Part shown: one piece after another, positions 1 through 64,000 of the stretch | How positions within the stretch are numbered: position 1 is the first letter of the stretch | How the letters are laid out: every line of letters starts with the position of its first letter | Assembly: GCA_012103315.1 (NCBI GenBank) | Contig: WLWZ01000005.1 | Coordinates: 124,001-188,000 of the forward strand | DNA length: 64,000 bases | From: Alphaproteobacteria bacterium | Lineage (GTDB): Bacteria; Pseudomonadota; Alphaproteobacteria; MPNO01; UBA2964 | Direction: 5' to 3' | Program-made: the position numbers and the translations under genes | Notes under the pieces: model-generated | Seen by the model: only the letters and a program-made list of their open reading frames with translations | What the model was told of the DNA's origin: nothing | Database searches by the model: none

Positions 1-556
1 ATCGGGCAGCATCGCCTATCGAATGTGACCCTGTTGCACACGCCGTCGCTACCGCGTGGTTCGGCCCAGTGAAGCCATACCTTATGGAAACCTGACCTGA
101 CACTAGGTTAATTAGCGTGGACGGAATAAAGAATGGCGTGACCCGACGCGGCCCCTTGGTATAGAGCGCGACCGAAGCGTCATAAATTCCCGGCAATCCA
201 CCAATCCCAGAACCAATCATGACACCGGTACGGGCGCAGTCTTCTTCACCGTCGGGTTGCCAGCCAGAATCGGCAATCGCCTGGGAAGCAGCCCCAATAC
301 CAAAAATGATAAAATTGTCGTTCTTCCGACGATCCTTCGAATCAACCCAACGATCAAAATCGAAATAGCCATCGGCTTCATCACCAAGCGGTACTTCCGC
401 CCCAATCTTTACCGGGAGGTCGGAAACATCAAATGATTCGATTTTGTCAATTCCGCAGCCGCCGTTCGTCAACCGCTGCCAACTAGGCTCTGCGCCTGAG
501 GCCAGCGGGCTGACCATCCCGATGCCGGTGATTACGACACGTCTCATTCGGTTCAT
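1..556 (-). CDS. fabF: 3-oxoacyl-ACP synthase II (FabF), N-terminal part, cut by the window edge
   Basis: Condensing enzyme that extends acyl-ACP with malonyl-ACP in type II fatty acid synthesis in the cytosol. The reverse strand reads MNRMRRVVITGIGMVSPLAS at the N-terminus, and near the left edge shows the thiolase-fold nucleophile context TACATGSHS with the active-site Cys. About 185 residues are present; the catalytic His residues lie outside the window. Two in-frame ATGs (556 and 547) are possible starts; neither has a clear Shine-Dalgarno sequence, so the start is uncertain by three codons. It follows acpP by about 70 bp on the same strand, the usual fabD-fabG-acpP-fabF order. Confidence 0.93.
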   Translation of the reverse strand, partial: MNRMRRVVITGIGMVSPLASGAEPSWQRLTNGGCGIDKIESFDVSDLPVKIGAEVPLGDEADGYFDFDRWVDSKDRRKNDNFIIFGIGAASQAIADSGWQPDGEEDCARTGVMIGSGIGGLPGIYDASVALYTKGPRRVTPFFIPSTLINLVSGQVSIRYGFTGPNHAVATACATGSHSIGDAAR

Positions 557-624
557 TCAGTCGTTAAAAGTCACGTGCATTCGGGTCGCCGAAATTATCC
601 GACGAACCCGAAACCGTGATTAAC

Positions 625-864
625 TTAACCGTCTGAGTTTTCGCTGATAAACGAAATAGCGTCTTTAACTGTCAGAATCTTTTCTGCAGCATCATCTGGA
701 ATTTCGCAGCCAAACTCTTCTTCAAACGCCATTACCAACTCAACCGTATCAAGGCTGTCGGCGCCCAGATCTTCGATAAAGCTGGCACTATCCGTAACCT
801 TATCCTCATCTGCACCCAGATGTTCTACGACGATCTTTTTGACGCGCTCCGCTACATCACTCAT
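625..864 (-). CDS. acpP: Acyl carrier protein
   Basis: Small acidic carrier of growing acyl chains, 79 residues, the standard length. The phosphopantetheine attachment Ser is residue 37 in the motif [13 protein letters not shown]. It is highly acidic (many D and E), as the family is. It lies between fabG and fabF on the minus strand, so the gene set supplies carrier, reductase, transacylase and condensing enzyme together. About 107 bp separate it from fabG, enough room for its own promoter, as is common because ACP is needed in large amounts. Confidence 0.98.
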
Positions 865-971
865 ACCAGCTTTCCCTCATTAAATTGATGGCCCTTTCAG
901 GCCAATAATAATCCATAATTTTATGTCGAATCGGGTCTAGTCGCACAGCCCTGAATGAGCCAAGCCTAGGC

Positions 972-1709
972 CTATACCATCGCCATGCCCCCATTTACAT
1001 GCAGAGTCTGTCCTGTCAAGTAACCACCTGCTTCACTAGCCAAAAAGCTGACGCAACCTGCGACGTCTTCGGGAGCACCAAATCGCCCGACAGGTATCCT
1101 ATCTAGCATAGTTTGTTTCTGATCATCGTTTAACGAATCTGTCATAGCTGTCGTGATAAATCCCGGGGCGACACAGTTTACTGTAATGCCGCGCGATGCC
1201 ACTTCAGCAGCGAGCGCTTTAGACATCCCCGTCATGCCTGCCTTTGACGCGACATAGTTTGCCTGACCCGGATTACCCAATTGACCAACGACCGACGTGA
1301 TGTTGATGATCCGGCCATAACGGGATTTCATCATGCCTCTCAAAGCAGCCCGGGCGAGACGAAAGCCAGCCGTTAGATTGACCTCGAGAACTTCGGCCCA
1401 ATCGTCGTCCTTCATACGCATCATGAGACCATCACGTGTCAAACCCGCGTTGTTGACCAGAATATCCAGGCCTCCCATTGCGTCATTGGCTGCACCAATC
1501 AAACCATTGACGGCATCGCTGTCAGATAAATCTGCGACTAAAACGTGCGCTCGTTCGCCAAGGGTTTCAGCAATATTCTGTAAGGCGGATTCGTTTCTAC
1601 CCGTGAGGGTTATTGTCGCCCCTTGATCGTACAAGGCCTTAGCAATTGCACCGCCAATTCCGCCACTTGCACCGGTCACCAGTGCCGACCGTCCTGTTAG
1701 ATCAAACAT
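972..1709 (-). CDS. fabG: 3-oxoacyl-ACP reductase
   Basis: NADPH-dependent short-chain dehydrogenase that reduces 3-oxoacyl-ACP, 245 residues. Visible features are the cofactor motif TGASGGIG (residues 12-19), NNAG (86-89), and the catalytic Ser139, Tyr152 and Lys156 (YVASK). The C-terminal part has the family's NCVAPGFI segment and ends GGMAMV. It starts 23 bp downstream of the fabD stop on the same strand, so the two are likely co-transcribed. Full length with no anomaly. Confidence 0.97.
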   Translation of the reverse strand: MFDLTGRSALVTGASGGIGGAIAKALYDQGATITLTGRNESALQNIAETLGERAHVLVADLSDSDAVNGLIGAANDAMGGLDILVNNAGLTRDGLMMRMKDDDWAEVLEVNLTAGFRLARAALRGMMKSRYGRIINITSVVGQLGNPGQANYVASKAGMTGMSKALAAEVASRGITVNCVAPGFITTAMTDSLNDDQKQTMLDRIPVGRFGAPEDVAGCVSFLASEAGGYLTGQTLHVNGGMAMV

Positions 1710-1732
1710 GAATTAACTCCATTCTAAAACTA

Positions 1733-2674
1733 TCAAAGGGTGCCGAGAAAATTTTCGACGCCCTCGGGGTTCGAGACTGATAAGCCTGACATCTCGCGAT
1801 CAATACGTCGCATCAACCCCGCCAAGACTTTGCCAGAACCAATCTCAACTACTGTATCAACGCCATCCGCCTTCATTTGCAGCACGGATTCACGCCAGCG
1901 GACCAGACCGGTAACTTGATCAACCAACTGCCGGCAGATCGTATCCGGTTCCTGAACTGGTTTTGCGGTTACATTAGCTATAAGGGGTACCAAAGGTGGT
2001 GCGACATCTACATTCGCAAGGGCATCGCGCATCACGTCGGCAGCGGGTGCCATCATACTGCAGTGAAAAGGCGCACTAACTTGTAGCGGTATTGCTCGTT
2101 TGATCTTGTGTTCTGGAGCCAAGGCCACTGCACGATCAATTGCCGCTGCTGCGCCGGATATAACAACTTGATCAGAAGCATTATCATTAGCAGGAGAGCA
2201 GACCTCTCCCTCCGACGCTGCTTCTGCCAATTTTGTTGCCGCCTCCAAGTCCGCACCCAACAAAGCCGCCATGCCACCTTCACCTACAGGAACAGCTTGT
2301 TGCATAGCTTGCCCCCTTGTTTTCAAAAGTTTGGCTGTATCCGCAATCGTAAAACTGCCCGCCGCTGCCAATGCCGAATACTCGCCAAGAGAATGGCCCG
2401 CAACACAAGCGGCGCCAGAGGAAATATCAAACTTCCCTTCGCTCTCCAGGACACGCATGACTGCCAGGCTAACGCTCATCAGGGCCGGCTGGGCATTTTC
2501 TGTTAAGGTTAGCGTCTCTACAGGACCTTCTGACATCAGCTTGAACATATTTTGCTTCAGGGCTTCGTCGACTTCCTCAAACGTTTCCCGCGCTACCGGA
2601 AAGGCTTCTGCAAGAGCGGTTCCCATACCAACGGCTTGTGATCCCTGACCGGGAAAAACTAACGCAATCGTCAT
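1733..2674 (-). CDS. fabD: Malonyl-CoA:ACP transacylase
   Basis: Transfers malonyl from CoA to ACP to supply extender units. 313 residues, normal length. The N-terminus has the family signature FPGQGSQ; the nucleophile Ser95 sits in GHSLGEYSA and the catalytic His lies in APFHCSMM around residue 205. First gene of the fab block on the minus strand; an upstream AGAGAGAAGGAG-type purine run gives a good ribosome site. It diverges from rpsF across about 250 bp that should hold both promoters. Confidence 0.97.
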   Translation of the reverse strand: MTIALVFPGQGSQAVGMGTALAEAFPVARETFEEVDEALKQNMFKLMSEGPVETLTLTENAQPALMSVSLAVMRVLESEGKFDISSGAACVAGHSLGEYSALAAAGSFTIADTAKLLKTRGQAMQQAVPVGEGGMAALLGADLEAATKLAEAASEGEVCSPANDNASDQVVISGAAAAIDRAVALAPEHKIKRAIPLQVSAPFHCSMMAPAADVMRDALANVDVAPPLVPLIANVTAKPVQEPDTICRQLVDQVTGLVRWRESVLQMKADGVDTVVEIGSGKVLAGLMRRIDREMSGLSVSNPEGVENFLGTL

Positions 2675-2767
2675 CTCCTTCTCTCTCCTCTAGGTATGGG
2701 GGCGCGATAGCGCCAGTGATAGCGGAGAGCGCTAATCTGTCAAGCGACCGAAAGGCATTTCATATGC

Positions 2768-2795
2768 TTGCACACAGGTCTCAATCGTGTATATA
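2768..2795 (+). promoter_or_regulatory. Candidate sigma70-type promoter for the rpsF operon
   Basis: TTGCAC (2768-2773) and TATATA (2790-2795) are separated by 16 bp, close to the housekeeping -35/-10 pattern. It lies about 130 bp before the rpsF start in the divergent fabD-rpsF spacer. Prediction by eye only; TATATG, two bases further on, is an alternative -10. Confidence 0.4.
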
Positions 2796-2927
2796 TGCGC
2801 GCCCTGAAGCGCCTAAAAGCTCATTTTTGGTGGGTTTTCAGGGTGTCATTTTCTAAATGACTGTTTTTAAACGGATTTTTAGCCAGGCTTGTTTCTGGCT
2901 ATATGGCATAAACGAGGAGTTTCGAAC

Positions 2928-3404
2928 GTGCCTTATTATGAGAGCGTGTTCATAGCACGACCGGATATTTCAGCTGCCCAAGTAGAGGCACTGACTGAGA
3001 GTATGTCTGCTATTGTCACTGAAGGTGGTGGGAACGTTGCCCAGACCGAATATTGGGGGCTTAAAAGTCTCGCTTATCGGATAAAAAAGAACCGAAAAGG
3101 CCACTATACGATGCTGGCCCTCGACGCTCCGGCTCCAGCGGTCAAAGAATTTGAACGTAACATGCGGTTAAATGAAGATGTACTGCGTCTTATGACCATT
3201 CGTGTCGATGAGCTGGATGCTGAACCATCTATCATGATGCGTAACAAGAATTCACGTGACGAGCGTAGTCGACGCGACGACCGGAGCGAAAATAAAACGG
3301 ACGAAGCACCAGAATCTAAAGCTAAAGCGGAAATAGAAACGGAAAGCGCCGAAGCAAAAGCCGACGCTCCTGCCGCTAGCGAAAACGAAGGAGAAGATAA
3401 ATGA
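2928..3404 (+). CDS. rpsF: 30S ribosomal protein S6
   Basis: Small-subunit protein that pairs with S18. The likely start is GTG at 2928 (reads [15 protein letters not shown]), seven bases after a strong AACGAGGAG ribosome site; a longer open frame upstream lacks S6 similarity. 158 residues: the S6 fold occupies roughly 1-105, followed by a highly charged tail of about 50 residues rich in R, D, E, K and A. Such tails are common in alphaproteobacterial S6. Its stop overlaps the rpsR start (ATGA), showing translational coupling. Confidence 0.96.
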
Positions 3405-3634
3405 GAGGCGGTCGTAAACCTTTCTTTCGGCGGCAAAAGAGTTGCCCCTTTTCTTCTCCTGATGCTCCGAAAATCGATTATAAAGACACAAAGCTGTTGC
3501 AGCGGTTCGTTTCCGAGCGCGGAAAAATCGTTCCTCGGAGAATTACAGCAGTTTCGTCCAAGAAACAGCGTGAATTGGCCCGTGCCATCAAACGTGCGCG
3601 CAACCTTGCGCTCTTACCCTTCGTTGTCGAATAA
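3401..3634 (+). CDS. rpsR: 30S ribosomal protein S18
   Basis: 77 residues, the usual size. Contains the S18 core [19 protein letters not shown] and the basic segment [20 protein letters not shown] that contacts 16S rRNA. It overlaps rpsF by four bases and lies just before the DUF2232 gene and rplI, the operon order typical of alphaproteobacteria. The N-terminus carries a Cys (SCPF) in the position of the Cys found in many S18 proteins. Confidence 0.97.
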
Positions 3635-3655
3635 GCTCCTAGGGACCACCTCATC

Positions 3656-4592
3656 GTGACCAGAGGGCTTCTCATCGCCCTCGTTGGGGGATTGGCAAGT
3701 GCTGCCTTCTTTCTTGCCGTCAGAACCGGTGCGCCCGGAGCAATTGCCTTGACCTATTTAGCGTCGGTACCGGTCTTAGCAGTCGGTTTATCCCAAGGGC
3801 TTCTAAATTCAGCCATCGCGGCGCTAATAGCCGCAATTGCGATTATGCTCGGTATTCATGCAACGGCGTCAGGTATTTACATAGCAATTGCTGCCATCCC
3901 TGCCCTTATCGTCATCCGCCAATCCTTATTCTCACGACCTGGTTCCACCCCCGGGAAACTGGAATGGTACCCCATCGGATTGACCCTCGGCTGTCTAACA
4001 GCTTATGGCCTCATCGTTCTTGCAATTATCTCACTTTATTTTCTTGGCGACGAAGGCGGCCTCACCGGCAAATCGGAACGCTTGCTTGGGACGGTATTTT
4101 CACGAGTCACTGCGGCGAATCCGCAAATTACTATTCCGTTCGAAGGAATTGCACGCTTTCTCCCAGGAATGTTGCTGTCAGTGTGGCTTCTAATTTCAAT
4201 TGTCAACGCGACTTTGGCGCAGAATGTTTTAGCCCGTCTTGGCCATGCAATTAGACCAATACCCAGTTACAGTAGCATTGAGCTACCGAATTGGATGAGC
4301 CTCGCGTTAGCAATGGCAATTTTAATGTCTTTTTTTTTCGGGAGTAATCGGGGATTTTGGTAGGAATGCGTCACCATTGCTATCAACACCCTTTTTTCTT
4401 TTGGGCCTAGCGGTTATACACACGCTTTCGCGACGCGTTTCCGCTCGCGGACCGGTCCTTTTCGGCGCTTATTTCCTCTTGGTCGTAGTTGGGTGGTTAT
4501 CGGCGTTAGTTGTGTTATTAGGTGTTTTGGAACAATGGGTATCGTTACGGCAGCGCTTTGCGCCGCCGGACAGAGATCAGGAGAATGAGTGA
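3656..4592 (+). pseudogene. DUF2232 membrane protein, split by a frameshift at a T9 tract
   Basis: Multi-pass membrane protein of unknown function found between rpsR and rplI in alphaproteobacteria. Translation from GTG at 3656 gives 235 residues with about seven hydrophobic segments, then leaves the family frame at a run of nine T (4330-4338) and stops at 4363. The next frame continues at once with family-like sequence: removing one T gives MSFFSGVIGDFGRNASPLLS, followed by LGLAVIHTLSRRV and a last membrane helix, ending at 4592. The repaired protein would be about 311 residues. The reconstruction is seen directly; whether it is an assembly error, a mutation or slippage on U9 cannot be told from sequence. 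The second part ends in TGATG, coupling it to rplI. Confidence 0.8.
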
Positions 4593-5218
4593 TGGATGTA
4601 ATCCTTCTTGAACGGATTGAGAAACTTGGCCAAATGGGCGACGTCGTAGCCGTACGCCCCGGGTTTGCAAGGAATTATCTCCTTCCCCAAAAAAAGGCTT
4701 TAAGAGCAACCAAGGAAAATAAGGACCTATTCGAGACCCAGCGGGCACAACTCGAAGCATCAAACCTTGAGCTTAAGAACGAAGCTGATGCCGTTTCGAA
4801 GAAACTCGACGGCCTCTCGATTACAATCGTTCGTCAAGCGAGCGACAACGACCAACTTTATGGATCCGTTACAGTTCGCAGCATTGCTCAATCAATCACC
4901 GATGCCGGGTTTACTGTCGATAGTAAGCAAGTCCAAATGGCACGCCCAATCAAAACCGTCGGTATGCATGAGGTTATTGTCAGACTGCACCCTGAAGTAA
5001 GCGTCTCAGTGACCGCAAACGTTGCCCGCTCTGAAGAAGAAGCAATCGCCCAGGTCGAAGGTCGCTCTCTCGATGAAGACGATCAAATCGAAGCAGCACA
5101 GCAAGAAGATGAAACTGTTTCTGACGATACTGCAACAGAAGTAAGCGTTGAAGACACCACCGATGAAGACACTTCTGGTGAAGATGCCGCGGAAACGGAA
5201 GAGAAAGCCGCAGAATAA
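4592..5218 (+). CDS. rplI: 50S ribosomal protein L9
   Basis: Large-subunit protein, 208 residues from ATG 4592. The start overlaps the stop of the preceding frame (TGATG) and follows a CAGGAGA ribosome site; a GTG one codon earlier is possible. The N-terminal domain reads [19 protein letters not shown] with the L9 signature GFARNYLLP. The C-terminal L9 domain runs to about residue 150 and is followed by a tail of about 55 residues very rich in E and D. Last gene of the ribosomal operon. Confidence 0.96.
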
Positions 5219-5293
5219 CGGCGGGAAATTTTTCACCGCTACGCAACTTATGTATCGGACATTTAGCTAAAGCTCTGCTTTAATAACCGCCTT

Positions 5294-7084
5294 ATGGCTA
5301 TGCGACGCAGTATTAAGGAAATGTGGCTCGGAGCCACACTTTCAACGCTTCTCCATGTTGGCCCGATAGTTTTGCTTCTAGTTGGGCTACCAGTCCTGAC
5401 GCTCGCTCTGAATCAGGATAAGAAAGAACCTGAAACAGTCGATACAAAGTCTCAGGCAGGTGCCCGCAAGGCAAAAGCCGTTGCCAAGACAAAGTCGGAA
5501 AAGATAGAGGTCACCCGCGATACTGCAAAAGGCCAAGAAATCGACGAAAAGGTTGCCGACGATACCGGTCAAAGCGCACCAAGCATTGACATCCAAATCA
5601 TCTCAGCATCAAAAGTACCAACAGCCGTACAAAAGGTTATCGAAAAACAGACAGCTGCAATAAACAAAAATAAACAGCAGCCAGCGCAAAAGAAACCGAC
5701 ACCTGCTCCGACGAAGACAGAAACCAAACCAGAACCGTCAAAGACCCAAGAAACCACGGCTACCGAAGCAAACCACAAGAAGAAGACACCACCTAAGAAA
5801 CAAACAGCAGAGCGCAAGCCGTCACATCCAGTACCGGCTATCACAGAACCGACACCACCCAAAAGCAATACTCAAAAATCGGAGACCATCAAGCTCGCTC
5901 AAGCACCAAAGAAACAGTCGGACAACTCTGTGAAAAAGAATTCCATTATTGAAAAACCGCGCACCAGACGCGGCGGTGGTGGAGCCGATGGATCCGATAG
6001 TAGCGGTGCTGGTGGCGGCAAAGTCGGCGAATCAGGGAGTAGCGAAGGTAAAGAATTCGGAGCTCTATTGACGCCAAGCCGCCCCATTCGATCAGCGAAG
6101 GCTCTTATCGACGTAATCGAAGAACAGAACCCGCAATTACTATCTGAAGTCAGTAGAACGCCCGCAGGAAATCAGACGGCGGAGAGAGTCGAGCGCCAAA
6201 AAAGAAATTTTAAGCGGATCGAGGTGGCGGCTAAATCCGGACACGCAAATGCCCAGTACAACATAGCCAAACTGCTGTTACGAGGCCAAGGGGCTGAGCA
6301 AGACTTTGATACTGCGCAAGAGTGGTTACAAAAATCTGCTGACCGTGGCTATGCCAAAGCGCATGTATTGCTTGGGTACCTTGCCTTGAAACCGGGGAGA
6401 AACCGGGATCTTGCACAAGCGGACGCCTGGTTTTGGGCGGCTGCCCAACAAGGAAATAGATTTGCCGCAGCCGCTCGCAAACCACTCGAAAGAATTATGC
6501 GGGCTTCCGAAATTTTAAAATCGCGCAGACTGAGAAGGGAACTGAAAGGTTTATTTTCTTTGCTACCCATTTCCTTTGGCGGTGGCAGTGAAGGAGATGA
6601 AAGAACGAAATCTAATGACAAATTGCGCAGTTCAGCATCGCGTGGTGAAGTTAAAGACCTCTTGGATGCGCTGTTACAAGGCGCTGACGTCGACGGTCAG
6701 GATATCGACGGGAAGACCGCGATGATCAACGCCGCCTGGCGCGGTCGTCGAGAAATTATCGAGATATTGCTCGATCATGGAACTGATATCGAGATCGCAG
6801 ATCAAAAGAAAAGGACACCGCTCATGTGGGGCGCGATCAACGGACAATCACCAGTGGTTACAACCCTGATCGAAGCCGGGGCAGAACTTGACATCGCCGA
6901 TGACGAGAATGTAACCGCGTTAATGAGAGCCGCCTGGAACGGTCACACGAAAATCGTCAACCAGCTGCTCGCTGCAGGAGCCAATCCAAACCGACGTGAC
7001 GATAATGGTGTATCGGCCCTTGACCATGCAAAACGTGAAGGACACAAAGAAATTGTCAAACGTCTAAAACTTTCAATCAAGTGA
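5294..7084 (+). CDS. TonB/TolA-like membrane anchor fused to Sel1-like and ankyrin repeats
   Basis: 596 residues with a composite build not recognised as a named family. Residues 11-40 form one membrane helix containing Ser17-x3-His21, the spacing known as the SHLS-type motif in TonB and in TolA helix 1. Residues 41-220 are a Lys/Pro/Thr-rich linker like a TonB or TolA spacer, and 225-250 are Gly/Ser-rich. Around 308-400 two to three Sel1/TPR-like repeats appear (SGHANAQYNIAKLLLRGQG and relatives). Around 440-590 there are four ankyrin repeats (DIDGKTAMINAAWRGRREI, TPLMWGAINGQSPVV, and so on). The repeats would be periplasmic if the helix has TonB topology (N-in). Function is unknown; a single-pass scaffold linked to the proton-motive-force motors is an inference. 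It sits alone between rplI and nadK on the same strand. Confidence 0.8.
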   Translation: MAMRRSIKEMWLGATLSTLLHVGPIVLLLVGLPVLTLALNQDKKEPETVDTKSQAGARKAKAVAKTKSEKIEVTRDTAKGQEIDEKVADDTGQSAPSIDIQIISASKVPTAVQKVIEKQTAAINKNKQQPAQKKPTPAPTKTETKPEPSKTQETTATEANHKKKTPPKKQTAERKPSHPVPAITEPTPPKSNTQKSETIKLAQAPKKQSDNSVKKNSIIEKPRTRRGGGGADGSDSSGAGGGKVGESGSSEGKEFGALLTPSRPIRSAKALIDVIEEQNPQLLSEVSRTPAGNQTAERVERQKRNFKRIEVAAKSGHANAQYNIAKLLLRGQGAEQDFDTAQEWLQKSADRGYAKAHVLLGYLALKPGRNRDLAQADAWFWAAAQQGNRFAAAARKPLERIMRASEILKSRRLRRELKGLFSLLPISFGGGSEGDERTKSNDKLRSSASRGEVKDLLDALLQGADVDGQDIDGKTAMINAAWRGRREIIEILLDHGTDIEIADQKKRTPLMWGAINGQSPVVTTLIEAGAELDIADDENVTALMRAAWNGHTKIVNQLLAAGANPNRRDDNGVSALDHAKREGHKEIVKRLKLSIK

Positions 7085-7167
7085 CATCACGACTAGGCTT
7101 CGTCCTCAAACGAAAATTTTTAGGCTCCTGTACATAAAGTCGTTTTCCTGCAAAATTCAAATCCATC

Positions 7168-7935
7168 ATGACCGTCGACCGTATCGCCTTCATTAGTTCA
7201 AGCACACCTGCAGCGCGAAGCGCTTGCCAGCGCCTTCGTAAACGCTATGGGAATGTCTCCCTCAAGAAGGCCGAGATCGCTGTCGTCCTAGGTGGTGACG
7301 GAACAATGCTGCAAACAATGCATCAGTGTTTTGAACTGAACATCCCGATCTACGGCATGAACAGGGGTACAGTCGGTTTTCTTATGAATGAGTTCAAGGA
7401 AGCTAACCTTCTCAAGCGCCTTGAAAGAGCGAGGCCAATTGAACTCCACCCGCTCCTCATGAAAGTGAAAACGGTGACCGGCGTCAAAAAGGACGCCTAT
7501 TGTATTAATGAGGTCGCCCTTTTGCGGCAGACACGCCAGGCCGCAAACCTTCGCGTCAGTATCGACGACAAAGTACGAATGAAAGAGCTGATTTGCGATG
7601 GTGCGGTCGTCGCCACGCCAGCGGGCAGCACTGCCTACAATCTTTCGGCGCACGGACCGATAATCCCACTTGGGGCCGAGTTGCTGGCGCTTACACCAAT
7701 AAGTGCCTTTCGACCGCGCCGGTGGCGTGGCGCCTTGCTTCGCGACAGTGCAAAAATAAAATTGGAAATTCAGGAGCCTAAGAAAAGGCCCGTCAGTGCC
7801 GTTGCCGACTACACTGAAGTCCGGAATGTAAAATCCGTAACCATTCTTCAACAAAAAGACATTTCATTAAAACTACTGTTCGACGAAGAGCACGATCTCG
7901 AAGAACGAATCTTGAATGAGCAATTCATTCCGTAA
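7168..7935 (+). CDS. nadK: NAD kinase
   Basis: Phosphorylates NAD to NADP with ATP or polyphosphate. 255 residues, in the normal range for the short alphaproteobacterial form. Shows GGDGT (residues 42-46), the NEVALLR segment, and the Gly-rich loop with TPAGSTAYNLSAHGPI. The start ATG 7168 is the only sensible one. It stands 83 bp after the Sel1/ankyrin gene on the same strand and converges with the thiamine operon. Confidence 0.96.
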   Translation: MTVDRIAFISSSTPAARSACQRLRKRYGNVSLKKAEIAVVLGGDGTMLQTMHQCFELNIPIYGMNRGTVGFLMNEFKEANLLKRLERARPIELHPLLMKVKTVTGVKKDAYCINEVALLRQTRQAANLRVSIDDKVRMKELICDGAVVATPAGSTAYNLSAHGPIIPLGAELLALTPISAFRPRRWRGALLRDSAKIKLEIQEPKKRPVSAVADYTEVRNVKSVTILQQKDISLKLLFDEEHDLEERILNEQFIP

Positions 7936-7987
7936 ACACGAACACGATTTCTTCTGCAGACCGCGAGAAGGACAGGTACGTGGCCTT

Positions 7988-8611
7988 TTAAGCCAGCGCT
8001 GAAATCAAACCCTTAACTTCCACTTCAATGTCAGAAGCACGCATAACGCCACCCATCACGGCGACGCCTTGCGCGCCGTGATGAATACAATCAGCAGCGT
8101 TATTGGACGAAATGCCAGCAAGTGCGATGACGGGAATTGTGAGGCATTCCGTCGCTTCTCCCAATCCACCCAAGCCTAATGCGGGGCCATATCCTGGTTT
8201 GCTGGCTGTTTCAAATATCGGACTTAGGGTTACATAGTCGGCGCCTGCCAACTCTGCGCATTGGGCTTCAGCAATCGAATGACATGAAACACCAACGGGA
8301 GCACCTGATTGTAATGCCGTCCGAGCAAGACCAATTTCGTCGGTCGATTGAAGGTGAACACCTCCAGCACAAACCTCTCGAGCTACTTGGATGTCGCCGT
8401 TGATACTAAGTACAGAGCCATACGAAAGGCAGAGATCGGCAAGAATTTTGGCTACAAGTCGGAAATTCTCTGCAGACGCTTCTTTTTCACGATACATGAT
8501 CCAGCGGCAACCGGCATCAAGGGTTTGCAAGACAGCATCTTCGATTGTTCGCGGTACCGGGGGCGGATCAGTTATGACCAAGACAGCTGGGACCGGAATC
8601 GGATTGGTCAC
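7988..8611 (-). CDS. thiE: Thiamine phosphate synthase
   Basis: Joins HMP pyrophosphate and the thiazole phosphate to form thiamine phosphate. 207 residues, TIM-barrel. Visible are [10 protein letters not shown] (pyrophosphate-binding R and K), the INGD segment, GVHLQSTD, the GVSCHS loop, and the C-terminal phosphate-binding GVAVMGGVM. It starts with GTG at 8611, overlapping the thiG stop by four bases. The similarity to the TenI branch cannot be fully excluded, but the operon needs a ThiE. Confidence 0.88.
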
Positions 8612-9393
8612 AATTCGATGGCGCCGTCGGTGGGCGTGGACGCCGTTGTATATAATCGACGTGGAATTCTCCCCGCTTCATATGCATATCGGCCAGCTTC
8701 GATCCCAAGCTTCATGGCGGTCGCCATCTTTACGGGATCCCGTGCGCCAGCAACCGCTGTATTCAGCAGAATACCATCGCACCCAAGCTCAAGCGCGACC
8801 GCGGCATCGGATGCCGTCCCAACCCCAGCATCGACAATGATTGGAACTGAACATTGCTCACGAATAATTCTGAGATTGTAGGGGTTCCGAATACCCATGC
8901 CAGAACCAATCGGCGCCGCAAGCGGCATAACCGCCGCGCAACCAATGTCTTCAAGCTTTTTGCAGGTTATCGGATCATCATTGCAATAGGGCAAAACGAT
9001 AAAACCTTTACCTACCAACTCTTCAGCAGCTCGCAATAACTGCTCGACATCGGGGAACAAGGTTTCATCGTCGCCAATGACCTCAAGCTTGACCCAATTC
9101 GTCTCCAGGGCTTCCCGCGCCAACTCAGCTGTCACCACGGCATCTCGGGCGGTAAAACATCCCGCCGTATTCGGGAGAAGATGAAACCTGTCACCAAGAA
9201 GGTCATATAGCCCTTCGCCGCCGCTATCTTGGCTAACGCGGCGCACGGCAACGGTAACGATTTCAGCGCCACTTGCCTCAATCGCATCCATCATAATTTG
9301 TTGATTTGGATATCGTGAGGTACCGATTAGAAAACGCGAGGAAAACGTTTTGCCAGCGATAGTAAACTCGTTGTTTGCGACTTTAGCGTCCAT
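8608..9393 (-). CDS. thiG: Thiazole synthase
   Basis: Builds the thiazole ring of thiamine from DXP, the ThiO-derived imine and ThiS-thiocarboxylate. 261 residues. Starts with the family segment [20 protein letters not shown]; the Schiff-base Lys is in [11 protein letters not shown]; the C-terminal phosphate loop reads [20 protein letters not shown]. It overlaps thiE and begins one base after the thiS stop, so thiS, thiG and thiE are translationally coupled. Confidence 0.97.
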
Positions 9394-9394
9394 A

Positions 9395-9604
9395 TTATCC
9401 TCCGCGCACGATGTGCACGATTTCCACTTTATCGTTGGGTTTCATTGAAGTTTGAGGCCAATCGGCCCGCGGTACAACCTCTCCATTGAGTGCTACAGCA
9501 ACACCGCCTTTACTGCTATCGACACCGATTTCTTCGAGCACCTCAACAAGTATCGAAGCGCTTAATGACCTGAGTTCACCATTTATAGAGATCGTGTCAC
9601 TCAA
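9395..9604 (-). CDS. thiS: Sulfur carrier protein ThiS
   Basis: Ubiquitin-fold sulfur carrier for thiazole synthesis, 69 residues. Ends in IVHIVRGG; the terminal Gly-Gly is adenylated and thiocarboxylated. Contains [16 protein letters not shown], typical of the family. Located between thiO and thiG. Confidence 0.95.
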
Positions 9605-9637
9605 ATGAACATCCCCAACAATATATCTAGTCCACCG

Positions 9638-10783
9638 CTATACATTTGCAGTAACCGCCTTTTCAAACCGATCTAGCAGAAATGGCTTAATAGAGCTACC
9701 AACCTCGCCCTGACGAACAAAATCACTAATCGCCTTCGCCGTCAGCGGTGCTAATAAAATACCATTCCTGTGATGTCCCGTTGCCAAGATGAGCCCGGGT
9801 GTCGGGGTCGGCCCCAGTATAGGCGCATCGTCCCGACTCGCGGGTCGCAAACCCGCCCAACTTTCGACCAACGGCAAATCGTAAATGCCTGGCAGCATAT
9901 CCCAAGCGAGTTTCAAGAGTTCCATAACACCCCCAGCCGTGAGGTCGATGTCGAACCCCATTTCTTCGACCGTTGCGCCAATGATAAGGCGGCCATTGCT
10001 TTTCGGCGCGAGATAAATAGACGGCACCACACCGTTGCCTGGCCCCCAGATGACGCTTTCGATCAGGGGATATTGCGGCTCCATCTGAACGGCAACCATC
10101 TGTCCTTTCAACGGACGAACCGGCGGGCGGCTAGTCTCTGGCAATCCGCCCAATTTGCGCGACCAAGCACCAGCAGCCAACACAACCGTGTCGGTTTCAA
10201 TTGAACCGTCCGCTGTTTCAATTGCTGAAACCCGTCCAGCTGCCGTTGCAACCCCGATTATTTCAACATTTTCCTTGAGTGTGCCCCCGGCGTCTACAAA
10301 GGCAGATCGTAGTGCTTCAGCAACCTTCCGATTATCCACCTGATGATCTAAGGCGCTATATACCGCACCGCCAACGGCACGGGCGAGGTGCGGTTCGCGT
10401 TTGCGAGCTTCATAACCACTAAGCCATTGAACATCGAGACCCAGCGATTGAAAATATGAGAAGCGATGTTCGAGATGTTCGACATCGTCACGATCAAGCC
10501 CAACCACCATTGTGCCCTCTTCCCGGTAATCGACGTCTATCCCGGTTACCGCAAGAAGCTCAGCAGCAAACTCTTTCCACATGGCGCGGCTTTCCAAAGC
10601 CAGTGGAAGCAATGCCTCTTCGCCGTGTTCGGCCTCCGCCTGGGGCGCCAACATACCGGCGGCCGCCCAGGTCGCTTCCATCCCCGCAACACCGCGGTCG
10701 TACACGGTGACATCCTCGCCTGCCTGAGCGAGCCGCCAACCAATACCGAGTCCACAAATTCCTCCGCCGATTATGGCAATCAT
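9638..10783 (-). CDS. thiO: Glycine oxidase ThiO
   Basis: FAD-dependent amine oxidase that turns glycine into the imine used for thiazole. 381 residues. The N-terminus has the dinucleotide motif GGGICGLGIGWRLA followed by an acidic strand end; the C-terminal region has WAGLRPASRDDAPILGPT and GHHRNGILLAPLTA, typical of DAO family ThiO. First gene of the thiOSGE operon, with a TPP riboswitch upstream and a GGAG ribosome site about 10 bp before ATG. Confidence 0.95.
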   Translation of the reverse strand: MIAIIGGGICGLGIGWRLAQAGEDVTVYDRGVAGMEATWAAAGMLAPQAEAEHGEEALLPLALESRAMWKEFAAELLAVTGIDVDYREEGTMVVGLDRDDVEHLEHRFSYFQSLGLDVQWLSGYEARKREPHLARAVGGAVYSALDHQVDNRKVAEALRSAFVDAGGTLKENVEIIGVATAAGRVSAIETADGSIETDTVVLAAGAWSRKLGGLPETSRPPVRPLKGQMVAVQMEPQYPLIESVIWGPGNGVVPSIYLAPKSNGRLIIGATVEEMGFDIDLTAGGVMELLKLAWDMLPGIYDLPLVESWAGLRPASRDDAPILGPTPTPGLILATGHHRNGILLAPLTAKAISDFVRQGEVGSSIKPFLLDRFEKAVTANV

Positions 10784-10844
10784 CGCTGCAATAGCTCCAA
10801 TATCTCAAGAAGCCATCTTGCTAACGCCGGGAAAGAAGCCCTGC

Positions 10845-10923
10845 GTGACGGCTCCCTACGCTGGTTCCAACCAGTTCAGGTTCGATGGGTGTTCTCTCAG
10901 TCCTGACGGACACCCCAGGTCAC
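10845..10923 (-). ncRNA. TPP riboswitch (thi box) controlling thiOSGE
   Basis: On the minus strand the leader shows the conserved TPP aptamer elements in order: GTGAC (P1 5' side), GGGGTGTCC, the near-invariant CTGAGA, ACACCC, GAACCTGAACTGG, CCAGCGTAGGGA, and GTCAC closing P1. The aptamer spans about 79 nt and ends about 60 nt before the thiO start. The short distance and the absence of an obvious T-run hairpin after it suggest translational control, which is inference. Confidence 0.95.
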
Positions 10924-11023
10924 TCTCTAAGCGTGATCTCCTGCCCTAAGACTGTCAAGTCTGTCCATTGCCTTGTCGGTCAATTCGTGTCGTTATCCAG
11001 CTCCCTAACAAAATAGAAAACTC

Positions 11024-11950
11024 ATGGCATCCCCTGAGACAACAACATCAAGCAAACCCAGCATTCCGATTTGGGTCGCGCACGGTATGCTCATCATGAC
11101 TGCTGTATTTTGGTCAGCCACTGCTGTTGCCGTTCGCGCTTCTGCGGGAGAAATTCCTCCCCATAGCTTTACATTTTGGCGTTGGGCTATCGCGTTTCTG
11201 GTATTTCTGCCTTTTGCTCATAAACCTTTCTGGCAACAACGAGCGATCTACCAGAAACATTGGTTGATGATGTGTGGATTATCGTTCACGGGCATAACCG
11301 GATTCACGATATTTTATTTTCTAGGCCTTCAGATCACGACAGCAATTAACGCGTCCGTTCTTAGCGGCGCGACGCCAATTGCAATCGTCATTGTGTCTTT
11401 CATCATTTTGCGCATAAGGCTGACCCCCGCCGTTATTGCAGGCACCTTGCTTGGAATCATTGGTTCTCTGGTAATTATTCTGAATGTTGACTTAGGTGCC
11501 ATTTCAACAATGGAATTCGGGGTCGGAGATCTATTTATCGTCGCTGCTATGACTTCCTGGGCGATCTACACAGTTTGCCTAAAATGGTTGCCGCCTGGTC
11601 TCGACCCGTTCGGTTTGATCCTTGTTTTAACGGGCTTATCTTTACCAATGGTTCTTCCGTTCTACATCTGGGAAATCTCGCAGGATCAATTCTTTGACCT
11701 GGATTTCAAAAATGTCGGCCTCATCCTCTTCACGGCGATATTTCCATCAGTAATCGCCTATTTGTTTTGGAATAAAGGCGTCGAGGTCGCTGGACCGAAC
11801 GCCGCAGGTTTCTCGAGCTATCTCATTCCTGCCTTCGGAACGGTTCTTTCCGTTTTGCTATTGAATGAGAGTTTTGAACTGTTTCACAGCATCGCCATCG
11901 CGCTCATATTTGCCGGCCTTTATCTTGGGATGCGCGCTCAAGAACCCTGA
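11024..11950 (+). CDS. DMT superfamily (EamA) transporter
   Basis: 308 residues with ten hydrophobic segments in two EamA halves (about 15-150 and 160-300). The N-terminal helix reads MLIMTAVFWSATAVAVRAS, the second half ends with the family segment LLNESFELFHSIAIALIFAG. Likely an exporter of amino acids or metabolites at the inner membrane; substrate not determinable. It is divergent from the thiamine operon, and the riboswitch lies in the shared spacer but faces the other way. Followed 68 bp later by a flavin monooxygenase on the same strand. Confidence 0.88.
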   Translation: MASPETTTSSKPSIPIWVAHGMLIMTAVFWSATAVAVRASAGEIPPHSFTFWRWAIAFLVFLPFAHKPFWQQRAIYQKHWLMMCGLSFTGITGFTIFYFLGLQITTAINASVLSGATPIAIVIVSFIILRIRLTPAVIAGTLLGIIGSLVIILNVDLGAISTMEFGVGDLFIVAAMTSWAIYTVCLKWLPPGLDPFGLILVLTGLSLPMVLPFYIWEISQDQFFDLDFKNVGLILFTAIFPSVIAYLFWNKGVEVAGPNAAGFSSYLIPAFGTVLSVLLLNESFELFHSIAIALIFAGLYLGMRAQEP

Positions 11951-12018
11951 GGGGTTGACGCGGGGTACCCTGCTTGTAAGGTCCGGCGACCTTAATTTCA
12001 AAGTAGTGTTTCTGTCCA

Positions 12019-13242
12019 ATGACTCCAGACAATCGCGTTCTTATCGCAGGTGCCGGCCCGGTCGGTATGATTTCCGGCTACTATCTCGCTCGTCAGGGTA
12101 TCCCCGTCACGGTTTTTGACTCCTTGCCAGAAACAACAACAGATCACCGGGCTTCGACAGTTCATCCATCTACTCTCGAAATGCTGTCAGAACTCGATAT
12201 GACAGACGAGATGGCAGCCAAAGGGCTGGTGTCAGCAGTTTTTCAGTTCCGCGATCGATATGATGATCGTGTCGTTGCCGAATTCGATTATGGAATTATT
12301 GCTGACGAGACGCCATTTCCTTACGCGCTTCAGGTCGAGCAGCACAAGGTCATCAACATCGCCCGGGAGCACGCAGAGAAATTACCTGATTTCACTTTAA
12401 TGCGCCCCTATGAAGCCGTCGGTCTGAAACAGGACGATGACGGTGTGGAGTTATCGGTAAAGAATCCCGATGGCGAAATTGAAACTCATACTGGACGCTA
12501 TCTAATCGCCGCCGATGGCGGTCGCAGCATTATTCGCAAAGCGCTTGATATCGATTTTCCCGGGTTCACCTGGGGTGAACGTTTTGTCATTGCAACGACC
12601 AAGTTCGACTTCGGTGCACCAGACGCTGGCAATCACCGCTATCGCAACTATGTCGCCCATCCTGACCAATGGTGTGCGTTAATTAAAGTTGCCGGCGACG
12701 ACATGAGCGGATTGTGGCGAATTTTATTGCCTGCATCCGGCGATGAGCCGGATGAATATGTCAAAAGTCTGGATTGGGTGAAAGACAAGTACGCCGAATG
12801 CCTGCCCTATTCCACAAACTACGAAATCATTCATCGTAACCTCTACAATGTGCATCAGCGTGTCGCTGAGACTTTTCATGTGGGACGCACGGTCTTGGCT
12901 GGCGATTCAGCCCACGTGAACAATCCACTCGGCGGCATGGGTATGAATGGCGGCATCCACGACGGCCTGAATATCGCCGAGAAATTAGTACGCATTTGGC
13001 GTGGTGAGGGGGATGACGCTTTGCTCGCACAATATGATCGCCAGCGCCGGACGATGGCCAAGAAATATGTGCAAGCACAATCCATTCAAAATAAAGAACT
13101 CTTGCAGGAAAGCGATATGGATATTCGGCGTCAGAAGCTAGACGCCCTTGGTGCCATCACTGACGATCACGATACCTGTCACGAATATCTACTGAAATCA
13201 TCTCTTATCGCTATGGTACGGGAAGCCAACAGCGTTCAATAG
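12019..13242 (+). CDS. FAD-dependent aromatic/phenolic monooxygenase
   Basis: 407 residues, class A flavoprotein hydroxylase (PheA/TfdB, UbiH-like). The N-terminus VLIAGAGPVGMISGYYLARQ is the FAD Rossmann motif (GxGxxG); the middle has the DG motif in AADGGRSIIRKAL; the C-terminal FAD ribityl site is AGDSAHVNNPLGGMGMNGG. Lacks the C-terminal thioredoxin-like domain of larger phenol hydroxylases. Substrate unknown. Its 3' end overlaps the convergent beta-helix gene by seven bases. Confidence 0.88.
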   Translation: MTPDNRVLIAGAGPVGMISGYYLARQGIPVTVFDSLPETTTDHRASTVHPSTLEMLSELDMTDEMAAKGLVSAVFQFRDRYDDRVVAEFDYGIIADETPFPYALQVEQHKVINIAREHAEKLPDFTLMRPYEAVGLKQDDDGVELSVKNPDGEIETHTGRYLIAADGGRSIIRKALDIDFPGFTWGERFVIATTKFDFGAPDAGNHRYRNYVAHPDQWCALIKVAGDDMSGLWRILLPASGDEPDEYVKSLDWVKDKYAECLPYSTNYEIIHRNLYNVHQRVAETFHVGRTVLAGDSAHVNNPLGGMGMNGGIHDGLNIAEKLVRIWRGEGDDALLAQYDRQRRTMAKKYVQAQSIQNKELLQESDMDIRRQKLDALGAITDDHDTCHEYLLKSSLIAMVREANSVQ

Positions 13243-14612
13243 CGGATGCCGAACCGGTTCAGTATTCTATTTCGTAGCTTCAGCACATCGCACGGACCGG
13301 CACTAAAGTCGATTGCGCCAGGGAAGATCACCTTTCCCCGCTCACGCCCACAAAAATCTGTTTGCACCTTGCCGTAATCGTAGGGCACTGTCGGTGGCGC
13401 AACGCCCTCTCGCAGGCTGAAGTTCGCCTGACCCGGGTTGCGAAAGAGAGATTTCAACACTTCGTCACCGCGGCCCAATGAACTTTTGGACAACCAATCG
13501 GTAACCCCATCGATTGTTGAATTTATCTTTATGACATCAGCCTTTTCGATCCAGCTGTCATATTTCACGTCATAATCTGAAATACGTTCCTTGAGCTTTC
13601 GGGCAATGATTGGGATATAGGCGATAAAGGAATACCCCGTCTGGATGTTGTCATCGGATTTGACATCAGCGCCCCTCCGTAGCGAAACGGCACCAGACAT
13701 AATGTTATTCTGAACCTTGGCAAACGTGTCCTGAAAACGCAGCAGAATGCCCCAGGAACTAAAGATCGTATTGTGATGGATCGATATATCCCGTGACCGG
13801 TTGATATAAACACCCGGCGCTTCCGGGCAATTAATGATCACGTTGTTCTGCATGACCCCGTTTTTATGTTCGAGGGGGCAATCAGGTCCAGTGCATTGGA
13901 AGGTCCCGCCACCCCCGAATGAGAGCCCTACACGGGGCAGACCTTTATTTCGCCATTCACACACCACCAGATTGCGTTCAAAAATTCCGCCTTTGCCACC
14001 ACCTTTTAGAAAGGCTCCATAGCTAATTCGATTGCCGCCGTCTTTGCCAAAGTCAGCGATGAAGTTTTCGGAAATTTTCCATTTATCACCGCCAACAACG
14101 TCAATCAGGGTAACCGGTTCTGCCGTCTTTCTCGGGGCATCATTGTAAAAAGCATTTCCCGTAATAACGACATTGTCCGGAGATACGTTCTTTTGCGGAT
14201 TACCTTTTACCGAGGCGTGAAATCCAACAATGTGATTGCCACGCAGCACAGTGTGATCTGCGCGCCCAACAATATGAAACGCGTGATGGGATTTCTCGCT
14301 GCCACGGATATCCAAATTTTCGAAAACCCAGTAAGGTGCATCAAGTTTGAACAGTTCAACGGCGTTCGTCTCGATCTGGGTCTGGGCGGGATTAAGGGCG
14401 GTTACTGTAATTGGGGCTTCGGCCGCACCAGGACGGGTAATCAATATCTTGTTCAAACGATACCGACCCGGCTGCAAAACAATTCTGTCAGCAGGCTGTG
14501 CTACTTTAATAGCCCGAAGCAAACTCGAAACATCCGTCACCCGAACTTCACGCGCCGCCGACGGCACGCTCACTAAAAACGAAATAGTTAAAATCACCAG
14601 AGATCGCATCAT
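13236..14612 (-). CDS. Secreted right-handed beta-helix protein, polysaccharide-lyase-like
   Basis: About 459 residues from the ATG pair at 14612/14609. The N-terminus MMRSLVILTISFLVSVPSAA is a Sec signal peptide. The mature chain begins like the PL6 / chondroitinase-B type of parallel beta-helix (VSSLLRAIKVAQPADRIVLQ) and shows repeated N-x-V-I and N-N-I rungs (NNVIINCPEAPGVYINRSRD, HHNTIFSSWG). It also has several Cys that could form disulfides. Probably binds or cleaves an acidic polysaccharide outside the cytoplasm; the substrate is not known. The frame stays open upstream to 14723 and into the C9 tract of the preceding MFS gene, but the signal peptide makes 14612 or 14609 the natural start. 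Confidence 0.78.
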   Translation of the reverse strand: MMRSLVILTISFLVSVPSAAREVRVTDVSSLLRAIKVAQPADRIVLQPGRYRLNKILITRPGAAEAPITVTALNPAQTQIETNAVELFKLDAPYWVFENLDIRGSEKSHHAFHIVGRADHTVLRGNHIVGFHASVKGNPQKNVSPDNVVITGNAFYNDAPRKTAEPVTLIDVVGGDKWKISENFIADFGKDGGNRISYGAFLKGGGKGGIFERNLVVCEWRNKGLPRVGLSFGGGGTFQCTGPDCPLEHKNGVMQNNVIINCPEAPGVYINRSRDISIHHNTIFSSWGILLRFQDTFAKVQNNIMSGAVSLRRGADVKSDDNIQTGYSFIAYIPIIARKLKERISDYDVKYDSWIEKADVIKINSTIDGVTDWLSKSSLGRGDEVLKSLFRNPGQANFSLREGVAPPTVPYDYGKVQTDFCGRERGKVIFPGAIDFSAGPCDVLKLRNRILNRFGIRY

Positions 14613-14712
14613 TCGCTCTAAACATAGACTGATTTTTTTCAAAACCGGTCCGGCTCCTTCTCCAAAGACTTCGCCATTTCCGGTGCTTTTTTCAAGACCC
14701 AGAAAAACAGGA

Positions 14713-15894
14713 TTATGCAGCACACCCCCCCCCTGCGGCGACCGGGATTTGTAAACCGATCCAATCCGCCGCTGCCCCCATTAAAAAAGCACCGAATGCA
14801 GGCCCACCGCGCGAAATCATTCCATAGAGGCTCATGACCCTGCCACGAACCTCGCCAGAAACAGCATTTTGCAATAATTGTTGCTCACCGACACCAACAA
14901 AGGTCATCCCAAGTCCGATTATTCCGACACAGAGCATGCCAACCCACAGATTGGCCGTAAGAGTAAAGGCGATCAAACCCAACCCAACGACAAGAACGCT
15001 CCAGGCTACAGTACGGGTTAACCCGACAACAGTACTCCGCCGCGCAAGGATAATGCTGCCCAGGACAGCACCTGCCCCGATTGCGGCGTGTAACCAACCA
15101 AGCCCATCAACGCCACTACTGAATACAACATCAGCAAACCCCGGCAGAAGCTCTGCATAAGCACGTCCACACATCGCGACCACGCTGAGCAAGACAAATA
15201 GCGGCGCGATGCCCGGCATCTGGAGGCAATAGCGTATACCCTCGACAATCTCTGCGGGCACGTTCTTAAGCGGACGCGGCTCCGGCACGTAAGGGTTATC
15301 GAGACGAATAAAAAATAAAGCCGTAATGAAGATGAAATAGGAAGCTGCATTCACGGCAAATGCTGTACCGGCATCCCACTGCGCAACAATAAAAGCCGCC
15401 ACGGCAGGTCCCAACACGCGCGCTAAGTTAAACGATAGTGAGTTTATCCCAATTGCTGAGGACAAATCCTTACGATCTACTAAGCTAGGCAAGATAGAAA
15501 AGCGTAGGGGTTGATTGAATGACATGATGACACCGCGCGCAAAGGCCAGTCCAACCAACCAGCCAATAGTCGCATCACCGGAAAATGCTATTCCGGCGAG
15601 AATGATTGCCTGAACCATCGCCAATGATTGGGTTCCCTGAATCCCGCGCAACCTATTGACGCGATCAGCGAACGCGCCGGCGAAGGGGGCCAGGACAACA
15701 GACGGAGCAAGTTCTGCGACTGCGACGACGCCTAACCAGTAGAAGGATTTTTCCAGCTCCCAGGCGAGCCAGCCCATAGCGACACGTTGAATCCAAGACC
15801 CGAAGTGAGACAGAATATTTGTGGAAGCGTAGAGCGCAAAATTACGATTGGAAAACGCGCTGACAATTGCGGCGATACCGGTTGGCGACGACAT
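14713..15894 (-). CDS. MFS transporter (MFS_3 type), C-terminus altered at a C9 tract
   Basis: 393 residues as read, about twelve membrane helices expected. Paralogue of the next gene (similar N-terminal NFALYASTNILSHFGSWIQR, SFNLARVLGPA, GEVRGRVMSLYGMISRGGPA). The last helix breaks off after a run of nine C on the plus strand (14725-14733), giving AAGGGCAA and a stop. In the frame reached by adding one base (or removing two), it continues VCCIILFFWVLKKAPEMA to a stop at 14639, matching the paralogue's end (VICILLWAWFYRRRTMLA). The intact gene is thus likely 14639-15894. MFS_3 proteins export siderophores or drugs; substrate unknown. Confidence 0.85.
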   Translation of the reverse strand: MSSPTGIAAIVSAFSNRNFALYASTNILSHFGSWIQRVAMGWLAWELEKSFYWLGVVAVAELAPSVVLAPFAGAFADRVNRLRGIQGTQSLAMVQAIILAGIAFSGDATIGWLVGLAFARGVIMSFNQPLRFSILPSLVDRKDLSSAIGINSLSFNLARVLGPAVAAFIVAQWDAGTAFAVNAASYFIFITALFFIRLDNPYVPEPRPLKNVPAEIVEGIRYCLQMPGIAPLFVLLSVVAMCGRAYAELLPGFADVVFSSGVDGLGWLHAAIGAGAVLGSIILARRSTVVGLTRTVAWSVLVVGLGLIAFTLTANLWVGMLCVGIIGLGMTFVGVGEQQLLQNAVSGEVRGRVMSLYGMISRGGPAFGAFLMGAAADWIGLQIPVAAGGGCAA

Positions 15895-15895
15895 A

Positions 15896-17176
15896 TCAGC
15901 GTTGCCCTGTCTGTGGCGATGTCTCCAGCGCCTTGGCGAGCATTGTGCGTCGACGGTAGAACCATGCCCACAGCAGGATACATATCACTGCGCCACCGGC
16001 AATTGGCCATCGGAGCCCGACATGATCGCCCATCCAACCCATCATCAGAGACCCCAGTGAAGGGCAACCGCGAGAAATAGCGCCATACAGGCTTACAACG
16101 CGACCCCTCATATGTTCATCAACCGAAGCCTGAATTAGCGTGTGTTCACCGGTGCCTGCCACCGTCATCGCGAACCCACCAATTAAAACAGCCGCAACGG
16201 CAACATAAAAATTTGTCGAGAGGGCAAAAACAATCAAAACAACAGCCAAGAGCAGTATGTTTAACAGAACGATCCGCGTCAGCCCTTCAATATGCCCACG
16301 CTGCGCTAGCCAAAACCCACCAAGGACAGCGCCGACGCCCACCGACGACACAAGCATGCCTAGCGCGTCCGCGCCGAGGTCGAAAATCGTTTCAACGAAC
16401 CCCGAGAATAGGTCGATATAAGTTCGACCGCAGACACCAACGATAAAAAGAATTATCATCATTGTCCCGAGTCCGGCGTGGGAAAACGTGTAGCTAAACC
16501 CTGCCCGAATTTCTGTGGGAATTTGTTTTAAGGGAGCTCGAGAGCTGGCTATTCCCTCCTGAACCAGCCGAATGGAAAACAAGGCAATCGCAAAGATCCC
16601 GTTTCCTGCAGCGTTAAAGGCAAAAACAATACCGGCTCCGACAATCCATTCTTCTCCCGAGACCGCGATAATACCACCAGCGATAGATGGACCAGCAACG
16701 CGAGCGACGTTGAAAATAAGAGAATTTATCGCAACTGCCGATGCCAAGGCTTCACGCCCCACCATATTGGGGACAATTACCAGCCGTACCGGGTGATTTA
16801 TTGCGAGAACAAACCCGAGAGTGAGCGCGAGGACGAAGACGAGTTCAATCGTGACAATGCCTGCAAAGCAACAATAGGCCAGCACAGCGGCTTGCGCGGC
16901 TGAAAATAGCATCGAAAACCGCATCATGCCTAATCGATTGACTCGTTCGGTAATCGCACCAGCAATCGGCGCGAGAAAAACAGTTGGAAACAGATCCGCC
17001 ATCGCGATCGCACCGAGCCAGAAGGCAGAACCGGTTAACTTCCAGGTAAGCCATTGCAACGCGATCCGATACGCCCACATGCCGAAATGCGAACAGATAT
17101 TGCCCGCCGTATAGATCCGGTAGTTCCTGTTACCCAACGCAAACAGAATCGCATCAAAGCGGCCACCAAATGCCAT
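15896..17176 (-). CDS. MFS transporter (MFS_3 type)
   Basis: 426 residues, twelve hydrophobic segments. Contains the MFS_3 features NYRIYTAGNICSHFGMWAYR at the start, RVNRLGMMR after helix 2-3, FNVARVAGPSIAGG, and HMRGRVVSLYGAISRGCPS. Its stop lies one base before the ATG of the downstream paralogue at 15894, so the two are a translationally coupled tandem duplicate; they could act as separate pumps or a pair. No regulator gene is adjacent. Confidence 0.88.
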   Translation of the reverse strand: MAFGGRFDAILFALGNRNYRIYTAGNICSHFGMWAYRIALQWLTWKLTGSAFWLGAIAMADLFPTVFLAPIAGAITERVNRLGMMRFSMLFSAAQAAVLAYCCFAGIVTIELVFVLALTLGFVLAINHPVRLVIVPNMVGREALASAVAINSLIFNVARVAGPSIAGGIIAVSGEEWIVGAGIVFAFNAAGNGIFAIALFSIRLVQEGIASSRAPLKQIPTEIRAGFSYTFSHAGLGTMMIILFIVGVCGRTYIDLFSGFVETIFDLGADALGMLVSSVGVGAVLGGFWLAQRGHIEGLTRIVLLNILLLAVVLIVFALSTNFYVAVAAVLIGGFAMTVAGTGEHTLIQASVDEHMRGRVVSLYGAISRGCPSLGSLMMGWMGDHVGLRWPIAGGAVICILLWAWFYRRRTMLAKALETSPQTGQR

Positions 17177-17355
17177 GCAAAGCCTTTCAGATACAGATAT
17201 CGTGGAATGTTACTCCTTGAGCCCTTCTTGCCCAAGGTCATGTCCTCAAAAACGCGGATAACTGCGGGCGGAAAAATCCAGGAAACCGGGAAAACCCTTG
17301 ACGATTGAACCTTTCAGGGCACTAATGCGCCACCGCAACGCAAATTGAAGGCATT

Positions 17356-17574
17356 ATGGCGAAAGAAGAGCTCTTAGAATTTTCGGGTACCGTGATGGAA
17401 CGGCTGCCCAATGCTATGTTCAAAGTAAAATTGGAGAACGGCCACGAAGTGCTCGCGCACACTGCTGGCAAGATGCGCAAGTTCCGTATCCGTGTTCTCG
17501 AGGGTGATAAGGTCGACGTCGAAATGACGCCTTATGACCTGACCAAAGCCCGGATTATATTTCGGCACAAATAG
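17356..17574 (+). CDS. infA: Translation initiation factor IF-1
   Basis: 72 residues, the standard size. The S1-like OB fold is clear: [40 protein letters not shown], and the end [19 protein letters not shown] ribosome site precedes ATG 17356. It is monocistronic here: the upstream MFS genes are divergent and the downstream MFS array starts 124 bp later. Confidence 0.98.
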
Positions 17575-17657
17575 ACTGGTGTAGCGCCGGCGAGAAAGAC
17601 TGGCGGCGGCTGTTTCCGTATCAGCTCCGTGGGTATAAACTGTAACTCAGACTGGCA

Positions 17658-17676
17658 GTCCTGCGGTAAGCAGGAC
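17658..17676 (+). other. Small hairpin downstream of infA
   Basis: GTCCTGC (17658-17664) and GCAGGAC (17670-17676) form a perfect 7-bp stem with loop GGTAA. There is no T-run after it, so it is not a classical intrinsic terminator. It lies between infA and the first gene of the triple MFS array. Confidence 0.4.
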
Positions 17677-17698
17677 GTTCAACCACAACCGGTGTCCT

Positions 17699-18919
17699 AT
17701 GGCGACGCGAACCTGGCGAACCCCTGTCGTAATCCTGACCTGTGCAACACTCATCCTGTTGCTATCGTTCGGTGCGCGCCAAACATATGGCCTATACCTA
17801 GCCCCCATTTCCAAAACACAAGGCTGGGAGATCGGCGTATTCTCCTTCGCGATGGCGCTTCAAACACTTATTTGGGGCCTTTCACAACCATTCTGGGGAA
17901 ATATCGCTGATCGGTTTGGCGCAGGCCGTGTCGTCAGCGCTGGCTTAATCATATACGCCGCTGGTCTCTGGATGATGTCCGAGTCCGTAACACCGCTTGG
18001 CATCACCCTATCGACAGGACTCGTTACAGGGTTGGGAATGAGCGCCACCAGCTTTCCCATCATTCTCGCTGTCGTTGGGCGTAGCGTTTCAGAAGAACGC
18101 CGCAGCTTGTTTCTCGGTATTGCCAGCGCTGGCGGCTCATCCGGCATGGTTATCGTTGTACCCTTCGCGCAGTATTTTATATCTGACACAGGATACACCG
18201 TCGCTCTGGTCGTTTTAGCGCTGCTGATGATCGCCATCGTCCCCCTCACGGCAGCAATTGCTGGCAAACCCCAAACACCCGAGGGCGCGAACACCGTCAA
18301 GCAGAACACTGGTGAGGCAATCCGCGAAGCGCTGGGTCACAAAGGCTATGTACTCCTCGTCACGGCGTTCTTTGTTTGTGGCTTTCAAACGATGTTTATC
18401 GGAGGCCACTTTCCAAACTATTTGGATAAATCAGGTATTGATGCCGAAACCGCCGCCTGGGCTCTCGCATCCATTGGTCTCTTCAACATATTTGGTTGTT
18501 TTGTTTGGGGCGCACTCGGCGGCAAGTTTAGCAAGAAACTAATGCTCGCCTTGCTCTATATCTTTCGTTCCTTGAGCATGATCATATTTGTCTTGCTACC
18601 TGTGACTGATACGAGTGCGCTTGTATTTGCGGCTTTTACCGGCCTCACGTTTCTCGGCACGGTTCCATTGACCAGCGGCCTTGTCGCCCAGATTTTCGGC
18701 ACCCAATATATGGCCATGCTGTATGGCTTTGCTTTTACCAGCCATCAAGTCGGTAGTTTCCTGGGAATTTGGGTTGGCGGTATCGTCTTTGACATGACAG
18801 GCGGCTATGACGTCATGTGGTGGAGCGCAATCATCCTTGGCTTTGTTGCCGCCATCATGCACTGGCCTATTGATGAAAAACCTGTTGTCCGGACAACCGC
18901 TTCACCAGCAACGCCTTGA
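17699..18919 (+). CDS. MFS transporter, first of a tandem triplet
   Basis: 406 residues with twelve hydrophobic segments. The first helix carries FGARQTYGLYLAPIS, a motif shared with both downstream copies. Other shared elements are the loop GRSVSEERRSLFLGIASAGG and the C-terminal FTSHQVGSFLGIWVGGIVFD. Looks like the monocarboxylate / oxalate-formate type MFS group. Substrate unknown. Followed 18 bp later by the second copy. Confidence 0.88.
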   Translation: MATRTWRTPVVILTCATLILLLSFGARQTYGLYLAPISKTQGWEIGVFSFAMALQTLIWGLSQPFWGNIADRFGAGRVVSAGLIIYAAGLWMMSESVTPLGITLSTGLVTGLGMSATSFPIILAVVGRSVSEERRSLFLGIASAGGSSGMVIVVPFAQYFISDTGYTVALVVLALLMIAIVPLTAAIAGKPQTPEGANTVKQNTGEAIREALGHKGYVLLVTAFFVCGFQTMFIGGHFPNYLDKSGIDAETAAWALASIGLFNIFGCFVWGALGGKFSKKLMLALLYIFRSLSMIIFVLLPVTDTSALVFAAFTGLTFLGTVPLTSGLVAQIFGTQYMAMLYGFAFTSHQVGSFLGIWVGGIVFDMTGGYDVMWWSAIILGFVAAIMHWPIDEKPVVRTTASPATP

Positions 18920-18946
18920 ATTTCCTTTCGTTTGTGAGTGTTCTTG

Positions 18947-20167
18947 ATGCCTAGTATCCCGTGGAAAAGCCGCCCCTATCTGGTTCTTATTCTTTGTACC
19001 TTCATCATTCTGATCTCCTACGGGACCCGACAAAGCTTCGGCCTATTTCTAATTCCAATTAGTGATACCATCGCCGGTGGACGGGTAGAGCCCTTCTCTT
19101 TTGCGGTCAGTCTTCAGACATTGATCGTGGGTCTCAGTGTGCCTTTTGTCTCCGCTATCGCCGATAAATGGCTCGGTCCGGTCAAAATGCTTGTCGCGGG
19201 TGGCGCACTCTACGCCGTCGGGATGTTCCTTCTGGGTCACGCCTCGTCGGAAATGCATCTAACCCTTAGCGTCGGGGTCCTGAGCGGCCTCGCTGCGGCT
19301 GGCTGTGGCCTACCGATGCTTTTATCCGTTGTTGGTCGTGTTGCTCCGGAAAAAAGGCGTAGCCTGTGGCTCGGTATCGTCTCCGCGGGTGGTACCGGTG
19401 GTCAGATGTTTCTCGTGCCCCTCAATGGCTACCTGCTAGAGCGCATGGACTGGACTGACGCGATTATCATCCTCGCGGCGTTTATCTTTGCCATCGTGCC
19501 GATGGCTTTCGTCGCCGGCAAATCAAGCGGTGAAGCCCTCGATCAAAAAAAAGATACACAGACACTTGGACAGGCGCTTCAAGAAGCCCGTGGGCATAAG
19601 AGTTTCACCTATTTGTGCCTTGGGTTCTTTACCTGTGGCTTTCAGGTTCAGTTTGTTGTCACCCATTTGCCCAAATATTTGGAAGATACAGGTACAGGCG
19701 CCACCATCGGCGCCCATGCCATCGCGCTCATTGGGTTGACCAACGTCATCGGGACCGCTGTCGCCGGTATGCTCGGCGGCAAATACAAAAAGAAAAACCT
19801 GCTAGCCGGTCTCTACATCGGACGCTCGCTCGTCATGCTCGCATTCTTCCTGGCACCCGTAACACAGATGTCGGTCTATATCTTTGCCGCCAGTATAGGA
19901 TTTCTCTGGCTCGCAACCGTGCCGCTAACAGCAGGGCTCGTATCGGGCTTCTTTGGACCACGCTACATGGCAACACTGTACGCTATTGCCTTCTTGAGCC
20001 ATCAAATCGGTGGATTCCTCAGCACTTGGATGGGTGGTATCATCCGGGATGCAACCGGCTCATATGATCAATGGTGGTGGGTTATCATATTTGGCGGCAT
20101 GTTGGCTGCATTGTTCCATCTGCCGATTAAGGAACGGCCAGTAGAAAGACTCGCGCAACCGGCGTAA
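18947..20167 (+). CDS. MFS transporter, second of a tandem triplet
   Basis: About 406 residues from ATG 18947; a GTG three codons earlier (18938) is also possible. Shares SYGTRQSFGLFLIPIS, GRVAPEKRRSLWLGIVSAGG and FLSHQIGGFLSTWMGGIIRD with its neighbours. Twelve membrane helices expected. The middle loop after helix 6 is short and Lys-rich (DQKKDTQTLGQALQEARGHK), also shared. Probably co-transcribed with the copies either side. Confidence 0.88.
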   Translation: MPSIPWKSRPYLVLILCTFIILISYGTRQSFGLFLIPISDTIAGGRVEPFSFAVSLQTLIVGLSVPFVSAIADKWLGPVKMLVAGGALYAVGMFLLGHASSEMHLTLSVGVLSGLAAAGCGLPMLLSVVGRVAPEKRRSLWLGIVSAGGTGGQMFLVPLNGYLLERMDWTDAIIILAAFIFAIVPMAFVAGKSSGEALDQKKDTQTLGQALQEARGHKSFTYLCLGFFTCGFQVQFVVTHLPKYLEDTGTGATIGAHAIALIGLTNVIGTAVAGMLGGKYKKKNLLAGLYIGRSLVMLAFFLAPVTQMSVYIFAASIGFLWLATVPLTAGLVSGFFGPRYMATLYAIAFLSHQIGGFLSTWMGGIIRDATGSYDQWWWVIIFGGMLAALFHLPIKERPVERLAQPA

Positions 20168-20197
20168 GCTGCTGGATCATTTTCCGGAGAAAACCAA

Positions 20198-21454
20198 ATG
20201 ACTAAGGCGTTCTGGCGCAGTCCCCACTTCGTGCTGATTTCTGCGGTTGGCATCGTACTGTTCGCCTATGGCGGACGGCAAAGCCTTGGCATGTTTTTGC
20301 GCCCCATTACGGAATCACTTGGGTTCATGACGACGAATGCACAGGGTGTCTTGGTCCAAAACTTTGAACCGATGTCTTTCGCAACTGCCATCCAGGTGTT
20401 GATCTATGGTTGTGCAGCACCTTTTGTCGGTGCCATTGCCGACCGCTGGGGGCCCATAAAAGTCCTCATGATCTCTGGGCTGGTTTATGCCTTTGGCCTT
20501 TTCATGATGTCTCAATCCACTTCAGAAGCCGGTTTGATTCTCAGCATCGGGTTTTTAATGGGAATTGGATCCAGTGGTATTGCTCTGCCGATGCTTCTCT
20601 CAATCGTCGGGCGCGTTGCGCCAGAAGAAAGACGAACCTTCTGGCTTGCGGTCGTCGTGTCCGGTGGTACCGCGGGGCAAATGCTCATTGTTCCCCTGAG
20701 CAACTGGATGATCGGTCAGGAGGGTTGGGTCTTCGCCACGATTGTTCTTGCGACAATGGCGCTGATGGTCGTGCCATTAACTCTCTGCATTTCACATGCC
20801 GCCAGCAACACACTAAACAAGAAAGATAATCAAAGTCTCGGGCAAGCGATCCGAGAAGCAGGAGGACATCGAGGTTTTTGGCTTCTCGTCATGGGATTCT
20901 ACGTCTGTGGCTTCCAGGTACAATTTATCAATAATCACCTCGAAAATTATCTTAGTGGCACGGTCGTCGGTGGTGCTATGGCTGCAACAGCAATTGCCCT
21001 CATCGGTTTGTTCAACATGTTTGGCACGCAAACTGCTGGGGTTATCGGAGACAAGGTCCGTAAGAAATATATACTCGCGAACCTCTATATGGCCCGATCC
21101 ATCATATTCCTGATTTTCTTTATTGTTCCAGTCAGCAAAGTCTCAGTCATTATCTTTGCCTGCTCGGTCGGCTTCCTCTGGCTCGCAACAGTACCGCTCA
21201 CTTCAGGGATCGTCGCCCAGGTGTTTGGGCCCCGATATCTCGCCACACTCTATGGCGTCGTCTTCCTGAGCCATCAGCTCGGCAGTTTCACGAGCGTGTG
21301 GCTCGGCGGCATTATACGAACACAGACAGGTAGCTACGATTATGCCTGGTACATGATTATCGTTGCTGGCTTCGTTGCCGCCCTGCTTCACTGGCCGATC
21401 GACGATAAACCGGTAGCCCGAATAGCGGCGGAAAAAGAAGCCGCGGCGTCTTAA
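20198..21454 (+). CDS. MFS transporter, third of a tandem triplet
   Basis: 418 residues, good CCGGAG ribosome site before ATG 20198. Shares AYGGRQSLGMFLRPIT, GRVAPEERRTFWLAVVVSGG and FLSHQLGSFTSVWLGGIIRT with copies one and two, but has an insertion of about 15 residues in the first periplasmic loop (GFMTTNAQGVLVQNFEPMS). Converges with the Nfu gene after 24 bp. Confidence 0.88.
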   Translation: MTKAFWRSPHFVLISAVGIVLFAYGGRQSLGMFLRPITESLGFMTTNAQGVLVQNFEPMSFATAIQVLIYGCAAPFVGAIADRWGPIKVLMISGLVYAFGLFMMSQSTSEAGLILSIGFLMGIGSSGIALPMLLSIVGRVAPEERRTFWLAVVVSGGTAGQMLIVPLSNWMIGQEGWVFATIVLATMALMVVPLTLCISHAASNTLNKKDNQSLGQAIREAGGHRGFWLLVMGFYVCGFQVQFINNHLENYLSGTVVGGAMAATAIALIGLFNMFGTQTAGVIGDKVRKKYILANLYMARSIIFLIFFIVPVSKVSVIIFACSVGFLWLATVPLTSGIVAQVFGPRYLATLYGVVFLSHQLGSFTSVWLGGIIRTQTGSYDYAWYMIIVAGFVAALLHWPIDDKPVARIAAEKEAAAS

Positions 21455-21478
21455 TCAGGTATTGGGCCGCGAGGACGT

Positions 21479-22315
21479 TTAAGCTTGGTAATACGGATTT
21501 GAACCGCCTGCATGATCGGTTACGTCGAGGACTTCCCTAATCGTGGGAACAACCTTCTGTATCTCGACAACCACACCTTCTTTAAGCGTTACATTGGCCA
21601 TGCCACAGCCCTGGCAGCCGCCTTCCATACGGATATAGGCCCGGGCACCATCGACATCGATCAACGAGATATGGCCACCATGCCCCGCAACGGAGGGATT
21701 TATTCGAGTCTCCAGGACTTCCTGGATAGCCTTACCCTCATCGGTATCAAGACCAGGTTTCGGAATAGCATCGCGCCAATCCGCCACGCGTTCTACCTCT
21801 GGAATGTAATGCCGCAGCATATTTTCCACGCCGCTTTGCATCTGAGCTGCACCACCAACAAACTCAATATAGACAACGCCTTCAGTATACCCCCGAAGAT
21901 TGATATCACCCCCGCCCTGCGTTGCTGCCGGACGGATACGTGTTTCAATAAGTTCCTTAATTTCACCAACGATCGGGTTGCTTTCATCTAGCTCTAGACT
22001 TTCAACATCTTCTGAAGCCGCACCAGCTTCTTCTGTGACTGCTGCGTCACCGGTCACGAAGTGATCCATGATCGCTCCTAAAACTGCCGGTTTTAATTGA
22101 AGCCAGTCGGTATCATCCGATTTTGTAACCGTCACATCGTCGGTTCCAATCTCCACTTTCTGGACATCTGCGACACCGAACAGTCGCCGCGCCAATGGTG
22201 CTTGTACCGCAGCGTCTGCACTTTCAAACGAGATGGGCCCTCCAGAGTAGACATCCTGGCCTGGCAGGAATTTCATGGCATTTGCATCATCGGTTGCTTC
22301 GGTTTGAATAAACAT
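21479..22315 (-). CDS. Nfu-type Fe-S scaffold with two NifU C-terminal domains, the first lacking its cysteines
   Basis: 278 residues, longer than the usual 185-190. Residues 1-90 are the Nfu N-terminal domain (MKFLPGQDVYSGGPISFESA, LFGVADVQKVEIG). Residues about 115-175 are a NifU-like domain (VGEIKELIETRIRPA, GGGDINL) in which the expected CxxC is AAQM (156-159). Residues about 195-265 are a second copy (IQEVLETRINPSVAGHGGHI) with the cluster-binding Cys234-Gln-Gly-Cys237. The C-terminal copy should carry the Fe-S cluster; the degenerate copy may serve for client binding or dimerisation (inference). Confidence 0.88.
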   Translation of the reverse strand: MFIQTEATDDANAMKFLPGQDVYSGGPISFESADAAVQAPLARRLFGVADVQKVEIGTDDVTVTKSDDTDWLQLKPAVLGAIMDHFVTGDAAVTEEAGAASEDVESLELDESNPIVGEIKELIETRIRPAATQGGGDINLRGYTEGVVYIEFVGGAAQMQSGVENMLRHYIPEVERVADWRDAIPKPGLDTDEGKAIQEVLETRINPSVAGHGGHISLIDVDGARAYIRMEGGCQGCGMANVTLKEGVVVEIQKVVPTIREVLDVTDHAGGSNPYYQA

Positions 22316-22383
22316 CTAGCTGGCTCGCTTTAAAGTACAGGTGATAGGACCAATGTCTGTATGAATCCCAAAAAGTCAAACAA

Positions 22384-22413
22384 AAGCCGCGGCTGATTTC
22401 TCAGTCGCGGCTT
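22384..22413 (-). terminator. Intrinsic terminator of mlaA
   Basis: On the minus strand AAGCCGCGACTGA, loop GAAA, TCAGCCGCGGCTT form a 13-bp stem with one mismatch (G-T type) and a GAAA tetraloop, followed by TTTTG. It lies about 30 bp beyond the mlaA stop in the spacer before the Nfu gene. Confidence 0.8.
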
Positions 22414-22441
22414 GTTTAGCGCTCATAAAGCGCCGTTATTC

Positions 22442-23386
22442 CTATTTCGTGTTCAGATCAGCATTGAAATCGTATTTCAAATCCGGCAATGGCGCGTCGC
22501 TCGACGCACCGTTACGAATTTCTGCCTGGCGTTTCTGCCGCGAGATACTCCGAAGAGCAGCATAATAATCAATGGAGGTTTCCTTGAGCTTCTGCAGGTC
22601 ATCCATCACCCCGGCGAATTCATCTACACCACCAACAACCGTCCGTGCGGTGGACCAATCGTCCCGATGGGTGTTGTCCAACCAATGTGAGACAGGATCA
22701 AGATAAGAATCCAGGAACGTGCCAACCGCGTCACGCGGATTAGATGGACCAAAGATCGGCAACACCAGATAAAATCCGTCCGGAATTCCCCATACTGCAA
22801 ATGTCTGACCCAAGTCTTCGGAATGTCCTTTAATGCCCCACTTATCAGCAACGTCCATAGCGCCACCAAGACCGAGGGTAGAATTTATCGCCAGGCGTTT
22901 TGTCGTTGTCCAGGCACGCTTCATTTCACCCTGTAGCAGGTCGTTTGCAAGGACTACTGGTGATCTCAAATTATCAAGGAAATTGCCGACTGCCTCCTGG
23001 CCTTCATCAGGCAAGATCAGCATGTAAAGCTCCGCTAACGGCCGCAAAATCAACCCATGAAGGAATTCATTGATTTGGAACATTACCCGGTTTACGGGTT
23101 CAATTGGGTCATTTACGTCGGCCGCCGCCTGCGCCAACTCATCTCCTTTGGCCAACAGAGAAGGCTCGCTTTTCTTGCTGTTTTGAGCCAATTGAGGTGT
23201 TGTTATGATACCTAATTGAAAATCACGAACATCCTGAGAATCTTCAATTGCATGCGGGATTACGTCTAAATTAGGCCCTTTGTCATTTGCAGAAACAGCG
23301 ACAGGCGCCGCAACCAAAGCCAAAGAAACACCAATAACCGCCGCAGAAGGAACTGCTTTATTAAGCTTTTTCAATAGGATAGCCAT
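22442..23386 (-). CDS. mlaA: MlaA/VacJ family outer-membrane lipid asymmetry protein
   Basis: About 314 residues from ATG 23386, preceded by a GAGGA ribosome site; a longer frame upstream looks non-coding. The N-terminus (KKLNKAVPSAAVIGVSLALV) is a signal peptide ending near VAVSA. No Cys is seen at the cleavage site, so it may not be a lipoprotein, unlike classical MlaA. The family core is clear: DPIEPVNRVMFQINEFL, FLDNLRSPVVLANDLLQG, and INSTLGLGGAMDVADKWGI. MlaA removes misplaced phospholipid from the outer membrane with porins and the periplasmic MlaC. It is divergent from an HpnM/MlaC-like gene. Confidence 0.9.
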   Translation of the reverse strand: MAILLKKLNKAVPSAAVIGVSLALVAAPVAVSANDKGPNLDVIPHAIEDSQDVRDFQLGIITTPQLAQNSKKSEPSLLAKGDELAQAAADVNDPIEPVNRVMFQINEFLHGLILRPLAELYMLILPDEGQEAVGNFLDNLRSPVVLANDLLQGEMKRAWTTTKRLAINSTLGLGGAMDVADKWGIKGHSEDLGQTFAVWGIPDGFYLVLPIFGPSNPRDAVGTFLDSYLDPVSHWLDNTHRDDWSTARTVVGGVDEFAGVMDDLQKLKETSIDYYAALRSISRQKRQAEIRNGASSDAPLPDLKYDFNADLNTK

Positions 23387-23619
23387 TTTATATTCCTCAA
23401 TCCGCGTCAAATTAATGCCGCGTACTAACTCTTCCCGCCCCAATTGCGTTGCATTGTAGAAAAGCTAGCACCTGAAGGCAATAGAATCGATTAATGATTA
23501 TCGTTAACAGAAGTTAAGAAATCTTTTCAAAATAACAAGTTAGCTGTACGGGGATTGCGTTCGGCGACCCGGCTGCATAAGTGTATTGTGAACAATTGCC
23601 GCTGTGGAGCGCAAAGCAC

Positions 23620-24231
23620 GTGACAGGACTTTCAAAAACACTAGCAGGTGTCGCAATTTGGTTTGCGACAGCATTTCCGGTCGCCGCACAGCAACCCATA
23701 CCAGCCCAAGCCAAAGTCGAAGCCTTTCACGCTATTCTCCTCAACGTGATGAAGCAGGCAAAATCCCGCAGCGTTCAAGAACGCTTCAAACTTCTAAGAC
23801 CTACCGTCGAAACCAGTTTTGATTTTAAGCTTATGATCGCGTTGGCCAGTGGCAAACATTGGCGGGCCGCATCAGACGCGGGGAAGCAAGACCTCAAAAG
23901 AGCTTTTTCCCGATTTAGTGTAGCGACATACGCAGATCGATTTTCAGGATTTTCGGGTCAGTCGTTCAAGACTCTGTCTGTGGACCAAGGTCCTCGTCGG
24001 ACAAAGCTTATTCGGACCCAGATCACGCGTCCTGACGATAGCCCTATCCCGTTGACCTACGTTACCCGTCGCAGAGAGGGAGAATGGCGTATTGTTGACG
24101 TTCTCGTTGATGATGGTATCAGCGAGCTTGCGGTACGGCGGTCTGAATATCGTAATGTTCTTAGAGATAGTGGAATATCCGGGTTAATTCGTCTCCTAAA
24201 TTCGAAAACAAATAAACTATTGCGGCCTTAA
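23620..24231 (+). CDS. hpnM: MlaC/Ttg2D-family periplasmic lipid-binding protein, HpnM-like
   Basis: About 203 residues from GTG 23620, which gives a clean signal peptide (LAGVAIWFATAFPVAA) after a GGAG; a GTG at 23581 would add 13 residues. The mature part resembles MlaC / Tol_Tol_Ttg2: FKLLRPTVETSFDFKLMIAL, FSRFSVATYADRFSGFSGQ, and GEWRIVDVLVDDGISELAVRR. HpnM is the member found with hopanoid genes; the presence of an HpnN-like RND protein nearby supports this name. It should carry lipids between membranes. It converges with the flippase gene, overlapping by four bases. Confidence 0.82.
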   Translation: MTGLSKTLAGVAIWFATAFPVAAQQPIPAQAKVEAFHAILLNVMKQAKSRSVQERFKLLRPTVETSFDFKLMIALASGKHWRAASDAGKQDLKRAFSRFSVATYADRFSGFSGQSFKTLSVDQGPRRTKLIRTQITRPDDSPIPLTYVTRRREGEWRIVDVLVDDGISELAVRRSEYRNVLRDSGISGLIRLLNSKTNKLLRP

Positions 24232-25214
24232 CTACTCGATACCGGTCTCCAGATTTTCGGCAACGCCGCGCCAAATGCAAACCCCGCAGCCACCCAAATA
24301 ATTTCCCGAATTCGCCTGACAAGGGCCGTCGCAAACCCTGAGACTGGTGCTCCGGTAAAAACGCCACACATAACGACAAAAATTCCTTCCTGGGCCCCGA
24401 TACTGGCGGGAATGAAAAACGTTCCGGATCGTATGAGCTGAGCTGCTGCCTCGATCATCCAGGCTTGAGACACCGAAACGGGGTAACCCAGCAGGTATAA
24501 CGTGGCATAAATTTCTGCGACACCAACGCACCAAACTAAAAACGCAACAGTGAGTGCGGCGATAAACTTTGCCGAGTTACCGTCGTAGAATTCTTTGAAC
24601 CGGCTTTCAACAACTTGGATTTTTGTGATCGCTATATCTGCCCAGGGACGATTGCCAGGTCGGTTAAACAACGTTGCAGAAGTCGATAACAGGCCAAACC
24701 TCTGAACCACAAAGAATGCCGAGATTGCGGTGATCAAGACGACCAAGCCAATGCCCGCTACGTTTCGATAAGTATCCTCTATCACAGAGCTAAATTGCAT
24801 TAAGGCAAAGCCAATCGACAAAAACGCAATTAGCGCGATTAGATTGATTGTCTTGACCATTACAAGAGAGGCGATCGCACCGTCATAATCGATACCAAAA
24901 TATCGCTTAAGAAGAACGGCTTTTACGGGTTCACCGCCCATTCCACCCGCAGGAATGGTGTAATTGAAGGCTTCACCGACGATGCGAACAATCCAAAGCC
25001 GACCAAACCATGTCATACCGATAGACCTTGGTAATGTTAGTTGCCAGGCCAGCACATCGCCCAGAAACGCGACGAAAAACAATCCAAGAACAATCGTAAT
25101 CCCCCATGACATTTCTCCAACCAGATCCATCGCTTCATTCAGGTCAGTATTGGCAATGATCGCTGCGAGGAGAGCGATGCCAATGATCAAAAACAGAAAT
25201 CTAGCGAGCTTCAT
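24228..25214 (-). CDS. hpnL: Flippase-like membrane protein (LPG synthase TM / HpnL family)
   Basis: 328 residues, about eight hydrophobic segments, of the lysylphosphatidylglycerol-synthase TM region family (AglD2/GtrA-like flippase). Family features include PAGGMGGEPVKAVLLKRYFG and the C-terminal PASIGAQEGIFVVMCGVFTG. HpnL is the family member in hopanoid loci; the location supports, but does not prove, this assignment. It overlaps the hpnN stop region by four bases (ATGA), so it is translated with hpnN. Confidence 0.78.
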   Translation of the reverse strand: MKLARFLFLIIGIALLAAIIANTDLNEAMDLVGEMSWGITIVLGLFFVAFLGDVLAWQLTLPRSIGMTWFGRLWIVRIVGEAFNYTIPAGGMGGEPVKAVLLKRYFGIDYDGAIASLVMVKTINLIALIAFLSIGFALMQFSSVIEDTYRNVAGIGLVVLITAISAFFVVQRFGLLSTSATLFNRPGNRPWADIAITKIQVVESRFKEFYDGNSAKFIAALTVAFLVWCVGVAEIYATLYLLGYPVSVSQAWMIEAAAQLIRSGTFFIPASIGAQEGIFVVMCGVFTGAPVSGFATALVRRIREIIWVAAGFAFGAALPKIWRPVSSS

Positions 25215-27814
25215 TTGTCATCTGCAAGGAGGCGAAGACACGCCATCAACGCTGGTAAAAAACAGATCGTACATATCAACGTAAACCCTATGGAAATCGC
25301 CAAGAGAATTCCCATGCTCGCCGTCCCAGGGTGGCTGGAAAGCGCGATACTCGCAAAGGACCCAATCGTCGTCAGCGCGCTAAACACCACAGCCCGCGGC
25401 GTACTTGTTTCCATCAGATTTTGCTGCCCAGATTCATCGCGCTCCCGCATGACGATGTGGATGGCGCTTGCGACGCCGAGACCAAAGAGCAGGGGCAAAA
25501 CAATAACATTTGCAAAGTTAAAAGGAAGGTTGAATAGAACTGTCGCAGCAATTGTGAATAGAGCGGCGAGCGTAAGAGGGGCGAAAACCAGGAGGACATC
25601 ACGCAAGTTGCGCAATAAAACGACGACAAGAATGGCAATGGTTATAACAGAAATCAGGGCCGCTTTCACAAAAGCACCGACCACTGCGTTTCCCGCTTCA
25701 ATAATGATTACAGGGGACCCTGTCGCACGTGGTGCAATCGCTCGGACATCGGCAACAAATTTCACCAAATTCTTGCGTATTTTGAGATCGAATTTCGGGA
25801 ACACTTCTAGACGGACCTGCCCGGTCGCCCCTATAAAGCGCCGTTTCAACAACATCGGCAACGACGCAGCCGAAACCTCGACCGCATTCATGGCCTCTTT
25901 CAAGGCAACCAGCCGACCCTCTAAATTACCAAGCAGATGTCGTTCGAGGTCGCGGAGCCCGGCTGGCGATTTACTTACCTTCGATAGCGCCAGGCGAAGT
26001 CGATCCAGCGAAGCGCGTACATCGTCCGGGAAAGCGTCACCACGCTTTTGAAGGAAATTTTCAAACGCCTGAATCGCTATTTTGCGCTCCGTATCAGTCG
26101 GTGAAGATTGCCGTTTCGCCCGAAACGCAGGCAATAACAGAAATGCCGCCTGGTCAATTACCGCTAACTTGTCGTTCTGATTATTCGGAATAAGCCCATC
26201 AAGCGCTAATACGTGATCAACTGTCGTAAGCCCCTCCAGCCTTGTTTGGAGCGCCTGAGCGGTTTTTCGATCTGACGCCAAAATATCAATTGAATAGGGA
26301 CCGGTATCACTGTTTTTGGTTAAATCTAGGAGCGTCTTCACTGACTCTGTATCCGGATCACGCAAATTCATCGGATCAAAATCAAAATGTATTTGGGGTG
26401 TCAGCATTGTAGCGCCGAGCGCAAGCAAGACTGTAACGACAACGACCTTGCGGGCATTCGATATGACCCAGCCTTTCCTCGCATTCGAATTTTCTATTCG
26501 ACTTGTTTGTTTGTCACGCGGTGGCATGAGCGAAATTAACGCTGGCAAAACAGTTAGGTTGGCAAACAGAGCAACGAACATGCCCATGCCAGCTATTTTT
26601 CCGAGCTCAGCCAGACCGACATAGTCGGTAAACACAAACGAGAAAAAAGATATCGCCGCAGCAACCGCGCAGAGTGTTAATGCTCCACCGACGCCCTGCC
26701 CTGCATTCAGGCAGGCGTCAGAGAGATTACTTCCAGGCGTCAATTTTTCTGTAATCCGAAGCGTTAAATGAATACCGAAATCGACGCTAAGTCCTATAAA
26801 CAATACGGCAAACGCGACCGAAATCAGATTTAGACTTCCCACAACGAGAGTTGCAAGGCACGCGGTCCAGAGTAGTCCGAATACGAGGGTCAAAAGCATT
26901 GCAAAGACCAATCGACCCGATCGTAAACCCCAGAATAACAGTCCGCAGACAAGAACAGCAGAGAGGATGCCTGCAATCCCCATCCCCTCAGCGACACTTT
27001 CAAGCTCTTCTTCCTCTATGGCCGCTGAACCTGTAAGCCGGATGCGGAAACCCTGAGCAGGCGTCAAAGCAAGGGTCCTTGCCACATTCCGTATGCCCGC
27101 GATAGCGTGACCAGCTGGCTGCAAAGTCGCGGAATCAAGAGCGGGTTGGACAATTATAATCCGACGTCGTGCTTCAACATCGTTACCGGTACTGTCATCG
27201 ATCAACGATTTCCACGACAACCAATTTACTGACCCTGAGCTAGCTGCTTCCGTCGCCGCTGTAACTTTTTCGATCATTTGTTGGAGGGAACCCGGCGGTG
27301 TCGTCCCGTCCGTGTTCTCAACTGCTAACTGCAGGACAGAGAACAATCCCCTTAAAGACGGATCGCGCCACAAAGACCCCAAGAACGCCTGAGCCGATGC
27401 TAGCCTATCAACGAGCCCCTCGACATCTTTGAGATCGAGAAACAGCAAACCATTCTCGCGAAAAAACTTCTCACCCCGAGGATCAAAGACTTCTCGAAAC
27501 AACCGGGTATCTGCCCTAAGCGCCTTCCCTAAAGCAAACGCGCCATCGTCGGTTTGATCAGGCGTGGGGCCCTCGATAACGACGACTATGTTATTGGCGA
27601 ACTGTGGGAACGCTTGGCGAAGCTGAATAGAATCCTGTCTAAATGGCAGTTCGGCGGCAAGCATCCCTGTCGTGTCAGTATCGATAGATAAGTGCGTCGC
27701 GACATACCAGGCACTGCCACCTGTAATCAGAATCGAGACACTAACAACTAGCCACGCCAACCGTCGTGCCCCATCGACCCAACGGCCAATAAACTGTCTA
27801 AAAATGTTAGCCAT
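25211..27814 (-). CDS. hpnN: Hopanoid-associated RND transporter HpnN (MMPL family)
   Basis: 867 residues. Two RND halves, each with a large periplasmic loop and a block of about six helices: the first block around 270-430 (LFIGLSVDFGIHLTLRITEK) and the second around 700-865 (FGLGVASAIHIVMRERDESG). HpnN moves hopanoids from the inner to the outer membrane in the organisms where it has been studied. The start reads MANIFRQFIGRWVDGARRLA. It lies between the CDP-alcohol phosphatidyltransferase (nine bases upstream) and the flippase (overlapping), so the three form one operon. Confidence 0.9.
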   Translation of the reverse strand: MANIFRQFIGRWVDGARRLAWLVVSVSILITGGSAWYVATHLSIDTDTTGMLAAELPFRQDSIQLRQAFPQFANNIVVVIEGPTPDQTDDGAFALGKALRADTRLFREVFDPRGEKFFRENGLLFLDLKDVEGLVDRLASAQAFLGSLWRDPSLRGLFSVLQLAVENTDGTTPPGSLQQMIEKVTAATEAASSGSVNWLSWKSLIDDSTGNDVEARRRIIIVQPALDSATLQPAGHAIAGIRNVARTLALTPAQGFRIRLTGSAAIEEEELESVAEGMGIAGILSAVLVCGLLFWGLRSGRLVFAMLLTLVFGLLWTACLATLVVGSLNLISVAFAVLFIGLSVDFGIHLTLRITEKLTPGSNLSDACLNAGQGVGGALTLCAVAAAISFFSFVFTDYVGLAELGKIAGMGMFVALFANLTVLPALISLMPPRDKQTSRIENSNARKGWVISNARKVVVVTVLLALGATMLTPQIHFDFDPMNLRDPDTESVKTLLDLTKNSDTGPYSIDILASDRKTAQALQTRLEGLTTVDHVLALDGLIPNNQNDKLAVIDQAAFLLLPAFRAKRQSSPTDTERKIAIQAFENFLQKRGDAFPDDVRASLDRLRLALSKVSKSPAGLRDLERHLLGNLEGRLVALKEAMNAVEVSAASLPMLLKRRFIGATGQVRLEVFPKFDLKIRKNLVKFVADVRAIAPRATGSPVIIIEAGNAVVGAFVKAALISVITIAILVVVLLRNLRDVLLVFAPLTLAALFTIAATVLFNLPFNFANVIVLPLLFGLGVASAIHIVMRERDESGQQNLMETSTPRAVVFSALTTIGSFASIALSSHPGTASMGILLAISIGFTLICTICFLPALMACLRLLADDK

Positions 27815-27823
27815 TAATCTACT

Positions 27824-28432
27824 TCAACCATTAGCTGGGCCCGTCCGTCTCCTCAGCCACAGGACGATAAAAACAACTACAGCAATCGAACCGCCAATCG
27901 CGGCTAATAAAAGCAACGGTTTTCCCCATCCGAAAAACATCGCAATGGGAACAACAAACATACCGTCATCAGGGTCAAAACCCCAACGCCCACCGAGATC
28001 CGCACTACTTCGAACACCCGCGGAATCCAAACGCATTACGAGCAATTCAGCGATAGCGACCGCAACACCTGCAAATACTCCAAGCGCAACAACCCAAGAC
28101 GGATGTCCCATTTGTGACAACCCGACACCAATACCGAGAAAAACGGCGGCATTTGAGGCACCATCAGCGATCAAGTCATAAAGATGTCCACCCGGGCTCA
28201 TTTTTCCGGATAGACGTGCAAGTTCACCATCCGCACGATCAAGGAAAAGAGACACAATCAGAACCGCCGCGCCAGACATCTGCCAATCTGGAAGCCCGGT
28301 CGCAAAGGCGCCCGCCGCTATCATGCCGGTTATCAGTCGAAGCGTGGTTAAATGGTTAGGGGTAACGCGCGTATTGGCCAGCGGCCGGACAAAGTTTCTT
28401 ACGGTCCGATGAACCCAAGTATTATGACTGAT
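27824..28432 (-). CDS. CDP-alcohol phosphatidyltransferase; probable ATC start codon
   Basis: Membrane enzyme that swaps CMP of a CDP-alcohol or CDP-lipid for another alcohol. The active-site motif is complete: D-x2-D-G-x2-A-R-x8-G-x3-D-x3-D in DRADGELARLSGKM and GHLYDLIAD. The first in-frame ATG (28324) would remove the conserved N-terminus. Upstream in the same frame lie SHNTWVHRTVRNFVRP and TRVTPNHLTTLRLI, typical of this family. The frame reaches an ATC at 28432, well placed after GGAGGAG, where ATG would be expected. So the start is either a rare AUC, a mutation or a base error. The full protein is about 202 residues with five or six helices. First gene of the operon with hpnN and hpnL. 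Confidence 0.8.
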   Translation of the reverse strand: MSHNTWVHRTVRNFVRPLANTRVTPNHLTTLRLITGMIAAGAFATGLPDWQMSGAAVLIVSLFLDRADGELARLSGKMSPGGHLYDLIADGASNAAVFLGIGVGLSQMGHPSWVVALGVFAGVAVAIAELLVMRLDSAGVRSSADLGGRWGFDPDDGMFVVPIAMFFGWGKPLLLLAAIGGSIAVVVFIVLWLRRRTGPANG

Positions 28433-28544
28433 GATCTCCTCCGGTCAGGTCGACAATGATCCTATGCACCCATTACATTGAGTGGACTTATAAACGAATC
28501 AAGCGCGCACTGCGCAAATTCCGAGACAAAAGAAATAATACGCA

Positions 28545-28763
28545 ATGACCACACAGAATACCCAGCGACAAATTCTTCTCACGCCGGGACCTTTGACAAC
28601 ACCCGATTCAGTGAAAGAAGCGATATTACGCGATTGGGGTTCGCGAGACCGTGCCTTGTTCCATGATAATCGGATAGAGCAAGCGGGGGCTGTCCATTGC
28701 AGCTGCAGCATCTACCAAGTAGACATTGGCACCGGCACCGACAGAAACGACCGCGGAACATAA
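28545..28763 (+). pseudogene. phnW: Fragment of 2-aminoethylphosphonate:pyruvate transaminase (PhnW)
   Basis: Residues 9-37 (to about 28655) read QILLTPGPLTTPDSVKEAIL then RDWGSRDRA, which matches the N-terminus of PhnW-type class V aminotransferases. After this the similarity ends and a stop follows at 28763. A full PhnW is about 360 residues, so the PLP lysine region and all the rest are missing. It diverges from the CDP-alcohol phosphatidyltransferase. I read it as the relic of a phosphonate gene cut by a deletion or rearrangement. Confidence 0.75.
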
Positions 28764-28931
28764 GGTGTAAAAATCAAACCCCGTATCAATGGCGAGTTTT
28801 AATAAACTATCTGATTCAATCGTCTCAATACTCAACTTATGATGAATGTTGGTATCCGACGAACCAAACCGAATACCAGCCGCAAAGAATTGGGGCGTCG
28901 AAGAGATTGCAAATACTTGCAGATCACACCT
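28626..28931 (-). other. Unidentified 101-codon open frame without ATG, opposite the PhnW relic
   Basis: The rest of the spacer between the CDP-alcohol phosphatidyltransferase and the PhyH gene has one long open minus frame. It reads like a protein (FAAGIRFGSSDTNIHHKLSI, FDFYTLCSAVVSVGAGANVY, LVDAAAAMDSPRLL) but has no canonical start near its 5' end except TTG at 28835, and it stops inside the PhnW fragment. I do not recognise it. It may be another gene remnant brought in by rearrangement, or chance. Confidence 0.3.
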
Positions 28932-28971
28932 TCAATGCAATATTAGTGACGTCCTGACAGTTGAAGTAAAG

Positions 28972-29728
28972 ATGCCCAAAGCACCAGTTCTTACAGATTT
29001 ACAAGTCGAAGCGTTTCACCGCGATGGATTTGTCCTTTTACGCGAAGCTTTCGACGACGAAGATACAAAAACCATTATTCGGTGGGCGGATGAGGTTGAA
29101 AGTCTGCCAGAAGAACCAGGGGAAACACTGGGTTTTTCACGAAACTAGCGCATTGGACGGCAGCAACCTGATCAATCGGATTGAGTATATAGCCCCCTTT
29201 CATTCCGGCTTCGCTTCTTTGACAGAAACTCTAAAAACCGCCACTGCTCAGCTGGTCGGGGAAAAGGTCACGCTGTTCAAAGAAAAGATCAATTTTAAGA
29301 TGCCCGGAGGCGGCGGGTTCGAGCCTCATCAGGATTCGCAAGCCGGATGGGAAGATTACGCCGCAAACTTTATCACTGCGATGATTTGTATCGATGAGGC
29401 AACTATCGAAAACGGTTGTTTGGAGTTAGCTGCAGGACAAAACAAGCATGGTTTGTTGCGCGGTATGGAACCGCTAACAGACGCAGACACCGAAGACATG
29501 ATTTTTGTTCCTGTGCCAACGCGCCCCGGCGATTTGGTTCTCTTTGATGCTTATACGCCGCACCAGTCGGCGCCCAACCCTACGTCGACAACCCGCCGGG
29601 TATATTACGCGACTTATAACAAGGCCTCAGAAGGCAATCACATAGATCAATATTATGCAGACAAACGCAAAAACTTCCCTCCAGACATAGAGCGCGATCC
29701 AAATCGGGAATATGTATACAAGGTATAG
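28972..29728 (+). pseudogene. Phytanoyl-CoA dioxygenase family (PhyH) oxygenase, frameshifted at a G4
   Basis: Fe(II)/2-oxoglutarate oxygenase. From ATG 28972 the frame reads MPKAPVLTDLQVEAFHRDGF and shifts out at GGGG (29119-29122), stopping at 29148. Removing one G gives EEPGKHWVFHETSALDGSNL and joins to a second frame that runs to 29728. The repaired protein is 251 residues with HQD (metal ligands, in EPHQDSQAGWEDY), the distal His in YTPHQSAP, and RRVYY with the 2-oxoglutarate Arg. PhyH enzymes next to PhnW are known to hydroxylate aminoethylphosphonates (PhnY, TmpA); that role here is inference from the neighbouring relic. Confidence 0.8.
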
Positions 29729-29762
29729 CTAATTTCGTCCCTCAACTGTAGCGCGGTCCACC

Positions 29763-31289
29763 ATGCCAAATGCCACCACCGACTCGCTTTATTGTTTGTC
29801 CGGCGCCCAAATTCTTACATTTGATGCCGACAATACGATTTATGACCACGGCGAGATATGGTTCGAGAAAGGCGAAATTATCGCCGTCTGTGACAGCGAG
29901 GGATTTGAGCCTCCTGACGGGAAGCCTGTAACTCGACAACATGTTGCCGGTCGGGTAATCGCTCCTGGTTTTATCAACGCCCATACACACTCATATAGTG
30001 CCATTCTCAAGGGCACCGTCGAAAAAGACCCGCTGGATATCTACATGCTGAGTGTCATCGCATCAGGTGCCGCGATGACACCTCGAGAAACCTATGTCAG
30101 CGCTCAGCTTGATGCATTATCGATGCTCCGGCTAGGCATCACATCCGTAATTGACCATTACACAGAGCGCCCGGCCCTGACTGCCGAGGGTCTCAATGCG
30201 GTCTGCAACGGGTTTAGCGACATCGGGATCAGAGCGACGGTCGCAACGATGTTTTCAGATAGGCCCTATATCGAATCTGTACCGATCGATCGTCAGGCTC
30301 TACCACAAGATGTCCTAGGCCAGTATGACGCCATGGATCGACCTGACGCTGAGGCTTATTTCGACTTGATGGATGCTGCACTTCGCCATCGCGGAAACGA
30401 AACGGATCGCGTTCACGTCATTCTCGGCGTAGATGGCCCGCAAAGGTGTTCAGATTTGTTGATCGAAATGACCGGTGATTTTCAGAAAACACACAATGTC
30501 GGCTTACATACACATATGCTGGAGACCAAGACTCAGGCTGTTATGCGTAACCCGGCAAAGGAAAGTTTTGTCCGCCGAATGGTCGAACTTGGCAGCCTCA
30601 ATGATAAGTCTTCATTGGTCCATTTTATCTGGGGGCAAGACGACGACATCGCTGCAGCCAGCGAAGCCGGTGTAACTGTTGTTCACTGCCCGCAATCAAA
30701 TACCATGCTCGGCGCCGGTATTTGTCCAGTGTTACGTTTGCGCGACCAGGGTATCCCCATTGCTTATGGTACCGACGGCTCGAATTGTGGTCCTGCCAGC
30801 TATCTAGAGACCTTGCGCCTGGGAGCACACCTCATGCGGCTTACAGAACCCGATTTCGAGAAATGGCCAGAGGCCAAAGATATTTTGCGGGAGAGCTTCC
30901 AATCAGGTGCGCGAGCAATGGGAAATACTGGGCGGATCGGCACCCTAGCGCCAGGGCACCAAGCCGATTTCTCGGTCATGAAACCAGTGGATCATTGGCA
31001 CCGCCCGATGGGCGACCCTATTCTACATTTATTTTATTACGAGACGGGGGAATCCGTAGAAAGTGTCTGGGTAGATGGCGTCGAAACCGTAAAGAACGGT
31101 ATGGTGATGACTGTGGACGAACAGGCACTGATCGCCGAAGCGGAAGAAATTGTTATACATCGCAGAGAGAACATGCCGAGCGGTATCGCAGACGCCGTCG
31201 CGGCGCAATACCCCGCTTTCCGTGACATGATACTAAAAACGCTCGCATCAGATGAAACTGAAATGGAACGTCGCGTTACCCTACGTTAA
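29763..31289 (+). CDS. TrzN/AtzA-like amidohydrolase (chlorohydrolase/deaminase family)
   Basis: 508 residues, metal-dependent hydrolase of the AtzF/TrzN/guanine-deaminase group. Metal site motifs in order: NAHTHS near residue 73, GLHTHMLE, VHCPQSNTMLGAG and YGTDGSNCGP. The tail ends with the usual beta-sandwich segment GTLAPGHQADFSVM. Cytosolic; probably hydrolyses a C-N bond in a deaminated or N-alkyl substrate, identity unknown. It follows the PhyH gene by 34 bp on the same strand and converges with the nucleotidyltransferase, overlapping by four bases. Confidence 0.88.
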   Translation: MPNATTDSLYCLSGAQILTFDADNTIYDHGEIWFEKGEIIAVCDSEGFEPPDGKPVTRQHVAGRVIAPGFINAHTHSYSAILKGTVEKDPLDIYMLSVIASGAAMTPRETYVSAQLDALSMLRLGITSVIDHYTERPALTAEGLNAVCNGFSDIGIRATVATMFSDRPYIESVPIDRQALPQDVLGQYDAMDRPDAEAYFDLMDAALRHRGNETDRVHVILGVDGPQRCSDLLIEMTGDFQKTHNVGLHTHMLETKTQAVMRNPAKESFVRRMVELGSLNDKSSLVHFIWGQDDDIAAASEAGVTVVHCPQSNTMLGAGICPVLRLRDQGIPIAYGTDGSNCGPASYLETLRLGAHLMRLTEPDFEKWPEAKDILRESFQSGARAMGNTGRIGTLAPGHQADFSVMKPVDHWHRPMGDPILHLFYYETGESVESVWVDGVETVKNGMVMTVDEQALIAEAEEIVIHRRENMPSGIADAVAAQYPAFRDMILKTLASDETEMERRVTLR

Positions 31290-32032
31290 TCCGCTATAGC
31301 AGGCAAAATTTCCTTTTCTGCGCGGTCAATATCCTCAGGGAAATCGATCTCAATCCACGGCAAGCCAGTGATATCAACGCCAACTGCTATACCATCCTCT
31401 GCTTCCAACAGAAGATCGCGCACTGCATCTTCATATGGCGCATAAACGTCACCACCGATGGCGTATTTTTCTGTTTGCTTGGCGACAGCCTTAGCGAACT
31501 TCGGCGTCATACTAATAAACCCAACCCATTCTCCAACCGTATCGTAAGAAACCTCGTCGGGTACTTTTCGGAACTCCACGGGGCGGCCTTTTTCCAGCAT
31601 GAACTTCACAGGTTCGTCTCCTGCCTCAAATTCACGATCATATGGAAAGCTTGTAATCCCGGTCGGCTCGATTGTCCGCTCAACAATTTCAGGGTCGTAC
31701 AAAACGTCCGCGTCCATAAAGAAAACACCCTCACCAGCGGTCAAAAGATCCCGCGCAGTCCACATCGATACGACGCTACCTTCACAAAATCGCGGGTTAT
31801 GAAAGAAAGTCACTTTGTCAGTCGCTCCGATAGCGTGGATTTCAGCCTTTATCTCTTCCTCTTGATAGCCAAGAACCAAACCAATTTCGTCGACACCGAC
31901 TGCAGTCAGATTTTCAATATGGCGGGCCATCAAACTTTTGCCAGCGAAACGCAAAAGTGACTTGGGGCTGGCCTTGTCATCGTCACCAAACAGCCGTGTA
32001 CCAACACCAGCTGCGAGAATTAGAGCCTTCAT
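31286..32032 (-). CDS. LicC/PntC-like nucleotidyltransferase
   Basis: 248 residues with the sugar/phosphocholine-type NTP transferase signature: LILAAGVGTRLFGDDDKASP, then KSLLRF, the metal-binding MDADVLYD, and the C-terminal WIEIDFPEDIDRAEKEI. It resembles LicC (CTP:phosphocholine) and PntC (CTP:aminoethylphosphonate) cytidylyltransferases. Such enzymes make the CDP-activated headgroup that a CDP-alcohol phosphatidyltransferase can use, and one lies 3 kb away. It starts 25 bp downstream of the hpnA stop on the same strand. The actual substrate cannot be told by eye. Confidence 0.8.
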   Translation of the reverse strand: MKALILAAGVGTRLFGDDDKASPKSLLRFAGKSLMARHIENLTAVGVDEIGLVLGYQEEEIKAEIHAIGATDKVTFFHNPRFCEGSVVSMWTARDLLTAGEGVFFMDADVLYDPEIVERTIEPTGITSFPYDREFEAGDEPVKFMLEKGRPVEFRKVPDEVSYDTVGEWVGFISMTPKFAKAVAKQTEKYAIGGDVYAPYEDAVRDLLLEAEDGIAVGVDITGLPWIEIDFPEDIDRAEKEILPAIAD

Positions 32033-32057
32033 AAAAATTCGTCCTCAAACAAGTAAA

Positions 32058-33050
32058 CTATCCGAGATAATCGTGCTCACGGAACCAGCTGATGGCATCA
32101 GTAAATGCCTCACTGACAGGTCGTGGTCGATATCCAAGTTCTCTTTCAGCTTTGGCAGACGTAAAATACATTTTCTTACGTGCCATTCTCACCTCATCGA
32201 CAGCGACCAACGGTTTTTCACCCCCCGAAAGCCTAGTCAACGCCTCCGCAATATAGGCAATTGGCATAATGACACCATGGGGAATGCTTATGCGCGGTGG
32301 TTTCCGGCCAACAAGTTCAGAAATCTCTCGTAAAATTGTTGCCAACGGCAAATTCTCACCGCCGAGAATATATCGTTCTCCGATAGTTCCCTTTTGCCAG
32401 GCGAGGACGTGTCCCTCTGCTACGTCATCGACATGCACAACGTTCAATCCGGTATCGACGAAGGCTGGCATACGGCCTGCTGCAGCATCAGCAATCAGCT
32501 CTCCAGTTCGCGTCGGCTTAATATCACGCGGTCCCACAGGCGCTGAGGGATTAACGATCACCACTGGCGCCTTCTTTTCTGCTACCAACTTATGGACTGC
32601 TTCTTCGGCCAGAAATTTCGAGCGTTTATAAACGCCAATCATATCTTCCAGTGAAGACGGTGTTGTCTCATCGGCGGGTGTTTCATCTTTGTTTATGCCT
32701 AGTGCCGCGACGCTCGATGTATAAACCACCCGCTCAACACCGGCCTTTAGCGCCGCCCCAATCAAAGATTTTGAGCCCTCAATATTGGTCTGCATCATCT
32801 CTTCGGGATGGCGTGTCCACAGCCGATAATCTGCCGCCACGTGAAAAACCGCCGAGCAACCCCTAACAGCAGGCTTGAGCGTTTCCGCCTGCGTTAGATC
32901 ACCAACACAAACCTCAACCGCAAGATCGTCAATGTTTTGCCGATCGCTGTTCTCCCGCACGAGCACGCGCACAGTCTCCCCCATGGCGAGAAGCTTTCGC
33001 GCTACTGCAGACCCCACGAACCCAGTTGCGCCTGTTACTAGAACTGTCAT
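32058..33050 (-). CDS. hpnA: Hopanoid-associated NAD-dependent sugar epimerase HpnA
   Basis: 330 residues from ATG 33050, which begins directly with MTVLVTGATGFVGSAVARKL, the Rossmann GxxGxxG of extended SDRs; the open frame upstream of it has no family similarity. Catalytic Tyr-x3-Lys is YKRSK, with YTSSVAALG before it. Other HpnA-like parts are VFHVAADYRLW and NVVHVDDVAEGHVLA. HpnA accompanies hopanoid synthesis; its exact reaction is not settled. It is divergent from hpnH. Confidence 0.92.
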   Translation of the reverse strand: MTVLVTGATGFVGSAVARKLLAMGETVRVLVRENSDRQNIDDLAVEVCVGDLTQAETLKPAVRGCSAVFHVAADYRLWTRHPEEMMQTNIEGSKSLIGAALKAGVERVVYTSSVAALGINKDETPADETTPSSLEDMIGVYKRSKFLAEEAVHKLVAEKKAPVVIVNPSAPVGPRDIKPTRTGELIADAAAGRMPAFVDTGLNVVHVDDVAEGHVLAWQKGTIGERYILGGENLPLATILREISELVGRKPPRISIPHGVIMPIAYIAEALTRLSGGEKPLVAVDEVRMARKKMYFTSAKAERELGYRPRPVSEAFTDAISWFREHDYLG

Positions 33051-33242
33051 GTCTGCAAAGATAGGATGACAAGATGGCCAGCGCCACTGCTTCCGTCCTC
33101 TATTTGAAAGAAAGCGTAAACAGGGGTTTCCTTTGTCATGCCAAGTGCTTACATGTTTCTGGAAACCTGCCATATGCAATAACGATTCTTGCCGCTTTGG
33201 GGCGAAGCGAATAGTTTGGCACCAGCTAATAGAGAGGACACC

Positions 33243-34379
33243 GTGGGCGTACCCCTGATCCAACAAATTCGCGTCGGCAGCTATATTATGCGCCAGCGTT
33301 TTACACGTACCGAACGCTACCCGCTCGTACTGATGCTTGAGCCATTATTTCGCTGCAATCTTGCTTGTGTCGGCTGTGGTAAAATTGACTATGAAGACGA
33401 TATTCTGAATAAACGTCTTTCCGTCGAAGATTGTCTCGAATCTGTAGACGAATGTGGTGCCCCGATCGTTTCAATACCTGGCGGTGAACCGCTTCTTCAT
33501 CACGGCATCGAAGAGATCGTCAGCGGCATAATCGAACGAAAAAAATTCGTTTATCTATGTACAAACGCTTTGCTGCTTGAGAAACGTCTCGACCGCTTCA
33601 AACCCTCACCCTACCTGACATTCTCGGTTCATCTGGATGGTATGCGCGAACATCATGATCGCGCCGTCAATCAAGAGGGGACATTTGATCGGGCCGTATC
33701 AGCGATCAAAGCTGCGAAAGCGCAGGGATTTCGGGTCAATGTTAATTGCACATTGTTTGATCAAATGACCGCCGCCGAAGCAGCAGAATTTTTTGATTTT
33801 TCAATGAATGAACTCCAAGTCGAAGGCATCACCCTGTCCCCCGGCTATGCGTACGAGCGCGCACCCGATCAGCAACATTTCCTGAATCGGAAAAAGACCA
33901 AAGAGCTTTTCCGCGACATCTTTCGAATTGGGTCCATCAAAAAGTGGCGCTTTAGTCAGTCGACACTGTTTATGGACTTTCTTGCTGGCAATCAGGAGTA
34001 TCACTGTACCCCCTGGGGCAACCCAACCCGGAACATCTTTGGTTGGCAGAAACCCTGCTATCTATTAGCCGAAGGATATACACAGAGCTTCAAAGCGCTG
34101 ATGGAAGAAACCGAATGGGATGCATACGGCACCGGCAAGTATGAGAAATGCGCCAACTGTATGGTGCATTGTGGCTACGAAGCGACAGCGGTTACGGATA
34201 CGGTCGCTCACCCCATTAAAGCCCTAAAAACATTTCTCAAAGGCATTGAGACCGAGAAGCCAATGGCCCCTGAAATCAATCTCGAGAACCAACGGCCTGC
34301 GCAATACGTCTTTGAAGATGTCGTAAAAACAATGTCAGAGCGCGCGGCTGAAGCTCAAAAGCGGAGCGATGCGGCGTAG
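33243..34379 (+). CDS. hpnH: Radical SAM adenosylhopane synthase HpnH
   Basis: Adds an adenosyl group to diploptene, the first step to extended hopanoids. 378 residues from GTG 33243, giving [20 protein letters not shown], the conserved HpnH start, after AGAGAGGA. The radical SAM cluster cysteines are C38, C42 and C45 ([14 protein letters not shown]). The SAM-binding stretch is [10 protein letters not shown]-terminal [14 protein letters not shown] gives further Cys residues. It is the only plus-strand gene in the core hopanoid set, and its terminator lies inside hpnG. Confidence 0.96.
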
Positions 34380-35021
34380 CGTTTCAAATCCCAAAGCACT
34401 CAATTTTCGAAGTTTCAAAAGCCCGGCGATTTCCGCCGGGTTTTTTGCAAGCGCCATAGCTAATGATCCCGCTTGGACGCCTCCACTGGGACCAAGAGCA
34501 CAACTTGCAGCACGTGGAATTTCATCAGAGGCCGTATCTGCGACAACCCTAAGGGCGACAAAAGGAATGGCTTCCAGTGAAGCTGCATGGATCACCGCAT
34601 GGCTCTCCATATCGACGCAGAGTGCCCCTGTCCCCGCAAAGAGAGATCGCTTGGTTTCCGGTAAGAAAGCAATTTCATCTAGCCCAAGGATACCGCCGCC
34701 GGCAAACGAAATATTGTTATCTTCAAAAGTTCCAATGATTTGGTCTGACCAACTTTTGTCAGTTTGAATCTTTGACCCATCAGCACAGATCACCGCATCC
34801 GCAACAACTAAGTCGCCCGGCTGTAAGGCTGGATCAAGTCCCCCAGCTAGACCGAAACTAACGAGACCGTCACACCCAGCTGCGACGCTCGTTCGAGCGG
34901 CGATATTCGCCCGCTCCGACGATGCCCCTGAACACCGAATATCGAATTCTGTAGAAGGGTCGCTGTGTTCCAAACACGCAGCCTCAAGCTTGCTGCCGGT
35001 AATGATGCCTAATTTGGGCAA
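34335..35021 (-). CDS. hpnG: Adenosylhopane nucleosidase HpnG (phosphorylase-like)
   Basis: Removes adenine from adenosylhopane to give ribosylhopane. 228 residues, nucleoside phosphorylase fold: [20 protein letters not shown], then [20 protein letters not shown] and [15 protein letters not shown], which hold the base- and ribose-binding residues. It appears to start with TTG at 35021, abutting the shc stop, so translation is coupled. Its last 45 bases are antisense to the end of hpnH, and codons near the 3' end overlap hpnH's terminator. Confidence 0.92.
34422..34446 (+). terminator. Intrinsic terminator of hpnH, located inside hpnG
   Basis: CCCGGCG (34422-34428), a five-base loop, CGCCGGG (34434-34440) and TTTTTT (34441-34446): a classical terminator 42 bp past the hpnH stop. 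It is entirely within the coding sequence of hpnG on the other strand. Read on the minus strand the same stem is followed by only CTTTT, so it is weaker that way. Confidence 0.85.
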
Positions 35022-36974
35022 TCACATACCAAAGGCAGGGAATTGCGTGTTGGAGGTTTTGAGATTGCGATATCGCGCCAGGGCCCAAAGCGGAAAGTAG
35101 GAGCTATATCCATGATACAGCAGATAAAAGACCTTCGGGAATCCAACCGCATTATAGAGCTCTTCATGCCACTTTCCGCCATCCCGAGGCGCGGTGAGCA
35201 ACCAATCGATACCACGACGGACCTCTTCGCTATTGACTTCTCCCGCGGCCATAAGCGCAAGGACCGCCCAAGCTGTCTGGGAGGCGGTTGATTCAATCTC
35301 AACTGCTTCACGATCCTTCCAATAGCTGGAGCAATCTTCTCCCCAACCGCCGTCTTCTTGCTGTACAGAACGCAACCAAGTCACTGCTTTATGAACATGA
35401 GGTGCGTTCATGTCTTCTCCGGCAGCATTTAGTGCACAAAGGACCGACCATGTTCCGTAGATATAATTCGTCCCCCAACGTCCAAACCAAGACCCGTTTG
35501 CCTCTTGCTCCTTACGAAGATAGTCAAGACCCCGCGCCATTACCGGATGATCCCGATCATAACCGAGCTGTGCCAGCATCGATACACAGCGCGCACTAAC
35601 ATCTGACGTCGCTGGATCAAGCAATGCCCCGTGATCGGCAAAAGGAATATGCTCGAGCCAATAATATTCGTTGTCAGCATCAAATGCTCCCCAGCCACCG
35701 CGGGAACCCTGCATGCCAACGACCCATTCCGCACCACGGGCCACTGATTCACGAAGATCCAGATTTCCGGTGCGATCAAGTGCGGTAACTACAGCAGCAG
35801 TATCATCAACGTCGGGGTAGTGGTCGTTGCGGTACTGAAATGCCCAACCACCCGGTCGCACATTCTTGCGATTGATCGACCAGTCGCCTTTAACATCGAG
35901 TATCTGACATTCAGTCAGCCATTTACTGGCACGCGTGATAACAGGGTCATCGCCAGGGTGCCCCGCTTCAAGCAGAGCGTGCGCGGCAAGGGCCGTATCC
36001 CAAACTGGCGACAGACATGGTTGGCAATAGGCAACATCATCATCCACAACAAGGAGCTTTTCTATTGCCTTTCGGGCCGTAACATAGGTCGGATCGCTTT
36101 TTGAATAGCCGAGAGCGTCAAAGACCATGAGCGTATTGGCCATAGCCGGGAAGATACCGCCGAGGCCATCCTCGCCGTTGAGCCGCTCCATGATATAAGC
36201 CATGGCCTTCTCGATCGCCCGACGTTGCGCAAATTTCGGCATATAAGGGACGAGATGGCGAGCAACTTTATCGACAAACAGCATGACATCGCCGAGCCAA
36301 TGCCCGGTAGGATTCTGTAACCAGTTCTTTTCTTCCTCGGGCGGTATAACAAACAGCTCCTGCACACCAACTTCCTGAGGGTTAGAAGCTTTAGGTTTGA
36401 GCGCCTGCAGGACCAATAGTGGCACCATCACGGTACGCGACCAGTAAGACACCTTGTCCATAACACTAAGTGGCGTGCGGCGTGGCGCCAGCAACACCTC
36501 CACCCGAATAAGCGGGCAGGCTGTCCACGGGACCTGTTCAAACAGCGCCAGCGAAATACGAGTGAAAACGTTACAGCGGGCAGCCCCACCATTCTCGAGA
36601 ATAGCTTTACGCGCATGCACCATATGCGGCGCATCAATATCGTCGCCTGCAAGTTTCAAGGCATAATAAGCCTTCACGCTCGCGCTCATATCGAGATCAC
36701 CGCCGTGATAAAGTGGCCAGCCACCATGGGCTCCCTGAATTTTTCTCAGGTAATTTCCCAGCTTGGATTCGGTTTTAGGATCGACCTCATCCACATAATG
36801 GTTGAGCAGAATGTATTCAGCAGGAATTGTCGCATCGGCTTCAAGGTCATAGACCCAGTGTCCATCAGCGGCCTGCTGATCAGCAACGGCAGCCGCGACT
36901 TCTTCAATCGTGGAATCGAGTAAAGAGCTCTCTGGAGTGTTGGTCCCGGTTTCGGGAGATACTGATTTTAACAT
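35022..36974 (-). CDS. shc: Squalene-hopene cyclase
   Basis: Cyclises squalene to hopene (and hopanol) at the inner membrane. 650 residues, full length. The catalytic acid motif DVDD is at 388-391, followed by TAAVV. QW-type repeats are spread along the chain (GSRGGWGAFDADNEYYW, NGSWFGRWGTNYIYGTW, QQEDGGWGEDCSSYW). The N-terminal region reads ADQQAADGHWVYDLEADATI. It precedes hpnG directly and is separated from hpnD by 207 bp. Confidence 0.97.
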   Translation of the reverse strand: MLKSVSPETGTNTPESSLLDSTIEEVAAAVADQQAADGHWVYDLEADATIPAEYILLNHYVDEVDPKTESKLGNYLRKIQGAHGGWPLYHGGDLDMSASVKAYYALKLAGDDIDAPHMVHARKAILENGGAARCNVFTRISLALFEQVPWTACPLIRVEVLLAPRRTPLSVMDKVSYWSRTVMVPLLVLQALKPKASNPQEVGVQELFVIPPEEEKNWLQNPTGHWLGDVMLFVDKVARHLVPYMPKFAQRRAIEKAMAYIMERLNGEDGLGGIFPAMANTLMVFDALGYSKSDPTYVTARKAIEKLLVVDDDVAYCQPCLSPVWDTALAAHALLEAGHPGDDPVITRASKWLTECQILDVKGDWSINRKNVRPGGWAFQYRNDHYPDVDDTAAVVTALDRTGNLDLRESVARGAEWVVGMQGSRGGWGAFDADNEYYWLEHIPFADHGALLDPATSDVSARCVSMLAQLGYDRDHPVMARGLDYLRKEQEANGSWFGRWGTNYIYGTWSVLCALNAAGEDMNAPHVHKAVTWLRSVQQEDGGWGEDCSSYWKDREAVEIESTASQTAWAVLALMAAGEVNSEEVRRGIDWLLTAPRDGGKWHEELYNAVGFPKVFYLLYHGYSSYFPLWALARYRNLKTSNTQFPAFGM

Positions 36975-37181
36975 TTTTGGCCTAATTTACCTGGATCCGC
37001 ACGACAAATATCCATCTAAACAATTACCACCCTGTTAGAGAGATACATTACGACGCCGACATTACACAAAAACCAATTATCGTCGAGAATCAATAACAGA
37101 TTCAACAACTTCTGCCGTTACTAATTGGCAACTATTTCGTGACCTGACAAGATTTGCGAATGAATAACGCCCAATATACCT
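36975..37181 (-). other. AT-rich spacer upstream of shc
   Basis: 207 bp with no coding potential I can see. It is AT-rich relative to its neighbours and must hold the promoter of shc-hpnG, with the hpnD stop at the far side. No strong hairpin or T-run was found, so read-through from hpnD is possible. Confidence 0.4.
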
Positions 37182-38024
37182 TCATATGAGGGCATAACGC
37201 ATCAAAAGCCAGAGTTTTTGTGCTTTGCTCAATGAAATAGGCTCATCAAGGCGAGACCACCCTCTCGCAACGAGCTTATCGAGAATTCGGCGATAATTTT
37301 GCATCATCATAATCGCCGGCCGCATCGTTCGGCGATCACAAGCAGCAAGCGCTCGTTCGGCATCCTGATATCGACGGTGCGCAATCGCCGCGAGTTCCTC
37401 ACAAATCTCTGGAAAACGCGGGTGACGGATAACTAATTTCACGTCTGCTGGAGGAATATCATAAGCCGCCAGCATATCGTTTGGGACGTAAAGCCGGTCA
37501 ATACCGGCATCTTCGTCAAGGTCTCGCAGAATATTTGTAAGTTGCAAAGCCTGCCCTAATGACACGGCAACAGGTTCACCCAACTCATCGACGACACCGA
37601 ATATTCGATTAGAGAGACGCCCCACCGCACATGCTACACGATCACAATAGTCTTCCAATGCAGGCACCGTGGGCATCCGAACAGTGGCCGATGAGTCAAT
37701 CTCCATGCCTTCGATAACCGCCAGAAAATCCTCTTTTCGTAGCCCAAACTGTTCCACTGGATCGACCAACGCATGCGTAACAGGAAATTGCGGGCGCCCC
37801 GAAAACAATCGTTCCACCTCAACCCGCCAATCGGCCAAACGCCTGAGTTTGTCTGCCCGTTCACCAGGATCGTCAGCGATATCGTCTACTTCGCGACAAA
37901 ACGCATAAACCGCATACATCGCATCGCGTTTGTGGGACGGCAACATGCGCATCGCCCAATAGAACGACGTGCCGGACTCCCGGACAATTGCGGTGACATG
38001 TTCAAGGGCTTGGTCAGTTTTCAT
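37182..38024 (-). CDS. hpnD: Presqualene diphosphate synthase HpnD
   Basis: Condenses two farnesyl diphosphates to presqualene diphosphate. 280 residues. First Asp-rich site is REVDDIADDP (from residue 45); the second is LRDLDEDAGIDRLYVP. The start SGTSFYWAMRMLPSHKRDAM is HpnD-like rather than HpnC-like. HpnC and HpnE, the other two squalene-making enzymes, are not in this window, so they must be elsewhere or be replaced by a squalene synthase. Confidence 0.9.
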   Translation of the reverse strand: MKTDQALEHVTAIVRESGTSFYWAMRMLPSHKRDAMYAVYAFCREVDDIADDPGERADKLRRLADWRVEVERLFSGRPQFPVTHALVDPVEQFGLRKEDFLAVIEGMEIDSSATVRMPTVPALEDYCDRVACAVGRLSNRIFGVVDELGEPVAVSLGQALQLTNILRDLDEDAGIDRLYVPNDMLAAYDIPPADVKLVIRHPRFPEICEELAAIAHRRYQDAERALAACDRRTMRPAIMMMQNYRRILDKLVARGWSRLDEPISLSKAQKLWLLMRYALI

Positions 38025-38080
38025 TTCATCTGCAGCATAATGTACATCCTACGCCAACGTCACCTGCAGGTGGTTTTCCG

Positions 38081-39232
38081 TCACGCCGAATAGTTCCGCC
38101 CCTTCCATGCCCCGCCTTTTCCCCGATGATCCCGCCACGCGGAAGAGATCGTCATAGCGGTGTAGAGCGCCGCGGAAATCGGGAGAAACACCGAGAAGGC
38201 AGCATTCATACCATATAGCTTAATTGTCGGAACTATCGAGACCGCCATGACTGACCACGCCGCAGCACCAAAGACAATCGCTGGCAAATCCGTATGCAAT
38301 AATCCAAGAACCAGTACTATCGGAGGCCCCAGATAGAGAAACATCATTCCAATGGTAGACAAGACAACCAACAGGTTTGAGCGTTTCAACTGTACAAAGG
38401 CCGTCCGCGCGACCATGTCCCAGATACCGCCTAGCTGGTCATACCCGCGGAGACTATGGCTCGTTTCGGAAAGCCCGAGCCATATAGAACCACCAGGCTT
38501 TATAGCTGCCGCCAGCGCGCAGTCATCGATCACCCGATCCCGAATACGAGAGATACCACCGACCCGTCGCAATGCTGTCCATCGAACCAACATACAGCCC
38601 CCAGCCGCCGCAACTGTTTTATGACGAGGTTTATTTACCCAAGGAAACGGGAACAGTTTTTGAAAGAAATAAACGAAGGGTGGAACGAGCAATGCTTCCC
38701 AAAGAGTTTCACATCTTAGCCGTACCATAAGCGAGACTAAATCAAGCTGACCTTTTTCAGCCTTAGCGACCAGAAGAGAGAGAGTGTCTTGGCCATGCTC
38801 AAGGTCCGCATCAGTCAAAAGCAGATATGGTGTTCGGGGAAATTTAGCCGCAGCATATTCGACACCTTGAGCTACGGCCCACATTTTTCCGGCCCACATT
38901 TCCGGCAGAGGCTTGCCGGAAATCACCTCGACCCGCTCATCATCTAGCGCCGCAACAACATCCGCGGTCCCGTCACTGCTGTTGTCATCCACAACAATTA
39001 TGTGCAACGAACTTGGATAAGGTTGATTGAGCAGCGACATTACGGCCCGATGTATCGATTTCACTTCGTCTCGCGCGGGGATCACAGCAACAATATTAGG
39101 CCAATCAGCAGGTTCTGGATCTCTATCCGTCAAAAGCTGATCGCAGCGCCAATAGCCGCCGCGGAAGAGCAGTAGCCAAAACCACGCCAGAAGTGACGCA
39201 AACGCGCAAAGAGCAAGACAGGAAACAAACAT
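38081..39232 (-). CDS. hpnB: Hopanoid-associated glycosyltransferase HpnB
   Basis: 383 residues, family 2 glycosyltransferase with an N-terminal membrane helix (CLALCAFASLLAWFWLLLF) and C-terminal hydrophobic segments. The nucleotide-sugar site is VVDDNSSDGTADVVAA; the metal DxD is LLTDADLEHG; further conserved is CMLVRWTALRRVGGI. HpnB is the family member that sits with hpnC/D; its acceptor is unproven. It lies 56 bp upstream of hpnD on the same strand and diverges from the hydantoinase gene. Confidence 0.88.
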   Translation of the reverse strand: MFVSCLALCAFASLLAWFWLLLFRGGYWRCDQLLTDRDPEPADWPNIVAVIPARDEVKSIHRAVMSLLNQPYPSSLHIIVVDDNSSDGTADVVAALDDERVEVISGKPLPEMWAGKMWAVAQGVEYAAAKFPRTPYLLLTDADLEHGQDTLSLLVAKAEKGQLDLVSLMVRLRCETLWEALLVPPFVYFFQKLFPFPWVNKPRHKTVAAAGGCMLVRWTALRRVGGISRIRDRVIDDCALAAAIKPGGSIWLGLSETSHSLRGYDQLGGIWDMVARTAFVQLKRSNLLVVLSTIGMMFLYLGPPIVLVLGLLHTDLPAIVFGAAAWSVMAVSIVPTIKLYGMNAAFSVFLPISAALYTAMTISSAWRDHRGKGGAWKGRNYSA

Positions 39233-39356
39233 GCAGAATCGATACCGCTTTTGCTTGTCCTTGCCAAGAAGCCTGAGGTGGGGATTCGGTTGGAGGCATT
39301 GACGGGTGGCAGTGATGCGCTAAAAACAGCGCTCAATTTGTTCCTGGGAGCTTTCG

Positions 39357-42300
39357 ATGACTGGTAATGCAAACGGCTGGCAATTTTGGGTAGACCGTGG
39401 TGGCACGTTTACGGATCTCGTCGCCCGCCGTCCCGATGGCTCACTGCATGCCTACAAGCTCTTGTCAGAAAACCCGGAACGCTACAAAGACGCTGCCATT
39501 CAGGGCATCCGCGACCAGCTCGAAATCGATCAGGACACACCTGTTCCTGATGACTTAATTGACGCGGTCAAAATGGGAACGACTGTCGCCACCAATGCGC
39601 TACTAGAGCGTAAAGGCGACCGGACCCTACTTGTCATCACTGAAGGCTTTGCCGATCAATTACGCATCGGTTACCAGAACCGCCCAAAAATTTTCGCCCG
39701 CAAAATTGAATTGCCCGAGTTACTCTATGAGAAAGTTGCCGAAGTAAAGGAACGGTATAGCGCCCAAGGGGAAGAACTTGAGCCCGTCGATGCAGAAGGT
39801 GCTCGCGCGGCACTTCAAGCTGGATACGATGATGGTATTCGGTCGGTGGCTATTTGCTTCATGCATGGCTATCGCTATCACGACCATGAAAAGACGGTCG
39901 CCGAAATCGCCCGAGAAGTCGGTTTCACCCAGGTCTCAGTTAGCCACGAAGTCAGCCCGCTCATGAAGCTCGTGGGACGCGGCGATACGACAGTCGTTGA
40001 TGCCTATGTCTCACCAATTCTAAGGCGCTACGTCGATCAAGTTGCCTCCTCCCTCGGCGATGTCCGGCTGATGTTTATGCAGTCAAACGGCGGCCTAACA
40101 GATGCCCGCTTTTTTCAGGGCAAGGATTCCATCCTGTCTGGTCCTGCTGGCGGAATCGTTGGCGCTGCCCGGACCGCAGCGATGGCGGGCTATACCAAGC
40201 TGATCGGTTTCGATATGGGCGGTACGTCCACCGACGTTGCCCATTACAATGGCGAATATGAACGCGCTTTCGAGACACTCGTCGCAGGTGTCCGCATGCG
40301 CGCTCCAATGATGCACATCCACACTGTTGCAGCGGGTGGAGGTTCGATCCTGCACTTTGATGGCTCACGTTATCGCGTTGGGCCCGATTCCGCTGGCGCC
40401 AACCCCGGCCCTGCCTGTTACCGCCGTGGCGGCCCACTCAGCGTCACGGATGCCAATGTCATGGTCGGCAAGATCAATCCTGACTTCTTCCCGCAAGTCT
40501 TTGGCCCTGATGGCGATCAGCCAATGGACTCCGAAGTTGTCTTCCAAAAATTCGCGGACATGTCGGCGGAGATAGAACAATCAACGGATGACAAGCGCAG
40601 TCCGGTAGAGGTCGCTGACGGCTTCCTCAAAATCGCGGTTGAGAACATGGCGAATGCCATCAAACAGATTTCAGTCCAGCGAGGCTACGATGTCACCGAA
40701 TACACCCTAAACTGCTTTGGTGGTGCTGGCGGACAGCATGCCTGTCTTGTCGCTGATGCGCTCGGCATGAAGCGCGTGTTTGTCCATCCATTTGCAGGCG
40801 TTCTGTCTGCTTATGGTATGGGACTCGCTGATCAAAGGGTCATGCGTGAACGGGCCGTCGAAGCTAAAATGGACGATGCGCTAATCTCTACGTTGAATGA
40901 CGCCCTCCAGGAGATGGAAGAAGATGGCCGCGCAGAAATGGAACGCCAAGGCGTAGACACCTCTCGTACCTCAGCGATTTCCAAAGCGCATCTGCGCTAT
41001 GAAGGCACCGACACGGCGCTGGTGATCGACTTTGGTTCCCGAGACGAGATCATCGAACGGTTCGAAGAAGCCCATCGCCAACAATTCGGATTTATTTCGC
41101 CCGAAAAGGGACACATCGTCGAAGCCTTATCTCTCGAAGTCATCGGTGAAGGAGAAGTCCTCGAAGATCCAATCTTGCCAGTCGATGAGAATGCCGTTGC
41201 CCCTGATCCGTTGGCGACTGTTTCGATGTACTCAGCAAGCGAGACCCACGACACACCGGTCTATGACCGCGAAGCGCTTGTCCCCGGCTGCAAAGTAGAT
41301 GGTCCGGCGATCCTCAAGGAAGCCAACGCCACCACTGTCGTTGAACCCGGCTGGCAAGCCGAGGTCACCAAGCACAATCACGTCGTTATCACGCGGGTTG
41401 TCGCCTTGCCAAAACGCGTCGCCATTGGCACGCAGGCCGACCCCGTGATGCTGGAGGTCTTCAACAATCTGTTTATGTCGATCGCCGAACAAATGGGCGG
41501 CGTCCTGCAAAACACTTCCTATTCGGTGAACATCAAAGAGCGTCTCGATTTCTCCTGCGCGATTTTCGATACCGCCGGCGATTTGGTCGCCAACGCACCG
41601 CACATTCCGGTGCATCTTGGCTCCATGAGCGAAAGCGTGAAAACCGTTGCCCGCCAGCGAGAAGGCACGATGAAGCCCGGCGACGTTTACATGCTCAACA
41701 CGCCTTATAATGGCGGCACCCATTTGCCTGATGTCACGGTGATCACGCCAGTCTTTGAAGAAGGCGTCGATGGTGTGCTGTTCTACGTTGCGTCACGCGG
41801 CCATCACGCCGAAATCGGTGGTATTACACCCGGTTCAGTGCCGCCCTACTCCAAACACATTGATGAAGAAGGTGTGCTGTTGGACGACGTCCAGCTCGTA
41901 GCAGAGGGCACGATGCTGGAAGCCGAGGTCGAAGAGATTTTTACCAGCAACAAATACCCGACCCGGAACTTCCATCATAATCTCGGCGATCTGAAAGCGC
42001 AGATAGCCGCAAATGAAAAAGGCGTGCAGGAGTTGCACAACATGGTCGAGCATTTCGGACTCGACGTCGTGACCGCCTATATGCAGCACGTTCAGGACAA
42101 TGCCGAGGAAACTGTTCGGCGGGTAATCGATACGCTGCATGACAGCTCGTTCGAATATGAAATGGATATCGGTGCGACGATTAAAGTCGCGATCACCGTC
42201 GACAAGGCGGCACGCACAGCGCGGCTCGATTTCACTGGCACATCCGAACAGCAAAACAATAATTTCAACGCGCCGTCTGCGATTTGTGTCGCCGCGACGC

Positions 42301-42965
42301 TCTATGTGTTCCGAACCCTGGTCGATGACGATATTCCTCTGAATGCGGGCTGTCTCAAACCCCTCGACATTGTGATCCCGGAAGGCTGCATGTTGAACCC
42401 GGTCTATCCGGCCGCCGTCGTCGCCGGCAATGTAGAGACATCGCAGGCTATTACCGATGCCCTGTTTGGCGCGCTTGGCATCATGGGTGCCGCGCAAGGC
42501 ACAATGAACAATTTCACCTTCGGCAATGACAATCACCAGTATTACGAGACAATTTGTGGTGGTGGCGGCGCTGGCCCGGATTATCAAGGTGCCGATGGTG
42601 TCCATACCAATATGACCAATACCCGCCTTACCGATCCTGAAATTCTTGAATGGCGCTTCCCAGTTCTGCTGGAAAGCTTCTCGCTGCGACGCGGCTCTGG
42701 TGGTGCAGGCAAGTTCCGTGGCGGTGATGGTGTCATCCGTAAGGTTAAATTCCTCGAAGGCATGACCTCATCAATTTTGTCTGGCCATCGCGAGATTCCG
42801 CCTTATGGCATGGCAGGTGGTGAACCAGGCAAGATCGGGCATAACTATGTGTTCCGCACCGACGGCTCCAAGGAGGAACTTCGCGGCACTGATTCAACGG
42901 AAGTCGAAGCCAACGACGTGATGGTGATTGAAACACCGGGCGGCGGAGGTTACGGCAAGGCCTAG
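39357..42965 (+). CDS. Hydantoinase/oxoprolinase family protein, HyuA-HyuB fusion
   Basis: 1202 residues. Residues 1-680 are the HyuA-type ATPase half ([54 protein letters not shown]). Residues from about 695 are the HyuB-type half ([40 protein letters not shown]). Single-chain versions include eukaryotic 5-oxoprolinases; bacterial relatives act on hydantoins, 5-oxoproline or acetone-like substrates. It should hydrolyse a cyclic amide or similar with ATP, in the cytosol. Substrate not known. It stands alone and diverges from hpnB. Confidence 0.92.
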
Positions 42966-42969
42966 TTGT

Positions 42970-42999
42970 GCATGCCTAAGAAACAGAGGCATGCCTAAT
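42970..42999 (+). repeat. Direct repeat of GCATGCCTAA forming a hairpin at a start codon
   Basis: GCATGCCTAA occurs at 42970-42979 and again at 42990-42999. GCATGCCT (42970-42977) also pairs with AGGCATGC (42987-42994), an 8-bp stem with a nine-base loop that covers the ATG at 42991. If that ATG is the start, the hairpin would hide it; the ATG at 43012 lies outside. Confidence 0.45.
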
Positions 43000-43767
43000 G
43001 CACACGGACGTATGAAACGATACTTACTGTGGGCTACCGCGATCTGCGCAACCATCGCAATTCAGAGCGATCTAGCATCAGCACAAAAGTGCTCTCATTC
43101 CGAACCCACGGACCGGTTGATTTTTGCTGTCTTCGTCGATGGGGATCATGACGGTTATGAGCAATATACAATCCCAAGAACCATCAATGCGAAGAACATA
43201 AATGGCCAGATAGAAATGGTCGTTAAACTCGCGGGCGAAGCCACAGTGTTTGGCAAATCATTTAGCGTTCAGCATCACCGTTGCGAAACATGGAAAAATA
43301 ACGAGCTGTCTGGGGTCTCAGGCTATTCTGAAGGCGATGAAGTCGACGAAGGAACGACAACAATATTCAGTAACGACCGAGGACGGTTTCTGAATTATGT
43401 AAACAAAGAGAAACGACCCGAAATTAAAAAGGAGAACCTACGAAACATACTAATTTTGACATTTTGGAACTTACCTCCAACAGGTGAGCACCAAGCAATT
43501 CGGCTTCCGAACCCAACTGCCCAAAAATCAGTTGTTATAAACAAGCCAAATAACGGTCCCGTAAGCATTTCCGGCGAGCTGAATATCCGCCTTTGGTATG
43601 ATCGAAATGGGCTTCTTCAAAGAATGTGTGAAAAAAGAAGCGTACCGTTCCCTTTCCACCCTGATATTTTTACGGAACTTGTGCGGGTCGACAAAGTTCA
43701 AGCTGAAAGGCTGCCATCTCGCAAAAATAATTGCGAAGCGCACTTCAAATCACCCAACGGGAATTAA
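42991..43767 (+). CDS. Secreted protein of DUF6134-like type
   Basis: 258 residues from ATG 42991, or 251 from ATG 43012, which starts the signal peptide (MKRYLLWATAICATIAIQSD, then LASAQ). The mature chain begins near DRLIFAVFVDGDHDGYEQYT and contains CETWKNNELSGVSGYSEGD, a pattern I associate with DUF6134, a periplasmic protein of unknown role; this family call is tentative. It follows the hydantoinase gene by 25 bp, and the small gap holds a repeated GCATGCCTAA. Confidence 0.55.
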   Translation: MPNAHGRMKRYLLWATAICATIAIQSDLASAQKCSHSEPTDRLIFAVFVDGDHDGYEQYTIPRTINAKNINGQIEMVVKLAGEATVFGKSFSVQHHRCETWKNNELSGVSGYSEGDEVDEGTTTIFSNDRGRFLNYVNKEKRPEIKKENLRNILILTFWNLPPTGEHQAIRLPNPTAQKSVVINKPNNGPVSISGELNIRLWYDRNGLLQRMCEKRSVPFPFHPDIFTELVRVDKVQAERLPSRKNNCEAHFKSPNGN

Positions 43768-44198
43768 ACTGGCCAAGCGCCCTCCTCTACCATCTCAGCT
43801 TTCTTACGGATGAGCGGCATCTTGGCTTCGCAATAGGTGTGCTTTTCAACCAGCTTTCCGTTGCTGAAACGCAGTAAGTCGAGCCCGCGATAGGCACCTG
43901 CACGGTCCTCTTCCTCGAGGGTTAGGACCCAGCGGATCATTGCTTTCCCAGCATCAACATCGAGGAACATATCTTCGGTATGAAAGCGCATCTTACCGAA
44001 GTCTCCGGAGAACTGCGGTTCAAATGCCTTGCGGATTGTGGTCAGGCCCTTATTGCGAACACCGTTAAACTCGTCATAGATCGCGTCTTCCGAGAAATAG
44101 GACATTACCTCGTCGATATCTTCGCGGTTGAACGCTTCGGTAAAGTCGATCACCAGCTTTTCAAGTACCTGTCGATCTTCCAGTTCGTTCGCCATCAT
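43764..44198 (-). CDS. SnoaL-like / NTF2-fold protein
   Basis: 144 residues from the ATG pair at 44198/44195, preceded by GGAGAA. Cone-fold (NTF2/SnoaL) protein: ADLEKLVIDF-like first helix (VLEKLVIDFTEAFNREDIDE), VMSYFSEDAIYDEFNGVRNK and EDRAGAYRGLDLLRFSNGKL. Members act as small isomerases, cyclases or binding proteins; nothing here fixes the function. It overlaps by four bases with the convergent DUF6134-like gene. Confidence 0.75.
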   Translation of the reverse strand: MMANELEDRQVLEKLVIDFTEAFNREDIDEVMSYFSEDAIYDEFNGVRNKGLTTIRKAFEPQFSGDFGKMRFHTEDMFLDVDAGKAMIRWVLTLEEEDRAGAYRGLDLLRFSNGKLVEKHTYCEAKMPLIRKKAEMVEEGAWPV

Positions 44199-44335
44199 CT
44201 TTTCTCCAAAGGTCTTTCCCATGATCCTGACTTTACCGCGTAATCGTCAAGATAATCCCGTATTCTGGCTGTGTCCTGCTTGACGCCACGCATCCATCCC
44301 CGCAAAATCCGCCGCTTCAGAACAAGGAGTTAGAC

Positions 44336-45925
44336 ATGGCGCCCAAAGCAGGCGGAACACCCCCCGGCGGAACACATGATTACGCGGTTCCCTTTGATCA
44401 CGTCGGCAATCTTTTTGCCAAATACAAAGAACGGGACGCCGACAAGGTCGCGCTGGTTGACGTTACTCAGGATATCTCCATCACTTTTGGCCAACTGCAT
44501 GACTGGTCAAATCGGATTGCTAACTGGCTCGTCGCCAAGGGAATTCAAAAGGGTGACAGGGTTGCCCTCCTGACAGAAGAACGCATTGAAAAGCTCATCC
44601 TCTGGATGGGTATCTGGCGCGCTGGTGCCGTTTGTTGCCCAACCAATGTCGAAATGAACATTGCCTATGTTGCCGAAATCCTCGGCAATTTGGAATGTAA
44701 GCTGGCACTTTATGATGCCGATCTTGACGTCAATCTGATGACCGATGGCGTCGATATCGAAAGCATCAAGTTCACCGGATGGTCTAACGACCTCACTGGG
44801 GATACATCGAGTGATGAAGCCTTTGCCCAAATCGCCGCCGTCGCTGCCTCACCGGAACAGGGACGCGCTTATTCTGAGACCGATGATGCAACGATCTTCT
44901 GCACCTCGGGCACAACCGACAAACCCAAGAACTTCCTGATTGATCACCTAGCCCATTGGTCATTTGGAATGTCAACGATTGACCAGATCGGCCTAACCGA
45001 AGAAGACAAGACATTAGAATTTCGTTCGTTTGGCTGGAATTCACCACAGGGTCTTTCACTAATGCCCTGGCTGGCAACCGGTTGCACGCTGCATCTCGCA
45101 CGGCGCTTTTCGCACAGCAACTTCTTCAAGTGGATCAAAGATAACGAAATCACGTTCTCAGCGGGTATCCCGACAGTCATCAATATGCTGCTCGACCGAC
45201 CAACTGGGGTGACATCAAAAGACGTTCCCAGCCTACGTTTGATGAGTTCGTCGACGGCGCCGCTTAACCCGGAACGTTGGAAGCAGTTTGAAGAAACTTA
45301 CGGTATCAACCTGCTACAGTTCTTTGGCTGCTCCGAAGGCGGCTGGGTATGTGGCAACCGCCACTACGCGAAGAAATACGGTACCGTTGGCCCACCGGCA
45401 AAGCATCAGGAATTCCTGCTCGTCGATGAAGACGGCAATGCTGTCGCGCAAGGCGAAGAAGGCGAAGTCACTCTTGGTGGCCCACAATGCGCTAAAGCGT
45501 CAATGACCGCAGAAGGCTTTTGGGAGGATTTGGACGGCACGCGCGTCCGGCTCGGTGATCTCGCGGTCATGGATGAAGAAGGCTTTATCACGGTCACTGG
45601 TCGTCTCAAGGACCTAATCATTCGGGGTGGTGTGAATATCTCCCCCGTCGAAGTCGACAATGTGATGATGCAACATCCCAAGGTATATGAAGCAGCTGCC
45701 GTCGGCGTGCCGGATTCAATTTATGGCGAAGAAATTGTCGCCTACATCGTCGTTCGAGAAGGACAGACGCTGACCGAAGAAGAGATCAACGCGCATTGTG
45801 CAGAGACTCTCGCGGATTATCGATTGCCAAAGAAGTTCACCTTTATCGACGACCTACCAAAGAACGACCGCGGCAAAGTCCGGCGACCCGATCTTCAGGA
45901 AATGTGGAACCAGGAACACGCGTGA
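44336..45925 (+). CDS. AMP-forming acyl-CoA synthetase / ligase
   Basis: 529 residues of the ANL family. The P-loop is CTSGTTDKPKNFLIDH; the A5 motif is LLQFFGCSEGGW; A7/A8 are LGDLAVMDEEGFITVTGRLK and IRGGVNISPVEVD; the adenylation Lys is in LPKNDRGKVRRPDL. It activates a carboxylic acid as acyl-AMP, then acyl-CoA. Substrate unknown. The downstream quinone oxidoreductase begins six bases after its stop, so they are one transcript. Confidence 0.92.
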   Translation: MAPKAGGTPPGGTHDYAVPFDHVGNLFAKYKERDADKVALVDVTQDISITFGQLHDWSNRIANWLVAKGIQKGDRVALLTEERIEKLILWMGIWRAGAVCCPTNVEMNIAYVAEILGNLECKLALYDADLDVNLMTDGVDIESIKFTGWSNDLTGDTSSDEAFAQIAAVAASPEQGRAYSETDDATIFCTSGTTDKPKNFLIDHLAHWSFGMSTIDQIGLTEEDKTLEFRSFGWNSPQGLSLMPWLATGCTLHLARRFSHSNFFKWIKDNEITFSAGIPTVINMLLDRPTGVTSKDVPSLRLMSSSTAPLNPERWKQFEETYGINLLQFFGCSEGGWVCGNRHYAKKYGTVGPPAKHQEFLLVDEDGNAVAQGEEGEVTLGGPQCAKASMTAEGFWEDLDGTRVRLGDLAVMDEEGFITVTGRLKDLIIRGGVNISPVEVDNVMMQHPKVYEAAAVGVPDSIYGEEIVAYIVVREGQTLTEEEINAHCAETLADYRLPKKFTFIDDLPKNDRGKVRRPDLQEMWNQEHA

Positions 45926-45930
45926 GCGTG

Positions 45931-46936
45931 ATGCGCGGCCTGTGGGTCACTGAGTAAGTACACCGAGTTCGACAATCTGGCAGTCGAAGAAATTCCCTCG
46001 CCCGCGTTGGAGCCTAAACAGGTTCGCCTCAAAGTGGGGGCTGCGGGCGTTAGCTTTGCCGCCAATCTTGTCGTCGCCGGGAAATACCAGCGCAAGCCAC
46101 CACTACCCTTTACACCCGGCACTGAATGCGCCGGAGAAGTCATCGAATGCGGCGCCGAGGTCACCAGGTTTAAACCCGGTGATCGAGTGTGCGCCGCCCT
46201 CGACTGGGGGGCCTATGCCGAAGAAGCCGTTGCTTGGGAAGTTAACACCTACCCTATTCCCGATAACTTGACCTTCGCGCAGGCGACCAATTTTAATTCT
46301 TATGCAACGAGCGGCGCAGCCCTCATGTGGCCGCATTTGCTCAACCTGCAAGCCGGACAAACCTTGTTGGTCCACGGCGCAGCCGGCGCGATCGGTCTCG
46401 CCGCCATTGATATCGCGAAGATTATCGGTGCCACGGTCATTGCCACTGCCAGCACCAAGAAGAAACGCGATGCCGCACTGGAGCAAGGCGCCGACCACGT
46501 CATCGATTATTCAGACGGTGATTTCCGCGACGAAGTCAACGAGATCACCGGGGGCAAGGGCGCGAACGCAATCCTCGACCCGGTCGGCGGCGACGTATTC
46601 GATCAATCGTTGCGCTGCATCGCGATGGAAGGCCGAATATGTCCGGTCGGGTTTACATCAGGTCGCGCCGCGCAAATTCCGAGTAATATCGTGCTCGTGA
46701 AAAATGTGACGGTGTGCGGTCTTAACATGGGCACCTATTACGGATGGAGCCCTGTCGATTTACGATATGAAATGGAAGATCGTGTCCGCAGCCTGATGAC
46801 TGCATTCGGCGACTGGGCCGCTGCTGGGCAAATCAAACCGCAGGTCTGCGCGACCTTCCCACTCGACAATTTCAGGGAAGCGATGGCATTGGTACTTTCA
46901 CGCAAATCCATCGGCCGCGTCGCGTTACACATGTAA
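45931..46936 (+). CDS. NADPH:quinone oxidoreductase (zinc-type ADH superfamily), N-terminus frameshifted
   Basis: MDR-superfamily quinone reductase without the Zn ligands. ATG 45931 gives MRGLWVTE and then a TAA at 45955, while the body starts in the next frame at AAG 45956 (KYTEFDNLAVEEIPSP) with no canonical start. Deleting one base around 45951-45957 fuses them into MRGLWVTEKYTEFDNL, the usual family beginning. From 46007 the frame is intact: PFTPGTECAGEVIECGAEV, LLVHGAAGAIGLAAIDIAK (NADPH site) and ILDPVGGDVFDQSLR. Either translation begins late (for example CTG 45950 or ATG 46007) or there is an indel. Confidence 0.85.
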
Positions 46937-46946
46937 AAGCGCTCCA

Positions 46947-47003
46947 CTCACCCCACCCGGCCACCCAAAGCCAGTATCCTAGTGGGTAGCCGGGTGGGGT
47001 GAG
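46947..47003. other. Strong intergenic hairpin, 15-bp perfect stem
   Basis: CTCACCCCACCCGGC (46947-46961) is fully complementary to GCCGGGTGGGGTGAG (46989-47003), with a 27-base loop in which ACCCA/TGGGT can also pair. It sits between the quinone oxidoreductase and the GST gene. No T-run follows, so it is not a standard terminator; RNA stabilisation or processing is possible. Confidence 0.8.
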
Positions 47004-47028
47004 CGGTAAACAAACAAAAGGAAACAGA

Positions 47029-47823
47029 ATGCTTGAGCTTTATCACCACGGTTCATCAGTTTGCGCGGCTAAAGTGCGTATGGTGCTGTCCGAAAAAGAT
47101 ATGGACTGGACCGGTCATTACATCGACATCCTCAAGGGTGAACAGTTCACACCAGAGTATCTAAAGCTCAACCCAAAAGGCGTTGTCCCGACGTTGATAG
47201 ATGACGGGACGGTGATCCGAGAATCCACAGTGATCTGTGAATATATCGACCATATTAACCCCGACACGCCTTTGCGGCCTGCCAATCCTGTCGAAGCCGC
47301 CCGCATGCGCAACTGGACAAAGTTCGTTGATGAATATGTTCATCCGATGTGCGCGACTCTCACCTTTACCTGCTCACACCGCGTCACGATGAGCTATATG
47401 TCAAAAGATGAGATCGAAGAGTTTTTCGCCAAGACACCCGATGCCGGGCTTCGCGAGCGCAAACGTGGTTGGTTTGAGCTAGGGTTTGAAGGGCCCGAAT
47501 TTGTCAAATCAGTTCAGGTCTTCGAAAAACTACTGAAGGATATGGAATCAGCTCTGGCCGATCATGAGTGGCTGGCCGGTGACAGCCTCTCTCTCGCCGA
47601 TATTGGCGTGCTTCCTTATGTGAACCGACTGGCGATGTTCACCATGTTGGAGAAATGGCCGCCAGCGCGACCCCGCGCGCTCGACTGGTTTGAGCGCATG
47701 AAAGCACGCGAAAGTTTTGAGCCCGCGGTAAACGAGTATTTACCGGAGTCCCTAGCAAACGACTTCCGGACTAATGGCGCAAAAAGCTGGCCGGAAGTCG
47801 AGAAGGTTCTTGAATCGCTTTAA
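47029..47823 (+). CDS. Glutathione S-transferase family protein
   Basis: 264 residues from ATG 47029 after AAAGGA. Thioredoxin-like N-terminal domain (LYHHGSSVCAAKVRMVLSEK; NPKGVVPTLIDDGTVIRES) with a Ser/Cys active-site region (SSVCAAK) and helical C-terminal domain (WLAGDSLSLADIGVLPYVNR). The motif SVCAAKVR and the ending resemble beta-etherase or dehalogenase-like GSTs. Its substrate is unknown. It converges with the E1 beta gene with a four-base overlap. Confidence 0.88.
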   Translation: MLELYHHGSSVCAAKVRMVLSEKDMDWTGHYIDILKGEQFTPEYLKLNPKGVVPTLIDDGTVIRESTVICEYIDHINPDTPLRPANPVEAARMRNWTKFVDEYVHPMCATLTFTCSHRVTMSYMSKDEIEEFFAKTPDAGLRERKRGWFELGFEGPEFVKSVQVFEKLLKDMESALADHEWLAGDSLSLADIGVLPYVNRLAMFTMLEKWPPARPRALDWFERMKARESFEPAVNEYLPESLANDFRTNGAKSWPEVEKVLESL

Positions 47824-48791
47824 TCGCAGAGCTGTTTTACGACTTCGATAATGCGATCCGTATTGGGACCAACAAAATCTTCCAATGCGACATTGGCCGG
47901 CACATGAACCGGCATGCGGTTGAGCCGTACCGGTGGTGTCTTGAGCAAATCCATGCCTTTTTCTGCAACGGTCGCGACAATCTCTGACGCCACTGAACAG
48001 CGCGGTGGCGCTTCGTCAACAACGAGCAACCGGCCGGTCTTACCAACCGACCTCAGAATCGCGCCTTCATCTAGCGGCACCAAAGATCGCAGATCAACGA
48101 TCTCCGGCTCGATGCCATTTTCGGCCAATGCTTCAGCTGCCTCCAACGCATGAACCACCTGCAACGATGCCGCAACGATCGTAACATCCTTCCCTTCCCG
48201 CTTGACGTCAGCGACACCAAACGGAATATCATAAGGCCCATCGGGCACCTCACCAGATCGTTTGTTGAGTTTTTGATGATCGATGAAGACAGTCGGGTTA
48301 TTGCTTTTGATCGCAGTGCGCATCAGCCCTTTGGCATCTGCCGGGCACGACGGCATCGCTATTTCAATCCCGGGCGCGTTCCACAACATCGACTGCGGAC
48401 TCTGGCTGTGCTGGACAGAACCACCACCGCGGAGCCCATGCACCACATGAAATACCGCTGGTACGGATACAGCGCCATTCGACATGTAATGCGCCGCACC
48501 GGCCTCATGGATGATTTGATCCCAGGCGCGGAACATAAAGCTGGCCGTCCCCATCGGAAAGATCGTCCGCACACCATCCATCGCGGCACCCGTCGCAATG
48601 GCGGCAATGGCCGCTTCAGAAATTGGCGGATGAAAAATGCGATCAGCGAAATCAGTTTTGATATGTTGGACATGGTCATTATTGCCACCAACGCCCATCA
48701 AAGAGCCCCAGACCAGCGCAACATTTGGATCCTCATCCATACATTCGCGGATGGCTTCTACCAGCGCTTCGGAGTGCGTCATGACAGTCAT
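47820..48791 (-). CDS. 2-oxo acid dehydrogenase E1 beta-like subunit (transketolase-type)
   Basis: 323 residues. PdhB/AcoB-like: FADRIFHPPISEAAIAAIAT, the TPP pocket region AGAAHYMSNG with VHGLRGGG, and the C-terminal transketolase domain (LLVVDEAPPRCSVASEIVAT). It partners with the alpha gene two bases upstream. There is no E2 acyltransferase or E3 nearby. Such E1-only pairs may use a free E2 or act as a decarboxylase/ligase. Confidence 0.9.
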   Translation of the reverse strand: MTVMTHSEALVEAIRECMDEDPNVALVWGSLMGVGGNNDHVQHIKTDFADRIFHPPISEAAIAAIATGAAMDGVRTIFPMGTASFMFRAWDQIIHEAGAAHYMSNGAVSVPAVFHVVHGLRGGGSVQHSQSPQSMLWNAPGIEIAMPSCPADAKGLMRTAIKSNNPTVFIDHQKLNKRSGEVPDGPYDIPFGVADVKREGKDVTIVAASLQVVHALEAAEALAENGIEPEIVDLRSLVPLDEGAILRSVGKTGRLLVVDEAPPRCSVASEIVATVAEKGMDLLKTPPVRLNRMPVHVPANVALEDFVGPNTDRIIEVVKQLCD

Positions 48792-48793
48792 GA

Positions 48794-49819
48794 TCAGCCC
48801 TCCCCGGCAAGAACATGAGAGTGGACGCTGTCGGTTCCTGGTAAGGGCGAACTCAAGGCAAATTCTTTGGCCGCCTCGATTGTTTCGGTCACTTCGACAT
48901 CGATTCCAGCTATATCGCCAAACGTCGCCACACCACCAACAATCAGCTGACGGGCAAATCGTAAGACTGGGTCATGTTCTCTAAACCAGTCCTCATACTC
49001 ACCGCTTATCGAACCGCCGTCCCACGCCATCGAAACCCGGGTTACACCCGTTACCATACTCGGGAATGAAAAATAATTTCCTGGCCAGCGTTCAGTCAGC
49101 GCTTCGATGAAAACAGGTTGACCGGTTTCCCGTACGCGCGCCGCACAATCAGCAAACAAGAGATCAACCGCATCCGCATCGCCACCATCGACTTCATGGC
49201 ATTCCATGCCAAGCGCCTGCGGTATTTGCATGACTCGGCCTTCAGGTAGATTCGACGTGTTATTGCCGCCAGCCGATTTTAGAACCGCCCCCGGCGTGTT
49301 GTTCTCACAAACAAAGATTACCGGAAGCTCCCACATTCGCGCCAAATTGAGGGTCTCAAAGACGACGCCTTCTTCGAAACAGCCATCACCGAACATCGAC
49401 ACACCGATGCCACCAGATTTTTGCAGCTTGGCAGCAAATCCAGCGCCCGCTGCCAGCGGGACGGCACCACCGACCAAAGCTGAAGTGTGCGGCATGCCGA
49501 CCGAGGCGTCGGCTAAATGAAACGTGCCTCCGCGCCCGCCATTGGTACCGTCAGCCCGATTTAGGATTTCGGCCAATGCATTCTTCGGATCAACCCCGCG
49601 CGCGATCAGATGTCCATGATTGCGATGAGTAGAGAATATTCGGTCATTGTCGCCCAGCGATGCCATAACCGCAGCACCGGTCGCTTCCTGGCCTATGTAG
49701 AGATGGTAGTGACCGCCAAACAATTTCTGTTCGTGAAAATCAAAAACCGCCTCTTCAAAACGGCGGATTAGGATCATGTGCCGGAAGATATCCAGGAAAC
49801 GTTCTTTATCTGCCATCAC
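48794..49819 (-). CDS. 2-oxo acid dehydrogenase E1 alpha-like subunit
   Basis: 341 residues. The TPP-binding motif is GDGCFEEGVVFETLNLARMW followed by PVIFVCENN (GDG to NN spacing fits). Other features are FGGHYHLYIGQEATGAAVMA and DRIFSTHRNHGHLIARG. It is similar to acetoin or pyruvate dehydrogenase alpha subunits. Located between an aldehyde dehydrogenase (12 bases upstream) and the beta subunit; the three form an operon, suggesting oxidation of an aldehyde and cleavage of a 2-oxo acid in one pathway. Confidence 0.9.
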   Translation of the reverse strand: MMADKERFLDIFRHMILIRRFEEAVFDFHEQKLFGGHYHLYIGQEATGAAVMASLGDNDRIFSTHRNHGHLIARGVDPKNALAEILNRADGTNGGRGGTFHLADASVGMPHTSALVGGAVPLAAGAGFAAKLQKSGGIGVSMFGDGCFEEGVVFETLNLARMWELPVIFVCENNTPGAVLKSAGGNNTSNLPEGRVMQIPQALGMECHEVDGGDADAVDLLFADCAARVRETGQPVFIEALTERWPGNYFSFPSMVTGVTRVSMAWDGGSISGEYEDWFREHDPVLRFARQLIVGGVATFGDIAGIDVEVTETIEAAKEFALSSPLPGTDSVHSHVLAGEG

Positions 49820-49830
49820 TGTGTCTCTCG

Positions 49831-51258
49831 CTATATTGAGAAACCGCCGAGTTTGGTTTCCAGATATTCGGAAATTCCTTCATGCCCGCCTTCGCGACCT
49901 AATCCGGACTCCTTTTGTCCCCCGAACGGCGCTGCTGCCCCTGTTGGGTTAATATCGTTGATACCGATTATACCGAACCTCAGCCCTTCAAAAGTCCGCA
50001 TCGCGGCAGACAGGTTCTGCGTATAGACGTAAGCAGCAAGCCCATAATGGGTATCATTCGCCATCGCCAATATGTCGTCATCATCATCAAAAGCGATAAC
50101 CGGCGCTACCGGACCAAAGGTTTCCTCACGATAGATCAACATATCGGGCGTGACGTTGCCGAGAACCGTCGGTGCGTAGTAATGGCCTTTGTCCAACCCG
50201 TCATCCATAAGCCGGTGACCACCGCACAGCAATTCCGCAACCTTTTCTGTCGCATCTGCTACCTGACGTTCAACCTTTTCAATGGCTTTTTCATTCACCA
50301 ACGGGCCGATATTAATGCCCTGCTCCAGCCCGTTCCCGGCCCGCATTTTCTCAACGCGCGAGACAAACTCGTTGGTAAAGGCTTCAACGCCTGATTTGTG
50401 AACAAACAGGCGGTTAGGACAGATGCAGGCTTGGCCCGTATTGAGATATTTGACCAGGACAGCGCCCTTGGCCGCAAACACCGGATCAGCATCTTTAAGC
50501 ACTAGAAATGGCGCATGCCCACCGAGTTCCAGCGATACGCGCTTCATCTGATCCGCAGCGCCTCTCGCCAGCAATTTGCCAGTCTCTGTTGAGCCGGTGA
50601 AAGTAATCTTGCGAACCAGCGGGTTGGTGACGAACTCCTCGCCTATTGGTTTCGGGTCATAGCCCGTTACAAGGTTTGCAACACCTTCCGGCACACCGGC
50701 TTCTTCGAGGACCTTAAAAATCTCAATAGCACAAAGCGGTGTTGCTTCAGCCGGCTTAAGAACAATCGTACAACCTGCCGCTAATGCTGGTGCGATCTTG
50801 CGGGTGATCATCGAGGCCGGGTAATTCCACGGTGTCACCGCCGCTACAACGCCAACCGGCTGATGCAGAACAATAAACCGCTGATCACCACGCGGTGCCG
50901 GGATAGTTTCACCATAAACCCGCTTGGCTTCTTCAGCATACCACAACAGGAAATCCGCGCCGTACTGAACTTCATTCATGGCAGCGCGCAATGGCTTACC
51001 CTGCTCAGTCGTCATTGTACGAGCAATTTCTTCGCGCCGCTTGCTCATCAACTCATAGGCTTTGTAGAGGATACGCGAGCGTTCATAAGCGGTCATTCCC
51101 GACCAGCCTGCAAAAGCGTCATGCGCCGCTTGAATAGCGCGCGCGGCATCTACCTGCCCACCATCCGGCACATCGGCGATTTTCTCACCGTTTGCGGGAT
51201 TTGTTACTTCAAAACTCCTGCCGCTTTCCGCCGCACACCACTCGCCACTAATAAACAT
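49831..51258 (-). CDS. NAD(P)-dependent aldehyde dehydrogenase, succinate-semialdehyde type
   Basis: 475 residues. Catalytic Cys in NTGQACICPNRLFV, general-base Glu in SLELGGHAPFLV, the Asn in TPWNYPASMI, and the cofactor loop FTGSTETGKLLA. The GabD-like features suggest succinate semialdehyde or a related short aldehyde, but members of the family are versatile. First gene of the operon with E1 alpha and beta. Confidence 0.93.
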   Translation of the reverse strand: MFISGEWCAAESGRSFEVTNPANGEKIADVPDGGQVDAARAIQAAHDAFAGWSGMTAYERSRILYKAYELMSKRREEIARTMTTEQGKPLRAAMNEVQYGADFLLWYAEEAKRVYGETIPAPRGDQRFIVLHQPVGVVAAVTPWNYPASMITRKIAPALAAGCTIVLKPAEATPLCAIEIFKVLEEAGVPEGVANLVTGYDPKPIGEEFVTNPLVRKITFTGSTETGKLLARGAADQMKRVSLELGGHAPFLVLKDADPVFAAKGAVLVKYLNTGQACICPNRLFVHKSGVEAFTNEFVSRVEKMRAGNGLEQGINIGPLVNEKAIEKVERQVADATEKVAELLCGGHRLMDDGLDKGHYYAPTVLGNVTPDMLIYREETFGPVAPVIAFDDDDDILAMANDTHYGLAAYVYTQNLSAAMRTFEGLRFGIIGINDINPTGAAAPFGGQKESGLGREGGHEGISEYLETKLGGFSI

Positions 51259-51387
51259 CGGGTTCCTCCATTATGTCCCTTCTTCATAACATTGAGGCGA
51301 TGCGGACGGTAGAGCACACAGCCTCTTTCCTATGTGACGCAAGCCGGGTAAATTCGCCGCGAAACCGTTCACTTTGGAGAAATCGAA

Positions 51388-51921
51388 ATGGTAGCTGCGT
51401 TTGATCAATTTTGTCGGGCCTGTAGCGAGGCACTTAACAGTTATAAAGGTCCCGAAGGTCGCCAGATGATCCAGCAAAACCTGGAAACGCTGCTGAACGA
51501 TCCTGAATTCGTTGCCGCGGAATGCGGTCCCGATGCCGAGCCCGGTATTCGAACGCTCTATCGTGACAAAGAAACCGGATACAACGTTCTGGTCCATGTT
51601 TATGAGGGCGGCAAAAAAGGCCCGCCGCACGACCATGGTCGTAGTTGGGCAGTATACGGGCAGGCCGCCGAATGGACCGACATGACTCTGTGGAACCGCA
51701 AGGATGACGGTGCCAAGGAAGGGTTTGCGGACCTCGATGAGGCCGAAACCTTCCGCCTTACACCCGGCAAGGCTGGAACGTTCGAGATCGGCGATATTCA
51801 TTCAATTCATTTTCCGGATGGTGCACGATTTGTCCGTGTAACCGGTACAGATCTCGATGCCATCCCGACCAATCGATTCAATCTGGCAGAAAAATCCGTT
51901 AACGTAGGCGGCAGACTTTAA
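51388..51921 (+). CDS. Cupin-fold dioxygenase-like protein
   Basis: 177 residues. The cupin motifs are YEGGKKGPPHDHGRSWAVYG (metal-binding H-x-H type) and TFEIGDIHSIHFPDG. This resembles the cysteine/thiol dioxygenase-like and plant cysteine oxidase-like cupins. It begins 130 bp after the divergent aldehyde dehydrogenase and precedes two TauD enzymes on the same strand, so a sulfur or sulfonate role is plausible, which is inference. Confidence 0.75.
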   Translation: MVAAFDQFCRACSEALNSYKGPEGRQMIQQNLETLLNDPEFVAAECGPDAEPGIRTLYRDKETGYNVLVHVYEGGKKGPPHDHGRSWAVYGQAAEWTDMTLWNRKDDGAKEGFADLDEAETFRLTPGKAGTFEIGDIHSIHFPDGARFVRVTGTDLDAIPTNRFNLAEKSVNVGGRL

Positions 51922-51934
51922 GCGAGACTTAGCG

Positions 51935-52789
51935 ATGACAATAACCATCGAACTAGAACCTCTTTCGGAAGCGCTCGGCATGGCAGTGCGGGGGATTGAC
52001 CTCCGCGAGCAAGTCGATGATCGCACACAAGACGAACTTCGTGACCTGTTCGCCAAACATTGCGTTTTGTGCTTTCCCGATCAAAAAATCTCAGCGGAGG
52101 ACCAGCGCCGGTTCGCGGCGATGTTCGGCAGGGTCGACGGCGCCTATCGCAGTAAGTCGAGCGGCGATCTGAAAAAATCTGCAACGCGTGGCGTCATGCT
52201 GGTCAGCAACATTCGCAAGGATGGCAAACCAATTGGATCACTCCCAGATGGCGAGATGATGTTCCACTCCGATGGCGCACATCGTCAATATCCATACCGT
52301 GCTACTACTCTATTCGGGATCAAAATCCCCTCTATCGGCGGCAATACGCTGTTTGCCAATCTGCAGGCTGCTTATGACGCCTTGTCGCCTGAAATGCAGG
52401 ATCGTATCAAAGACCTCGAAACCCAGACGGTTTATGATTACGCCGCCCAGGATCGTAGCACCATCGGCGAAGATCCCACCCTGCCGCGGGCCCGCCATTC
52501 ATTGGTCAAAACGCACCAGGTCACCGGACGTAAATCGCTCTATCTCAGTAGACTGATGACCGAGAAAATTCTCGATATGGATGATGCGGAAAGCGAGACC
52601 TTACTGGCCGAGTTGTTCGATCACGCCGAAAAATCAGAATTCGTCTATGCTCACAAATGGATACCGGGCGATCTCGTGATCTGGGATAACCGATCGACTA
52701 ACCACGCCCGTACTGACTTCTCGGATGAGGAACAGCGGTTATTGCGGCGCTATACTGTCAGTGACCCCGACGCTCCGCTCGGAAATTAG
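51935..52789 (+). CDS. TauD/TfdA family 2-oxoglutarate oxygenase, copy 1
   Basis: 284 residues. Iron ligands H111 and D113 (MMFHSDGAHRQYPYRATTLF) and the distal His in STNHARTDF; the C-terminal Arg in LLRRYTVSDPDAP fits the 2-oxoglutarate site. The N-terminus ITIELEPLSEALGMAVRGID is TauD-like. It probably oxidises a taurine-like, phenoxyacetate-like or carnitine-like substrate. A paralogue follows 11 bases downstream. Confidence 0.93.
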   Translation: MTITIELEPLSEALGMAVRGIDLREQVDDRTQDELRDLFAKHCVLCFPDQKISAEDQRRFAAMFGRVDGAYRSKSSGDLKKSATRGVMLVSNIRKDGKPIGSLPDGEMMFHSDGAHRQYPYRATTLFGIKIPSIGGNTLFANLQAAYDALSPEMQDRIKDLETQTVYDYAAQDRSTIGEDPTLPRARHSLVKTHQVTGRKSLYLSRLMTEKILDMDDAESETLLAELFDHAEKSEFVYAHKWIPGDLVIWDNRSTNHARTDFSDEEQRLLRRYTVSDPDAPLGN

Positions 52790-52800
52790 GGACGAAGACC

Positions 52801-53661
52801 ATGACCCTGACAATCGACATTGAGCCGCTATCGCCCATACTTGGCGCGTCGATACGCGGTGTTGATCTAAGCAAACCTGTCGATGAAGCCACACAGAAAA
52901 TGCTCTATCAAGCTTTTGTCGATCATTCGGTTCTGTGCTTCCCCGGCCAGGAACTTGCGGCGGCCGATCAACTGCGTTTCGCCAACATGTTTGGTCGAGG
53001 CGACGGCGGCGACCGTCAAAAGAGCCGCGACAAAAACAACCGACGGACCGGTCAGCGCGGCATGATGTATGTCAGTAACATCCGTGAGAACGGTAAGTTA
53101 ATCGGCGTTCTCCCCGATGGTGAGATGATGTTTCATTCGGACGGTGCCCATCGCGAGAGTCCTTATCGCGCAACGACGCTGTATGGCATCAAAATTCCGT
53201 CACGCGGCGGTAACACGTTGTTTGCCAATCTCTATGCCGCTTATGAAGCACTGTCTCAGAAGACAAAAGACCGAATTGAAAACCTGGTAACCCGTATTGT
53301 CTATGACTATGAGGCGGTTGATCGGGCCGACACGATAGCCGCCGACCCTGTGTTACCACGGGCGCAGCACCAGCTTGTCAGAACCCATCCGGATAGTGGC
53401 CGGAAGACGCTCTATCTCAGCCGTCTGATGACTCAGGATATCGTCGATATGGATCCTGCCGAAGGCGAAGAACTGCTGCTGGAACTGTTTGACCATTCGG
53501 AGAAACCTGAATTCGTCTATGCTCACGAGTGGAAGATCGATGATTTGATCATCTGGGACAATCGTTGCACCAATCACGCCCGCACTGACTTCCCGACAGA
53601 AGAACAACGCATGCTGCGGCGCTATACCGTTAGCGAACCCGACGCACCGGTAACAACCTAA
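52801..53661 (+). CDS. TauD/TfdA family 2-oxoglutarate oxygenase, copy 2
   Basis: 286 residues, clearly a duplicate of copy 1. Iron ligands H112 and D114 (FHSDGAHRESPYRATTLYG) and distal His in CTNHARTDF; the ending MLRRYTVSEPDAP matches copy 1. The loop around residues 68-88 differs (rich in Arg, Lys, Asn here), which may change substrate or partner. Both copies retain all ligands, so both should be active. Confidence 0.93.
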   Translation: MTLTIDIEPLSPILGASIRGVDLSKPVDEATQKMLYQAFVDHSVLCFPGQELAAADQLRFANMFGRGDGGDRQKSRDKNNRRTGQRGMMYVSNIRENGKLIGVLPDGEMMFHSDGAHRESPYRATTLYGIKIPSRGGNTLFANLYAAYEALSQKTKDRIENLVTRIVYDYEAVDRADTIAADPVLPRAQHQLVRTHPDSGRKTLYLSRLMTQDIVDMDPAEGEELLLELFDHSEKPEFVYAHEWKIDDLIIWDNRCTNHARTDFPTEEQRMLRRYTVSEPDAPVTT

Positions 53662-53678
53662 AGTATTAGGGACAGATT

Positions 53679-54104
53679 TTGGCCTTTAAAGACGACCTTG
53701 TCATAATGATGGAGCGCGACGGCGTTAATGTCGTGGTCAGTGACGAGATCATTGAAGGCGAGGACTGGCCGTCCCTATTGTTCACGCGCGATGACGATCA
53801 GGTCACAATGCCCTGCCGAGACATCAATCCCGACAAAACGACACCGTTAGATCTTATGATCGCAGCATTTCACGCCATTCAGCATTTCGAAGAATGCGAT
53901 GATTTTTTGGAGTGGGCCGACGAGTACGAATTGGACGCTGGCAGCAATATGGTATGGAACGAGTTTCGCGAACTCGACGCTGCGCAATGGCAGGTCCAGG
54001 ACCTGATTGGTGAAGAGGTCTTTCGCACCTTAATGACCGGCATGTTCATTGAACAGGCGATCAATATGGCCTGGGGCGGTGTTGTGAACAGCCAGCAAGA
54101 TTGA
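53679..54104 (+). CDS. Hypothetical protein downstream of the TauD pair
   Basis: 141 residues, probably starting with TTG at 53679 (MAFKDDLVIMMERDGVNVVV), after AGGGACAGATT. Acidic and mostly helical by composition, with DINPDKTTPLDLMIAAFHAI and several aromatic residues in the C-terminal half; no known domain is recognised and no signal peptide is seen. The 17-base gap puts it in the cupin-TauD-TauD transcript. It meets the amidohydrolase at the next base, convergent. Confidence 0.7.
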   Translation: MAFKDDLVIMMERDGVNVVVSDEIIEGEDWPSLLFTRDDDQVTMPCRDINPDKTTPLDLMIAAFHAIQHFEECDDFLEWADEYELDAGSNMVWNEFRELDAAQWQVQDLIGEEVFRTLMTGMFIEQAINMAWGGVVNSQQD

Positions 54105-55319
54105 TTATTTCCCGAGCGTATCAAGTCCGAACAGCTTCGCCGCACTATGGCCGAGGATATTGCGTTTGGCCTGCTCATCGATAAATGGCAGGTCGGATAT
54201 CACCGTCGGCAAATCAAAATCCCAGTGCGGCCAATCAGATGCGTAGAGTAGCTGCGTCGGCGCATTGATCGATTCAAACGTTGCCTCCAACAGTTTCATG
54301 CTGGTCCGCTCCATCGGTTGGCATGTGTAGAACATCTCCGCCATGTATTCGCTGGGCAGGCGCTTAAGATTTGGCGCTTCTGAAGACCGCATCAAATATT
54401 CATTGTCGAGGCGTTGCTGCATAAACGGCACCCAAGCGAGACCAGACTCTATCCATAAGACAGGAAGATTAGGGAACCGCTCTGGCAGACCATTTATGAT
54501 CCAATTGGTGATATGGACCATATTGCACAGCACAAAGGTAATCGCGTGCATCGAGATAAAGCGGTTGAGCTGACCGACATAGCCTTCATTCTGCCAGTTC
54601 GGCCCGGCATGAAAACCGAGCACCTTGCCGCTTTCCTCTATCATCCGATAGATCCGCATATACTGGTTATGGTGGACAGGCTTGTAGCGGACAGACGTCA
54701 CCATAAAACCTGTAACTTTCGGATGATCAGCGTATTCTGCAACGATGCGTTCACACGCTGCTGGGTCGTTAAACGGCAGATACAGCATCGAGTAGATTCT
54801 GTCTTCAGATGACAGAACATTATCAACCAGCCAACGGTTATAGCCATCTGCCAGGCCAACCTCCACATCGTCTTCAGGATGGAGGCCAAGCGATAGCATC
54901 GGGGTCGGAAAAGTAATTTGATAATCAACAGCGAGGGAATCCATCGCTCGCCGAATGAGTTCGATATCGCGGTGTACACCGTCTTCCGCTTTAGCTATTT
55001 CCTCCAACCCCTGATCATGACTCACGCGTCCACCGACTCCCTGATTGGCGGGCCAGCCCGAGGACTGCATTATCCCGGGATGCAGATGTCCATTGCGCGT
55101 AAAAGATTCAGCGACATGGCGCACAATGTCATTGGGGATCAACTCGACAATCTGATCCCAGGACTGATTTTCAAAATGATGTGCATCAACATCAACGATG
55201 AGCCAATCATCGAGACCGGCCTCGGTAACGGCGCGCTTGGCCCGCGCCAAAGTCTCACGAGTGTCAGACGCCTTCCCCAGCTGATTGAGTTCTCTCGGTG
55301 TTTCAACTCCAGAATCCAT
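54105..55319 (-). CDS. Amidohydrolase_2 family metal-dependent hydrolase/decarboxylase
   Basis: 404 residues from ATG 55319, which follows GGAGG; the open frame extends upstream but without similarity. Metal-site elements are VDVDAHHFE, GFHAGPN and the C-terminal YASDWPHWDFDLPT. The family includes aminocarboxymuconate-semialdehyde and 2,3-dihydroxybenzoate decarboxylases. Probably acts on an aromatic-derived acid, which fits the UbiD and Rieske genes further on. Divergent from the beta-barrel gene. Confidence 0.88.
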   Translation of the reverse strand: MDSGVETPRELNQLGKASDTRETLARAKRAVTEAGLDDWLIVDVDAHHFENQSWDQIVELIPNDIVRHVAESFTRNGHLHPGIMQSSGWPANQGVGGRVSHDQGLEEIAKAEDGVHRDIELIRRAMDSLAVDYQITFPTPMLSLGLHPEDDVEVGLADGYNRWLVDNVLSSEDRIYSMLYLPFNDPAACERIVAEYADHPKVTGFMVTSVRYKPVHHNQYMRIYRMIEESGKVLGFHAGPNWQNEGYVGQLNRFISMHAITFVLCNMVHITNWIINGLPERFPNLPVLWIESGLAWVPFMQQRLDNEYLMRSSEAPNLKRLPSEYMAEMFYTCQPMERTSMKLLEATFESINAPTQLLYASDWPHWDFDLPTVISDLPFIDEQAKRNILGHSAAKLFGLDTLGK

Positions 55320-55428
55320 GAGAAAAGCCTCCAAATGATCTGGCGTAACGATGCCGTTTTGCCTATTTGTATGACAGAATGGCTGGTTTACCGCCGGGCA
55401 CAATGAAAAAGACGAAATTTGAGGGCAT

Positions 55429-55998
55429 GTGATGAATGACAATGAATTTGATTATGGGCCGTTGACGGGCCTGATCGGTGTTTGGAAAGGCGACAAAGGG
55501 ATCGATATCGCGCCTGAACCCGATGGCACTGAGAACAATCCCTATTATGAGACCATCACCTACACGGCCATTGGCGATGTCGAGAATGCCGAGGAACAGC
55601 TTCTCACCTGTCTGCACTACACCCAAGTCGTTCAGCGCAAATCAAACGACAAGGTGTTTCATCATCAAACAGGATACTGGATGTGGGATGCAGCGGCAAA
55701 AATCGTCATGCACTCTTTACAGATTCCGCGCGCTGTTTCTGTCCTTGCGGGCGGCAAATGTACCTGGGCTGTACACCACGAAGGAGAAGCCATTCTCGAC
55801 GTATCAGCTTCTGCTGATCACGACACCTGGAAAATTATTGAGTCGCCATTTATGGCCCAAAAAGCCAGCACACGGTCTTTCAGCCAGAAGGTCGTCGTTG
55901 GCGAGCACGAAATGTCCTACGGCCAAACCACACTGGTCGACATTTATGGCCGGAAGCAATTTGTGCACACTGATGAGAACACGCTAACGCGCAGCTAA
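55429..55998 (+). CDS. Nitrobindin-like heme-binding beta-barrel protein
   Basis: 189 residues (starts GTG-ATG at 55429/55432 after GAGGG). The family signature GxWxG occurs as GVWKGDKG near the N-terminus. Other parts are YETITYTAIGDVENAEEQLL, TGYWMWDAAAKIVMHSLQIP and SYGQTTLVDIYGR. Proteins of this DUF1794/THAP4-like group bind heme or fatty acids, though this one's ligand is unknown. The stop lies two bases from the convergent yajQ stop. Confidence 0.75.
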   Translation: MMNDNEFDYGPLTGLIGVWKGDKGIDIAPEPDGTENNPYYETITYTAIGDVENAEEQLLTCLHYTQVVQRKSNDKVFHHQTGYWMWDAAAKIVMHSLQIPRAVSVLAGGKCTWAVHHEGEAILDVSASADHDTWKIIESPFMAQKASTRSFSQKVVVGEHEMSYGQTTLVDIYGRKQFVHTDENTLTRS

Positions 55999-56000
55999 TA

Positions 56001-56486
56001 TCAGTCACGGAAATTTATATATTGCAGCGGGTGCTCAAACTTACTCTCTTTGATCAGCGCCATTGCCGCCTGTAAATCATCGCGCTTCTTACCGGTGACG
56101 CGTAGCTCGTCGCCCTGAATAGCGACCTGCACCTTCATCTTGGCGCCCTTTATCATCTTGACGATTTTTTGCGCCAGCTCGCGTTCAATGCCTTGTTTGA
56201 CGACAATATTCTGCCGCATGGAATTACCAAACGCTTGTTCTGGCGTCTGAAAATCAAGCGCACCAACAGCAACTTTGCGCTTGGCCATATGACCGCGCAG
56301 AAGTTCCTGCACCTGTTTGAGCTTAAGCTCATCATCTGCCAGAATTTGCAGAACCTCGTCCGTACGCTCTATCGAGCTTGAACTCCCCTTGAAGTCGTAG
56401 CGGGTTCCAATCTCACGCATCGCGCCCTGAACCGCGTTATCGACCTCAGGCATATCCGTACGGGAAACAATATCAAAGGATGGCAT
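56001..56486 (-). CDS. yajQ: YajQ family cyclic-di-GMP/nucleotide-binding protein
   Basis: 161 residues. Starts MPSFDIVSRTDMPEVDNAVQ, the invariant N-terminus of YajQ (UPF0234), followed by EIGTRYDFKGSSSSIERTDE and the end DLQAAMALIKESKFEHPLQY. The family forms two ferredoxin-like halves and binds cyclic-di-GMP or nucleotides in some members. It stands alone; the MetE-like gene upstream ends 68 bp before it on the same strand. Confidence 0.96.
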   Translation of the reverse strand: MPSFDIVSRTDMPEVDNAVQGAMREIGTRYDFKGSSSSIERTDEVLQILADDELKLKQVQELLRGHMAKRKVAVGALDFQTPEQAFGNSMRQNIVVKQGIERELAQKIVKMIKGAKMKVQVAIQGDELRVTGKKRDDLQAAMALIKESKFEHPLQYINFRD

Positions 56487-56554
56487 AGTTCACTCTCCAC
56501 TGCGTCTATTCTCAATTTTATAAACCAAAGCGGCTCAATAATCAGTGCGAAATA

Positions 56555-57697
56555 TTAAACTGTCGGCGGCTCATAATCCCAAAGGTCTTTCGCCAACTTC
56601 AGCATTAACCGGGTTTTGGCGAGCTGATCATAGGCATCGAGACCGGTGCCCTCGACACCCCCGGAGAACCCACATTGCGTGGAGATGCACAATCGATCCA
56701 TTGGCATGTATTGCGCAGCCTCAGCCACCCGCTGCTTGATATAGTCTGGGTCTTCCAATTCGCGCAATTTGGTGGATAAGAGCCCGAGGACGACGATTTT
56801 ATCGTCGGGCACTTCCGCTAACGGCTCAAAGCTGCCGGCACGCGGTGTGTCATATTCCAGAAAATAGAACTGCACCGCGAGCTTACGGAACAGATGAGTT
56901 GCGATCTCGTCATAGCCGCCTTGGGCTTGCCAGGCCCCACCTTTATTGCCACGACAAAGATGTAATCCGAGGGCAATGTCCTCTGGCGCGTTGGCAATCA
57001 CTTGATTAATGACACCTGTATAGAGGTCAAGAAGATCACGCCAATCATCACCACGGGCTGCGAGGCCTTCTTGAATTTTGGGATCACTGAACTTAGCGAT
57101 AGATGTTTCATCAAATTGAATATAACGGCAGCCGACGGCGTGAAGTGCCTTTATTTCTTTGTCATAGGCATCAACCACATCTGCCCAAAAACTATCTAGA
57201 TTTGGATAGACATCTTTGCTGATCCTGTCCCGCCCCGCGCGATAATGAATGTGGCACGGTCCCGGTAAAGTAATCTTCGGAACACATCCGTCTGGCGTCA
57301 CCGATGCCAGAAATTCGAAGTCATCAGCATTAACGGGCTTATTCCATGCGAGCTTCCCATCGACAAAAACCCCGTGCCAATCCGCCGAGCCGCCGTTCTG
57401 CGACGTATAGCGAAAATTCTCATCAGGGACCTCGCGGCGGGCCATGCCGTCAAAAGCAGCCAAACCAAAACCGTCTGTATAGGCATTACGACGGAACTCC
57501 CCGTCAGTGATAACGCGATAGCCCTGCTCCACCTGCCAAGTGACTATTTTTTCGATCTCGGCATTCTCGATTTCGCGCAATCCTGCGGCGTCTAGTTCAC
57601 TGTTTGCATTGGCCTCGCGTGCTTTCAGCAAGGCAAGTGGTCTTACCAGACTACCGATATGTTCCAAACGGAATGGCGGATCGAGTTGTGTCGGCAC
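56555..57697 (-). CDS. MetE C-terminal-type vitamin-B12-independent methyltransferase-like protein
   Basis: About 380 residues from GTG 57697 after a GGAGG site (PTQLDPPFRLEHIGSLVRPL); the frame runs upstream to 57796 without similarity. The metal-thiol site elements are GLHLCRGNKGGAW, the C-terminal CISTQCGFSGG and RYIQFDETSIAKF. This is the MetE single-domain group, which includes enzymes that transfer methyl or alkyl groups to thiols such as homocysteine or coenzyme M. Acceptor unknown. It does not lie near other methionine genes. Confidence 0.87.
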   Translation of the reverse strand: MPTQLDPPFRLEHIGSLVRPLALLKAREANANSELDAAGLREIENAEIEKIVTWQVEQGYRVITDGEFRRNAYTDGFGLAAFDGMARREVPDENFRYTSQNGGSADWHGVFVDGKLAWNKPVNADDFEFLASVTPDGCVPKITLPGPCHIHYRAGRDRISKDVYPNLDSFWADVVDAYDKEIKALHAVGCRYIQFDETSIAKFSDPKIQEGLAARGDDWRDLLDLYTGVINQVIANAPEDIALGLHLCRGNKGGAWQAQGGYDEIATHLFRKLAVQFYFLEYDTPRAGSFEPLAEVPDDKIVVLGLLSTKLRELEDPDYIKQRVAEAAQYMPMDRLCISTQCGFSGGVEGTGLDAYDQLAKTRLMLKLAKDLWDYEPPTV

Positions 57698-57888
57698 TGA
57701 GCGGCCTCCGAAAGTTAGAATTTGTAGTAAATATCGCCTTTTTAACCTTAGCGCCCGCCGACTAAATCCGATAGGGCGACTTAGCCATAACATCAAAGGT
57801 ACTCACCATCTTAAGATATAATATATAGACATAATACATATTAAAAATATGATTTTATTTAATTGTTGGTTTATGGCATTTACACGCC
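57698..57888. other. Very AT-rich intergenic region before an MFS gene
   Basis: 191 bp between the MetE-like start (57697) and the divergent MFS start (57889). Positions 57810-57870 are an extreme AT stretch with several TATAAT-like boxes (GATATAATATATAG), in contrast to the flanking genes. ATGGC and GCCAT around the MFS start form a short hairpin. It probably holds divergent promoters. Confidence 0.5.
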
Positions 57889-59127
57889 ATGGCGCAGCTT
57901 ACCCATTCCAGCACCGGCACGACGGTTGGCACAGAAATTAGGATTTTAGGCCTGATCGGTACTGGCCATTTTATGAGCCATTTTTATAACCTCACCTTGC
58001 CCCTGCTGATTACATTTCTAGCGGCGGACTTTGGTTATAATCCTGCGCAACTTGGTATCTTTATCGCCGCATTTGCTATTGCTGCAGCCTTAGCACAGCT
58101 ACCCGTCGGACTCCTGGTCGATAAGATCGGCGCGCGGGCAATATTGTTTAGTGGTTTGACACTCGAAGCAGTTTCAATCGGTGCCATGGCATTCGCCGAC
58201 AGCTACACCATGCTAATTGCTCTGGCTGTAACGGCCGGATTAGGTCACAGCGTTTTTCACCCAGCTGATTACGCCATCATGAATTCCTCTATTGATGAAA
58301 GTCGTATAGGGCGTGCCTTCAGCATGCATACAGTTACCGGGACAGCAGGATCCGCCTTGGCACCCGTAACAATCACCTTTCTTGCAGCTCTGTGGGATTG
58401 GCGGCTCGCGCTCATCGCTGTCGCCGGATTCGGTATGATCACCGCTGTCGTGGTCGCCAGTCAGGCACACATTCTAAAAGACCAAGTTGCTGGTAAAAAG
58501 AAACCAGAGAAAGCCCTCAAACGTCGACCGGTCAGATCAGCTAAGGCCAATCTACGCCTTTTGATAACCCCGTCAGTTCTGGTCCTGTTTGCATTTTTCC
58601 TAGTCACCACCATGGTCACAAGTGGCATACAGGCGTTTGGCATTTTCACGTTGGTCGAGTTACACAGCGTTGCGAAAACCACCGCCAGCACCGCGCTTAC
58701 TGCGTTTCTTATCGCCTCCGCCTTCGGTGTTATCGTCGGAGGTTGGCTAGCAGATAAAACACCGCGTCATGGGCTGGTCGCAACTATTTCCTTTATGGCG
58801 ACAGCGGTCGCCCTTGTCGTTATCGGTGAAATAAATATGCCTGTGTTTGCTCTTCTCGCGGTGTTCGCGAGCATCGGCATTCTTCAAGGGTTGGTAAGAC
58901 CAGCCCGCGATATGATGGTCCGCACTGCCATGCCGCCTGGTACCGCTGGAACAATCTTCGCCTTTATGTCAACGGGGCGTCTCATCGGCAGCGCAATCAC
59001 GCCGGTCATCGTTGGGCTTATGATCACCAACGACATGACCGACAAGGTCTTTATGTTGCTCGCAATTTGCTCAATCGTTGGCTTGGCGACGTTGTTCGTG
59101 CCGCGCAAACCGGTTGGTGTCTCTTAG
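57889..59127 (+). CDS. MFS transporter
   Basis: 412 residues, twelve hydrophobic segments. The first helices read HFMSHFYNLTLPLLITFLAA; MFS signature VDKIGARAILFSGL follows helix 2; the middle has a Lys/Arg-rich cytosolic loop (GKKKPEKALKRRPVR). Not closely like the two tandem MFS arrays upstream. It may bring in the substrate of nearby catabolic genes. Its stop overlaps the convergent hydrolase by four bases. Confidence 0.88.
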   Translation: MAQLTHSSTGTTVGTEIRILGLIGTGHFMSHFYNLTLPLLITFLAADFGYNPAQLGIFIAAFAIAAALAQLPVGLLVDKIGARAILFSGLTLEAVSIGAMAFADSYTMLIALAVTAGLGHSVFHPADYAIMNSSIDESRIGRAFSMHTVTGTAGSALAPVTITFLAALWDWRLALIAVAGFGMITAVVVASQAHILKDQVAGKKKPEKALKRRPVRSAKANLRLLITPSVLVLFAFFLVTTMVTSGIQAFGIFTLVELHSVAKTTASTALTAFLIASAFGVIVGGWLADKTPRHGLVATISFMATAVALVVIGEINMPVFALLAVFASIGILQGLVRPARDMMVRTAMPPGTAGTIFAFMSTGRLIGSAITPVIVGLMITNDMTDKVFMLLAICSIVGLATLFVPRKPVGVS

Positions 59128-59924
59128 AGCCCGCCGAGAAATTCTTTCAGCGCAGCGTTAAAATCTGTGGGATTTTCAAGATTTGAGATATGTCCCGCTG
59201 CAGGAATGAGAACATGCTTGGCACCAGGAATAGCGGCCGCGGCTGCGGCCAACGCTTCCGGCGGTGCGCCTTTATCGTTCGCGCCACCGACAATCATCGT
59301 TGGCACTGAGATTTCACCAAGCCGTGAGCCAAAGGCCAGCGTCTTGAGCGCCTGACAGCACCCGGCATGACCGGTTGGATCAGTCGAACGGACCATTGCC
59401 CGCACTTTGTCTAGAACTGGAATATTGGCGGCAACCGATTCTGGGGTGAACCAGCGCGTCACTGTCGATTCAACTAACCCCTCCATGCCTTCTTCGGCAG
59501 CGACATCAATACGGTGCTGGAAGTAAGCCTGGTAATCCGGCGGCGCATCCGGGCGCGAGTCACAAGCAGTCAGACTCAACAGTCTGTCACCATGCTCTTG
59601 CGCCAAGCCATAGCCCATCATGCCGCCGATTGAGAGACCGCACCAATGTGTCTTGTCGACACCAACGTGATCCAGCAGGCCAACCGCATCGGCGATAATC
59701 ATCGGGAATGTATAGGGTCCCTCGGGTGCCGAAGACTGACCAAGCCCACGAAGGTCATATCGCAGAATACAAAAATCGTCTTTCAGCAGCTCCGCCTGGG
59801 CATCCCACAGGGTAAGGTTATTACACAGCGCGTGTGCAAAGGTGATCCAAGGTTTTCCCTCAGTACCGGAAACTTCGTAATTCAAGGTAATGCCGTTGAC
59901 GTCTGCTTTCACTGTATCCTCCAT
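59124..59924 (-). CDS. Alpha/beta hydrolase, 3-oxoadipate enol-lactonase-like (PcaD)
   Basis: 266 residues. Nucleophile Ser in GLSIGGMMGYGLA, oxyanion HG equivalent near ITFAHALCNNLTLWD, the acid in GGANDKGAPPEA and the His in PAAGHISNLENP. PcaD-like enzymes open 3-oxoadipate enol-lactone, but the family is broad. Convergent with the MFS gene and divergent from the UbiD-like gene. Confidence 0.85.
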   Translation of the reverse strand: MEDTVKADVNGITLNYEVSGTEGKPWITFAHALCNNLTLWDAQAELLKDDFCILRYDLRGLGQSSAPEGPYTFPMIIADAVGLLDHVGVDKTHWCGLSIGGMMGYGLAQEHGDRLLSLTACDSRPDAPPDYQAYFQHRIDVAAEEGMEGLVESTVTRWFTPESVAANIPVLDKVRAMVRSTDPTGHAGCCQALKTLAFGSRLGEISVPTMIVGGANDKGAPPEALAAAAAAIPGAKHVLIPAAGHISNLENPTDFNAALKEFLGGL

Positions 59925-60038
59925 TTATCGTGCGGACTGAAATACTGGAGCAGCCCATCTCTGTCCACCCACTGCCTTGCCTTTTTGGCACCCGTCCCGT
60001 AGACAAATGCATTCTTTTAACACAACTCGGAAGTGAAA

Positions 60039-61619
60039 ATGAGCACGGCACGCAAAGACGCCGCCCCCGGCGCACCATCGGACAAAGTATATGATCTCCG
60101 CGGCACTCTGGAGTTTCTGGAAGCAGAAGGCGATCTGGTCGTAACAGACAAAGAAGTCGACCCTGATCTCGAGATCATTTCCCTGCAAAAGAAATTCGAT
60201 GGCGGTTGCCCAATCCTGTTTAACAACGTCAAAGGCAAACCTAATAATCGTGTCGTCACAAACCTTTTGAGTGATCAAACCATTATTAACAAGCTGTTCG
60301 GCTGGCCCGACAACGTCACCCGCACCCGGATGACAGCCGATGCCCTTCGTAATCCAATCCCGCCGGTCATCATCGATCAGAAAGATGCCCCGGTTCAGGA
60401 AGTGGTGATCGAAGACCCTGCCGATGTGAACGATTACATCGTTCCTGTTCGTCACACCGAATATGAGCCTGAACTAACCGTTGGCTCCGGCATTCGCTGT
60501 GTCACTGGTAAACATTTCGAAGGCGGCACCGACCTTGGCTATAACCGGATGAACTTCCGCTGGGGCAATATCGGCACCTTCCAGATCTCACCCGGCTCGC
60601 ATATGTGGCAGGTCGCCAGTCGCTATTACAAATCTGACGAACCCATTCCGATTACGGTCTGCTTCGGCGTACCGCCGTCTTGCACAATGCTGGCGGGTGC
60701 CGGTTTTGACTATGTCATCTTGCCCGAAGGCTGCGACGAAATTGCCGTCGCGGGAGCCATGCAGGGCGCTCCAGTTCGAATGGTACAGGCCCGTACAGTC
60801 GATGCGCTGTCCTTGGCAGACGCCGAAGTTGTTCTGGAGGGCTATATCTATCCACGCGACCGCCGCTTCGAGACCGCGGAGTCCGAAGAATCCGGGCAAC
60901 AAGGACGTCACCATTTCCATCCAGAATGGTCGGGCTATATGGGTAAAGCCTACAAGGCTCCGACCTTCCATTGCACTGCCGTCACGACGCGGGCACCGGA
61001 ATCAAAGCCGATCATCTTTGCGCTCGGCGTCCATACGATGGATGAGCACAATATCGACACAACCATCCGGGAAGCCGCAATGTATGAGCTGTGTGAGCGA
61101 ATGCAGCCGGGGATCGTAACCGATGTGAATATTCCCTACTGCATGACGGACTGGGGTGGCGCGATCATCCAAGTTAAAAAGAACAGCAAGATCGATGAAG
61201 GTTGGCAACGCAACTTCCTGTCGGCAATCCTGTCGACCTCTCAGGGTGCACGCGTTGCTATCGCCTGTTCAGAAGACACCGACATTTATGACATGGATGA
61301 TGTCATGTGGTGCCTGACGACTCGCGTGAATCCGCACACCGACATCCTCAATCCACTGCCTGGTGGTCGTGGCCAAACCTTTATGCCAGCTGAACGTATG
61401 ACGGCGGGTGACAAGGAATGGACTGCCTCTAACACTCGTTTCGAAGGCGGTATGGGTATCGATACGACCGTGCCTTACGGCTATGAGGAAGATTTCCTCC
61501 GCCCACAATATCCGGTCGATAAATTTGATGCCAAAGACTGGTTTACGGATTCTGATATCGACAACATGACCAAGCGTATGCACGGTTGGATGCACTCGCT
61601 GGCCAAATTCGGACGATAA
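60039..61619 (+). CDS. UbiD family (prenylated-FMN) decarboxylase
   Basis: About 526 residues from ATG 60039 (a GTG two codons earlier is possible), preceded by GGAAG. UbiD features: YDLRGTLEFLEAEGDLVVT, NRMNFRWGNIGTFQISPGSH, the GCDEIAVAGAMQGAPVRMVQ block and the C-terminal NPLPGGRGQTF. The usual E-G-P-F-G-E motif is HHFHPE here, so the first acid is His and the second Glu is kept. The cofactor is prenyl-FMN; no UbiX-like gene is seen in the window. Probably (de)carboxylates an aromatic acid. Confidence 0.9.
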   Translation: MSTARKDAAPGAPSDKVYDLRGTLEFLEAEGDLVVTDKEVDPDLEIISLQKKFDGGCPILFNNVKGKPNNRVVTNLLSDQTIINKLFGWPDNVTRTRMTADALRNPIPPVIIDQKDAPVQEVVIEDPADVNDYIVPVRHTEYEPELTVGSGIRCVTGKHFEGGTDLGYNRMNFRWGNIGTFQISPGSHMWQVASRYYKSDEPIPITVCFGVPPSCTMLAGAGFDYVILPEGCDEIAVAGAMQGAPVRMVQARTVDALSLADAEVVLEGYIYPRDRRFETAESEESGQQGRHHFHPEWSGYMGKAYKAPTFHCTAVTTRAPESKPIIFALGVHTMDEHNIDTTIREAAMYELCERMQPGIVTDVNIPYCMTDWGGAIIQVKKNSKIDEGWQRNFLSAILSTSQGARVAIACSEDTDIYDMDDVMWCLTTRVNPHTDILNPLPGGRGQTFMPAERMTAGDKEWTASNTRFEGGMGIDTTVPYGYEEDFLRPQYPVDKFDAKDWFTDSDIDNMTKRMHGWMHSLAKFGR

Positions 61620-61634
61620 CCCCTTACCCCTGTT

Positions 61635-61667
61635 TGACTGGTAGAAAGCACGCTACTCTACCAGTCA
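61635..61667. other. Intergenic hairpin with perfect 11-bp stem
   Basis: TGACTGGTAGA (61635-61645) and TCTACCAGTCA (61657-61667) are fully complementary, with an 11-base loop. Flanking CCTG and CAGG can extend the stem. It lies in the 74-bp gap between the UbiD-like and glutamine-synthetase-like genes. No T-run follows. Confidence 0.75.
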
Positions 61668-61693
61668 GCAGGGATTGAGAACGGAACATCGTT

Positions 61694-63181
61694 ATGAGTG
61701 GCGGGTTTATCGAACGGCATAATCTGTGGAGTGACGAGCAGAAAAGCCGCGCCGCCGAGCTCGAACACAGCTTCAAAGCAGACGACATCAAACTAATCCG
61801 CTTGGCGTGGTCAGACAGTCACGGTAGTTCACGCGCCAAAGAAGTCTCGGCGCCCGTCTTCCTTAAAACGCTGACAGACGGTTACAACATCAATGTTGCG
61901 ACCTTTACGTTGGATGCGACCGGCGGACGCGTATTCCGATCCTTCATCCGTGGCGGCGGGATGGGGCTGAATGAAATGACCGGCTCGCCCAACCTGACCA
62001 TCGTACCCGACCCGTTGACCTATCGGACTTTGCCTTGGGTACCAGGCATCGCGTGGATTTTATGTAACGAATATTTCGATGACGGCACACCGTTTCATTT
62101 TTCAAGCCGACAAATTCTACGCAAACAGGTCGACCGGTTCCGCGAAAAGAATATCGACCTTGTGGTGGGCCTTGAAGTCGAATGGTATCTGCGCCGTGTT
62201 GATCAAGACGTTCTTACGCCTAAGAATTCAGGGGTACCTGGTCTACGCGGCCGTCCGATCGAGACCTCCTCGGTTGAACCTGGGTATTCCTATCACCTGG
62301 AATCGAATTTCGACTTGATGCAGCCCATTTTAAGTGAGCTGGCAGAGATGTACGAAGCTCTCGGATTGCCTCTACGTTCAATTGAAAACGAATATGGACC
62401 TGGGCAGGTGGAATGCACTTTCGATGCGCAATCGGCACAGCAAGCAGCCGATGATTTTTTGCTATTCCGCACGGCGACGCGCCAGGTCTGCCGCCGCCAT
62501 GGTTATCTCGCGAGTTTCATGTGCAAACCAGCCTTTGAAGGATATTGCACCAACGGCTGGCACCTTCATCAATCCCTTGTGGACAGAAATACAGCTCAAA
62601 ATCTCTGTATGCCTGACAGTTCTGACACACCACTTTCATCTTTGGCGAAGAATTATATGGCGGGTCTGCTCGAAAATGCGAATGCGTCTTCGGTTTTCGC
62701 TACGCCGACCGTGAACGGTTATAGGCGGTTTATGCCCAACTCATTAGCCCCGGATCGCGCTACTTGGAGCCATGATCATCGCGGCACCATGCTGCGGGTG
62801 TTAGGCGGTGCAGGAGACCCAGCGACACGGTTTGAGAACCGCATCGGCGAACCAGCAGCAAATCCGTATCTCTTCATCGCATCACAAATTGTCGCGGGCC
62901 TCGACGGTATCCAGCGCAAGGCCGAACCCTGGGACGCCGATGATGAACCATATGAATCCGACAGACCTAAACTGCCAACGTCGCTAGACGACGCGCTTGA
63001 TGCCCTGGATAACAGCAAATTATTCCGCGTCGCCATCGGCGACACGTTCATCGACTATTATCTTGGCCTCAAGAATGCCGAATTGAATCGATTTAAAGCG
63101 TATGTTGAGGATAATAGTGACCAGGATGCCGAGAACGGCATTTCACATTGGGAACAGAACGAATATTTCGATTTCTTTTGA
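61694..63181 (+). CDS. Glutamine-synthetase-like gamma-glutamylamide ligase
   Basis: 495 residues, GS family type, longer than standard GS. Active-site elements: GLEVEWYLRRV (metal Glu), ENEYGPGQVECTF (metal Glu pair), NGWHLHQSLV (metal His) and RFENRIGEPAANPYLF (substrate Arg and Glu). The gamma-glutamyl ligases PuuA, GlnA3/4-like and GS-like amine or aniline ligases belong here. In a catabolic region next to UbiD and Rieske genes, an amine or aniline ligase role is possible but unproven. Confidence 0.87.
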   Translation: MSGGFIERHNLWSDEQKSRAAELEHSFKADDIKLIRLAWSDSHGSSRAKEVSAPVFLKTLTDGYNINVATFTLDATGGRVFRSFIRGGGMGLNEMTGSPNLTIVPDPLTYRTLPWVPGIAWILCNEYFDDGTPFHFSSRQILRKQVDRFREKNIDLVVGLEVEWYLRRVDQDVLTPKNSGVPGLRGRPIETSSVEPGYSYHLESNFDLMQPILSELAEMYEALGLPLRSIENEYGPGQVECTFDAQSAQQAADDFLLFRTATRQVCRRHGYLASFMCKPAFEGYCTNGWHLHQSLVDRNTAQNLCMPDSSDTPLSSLAKNYMAGLLENANASSVFATPTVNGYRRFMPNSLAPDRATWSHDHRGTMLRVLGGAGDPATRFENRIGEPAANPYLFIASQIVAGLDGIQRKAEPWDADDEPYESDRPKLPTSLDDALDALDNSKLFRVAIGDTFIDYYLGLKNAELNRFKAYVEDNSDQDAENGISHWEQNEYFDFF

Positions 63182-63217
63182 TCCCCTAACGATTACGGGC
63201 ACAGCAAAGGTTCTGCC

Positions 63218-64000
63218 ATGACACCGGATGACAGCTTCAATAGCAGCGTGGCCCGACCGAAATCGACATCGTTCGATTTTGAGCAGCTAATTTTCGAAGA
63301 TCGCGTTCATCAATGCATCTATACCGAAGAAGCGATTTTTCGCGCGGAAATGAACAAGGTGTTTGGTGGGGTCTGGGTTTTCCTGGCGCATGAAAGTCAA
63401 ATCCCCGAAAACGATGATTTTGTGACGTCGAAACTTGGTTTGCGCCCGATCATCGTTGTCCGTGATTCAACGGGTCGCATACGCGCACTTTATAACCGTT
63501 GCACGCATCGTGGCTCCACTGTCTGCCGCCAACATCAAGGTAGCGCCAAGTCTTTCTCATGCCCCTATCACGGCTGGAGCTATTTCAATTCCGGCAAGAT
63601 TAGCGGCGTGCCGTGGCCCGACGGCTATGCCGATGACTTTTCTGATCCAAAATACAATCTGGCTCAGGTGCCGCGCGTGCAATCCTATCGCGGCTTTATC
63701 TTTGGTACGCTGAACCCAGACATGCCACCGCTCGAGGAATATCTCGGTGGCGTCAAGAAGCCACTCGACGAATGGCTCGACCGTCACCCTGGCGGTACGC
63801 TTTCGTTCTGTGATGCAAACAGGCTCAAATTCAACGGTAACTGGAAGCTGCTCTACGACAATTCGGCAGACGGCTATCACGTCATCTTCTCGCACCGTTC
63901 ATTGCTGGCGATGGAAAACCGGCTGGTTGAAGGCGGCGAAGAAGACAAGGGGATGTCGTATTACAAATCCAGTCCTGACAATGCACCGTTTTACGTAAAA
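63218..64000 (+). CDS. Rieske aromatic-ring-hydroxylating dioxygenase alpha subunit, partial (runs off window)
   Basis: 261 codons are present with no stop before the window's end. The Rieske [2Fe-2S] ligands are C95 and H97 (NRCTHRGS) and C115 and H118 (CPYHGWSYF). The catalytic domain begins around KFNGNWKLLYDNSADGYHVI, with the D-G-Y-H segment that places an iron His. Likely co-transcribed with the glutamine-synthetase-like gene 36 bp upstream; with a GS-like ligase it recalls the aniline dioxygenase arrangement (inference). The mononuclear iron site and C-terminus are beyond the edge. Confidence 0.92.
   Translation, partial: MTPDDSFNSSVARPKSTSFDFEQLIFEDRVHQCIYTEEAIFRAEMNKVFGGVWVFLAHESQIPENDDFVTSKLGLRPIIVVRDSTGRIRALYNRCTHRGSTVCRQHQGSAKSFSCPYHGWSYFNSGKISGVPWPDGYADDFSDPKYNLAQVPRVQSYRGFIFGTLNPDMPPLEEYLGGVKKPLDEWLDRHPGGTLSFCDANRLKFNGNWKLLYDNSADGYHVIFSHRSLLAMENRLVEGGEEDKGMSYYKSSPDNAPFYVK

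Follow-up and report, generated by a model that had tools for sequence, protein, structure and literature searches.

The locus examined here lies in a 64,000-nucleotide stretch of alphaproteobacterial DNA (the window), in which an intact open reading frame of 596 aa (5294-7084, + strand) joins an N-terminal hydrophobic helix to Sel1-like and ankyrin repeats. A sequence-only reading had proposed that Ser17-x3-His21 in this single helix, followed by a Lys/Pro linker, copies the architecture coupling TonB and TolA to ExbBD/TolQR, so that the locus raises the question of whether its product is a client of an envelope motor and, if so, of which one. The relevant features are:

5294..7084, + strand: whole gene, TolA-type helix, linker, Sel1-like and ankyrin repeats (ORF call, Pfam)
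5327..5407, + strand: N-terminal transmembrane helix, residues ~12-38, N-in/C-out (sequence, positive-inside charge, HMM match to TolA helices)
5342..5356, + strand: Ser17-x3-His21, putative TolQ/ExbB-docking motif (homologue conservation)
5384..5392, + strand: Gly31-Leu32-Pro33, His +10 to +12, in TolA register (comparison with TolA helices)
5408..6184, + strand: Lys/Pro/Thr/Glu-rich linker, residues 39-297 (composition)
5585..5605, + strand: D-box/motor-box-like strand IDIQIIS, residues 98-104 (pattern search; motif definition PMC10907165)
6188..6538, + strand: Sel1-like helical repeats, residues ~299-415 (Pfam Sel1 318-353, alignment, AlphaFold2 model)
6635..7069, + strand: ankyrin repeats, residues ~448-592 (Pfam; Foldseek ankyrin/DARPin matches)
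7168..7935, + strand: nadK, conserved downstream neighbour, outside the protein (follows the gene in 17/23 family loci)

Both motif residues (Ser17, codon 5342-5344; His21, codon 5354-5356) are inside one hydrophobic helix, and the MA- start is common to the homologues. The linker, which the sequence-only reading had described as Lys/Pro, is 14% Lys, 10% Thr, 9% Pro and 8% Glu, as would be expected of the extended Pro/Lys-rich linker of TolA/TonB-type transducers. At the C-terminus Pfam returns Ank_2 (E 2.5e-27, residues 448-579; about four ankyrin repeats) and one Sel1 repeat (residues 318-353, E 7e-7, 30.0 bits, slightly below the 30.7 cut-off). An AlphaFold2 model of the Sel1-ankyrin head, built from three sequences only, has consecutive helix hairpins over both regions (pLDDT 72.5, moderate; pTM 0.42), and ankyrin/DARPin structures are among the Foldseek matches listed for it. 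Pfam and the model thus give Sel1 and ankyrin repeats, and neither TolA domain III nor TonB_C, bearing out the proposal that protein-interaction repeats replace the C-terminal receptor domain.

Whole-genome protein searches turned up strong relatives at the level of genus, family and order, and relatives at E<=1e-40 in 21/385 evenly sampled genomes of the class, a total that a head-profile search brought up to 24 genomes from 15 genera. In a sample of 398 genomes of the phylum, a profile search at E<=1e-50 gave matches in the window genome alone, and a plasmid search returned generic ankyrin matches and nothing more. No cultured homologue can be named, because a scan of named genomes gave matches confined to same-genus MAGs. 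Outside the genus, heads share 33-45% identity with the query; the linkers share little sequence and vary greatly in length, with only ~85 residues separating His from the repeats in one member (G042). Two divergent members with S-x3-H, at L049 (G138) and L170:4670-6511 (G240), have extra hydrophobic helices directly after it, ahead of the linker. In three MAGs (L033, L034, L169) the gene is broken by stops or frameshifts, probably through assembly errors and possibly through decay.

The sequence-only reading had named beforehand the lack of the Ser/His pair in homologues as evidence against itself. In a His-anchored alignment of helices from alphaproteobacterial homologues (~15 genera) the pair is kept: all 26 have His, and 24 of the 26 have Ser at -4. 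Among the 21 members that align without gaps, His is found in 21 and Ser in 20, and the pair is not a product of chance, because it is near-invariant while the next best helix column (Pro+12) reaches just 15/21. The two exceptions (G222, G314) have A-x3-H and come from a single genus, in which the third member (G108) does have Ser; S-x3-H is also present in three held-out members found later and outside the counts (G404, G212a, G240b). As far as sequence can tell, the protein has the S-x3-H single helix of the TolA/TonB-type transducer class. The full SHLS motif is S-x3-H-x6-L-x3-S (PMC12215075); here S, H and L are present and the final Ser is Leu, as it likewise is in alphaproteobacterial TolA helices with G-L-P at +10 to +12. 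The comparison set for TolA consisted of proteins adjoining TolR in the same genomes, and family and TolA helices have a common register of R/K-9, G/A-8, S-4, H0, G+10, L+11 and P+12. The two helices of the window genome read ISGILHVLVIVVAYFGLP (TolA) and LSTLLHVGPIVLLLVGLP (Sel1-ankyrin protein).

Profile searches retrieve this kinship in both directions. An HMM of 18 TolA helices, run against 7,413 ORFs (the window, ~390 kb of the window genome and all retrieved loci), placed TolA on top, followed by 11 family matches with modest individual E-values (4e-4 to 0.2), and the first unrelated ORF appeared at E 0.39. Conversely, an HMM of the family helices retrieved most TolA, with E between 3e-6 and 2e-2, ahead of the first unrelated ORF at 0.81. 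A joint helix profile run on the whole window genome matched only TolA (2.4e-15) and the Sel1-ankyrin gene (1.4e-11), both of which were members of its training set, and the next match was at 0.38.

The sequence-only reading had noted the helix and linker of a motor-coupling architecture and had overlooked a second element, the D-box-like strand at residues 98-104. This segment (core IDIQII, 98-103) fits the D-box/motor-box pattern downstream of the helix, a strand credited with force coupling or motor activation (PMC10907165, PMC12204202) and whose equivalent is found in 93% of validated TolA sequences (PMC12204202). A slightly relaxed pattern is present in 10/17 family representatives versus ~1.1 expected from shuffled linkers (P ~3e-9, indicative because the pattern was picked after viewing the sequences) and in 17/17 TolA tested, at +25/26; 7/17 members are without the strict pattern. 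As a sequence pattern, the protein has the putative D-box/motor-box strand of the transducer class.

If the helix docks on a motor, the window genome leaves little choice of partner. It has one TolQ-TolR-TolA operon (contig C6) including a canonical TolA, a single ExbD-family protein, which is the TolR of that operon, and no TonB_C domain detected in the Sel1-ankyrin protein or elsewhere. TolQR is therefore the only candidate motor, and the Sel1-ankyrin protein would be an additional client, because the canonical TolA is present. Of the two motors named in the proposal, ExbBD/TolQR, the available one is TolQR and not ExbBD. ExbD- and ExbB-family (TolQR-type) proteins occur in all 26 family genomes; 20 have a single ExbD-family protein and six have extra ExbD-family genes, and thus most of them offer TolQR as the sole candidate partner. 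The window genome's TolQ keeps Ser43 and Trp47, which align with E. coli S28/W32, the residues that contact TolA Ser18/His22 in a cryo-EM structure (PMC12215075). Three further MotA_ExbB-family matches were rejected as a private motor: one on C15 is MotA-type and beside flagellar genes, one on C18 was judged MotA from length and score only, and one at C6:72777 is barely at the cut-off.

A cytosolic location of the repeats had been named as counting against a motor client, and the topology indicators point to the periplasm. The heads of 23 members contain no cysteine in 6,992 residues, against 25 in 4,009 for the NadK proteins encoded at these loci, and the mean net charge flanking the helix is +1.6 before and -1.6 after it. 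In G212 and G305, and with less clarity in G252, there are paralogues that share this head but have an apparent signal peptide in place of the S-x3-H helix, with cleavage sites judged by eye. Taken together, the Cys-free heads, positive-inside flanks and signal-peptide paralogues make the Sel1-ankyrin repeats most likely periplasmic. In G212 the two forms stand in tandem (L167:3528-6965), in the order moaA, signal-peptide (free periplasmic) copy, S-x3-H anchored copy, nadK.

What can be read from the sequence is a TolA-type helix, a motor-box-like strand, a head predicted to be periplasmic and TolQR as the only candidate motor. We consider it likely that the TolQR proton motor has this bitopic inner-membrane protein, with its Sel1-ankyrin head, as a second client, and the Tol motor probably has such a second client in many Alphaproteobacteria. 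Docking on TolQR is predicted from helix and strand with good sequence support: the N-terminal helix would dock on TolQ TM1 via Ser17/His21 in a TolA-like manner, and the periplasmic dimer of TolR would recruit beta-strand 98-104 in the way that ExbD recruits the D-box. The periplasmic head, carried by the linker, may grip a periplasmic or outer-membrane partner, and energisation would place force on the linker, with the partner presumably pulled, relocated or released. Weighing against the second-client reading are the lack of linkage to tolQR or exbBD, A-x3-H in G222 and G314, the 7/17 members short of the strict D-box pattern, the great variation among linkers and the modest E-values from TolA to the family. 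Conservation of a docking helix is not proof of applied force, and we give about an even chance to the fuller model, in which TolQR is a multi-client motor that pulls both TolA and the Sel1-ankyrin transducer for PMF-driven work on a second envelope partner in many Alphaproteobacteria.

The main rival is a passive hitch-hiker or regulator that docks its helix on TolQ and its strand on TolR and is not pulled, serving to localise the Sel1-ankyrin scaffold to Tol motors or to compete with TolA for docking sites. The same helix, HMM and D-box evidence applies to it, adaptor roles are typical of both Sel1 and ankyrin repeats, and the very variable linkers and the free signal-peptide paralogue suggest that the head can function independently of the motor. 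Retention of the D-box-like strand beyond chance nevertheless counts against it, because a pure anchor would not need such a strand, and we regard passive docking as unlikely. The sequence-only reading had itself allowed for only a look-alike helix; the protein would then have a plain N-terminal anchor unconnected with any motor, and its Ser/His pair would be incidental or serve another role. The missing exbBD/tolQR synteny and the A-x3-H of G222 and G314 would fit such an anchor, yet a near-invariant Ser/His pair in an otherwise drifting helix, the TolA-identical register, reciprocal HMM retrieval and D-box enrichment make it quite improbable.

An ExbBD-driven TonB variant would use the same helix logic and could draw on the extra ExbD-family genes of six family genomes. 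The single ExbD-family protein in the window genome (its TolR) and in 19 others, the window genome's lack of TonB_C and the GLP signature of TolA in the helix speak against this, and we hold it to be very improbable. Ankyrin proteins are mostly cytosolic, and a reversed topology with cytosolic repeats would agree with that general rule; it is opposed by the cysteine, charge and paralogue data and is the least probable of these alternatives.

Compared with TolA of the TolQRA-Pal system, the protein shares the N-in helix, in which S-x3-H and G-L-P keep the TolA register, the motor-box-like strand, a long and presumably periplasmic linker and the availability of the same TolQR. It differs from TolA in that Sel1-ankyrin repeats replace domain III, the TolB/Pal-binding part, in that its gene has a rplI/moaA - gene - nadK context outside the tol-pal operon, and in being an addition beside canonical TolA rather than a replacement. 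With TonB/HasB it has in common the S-x3-H helix, D-box pattern and Lys/Pro-rich linker, whereas the window genome is without a TonB_C domain and without a second ExbD. The vWA force transducers, a class found through synteny with motor genes (PMC12204202), likewise combine an SHLS helix, disordered linker and motor box with a head unrelated to the TolA/TonB C-terminal domains. In contrast to these, the head here is Sel1-ankyrin, with ankyrin folds only from Pfam and among the Foldseek matches listed and no vWA fold in the C-terminus, and the gene is not beside motor genes. According to the excerpted portions of PMC7327166, ExoR and RgsF of Sinorhizobium are periplasmic Sel1-repeat proteins, RgsF belonging to a protein set studied together with TolQ, and they resemble the present head as Sel1-like periplasmic adaptors in Alphaproteobacteria; in those same portions RgsF is exported by a signal peptide, and no ankyrin repeats or motor helix are reported for either.

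The main text of PMC12204202 does not mention Sel1 or ankyrin, and searches of open-licence papers on ankyrin/Sel1 with Tol/Ton gave no account of a Sel1-ankyrin transducer. The class appears undescribed, and the published vWA-headed class appears to be its closest precedent. If the second-client reading is true, the Tol motor does not serve TolA-Pal exclusively, a protein-interaction scaffold can take the place of a force transducer's receptor domain, and an undiscovered force-dependent process is predicted in alphaproteobacterial envelopes. It would extend the 2025 vWA report of transducers with unrelated heads, here without the aid of motor-gene synteny.

The exbB/D neighbours that the sequence-only reading had suggested seeking beside S-x3-H homologues were not found: none of the 23 family loci has a tol or exb gene linked to the Sel1-ankyrin gene, nadK is directly or closely downstream in 17 of them, and moaA or rplI is upstream in most. 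In the window (4589-7935) the gene is between rplI and nadK, and the nadK adjacency is kept across families with no obvious functional link. In eight genomes the space separating the Sel1-ankyrin gene from nadK holds an opposite-strand gene for an apparently secreted protein of ~168 aa with QDRHxGYYYP (L167:7007-7510(-), L168:4285-4824(+), L060, L061, L063, L066, L067, L068). This protein has no Pfam match, is absent from the window genome and is present in 14/28 genomes tested.
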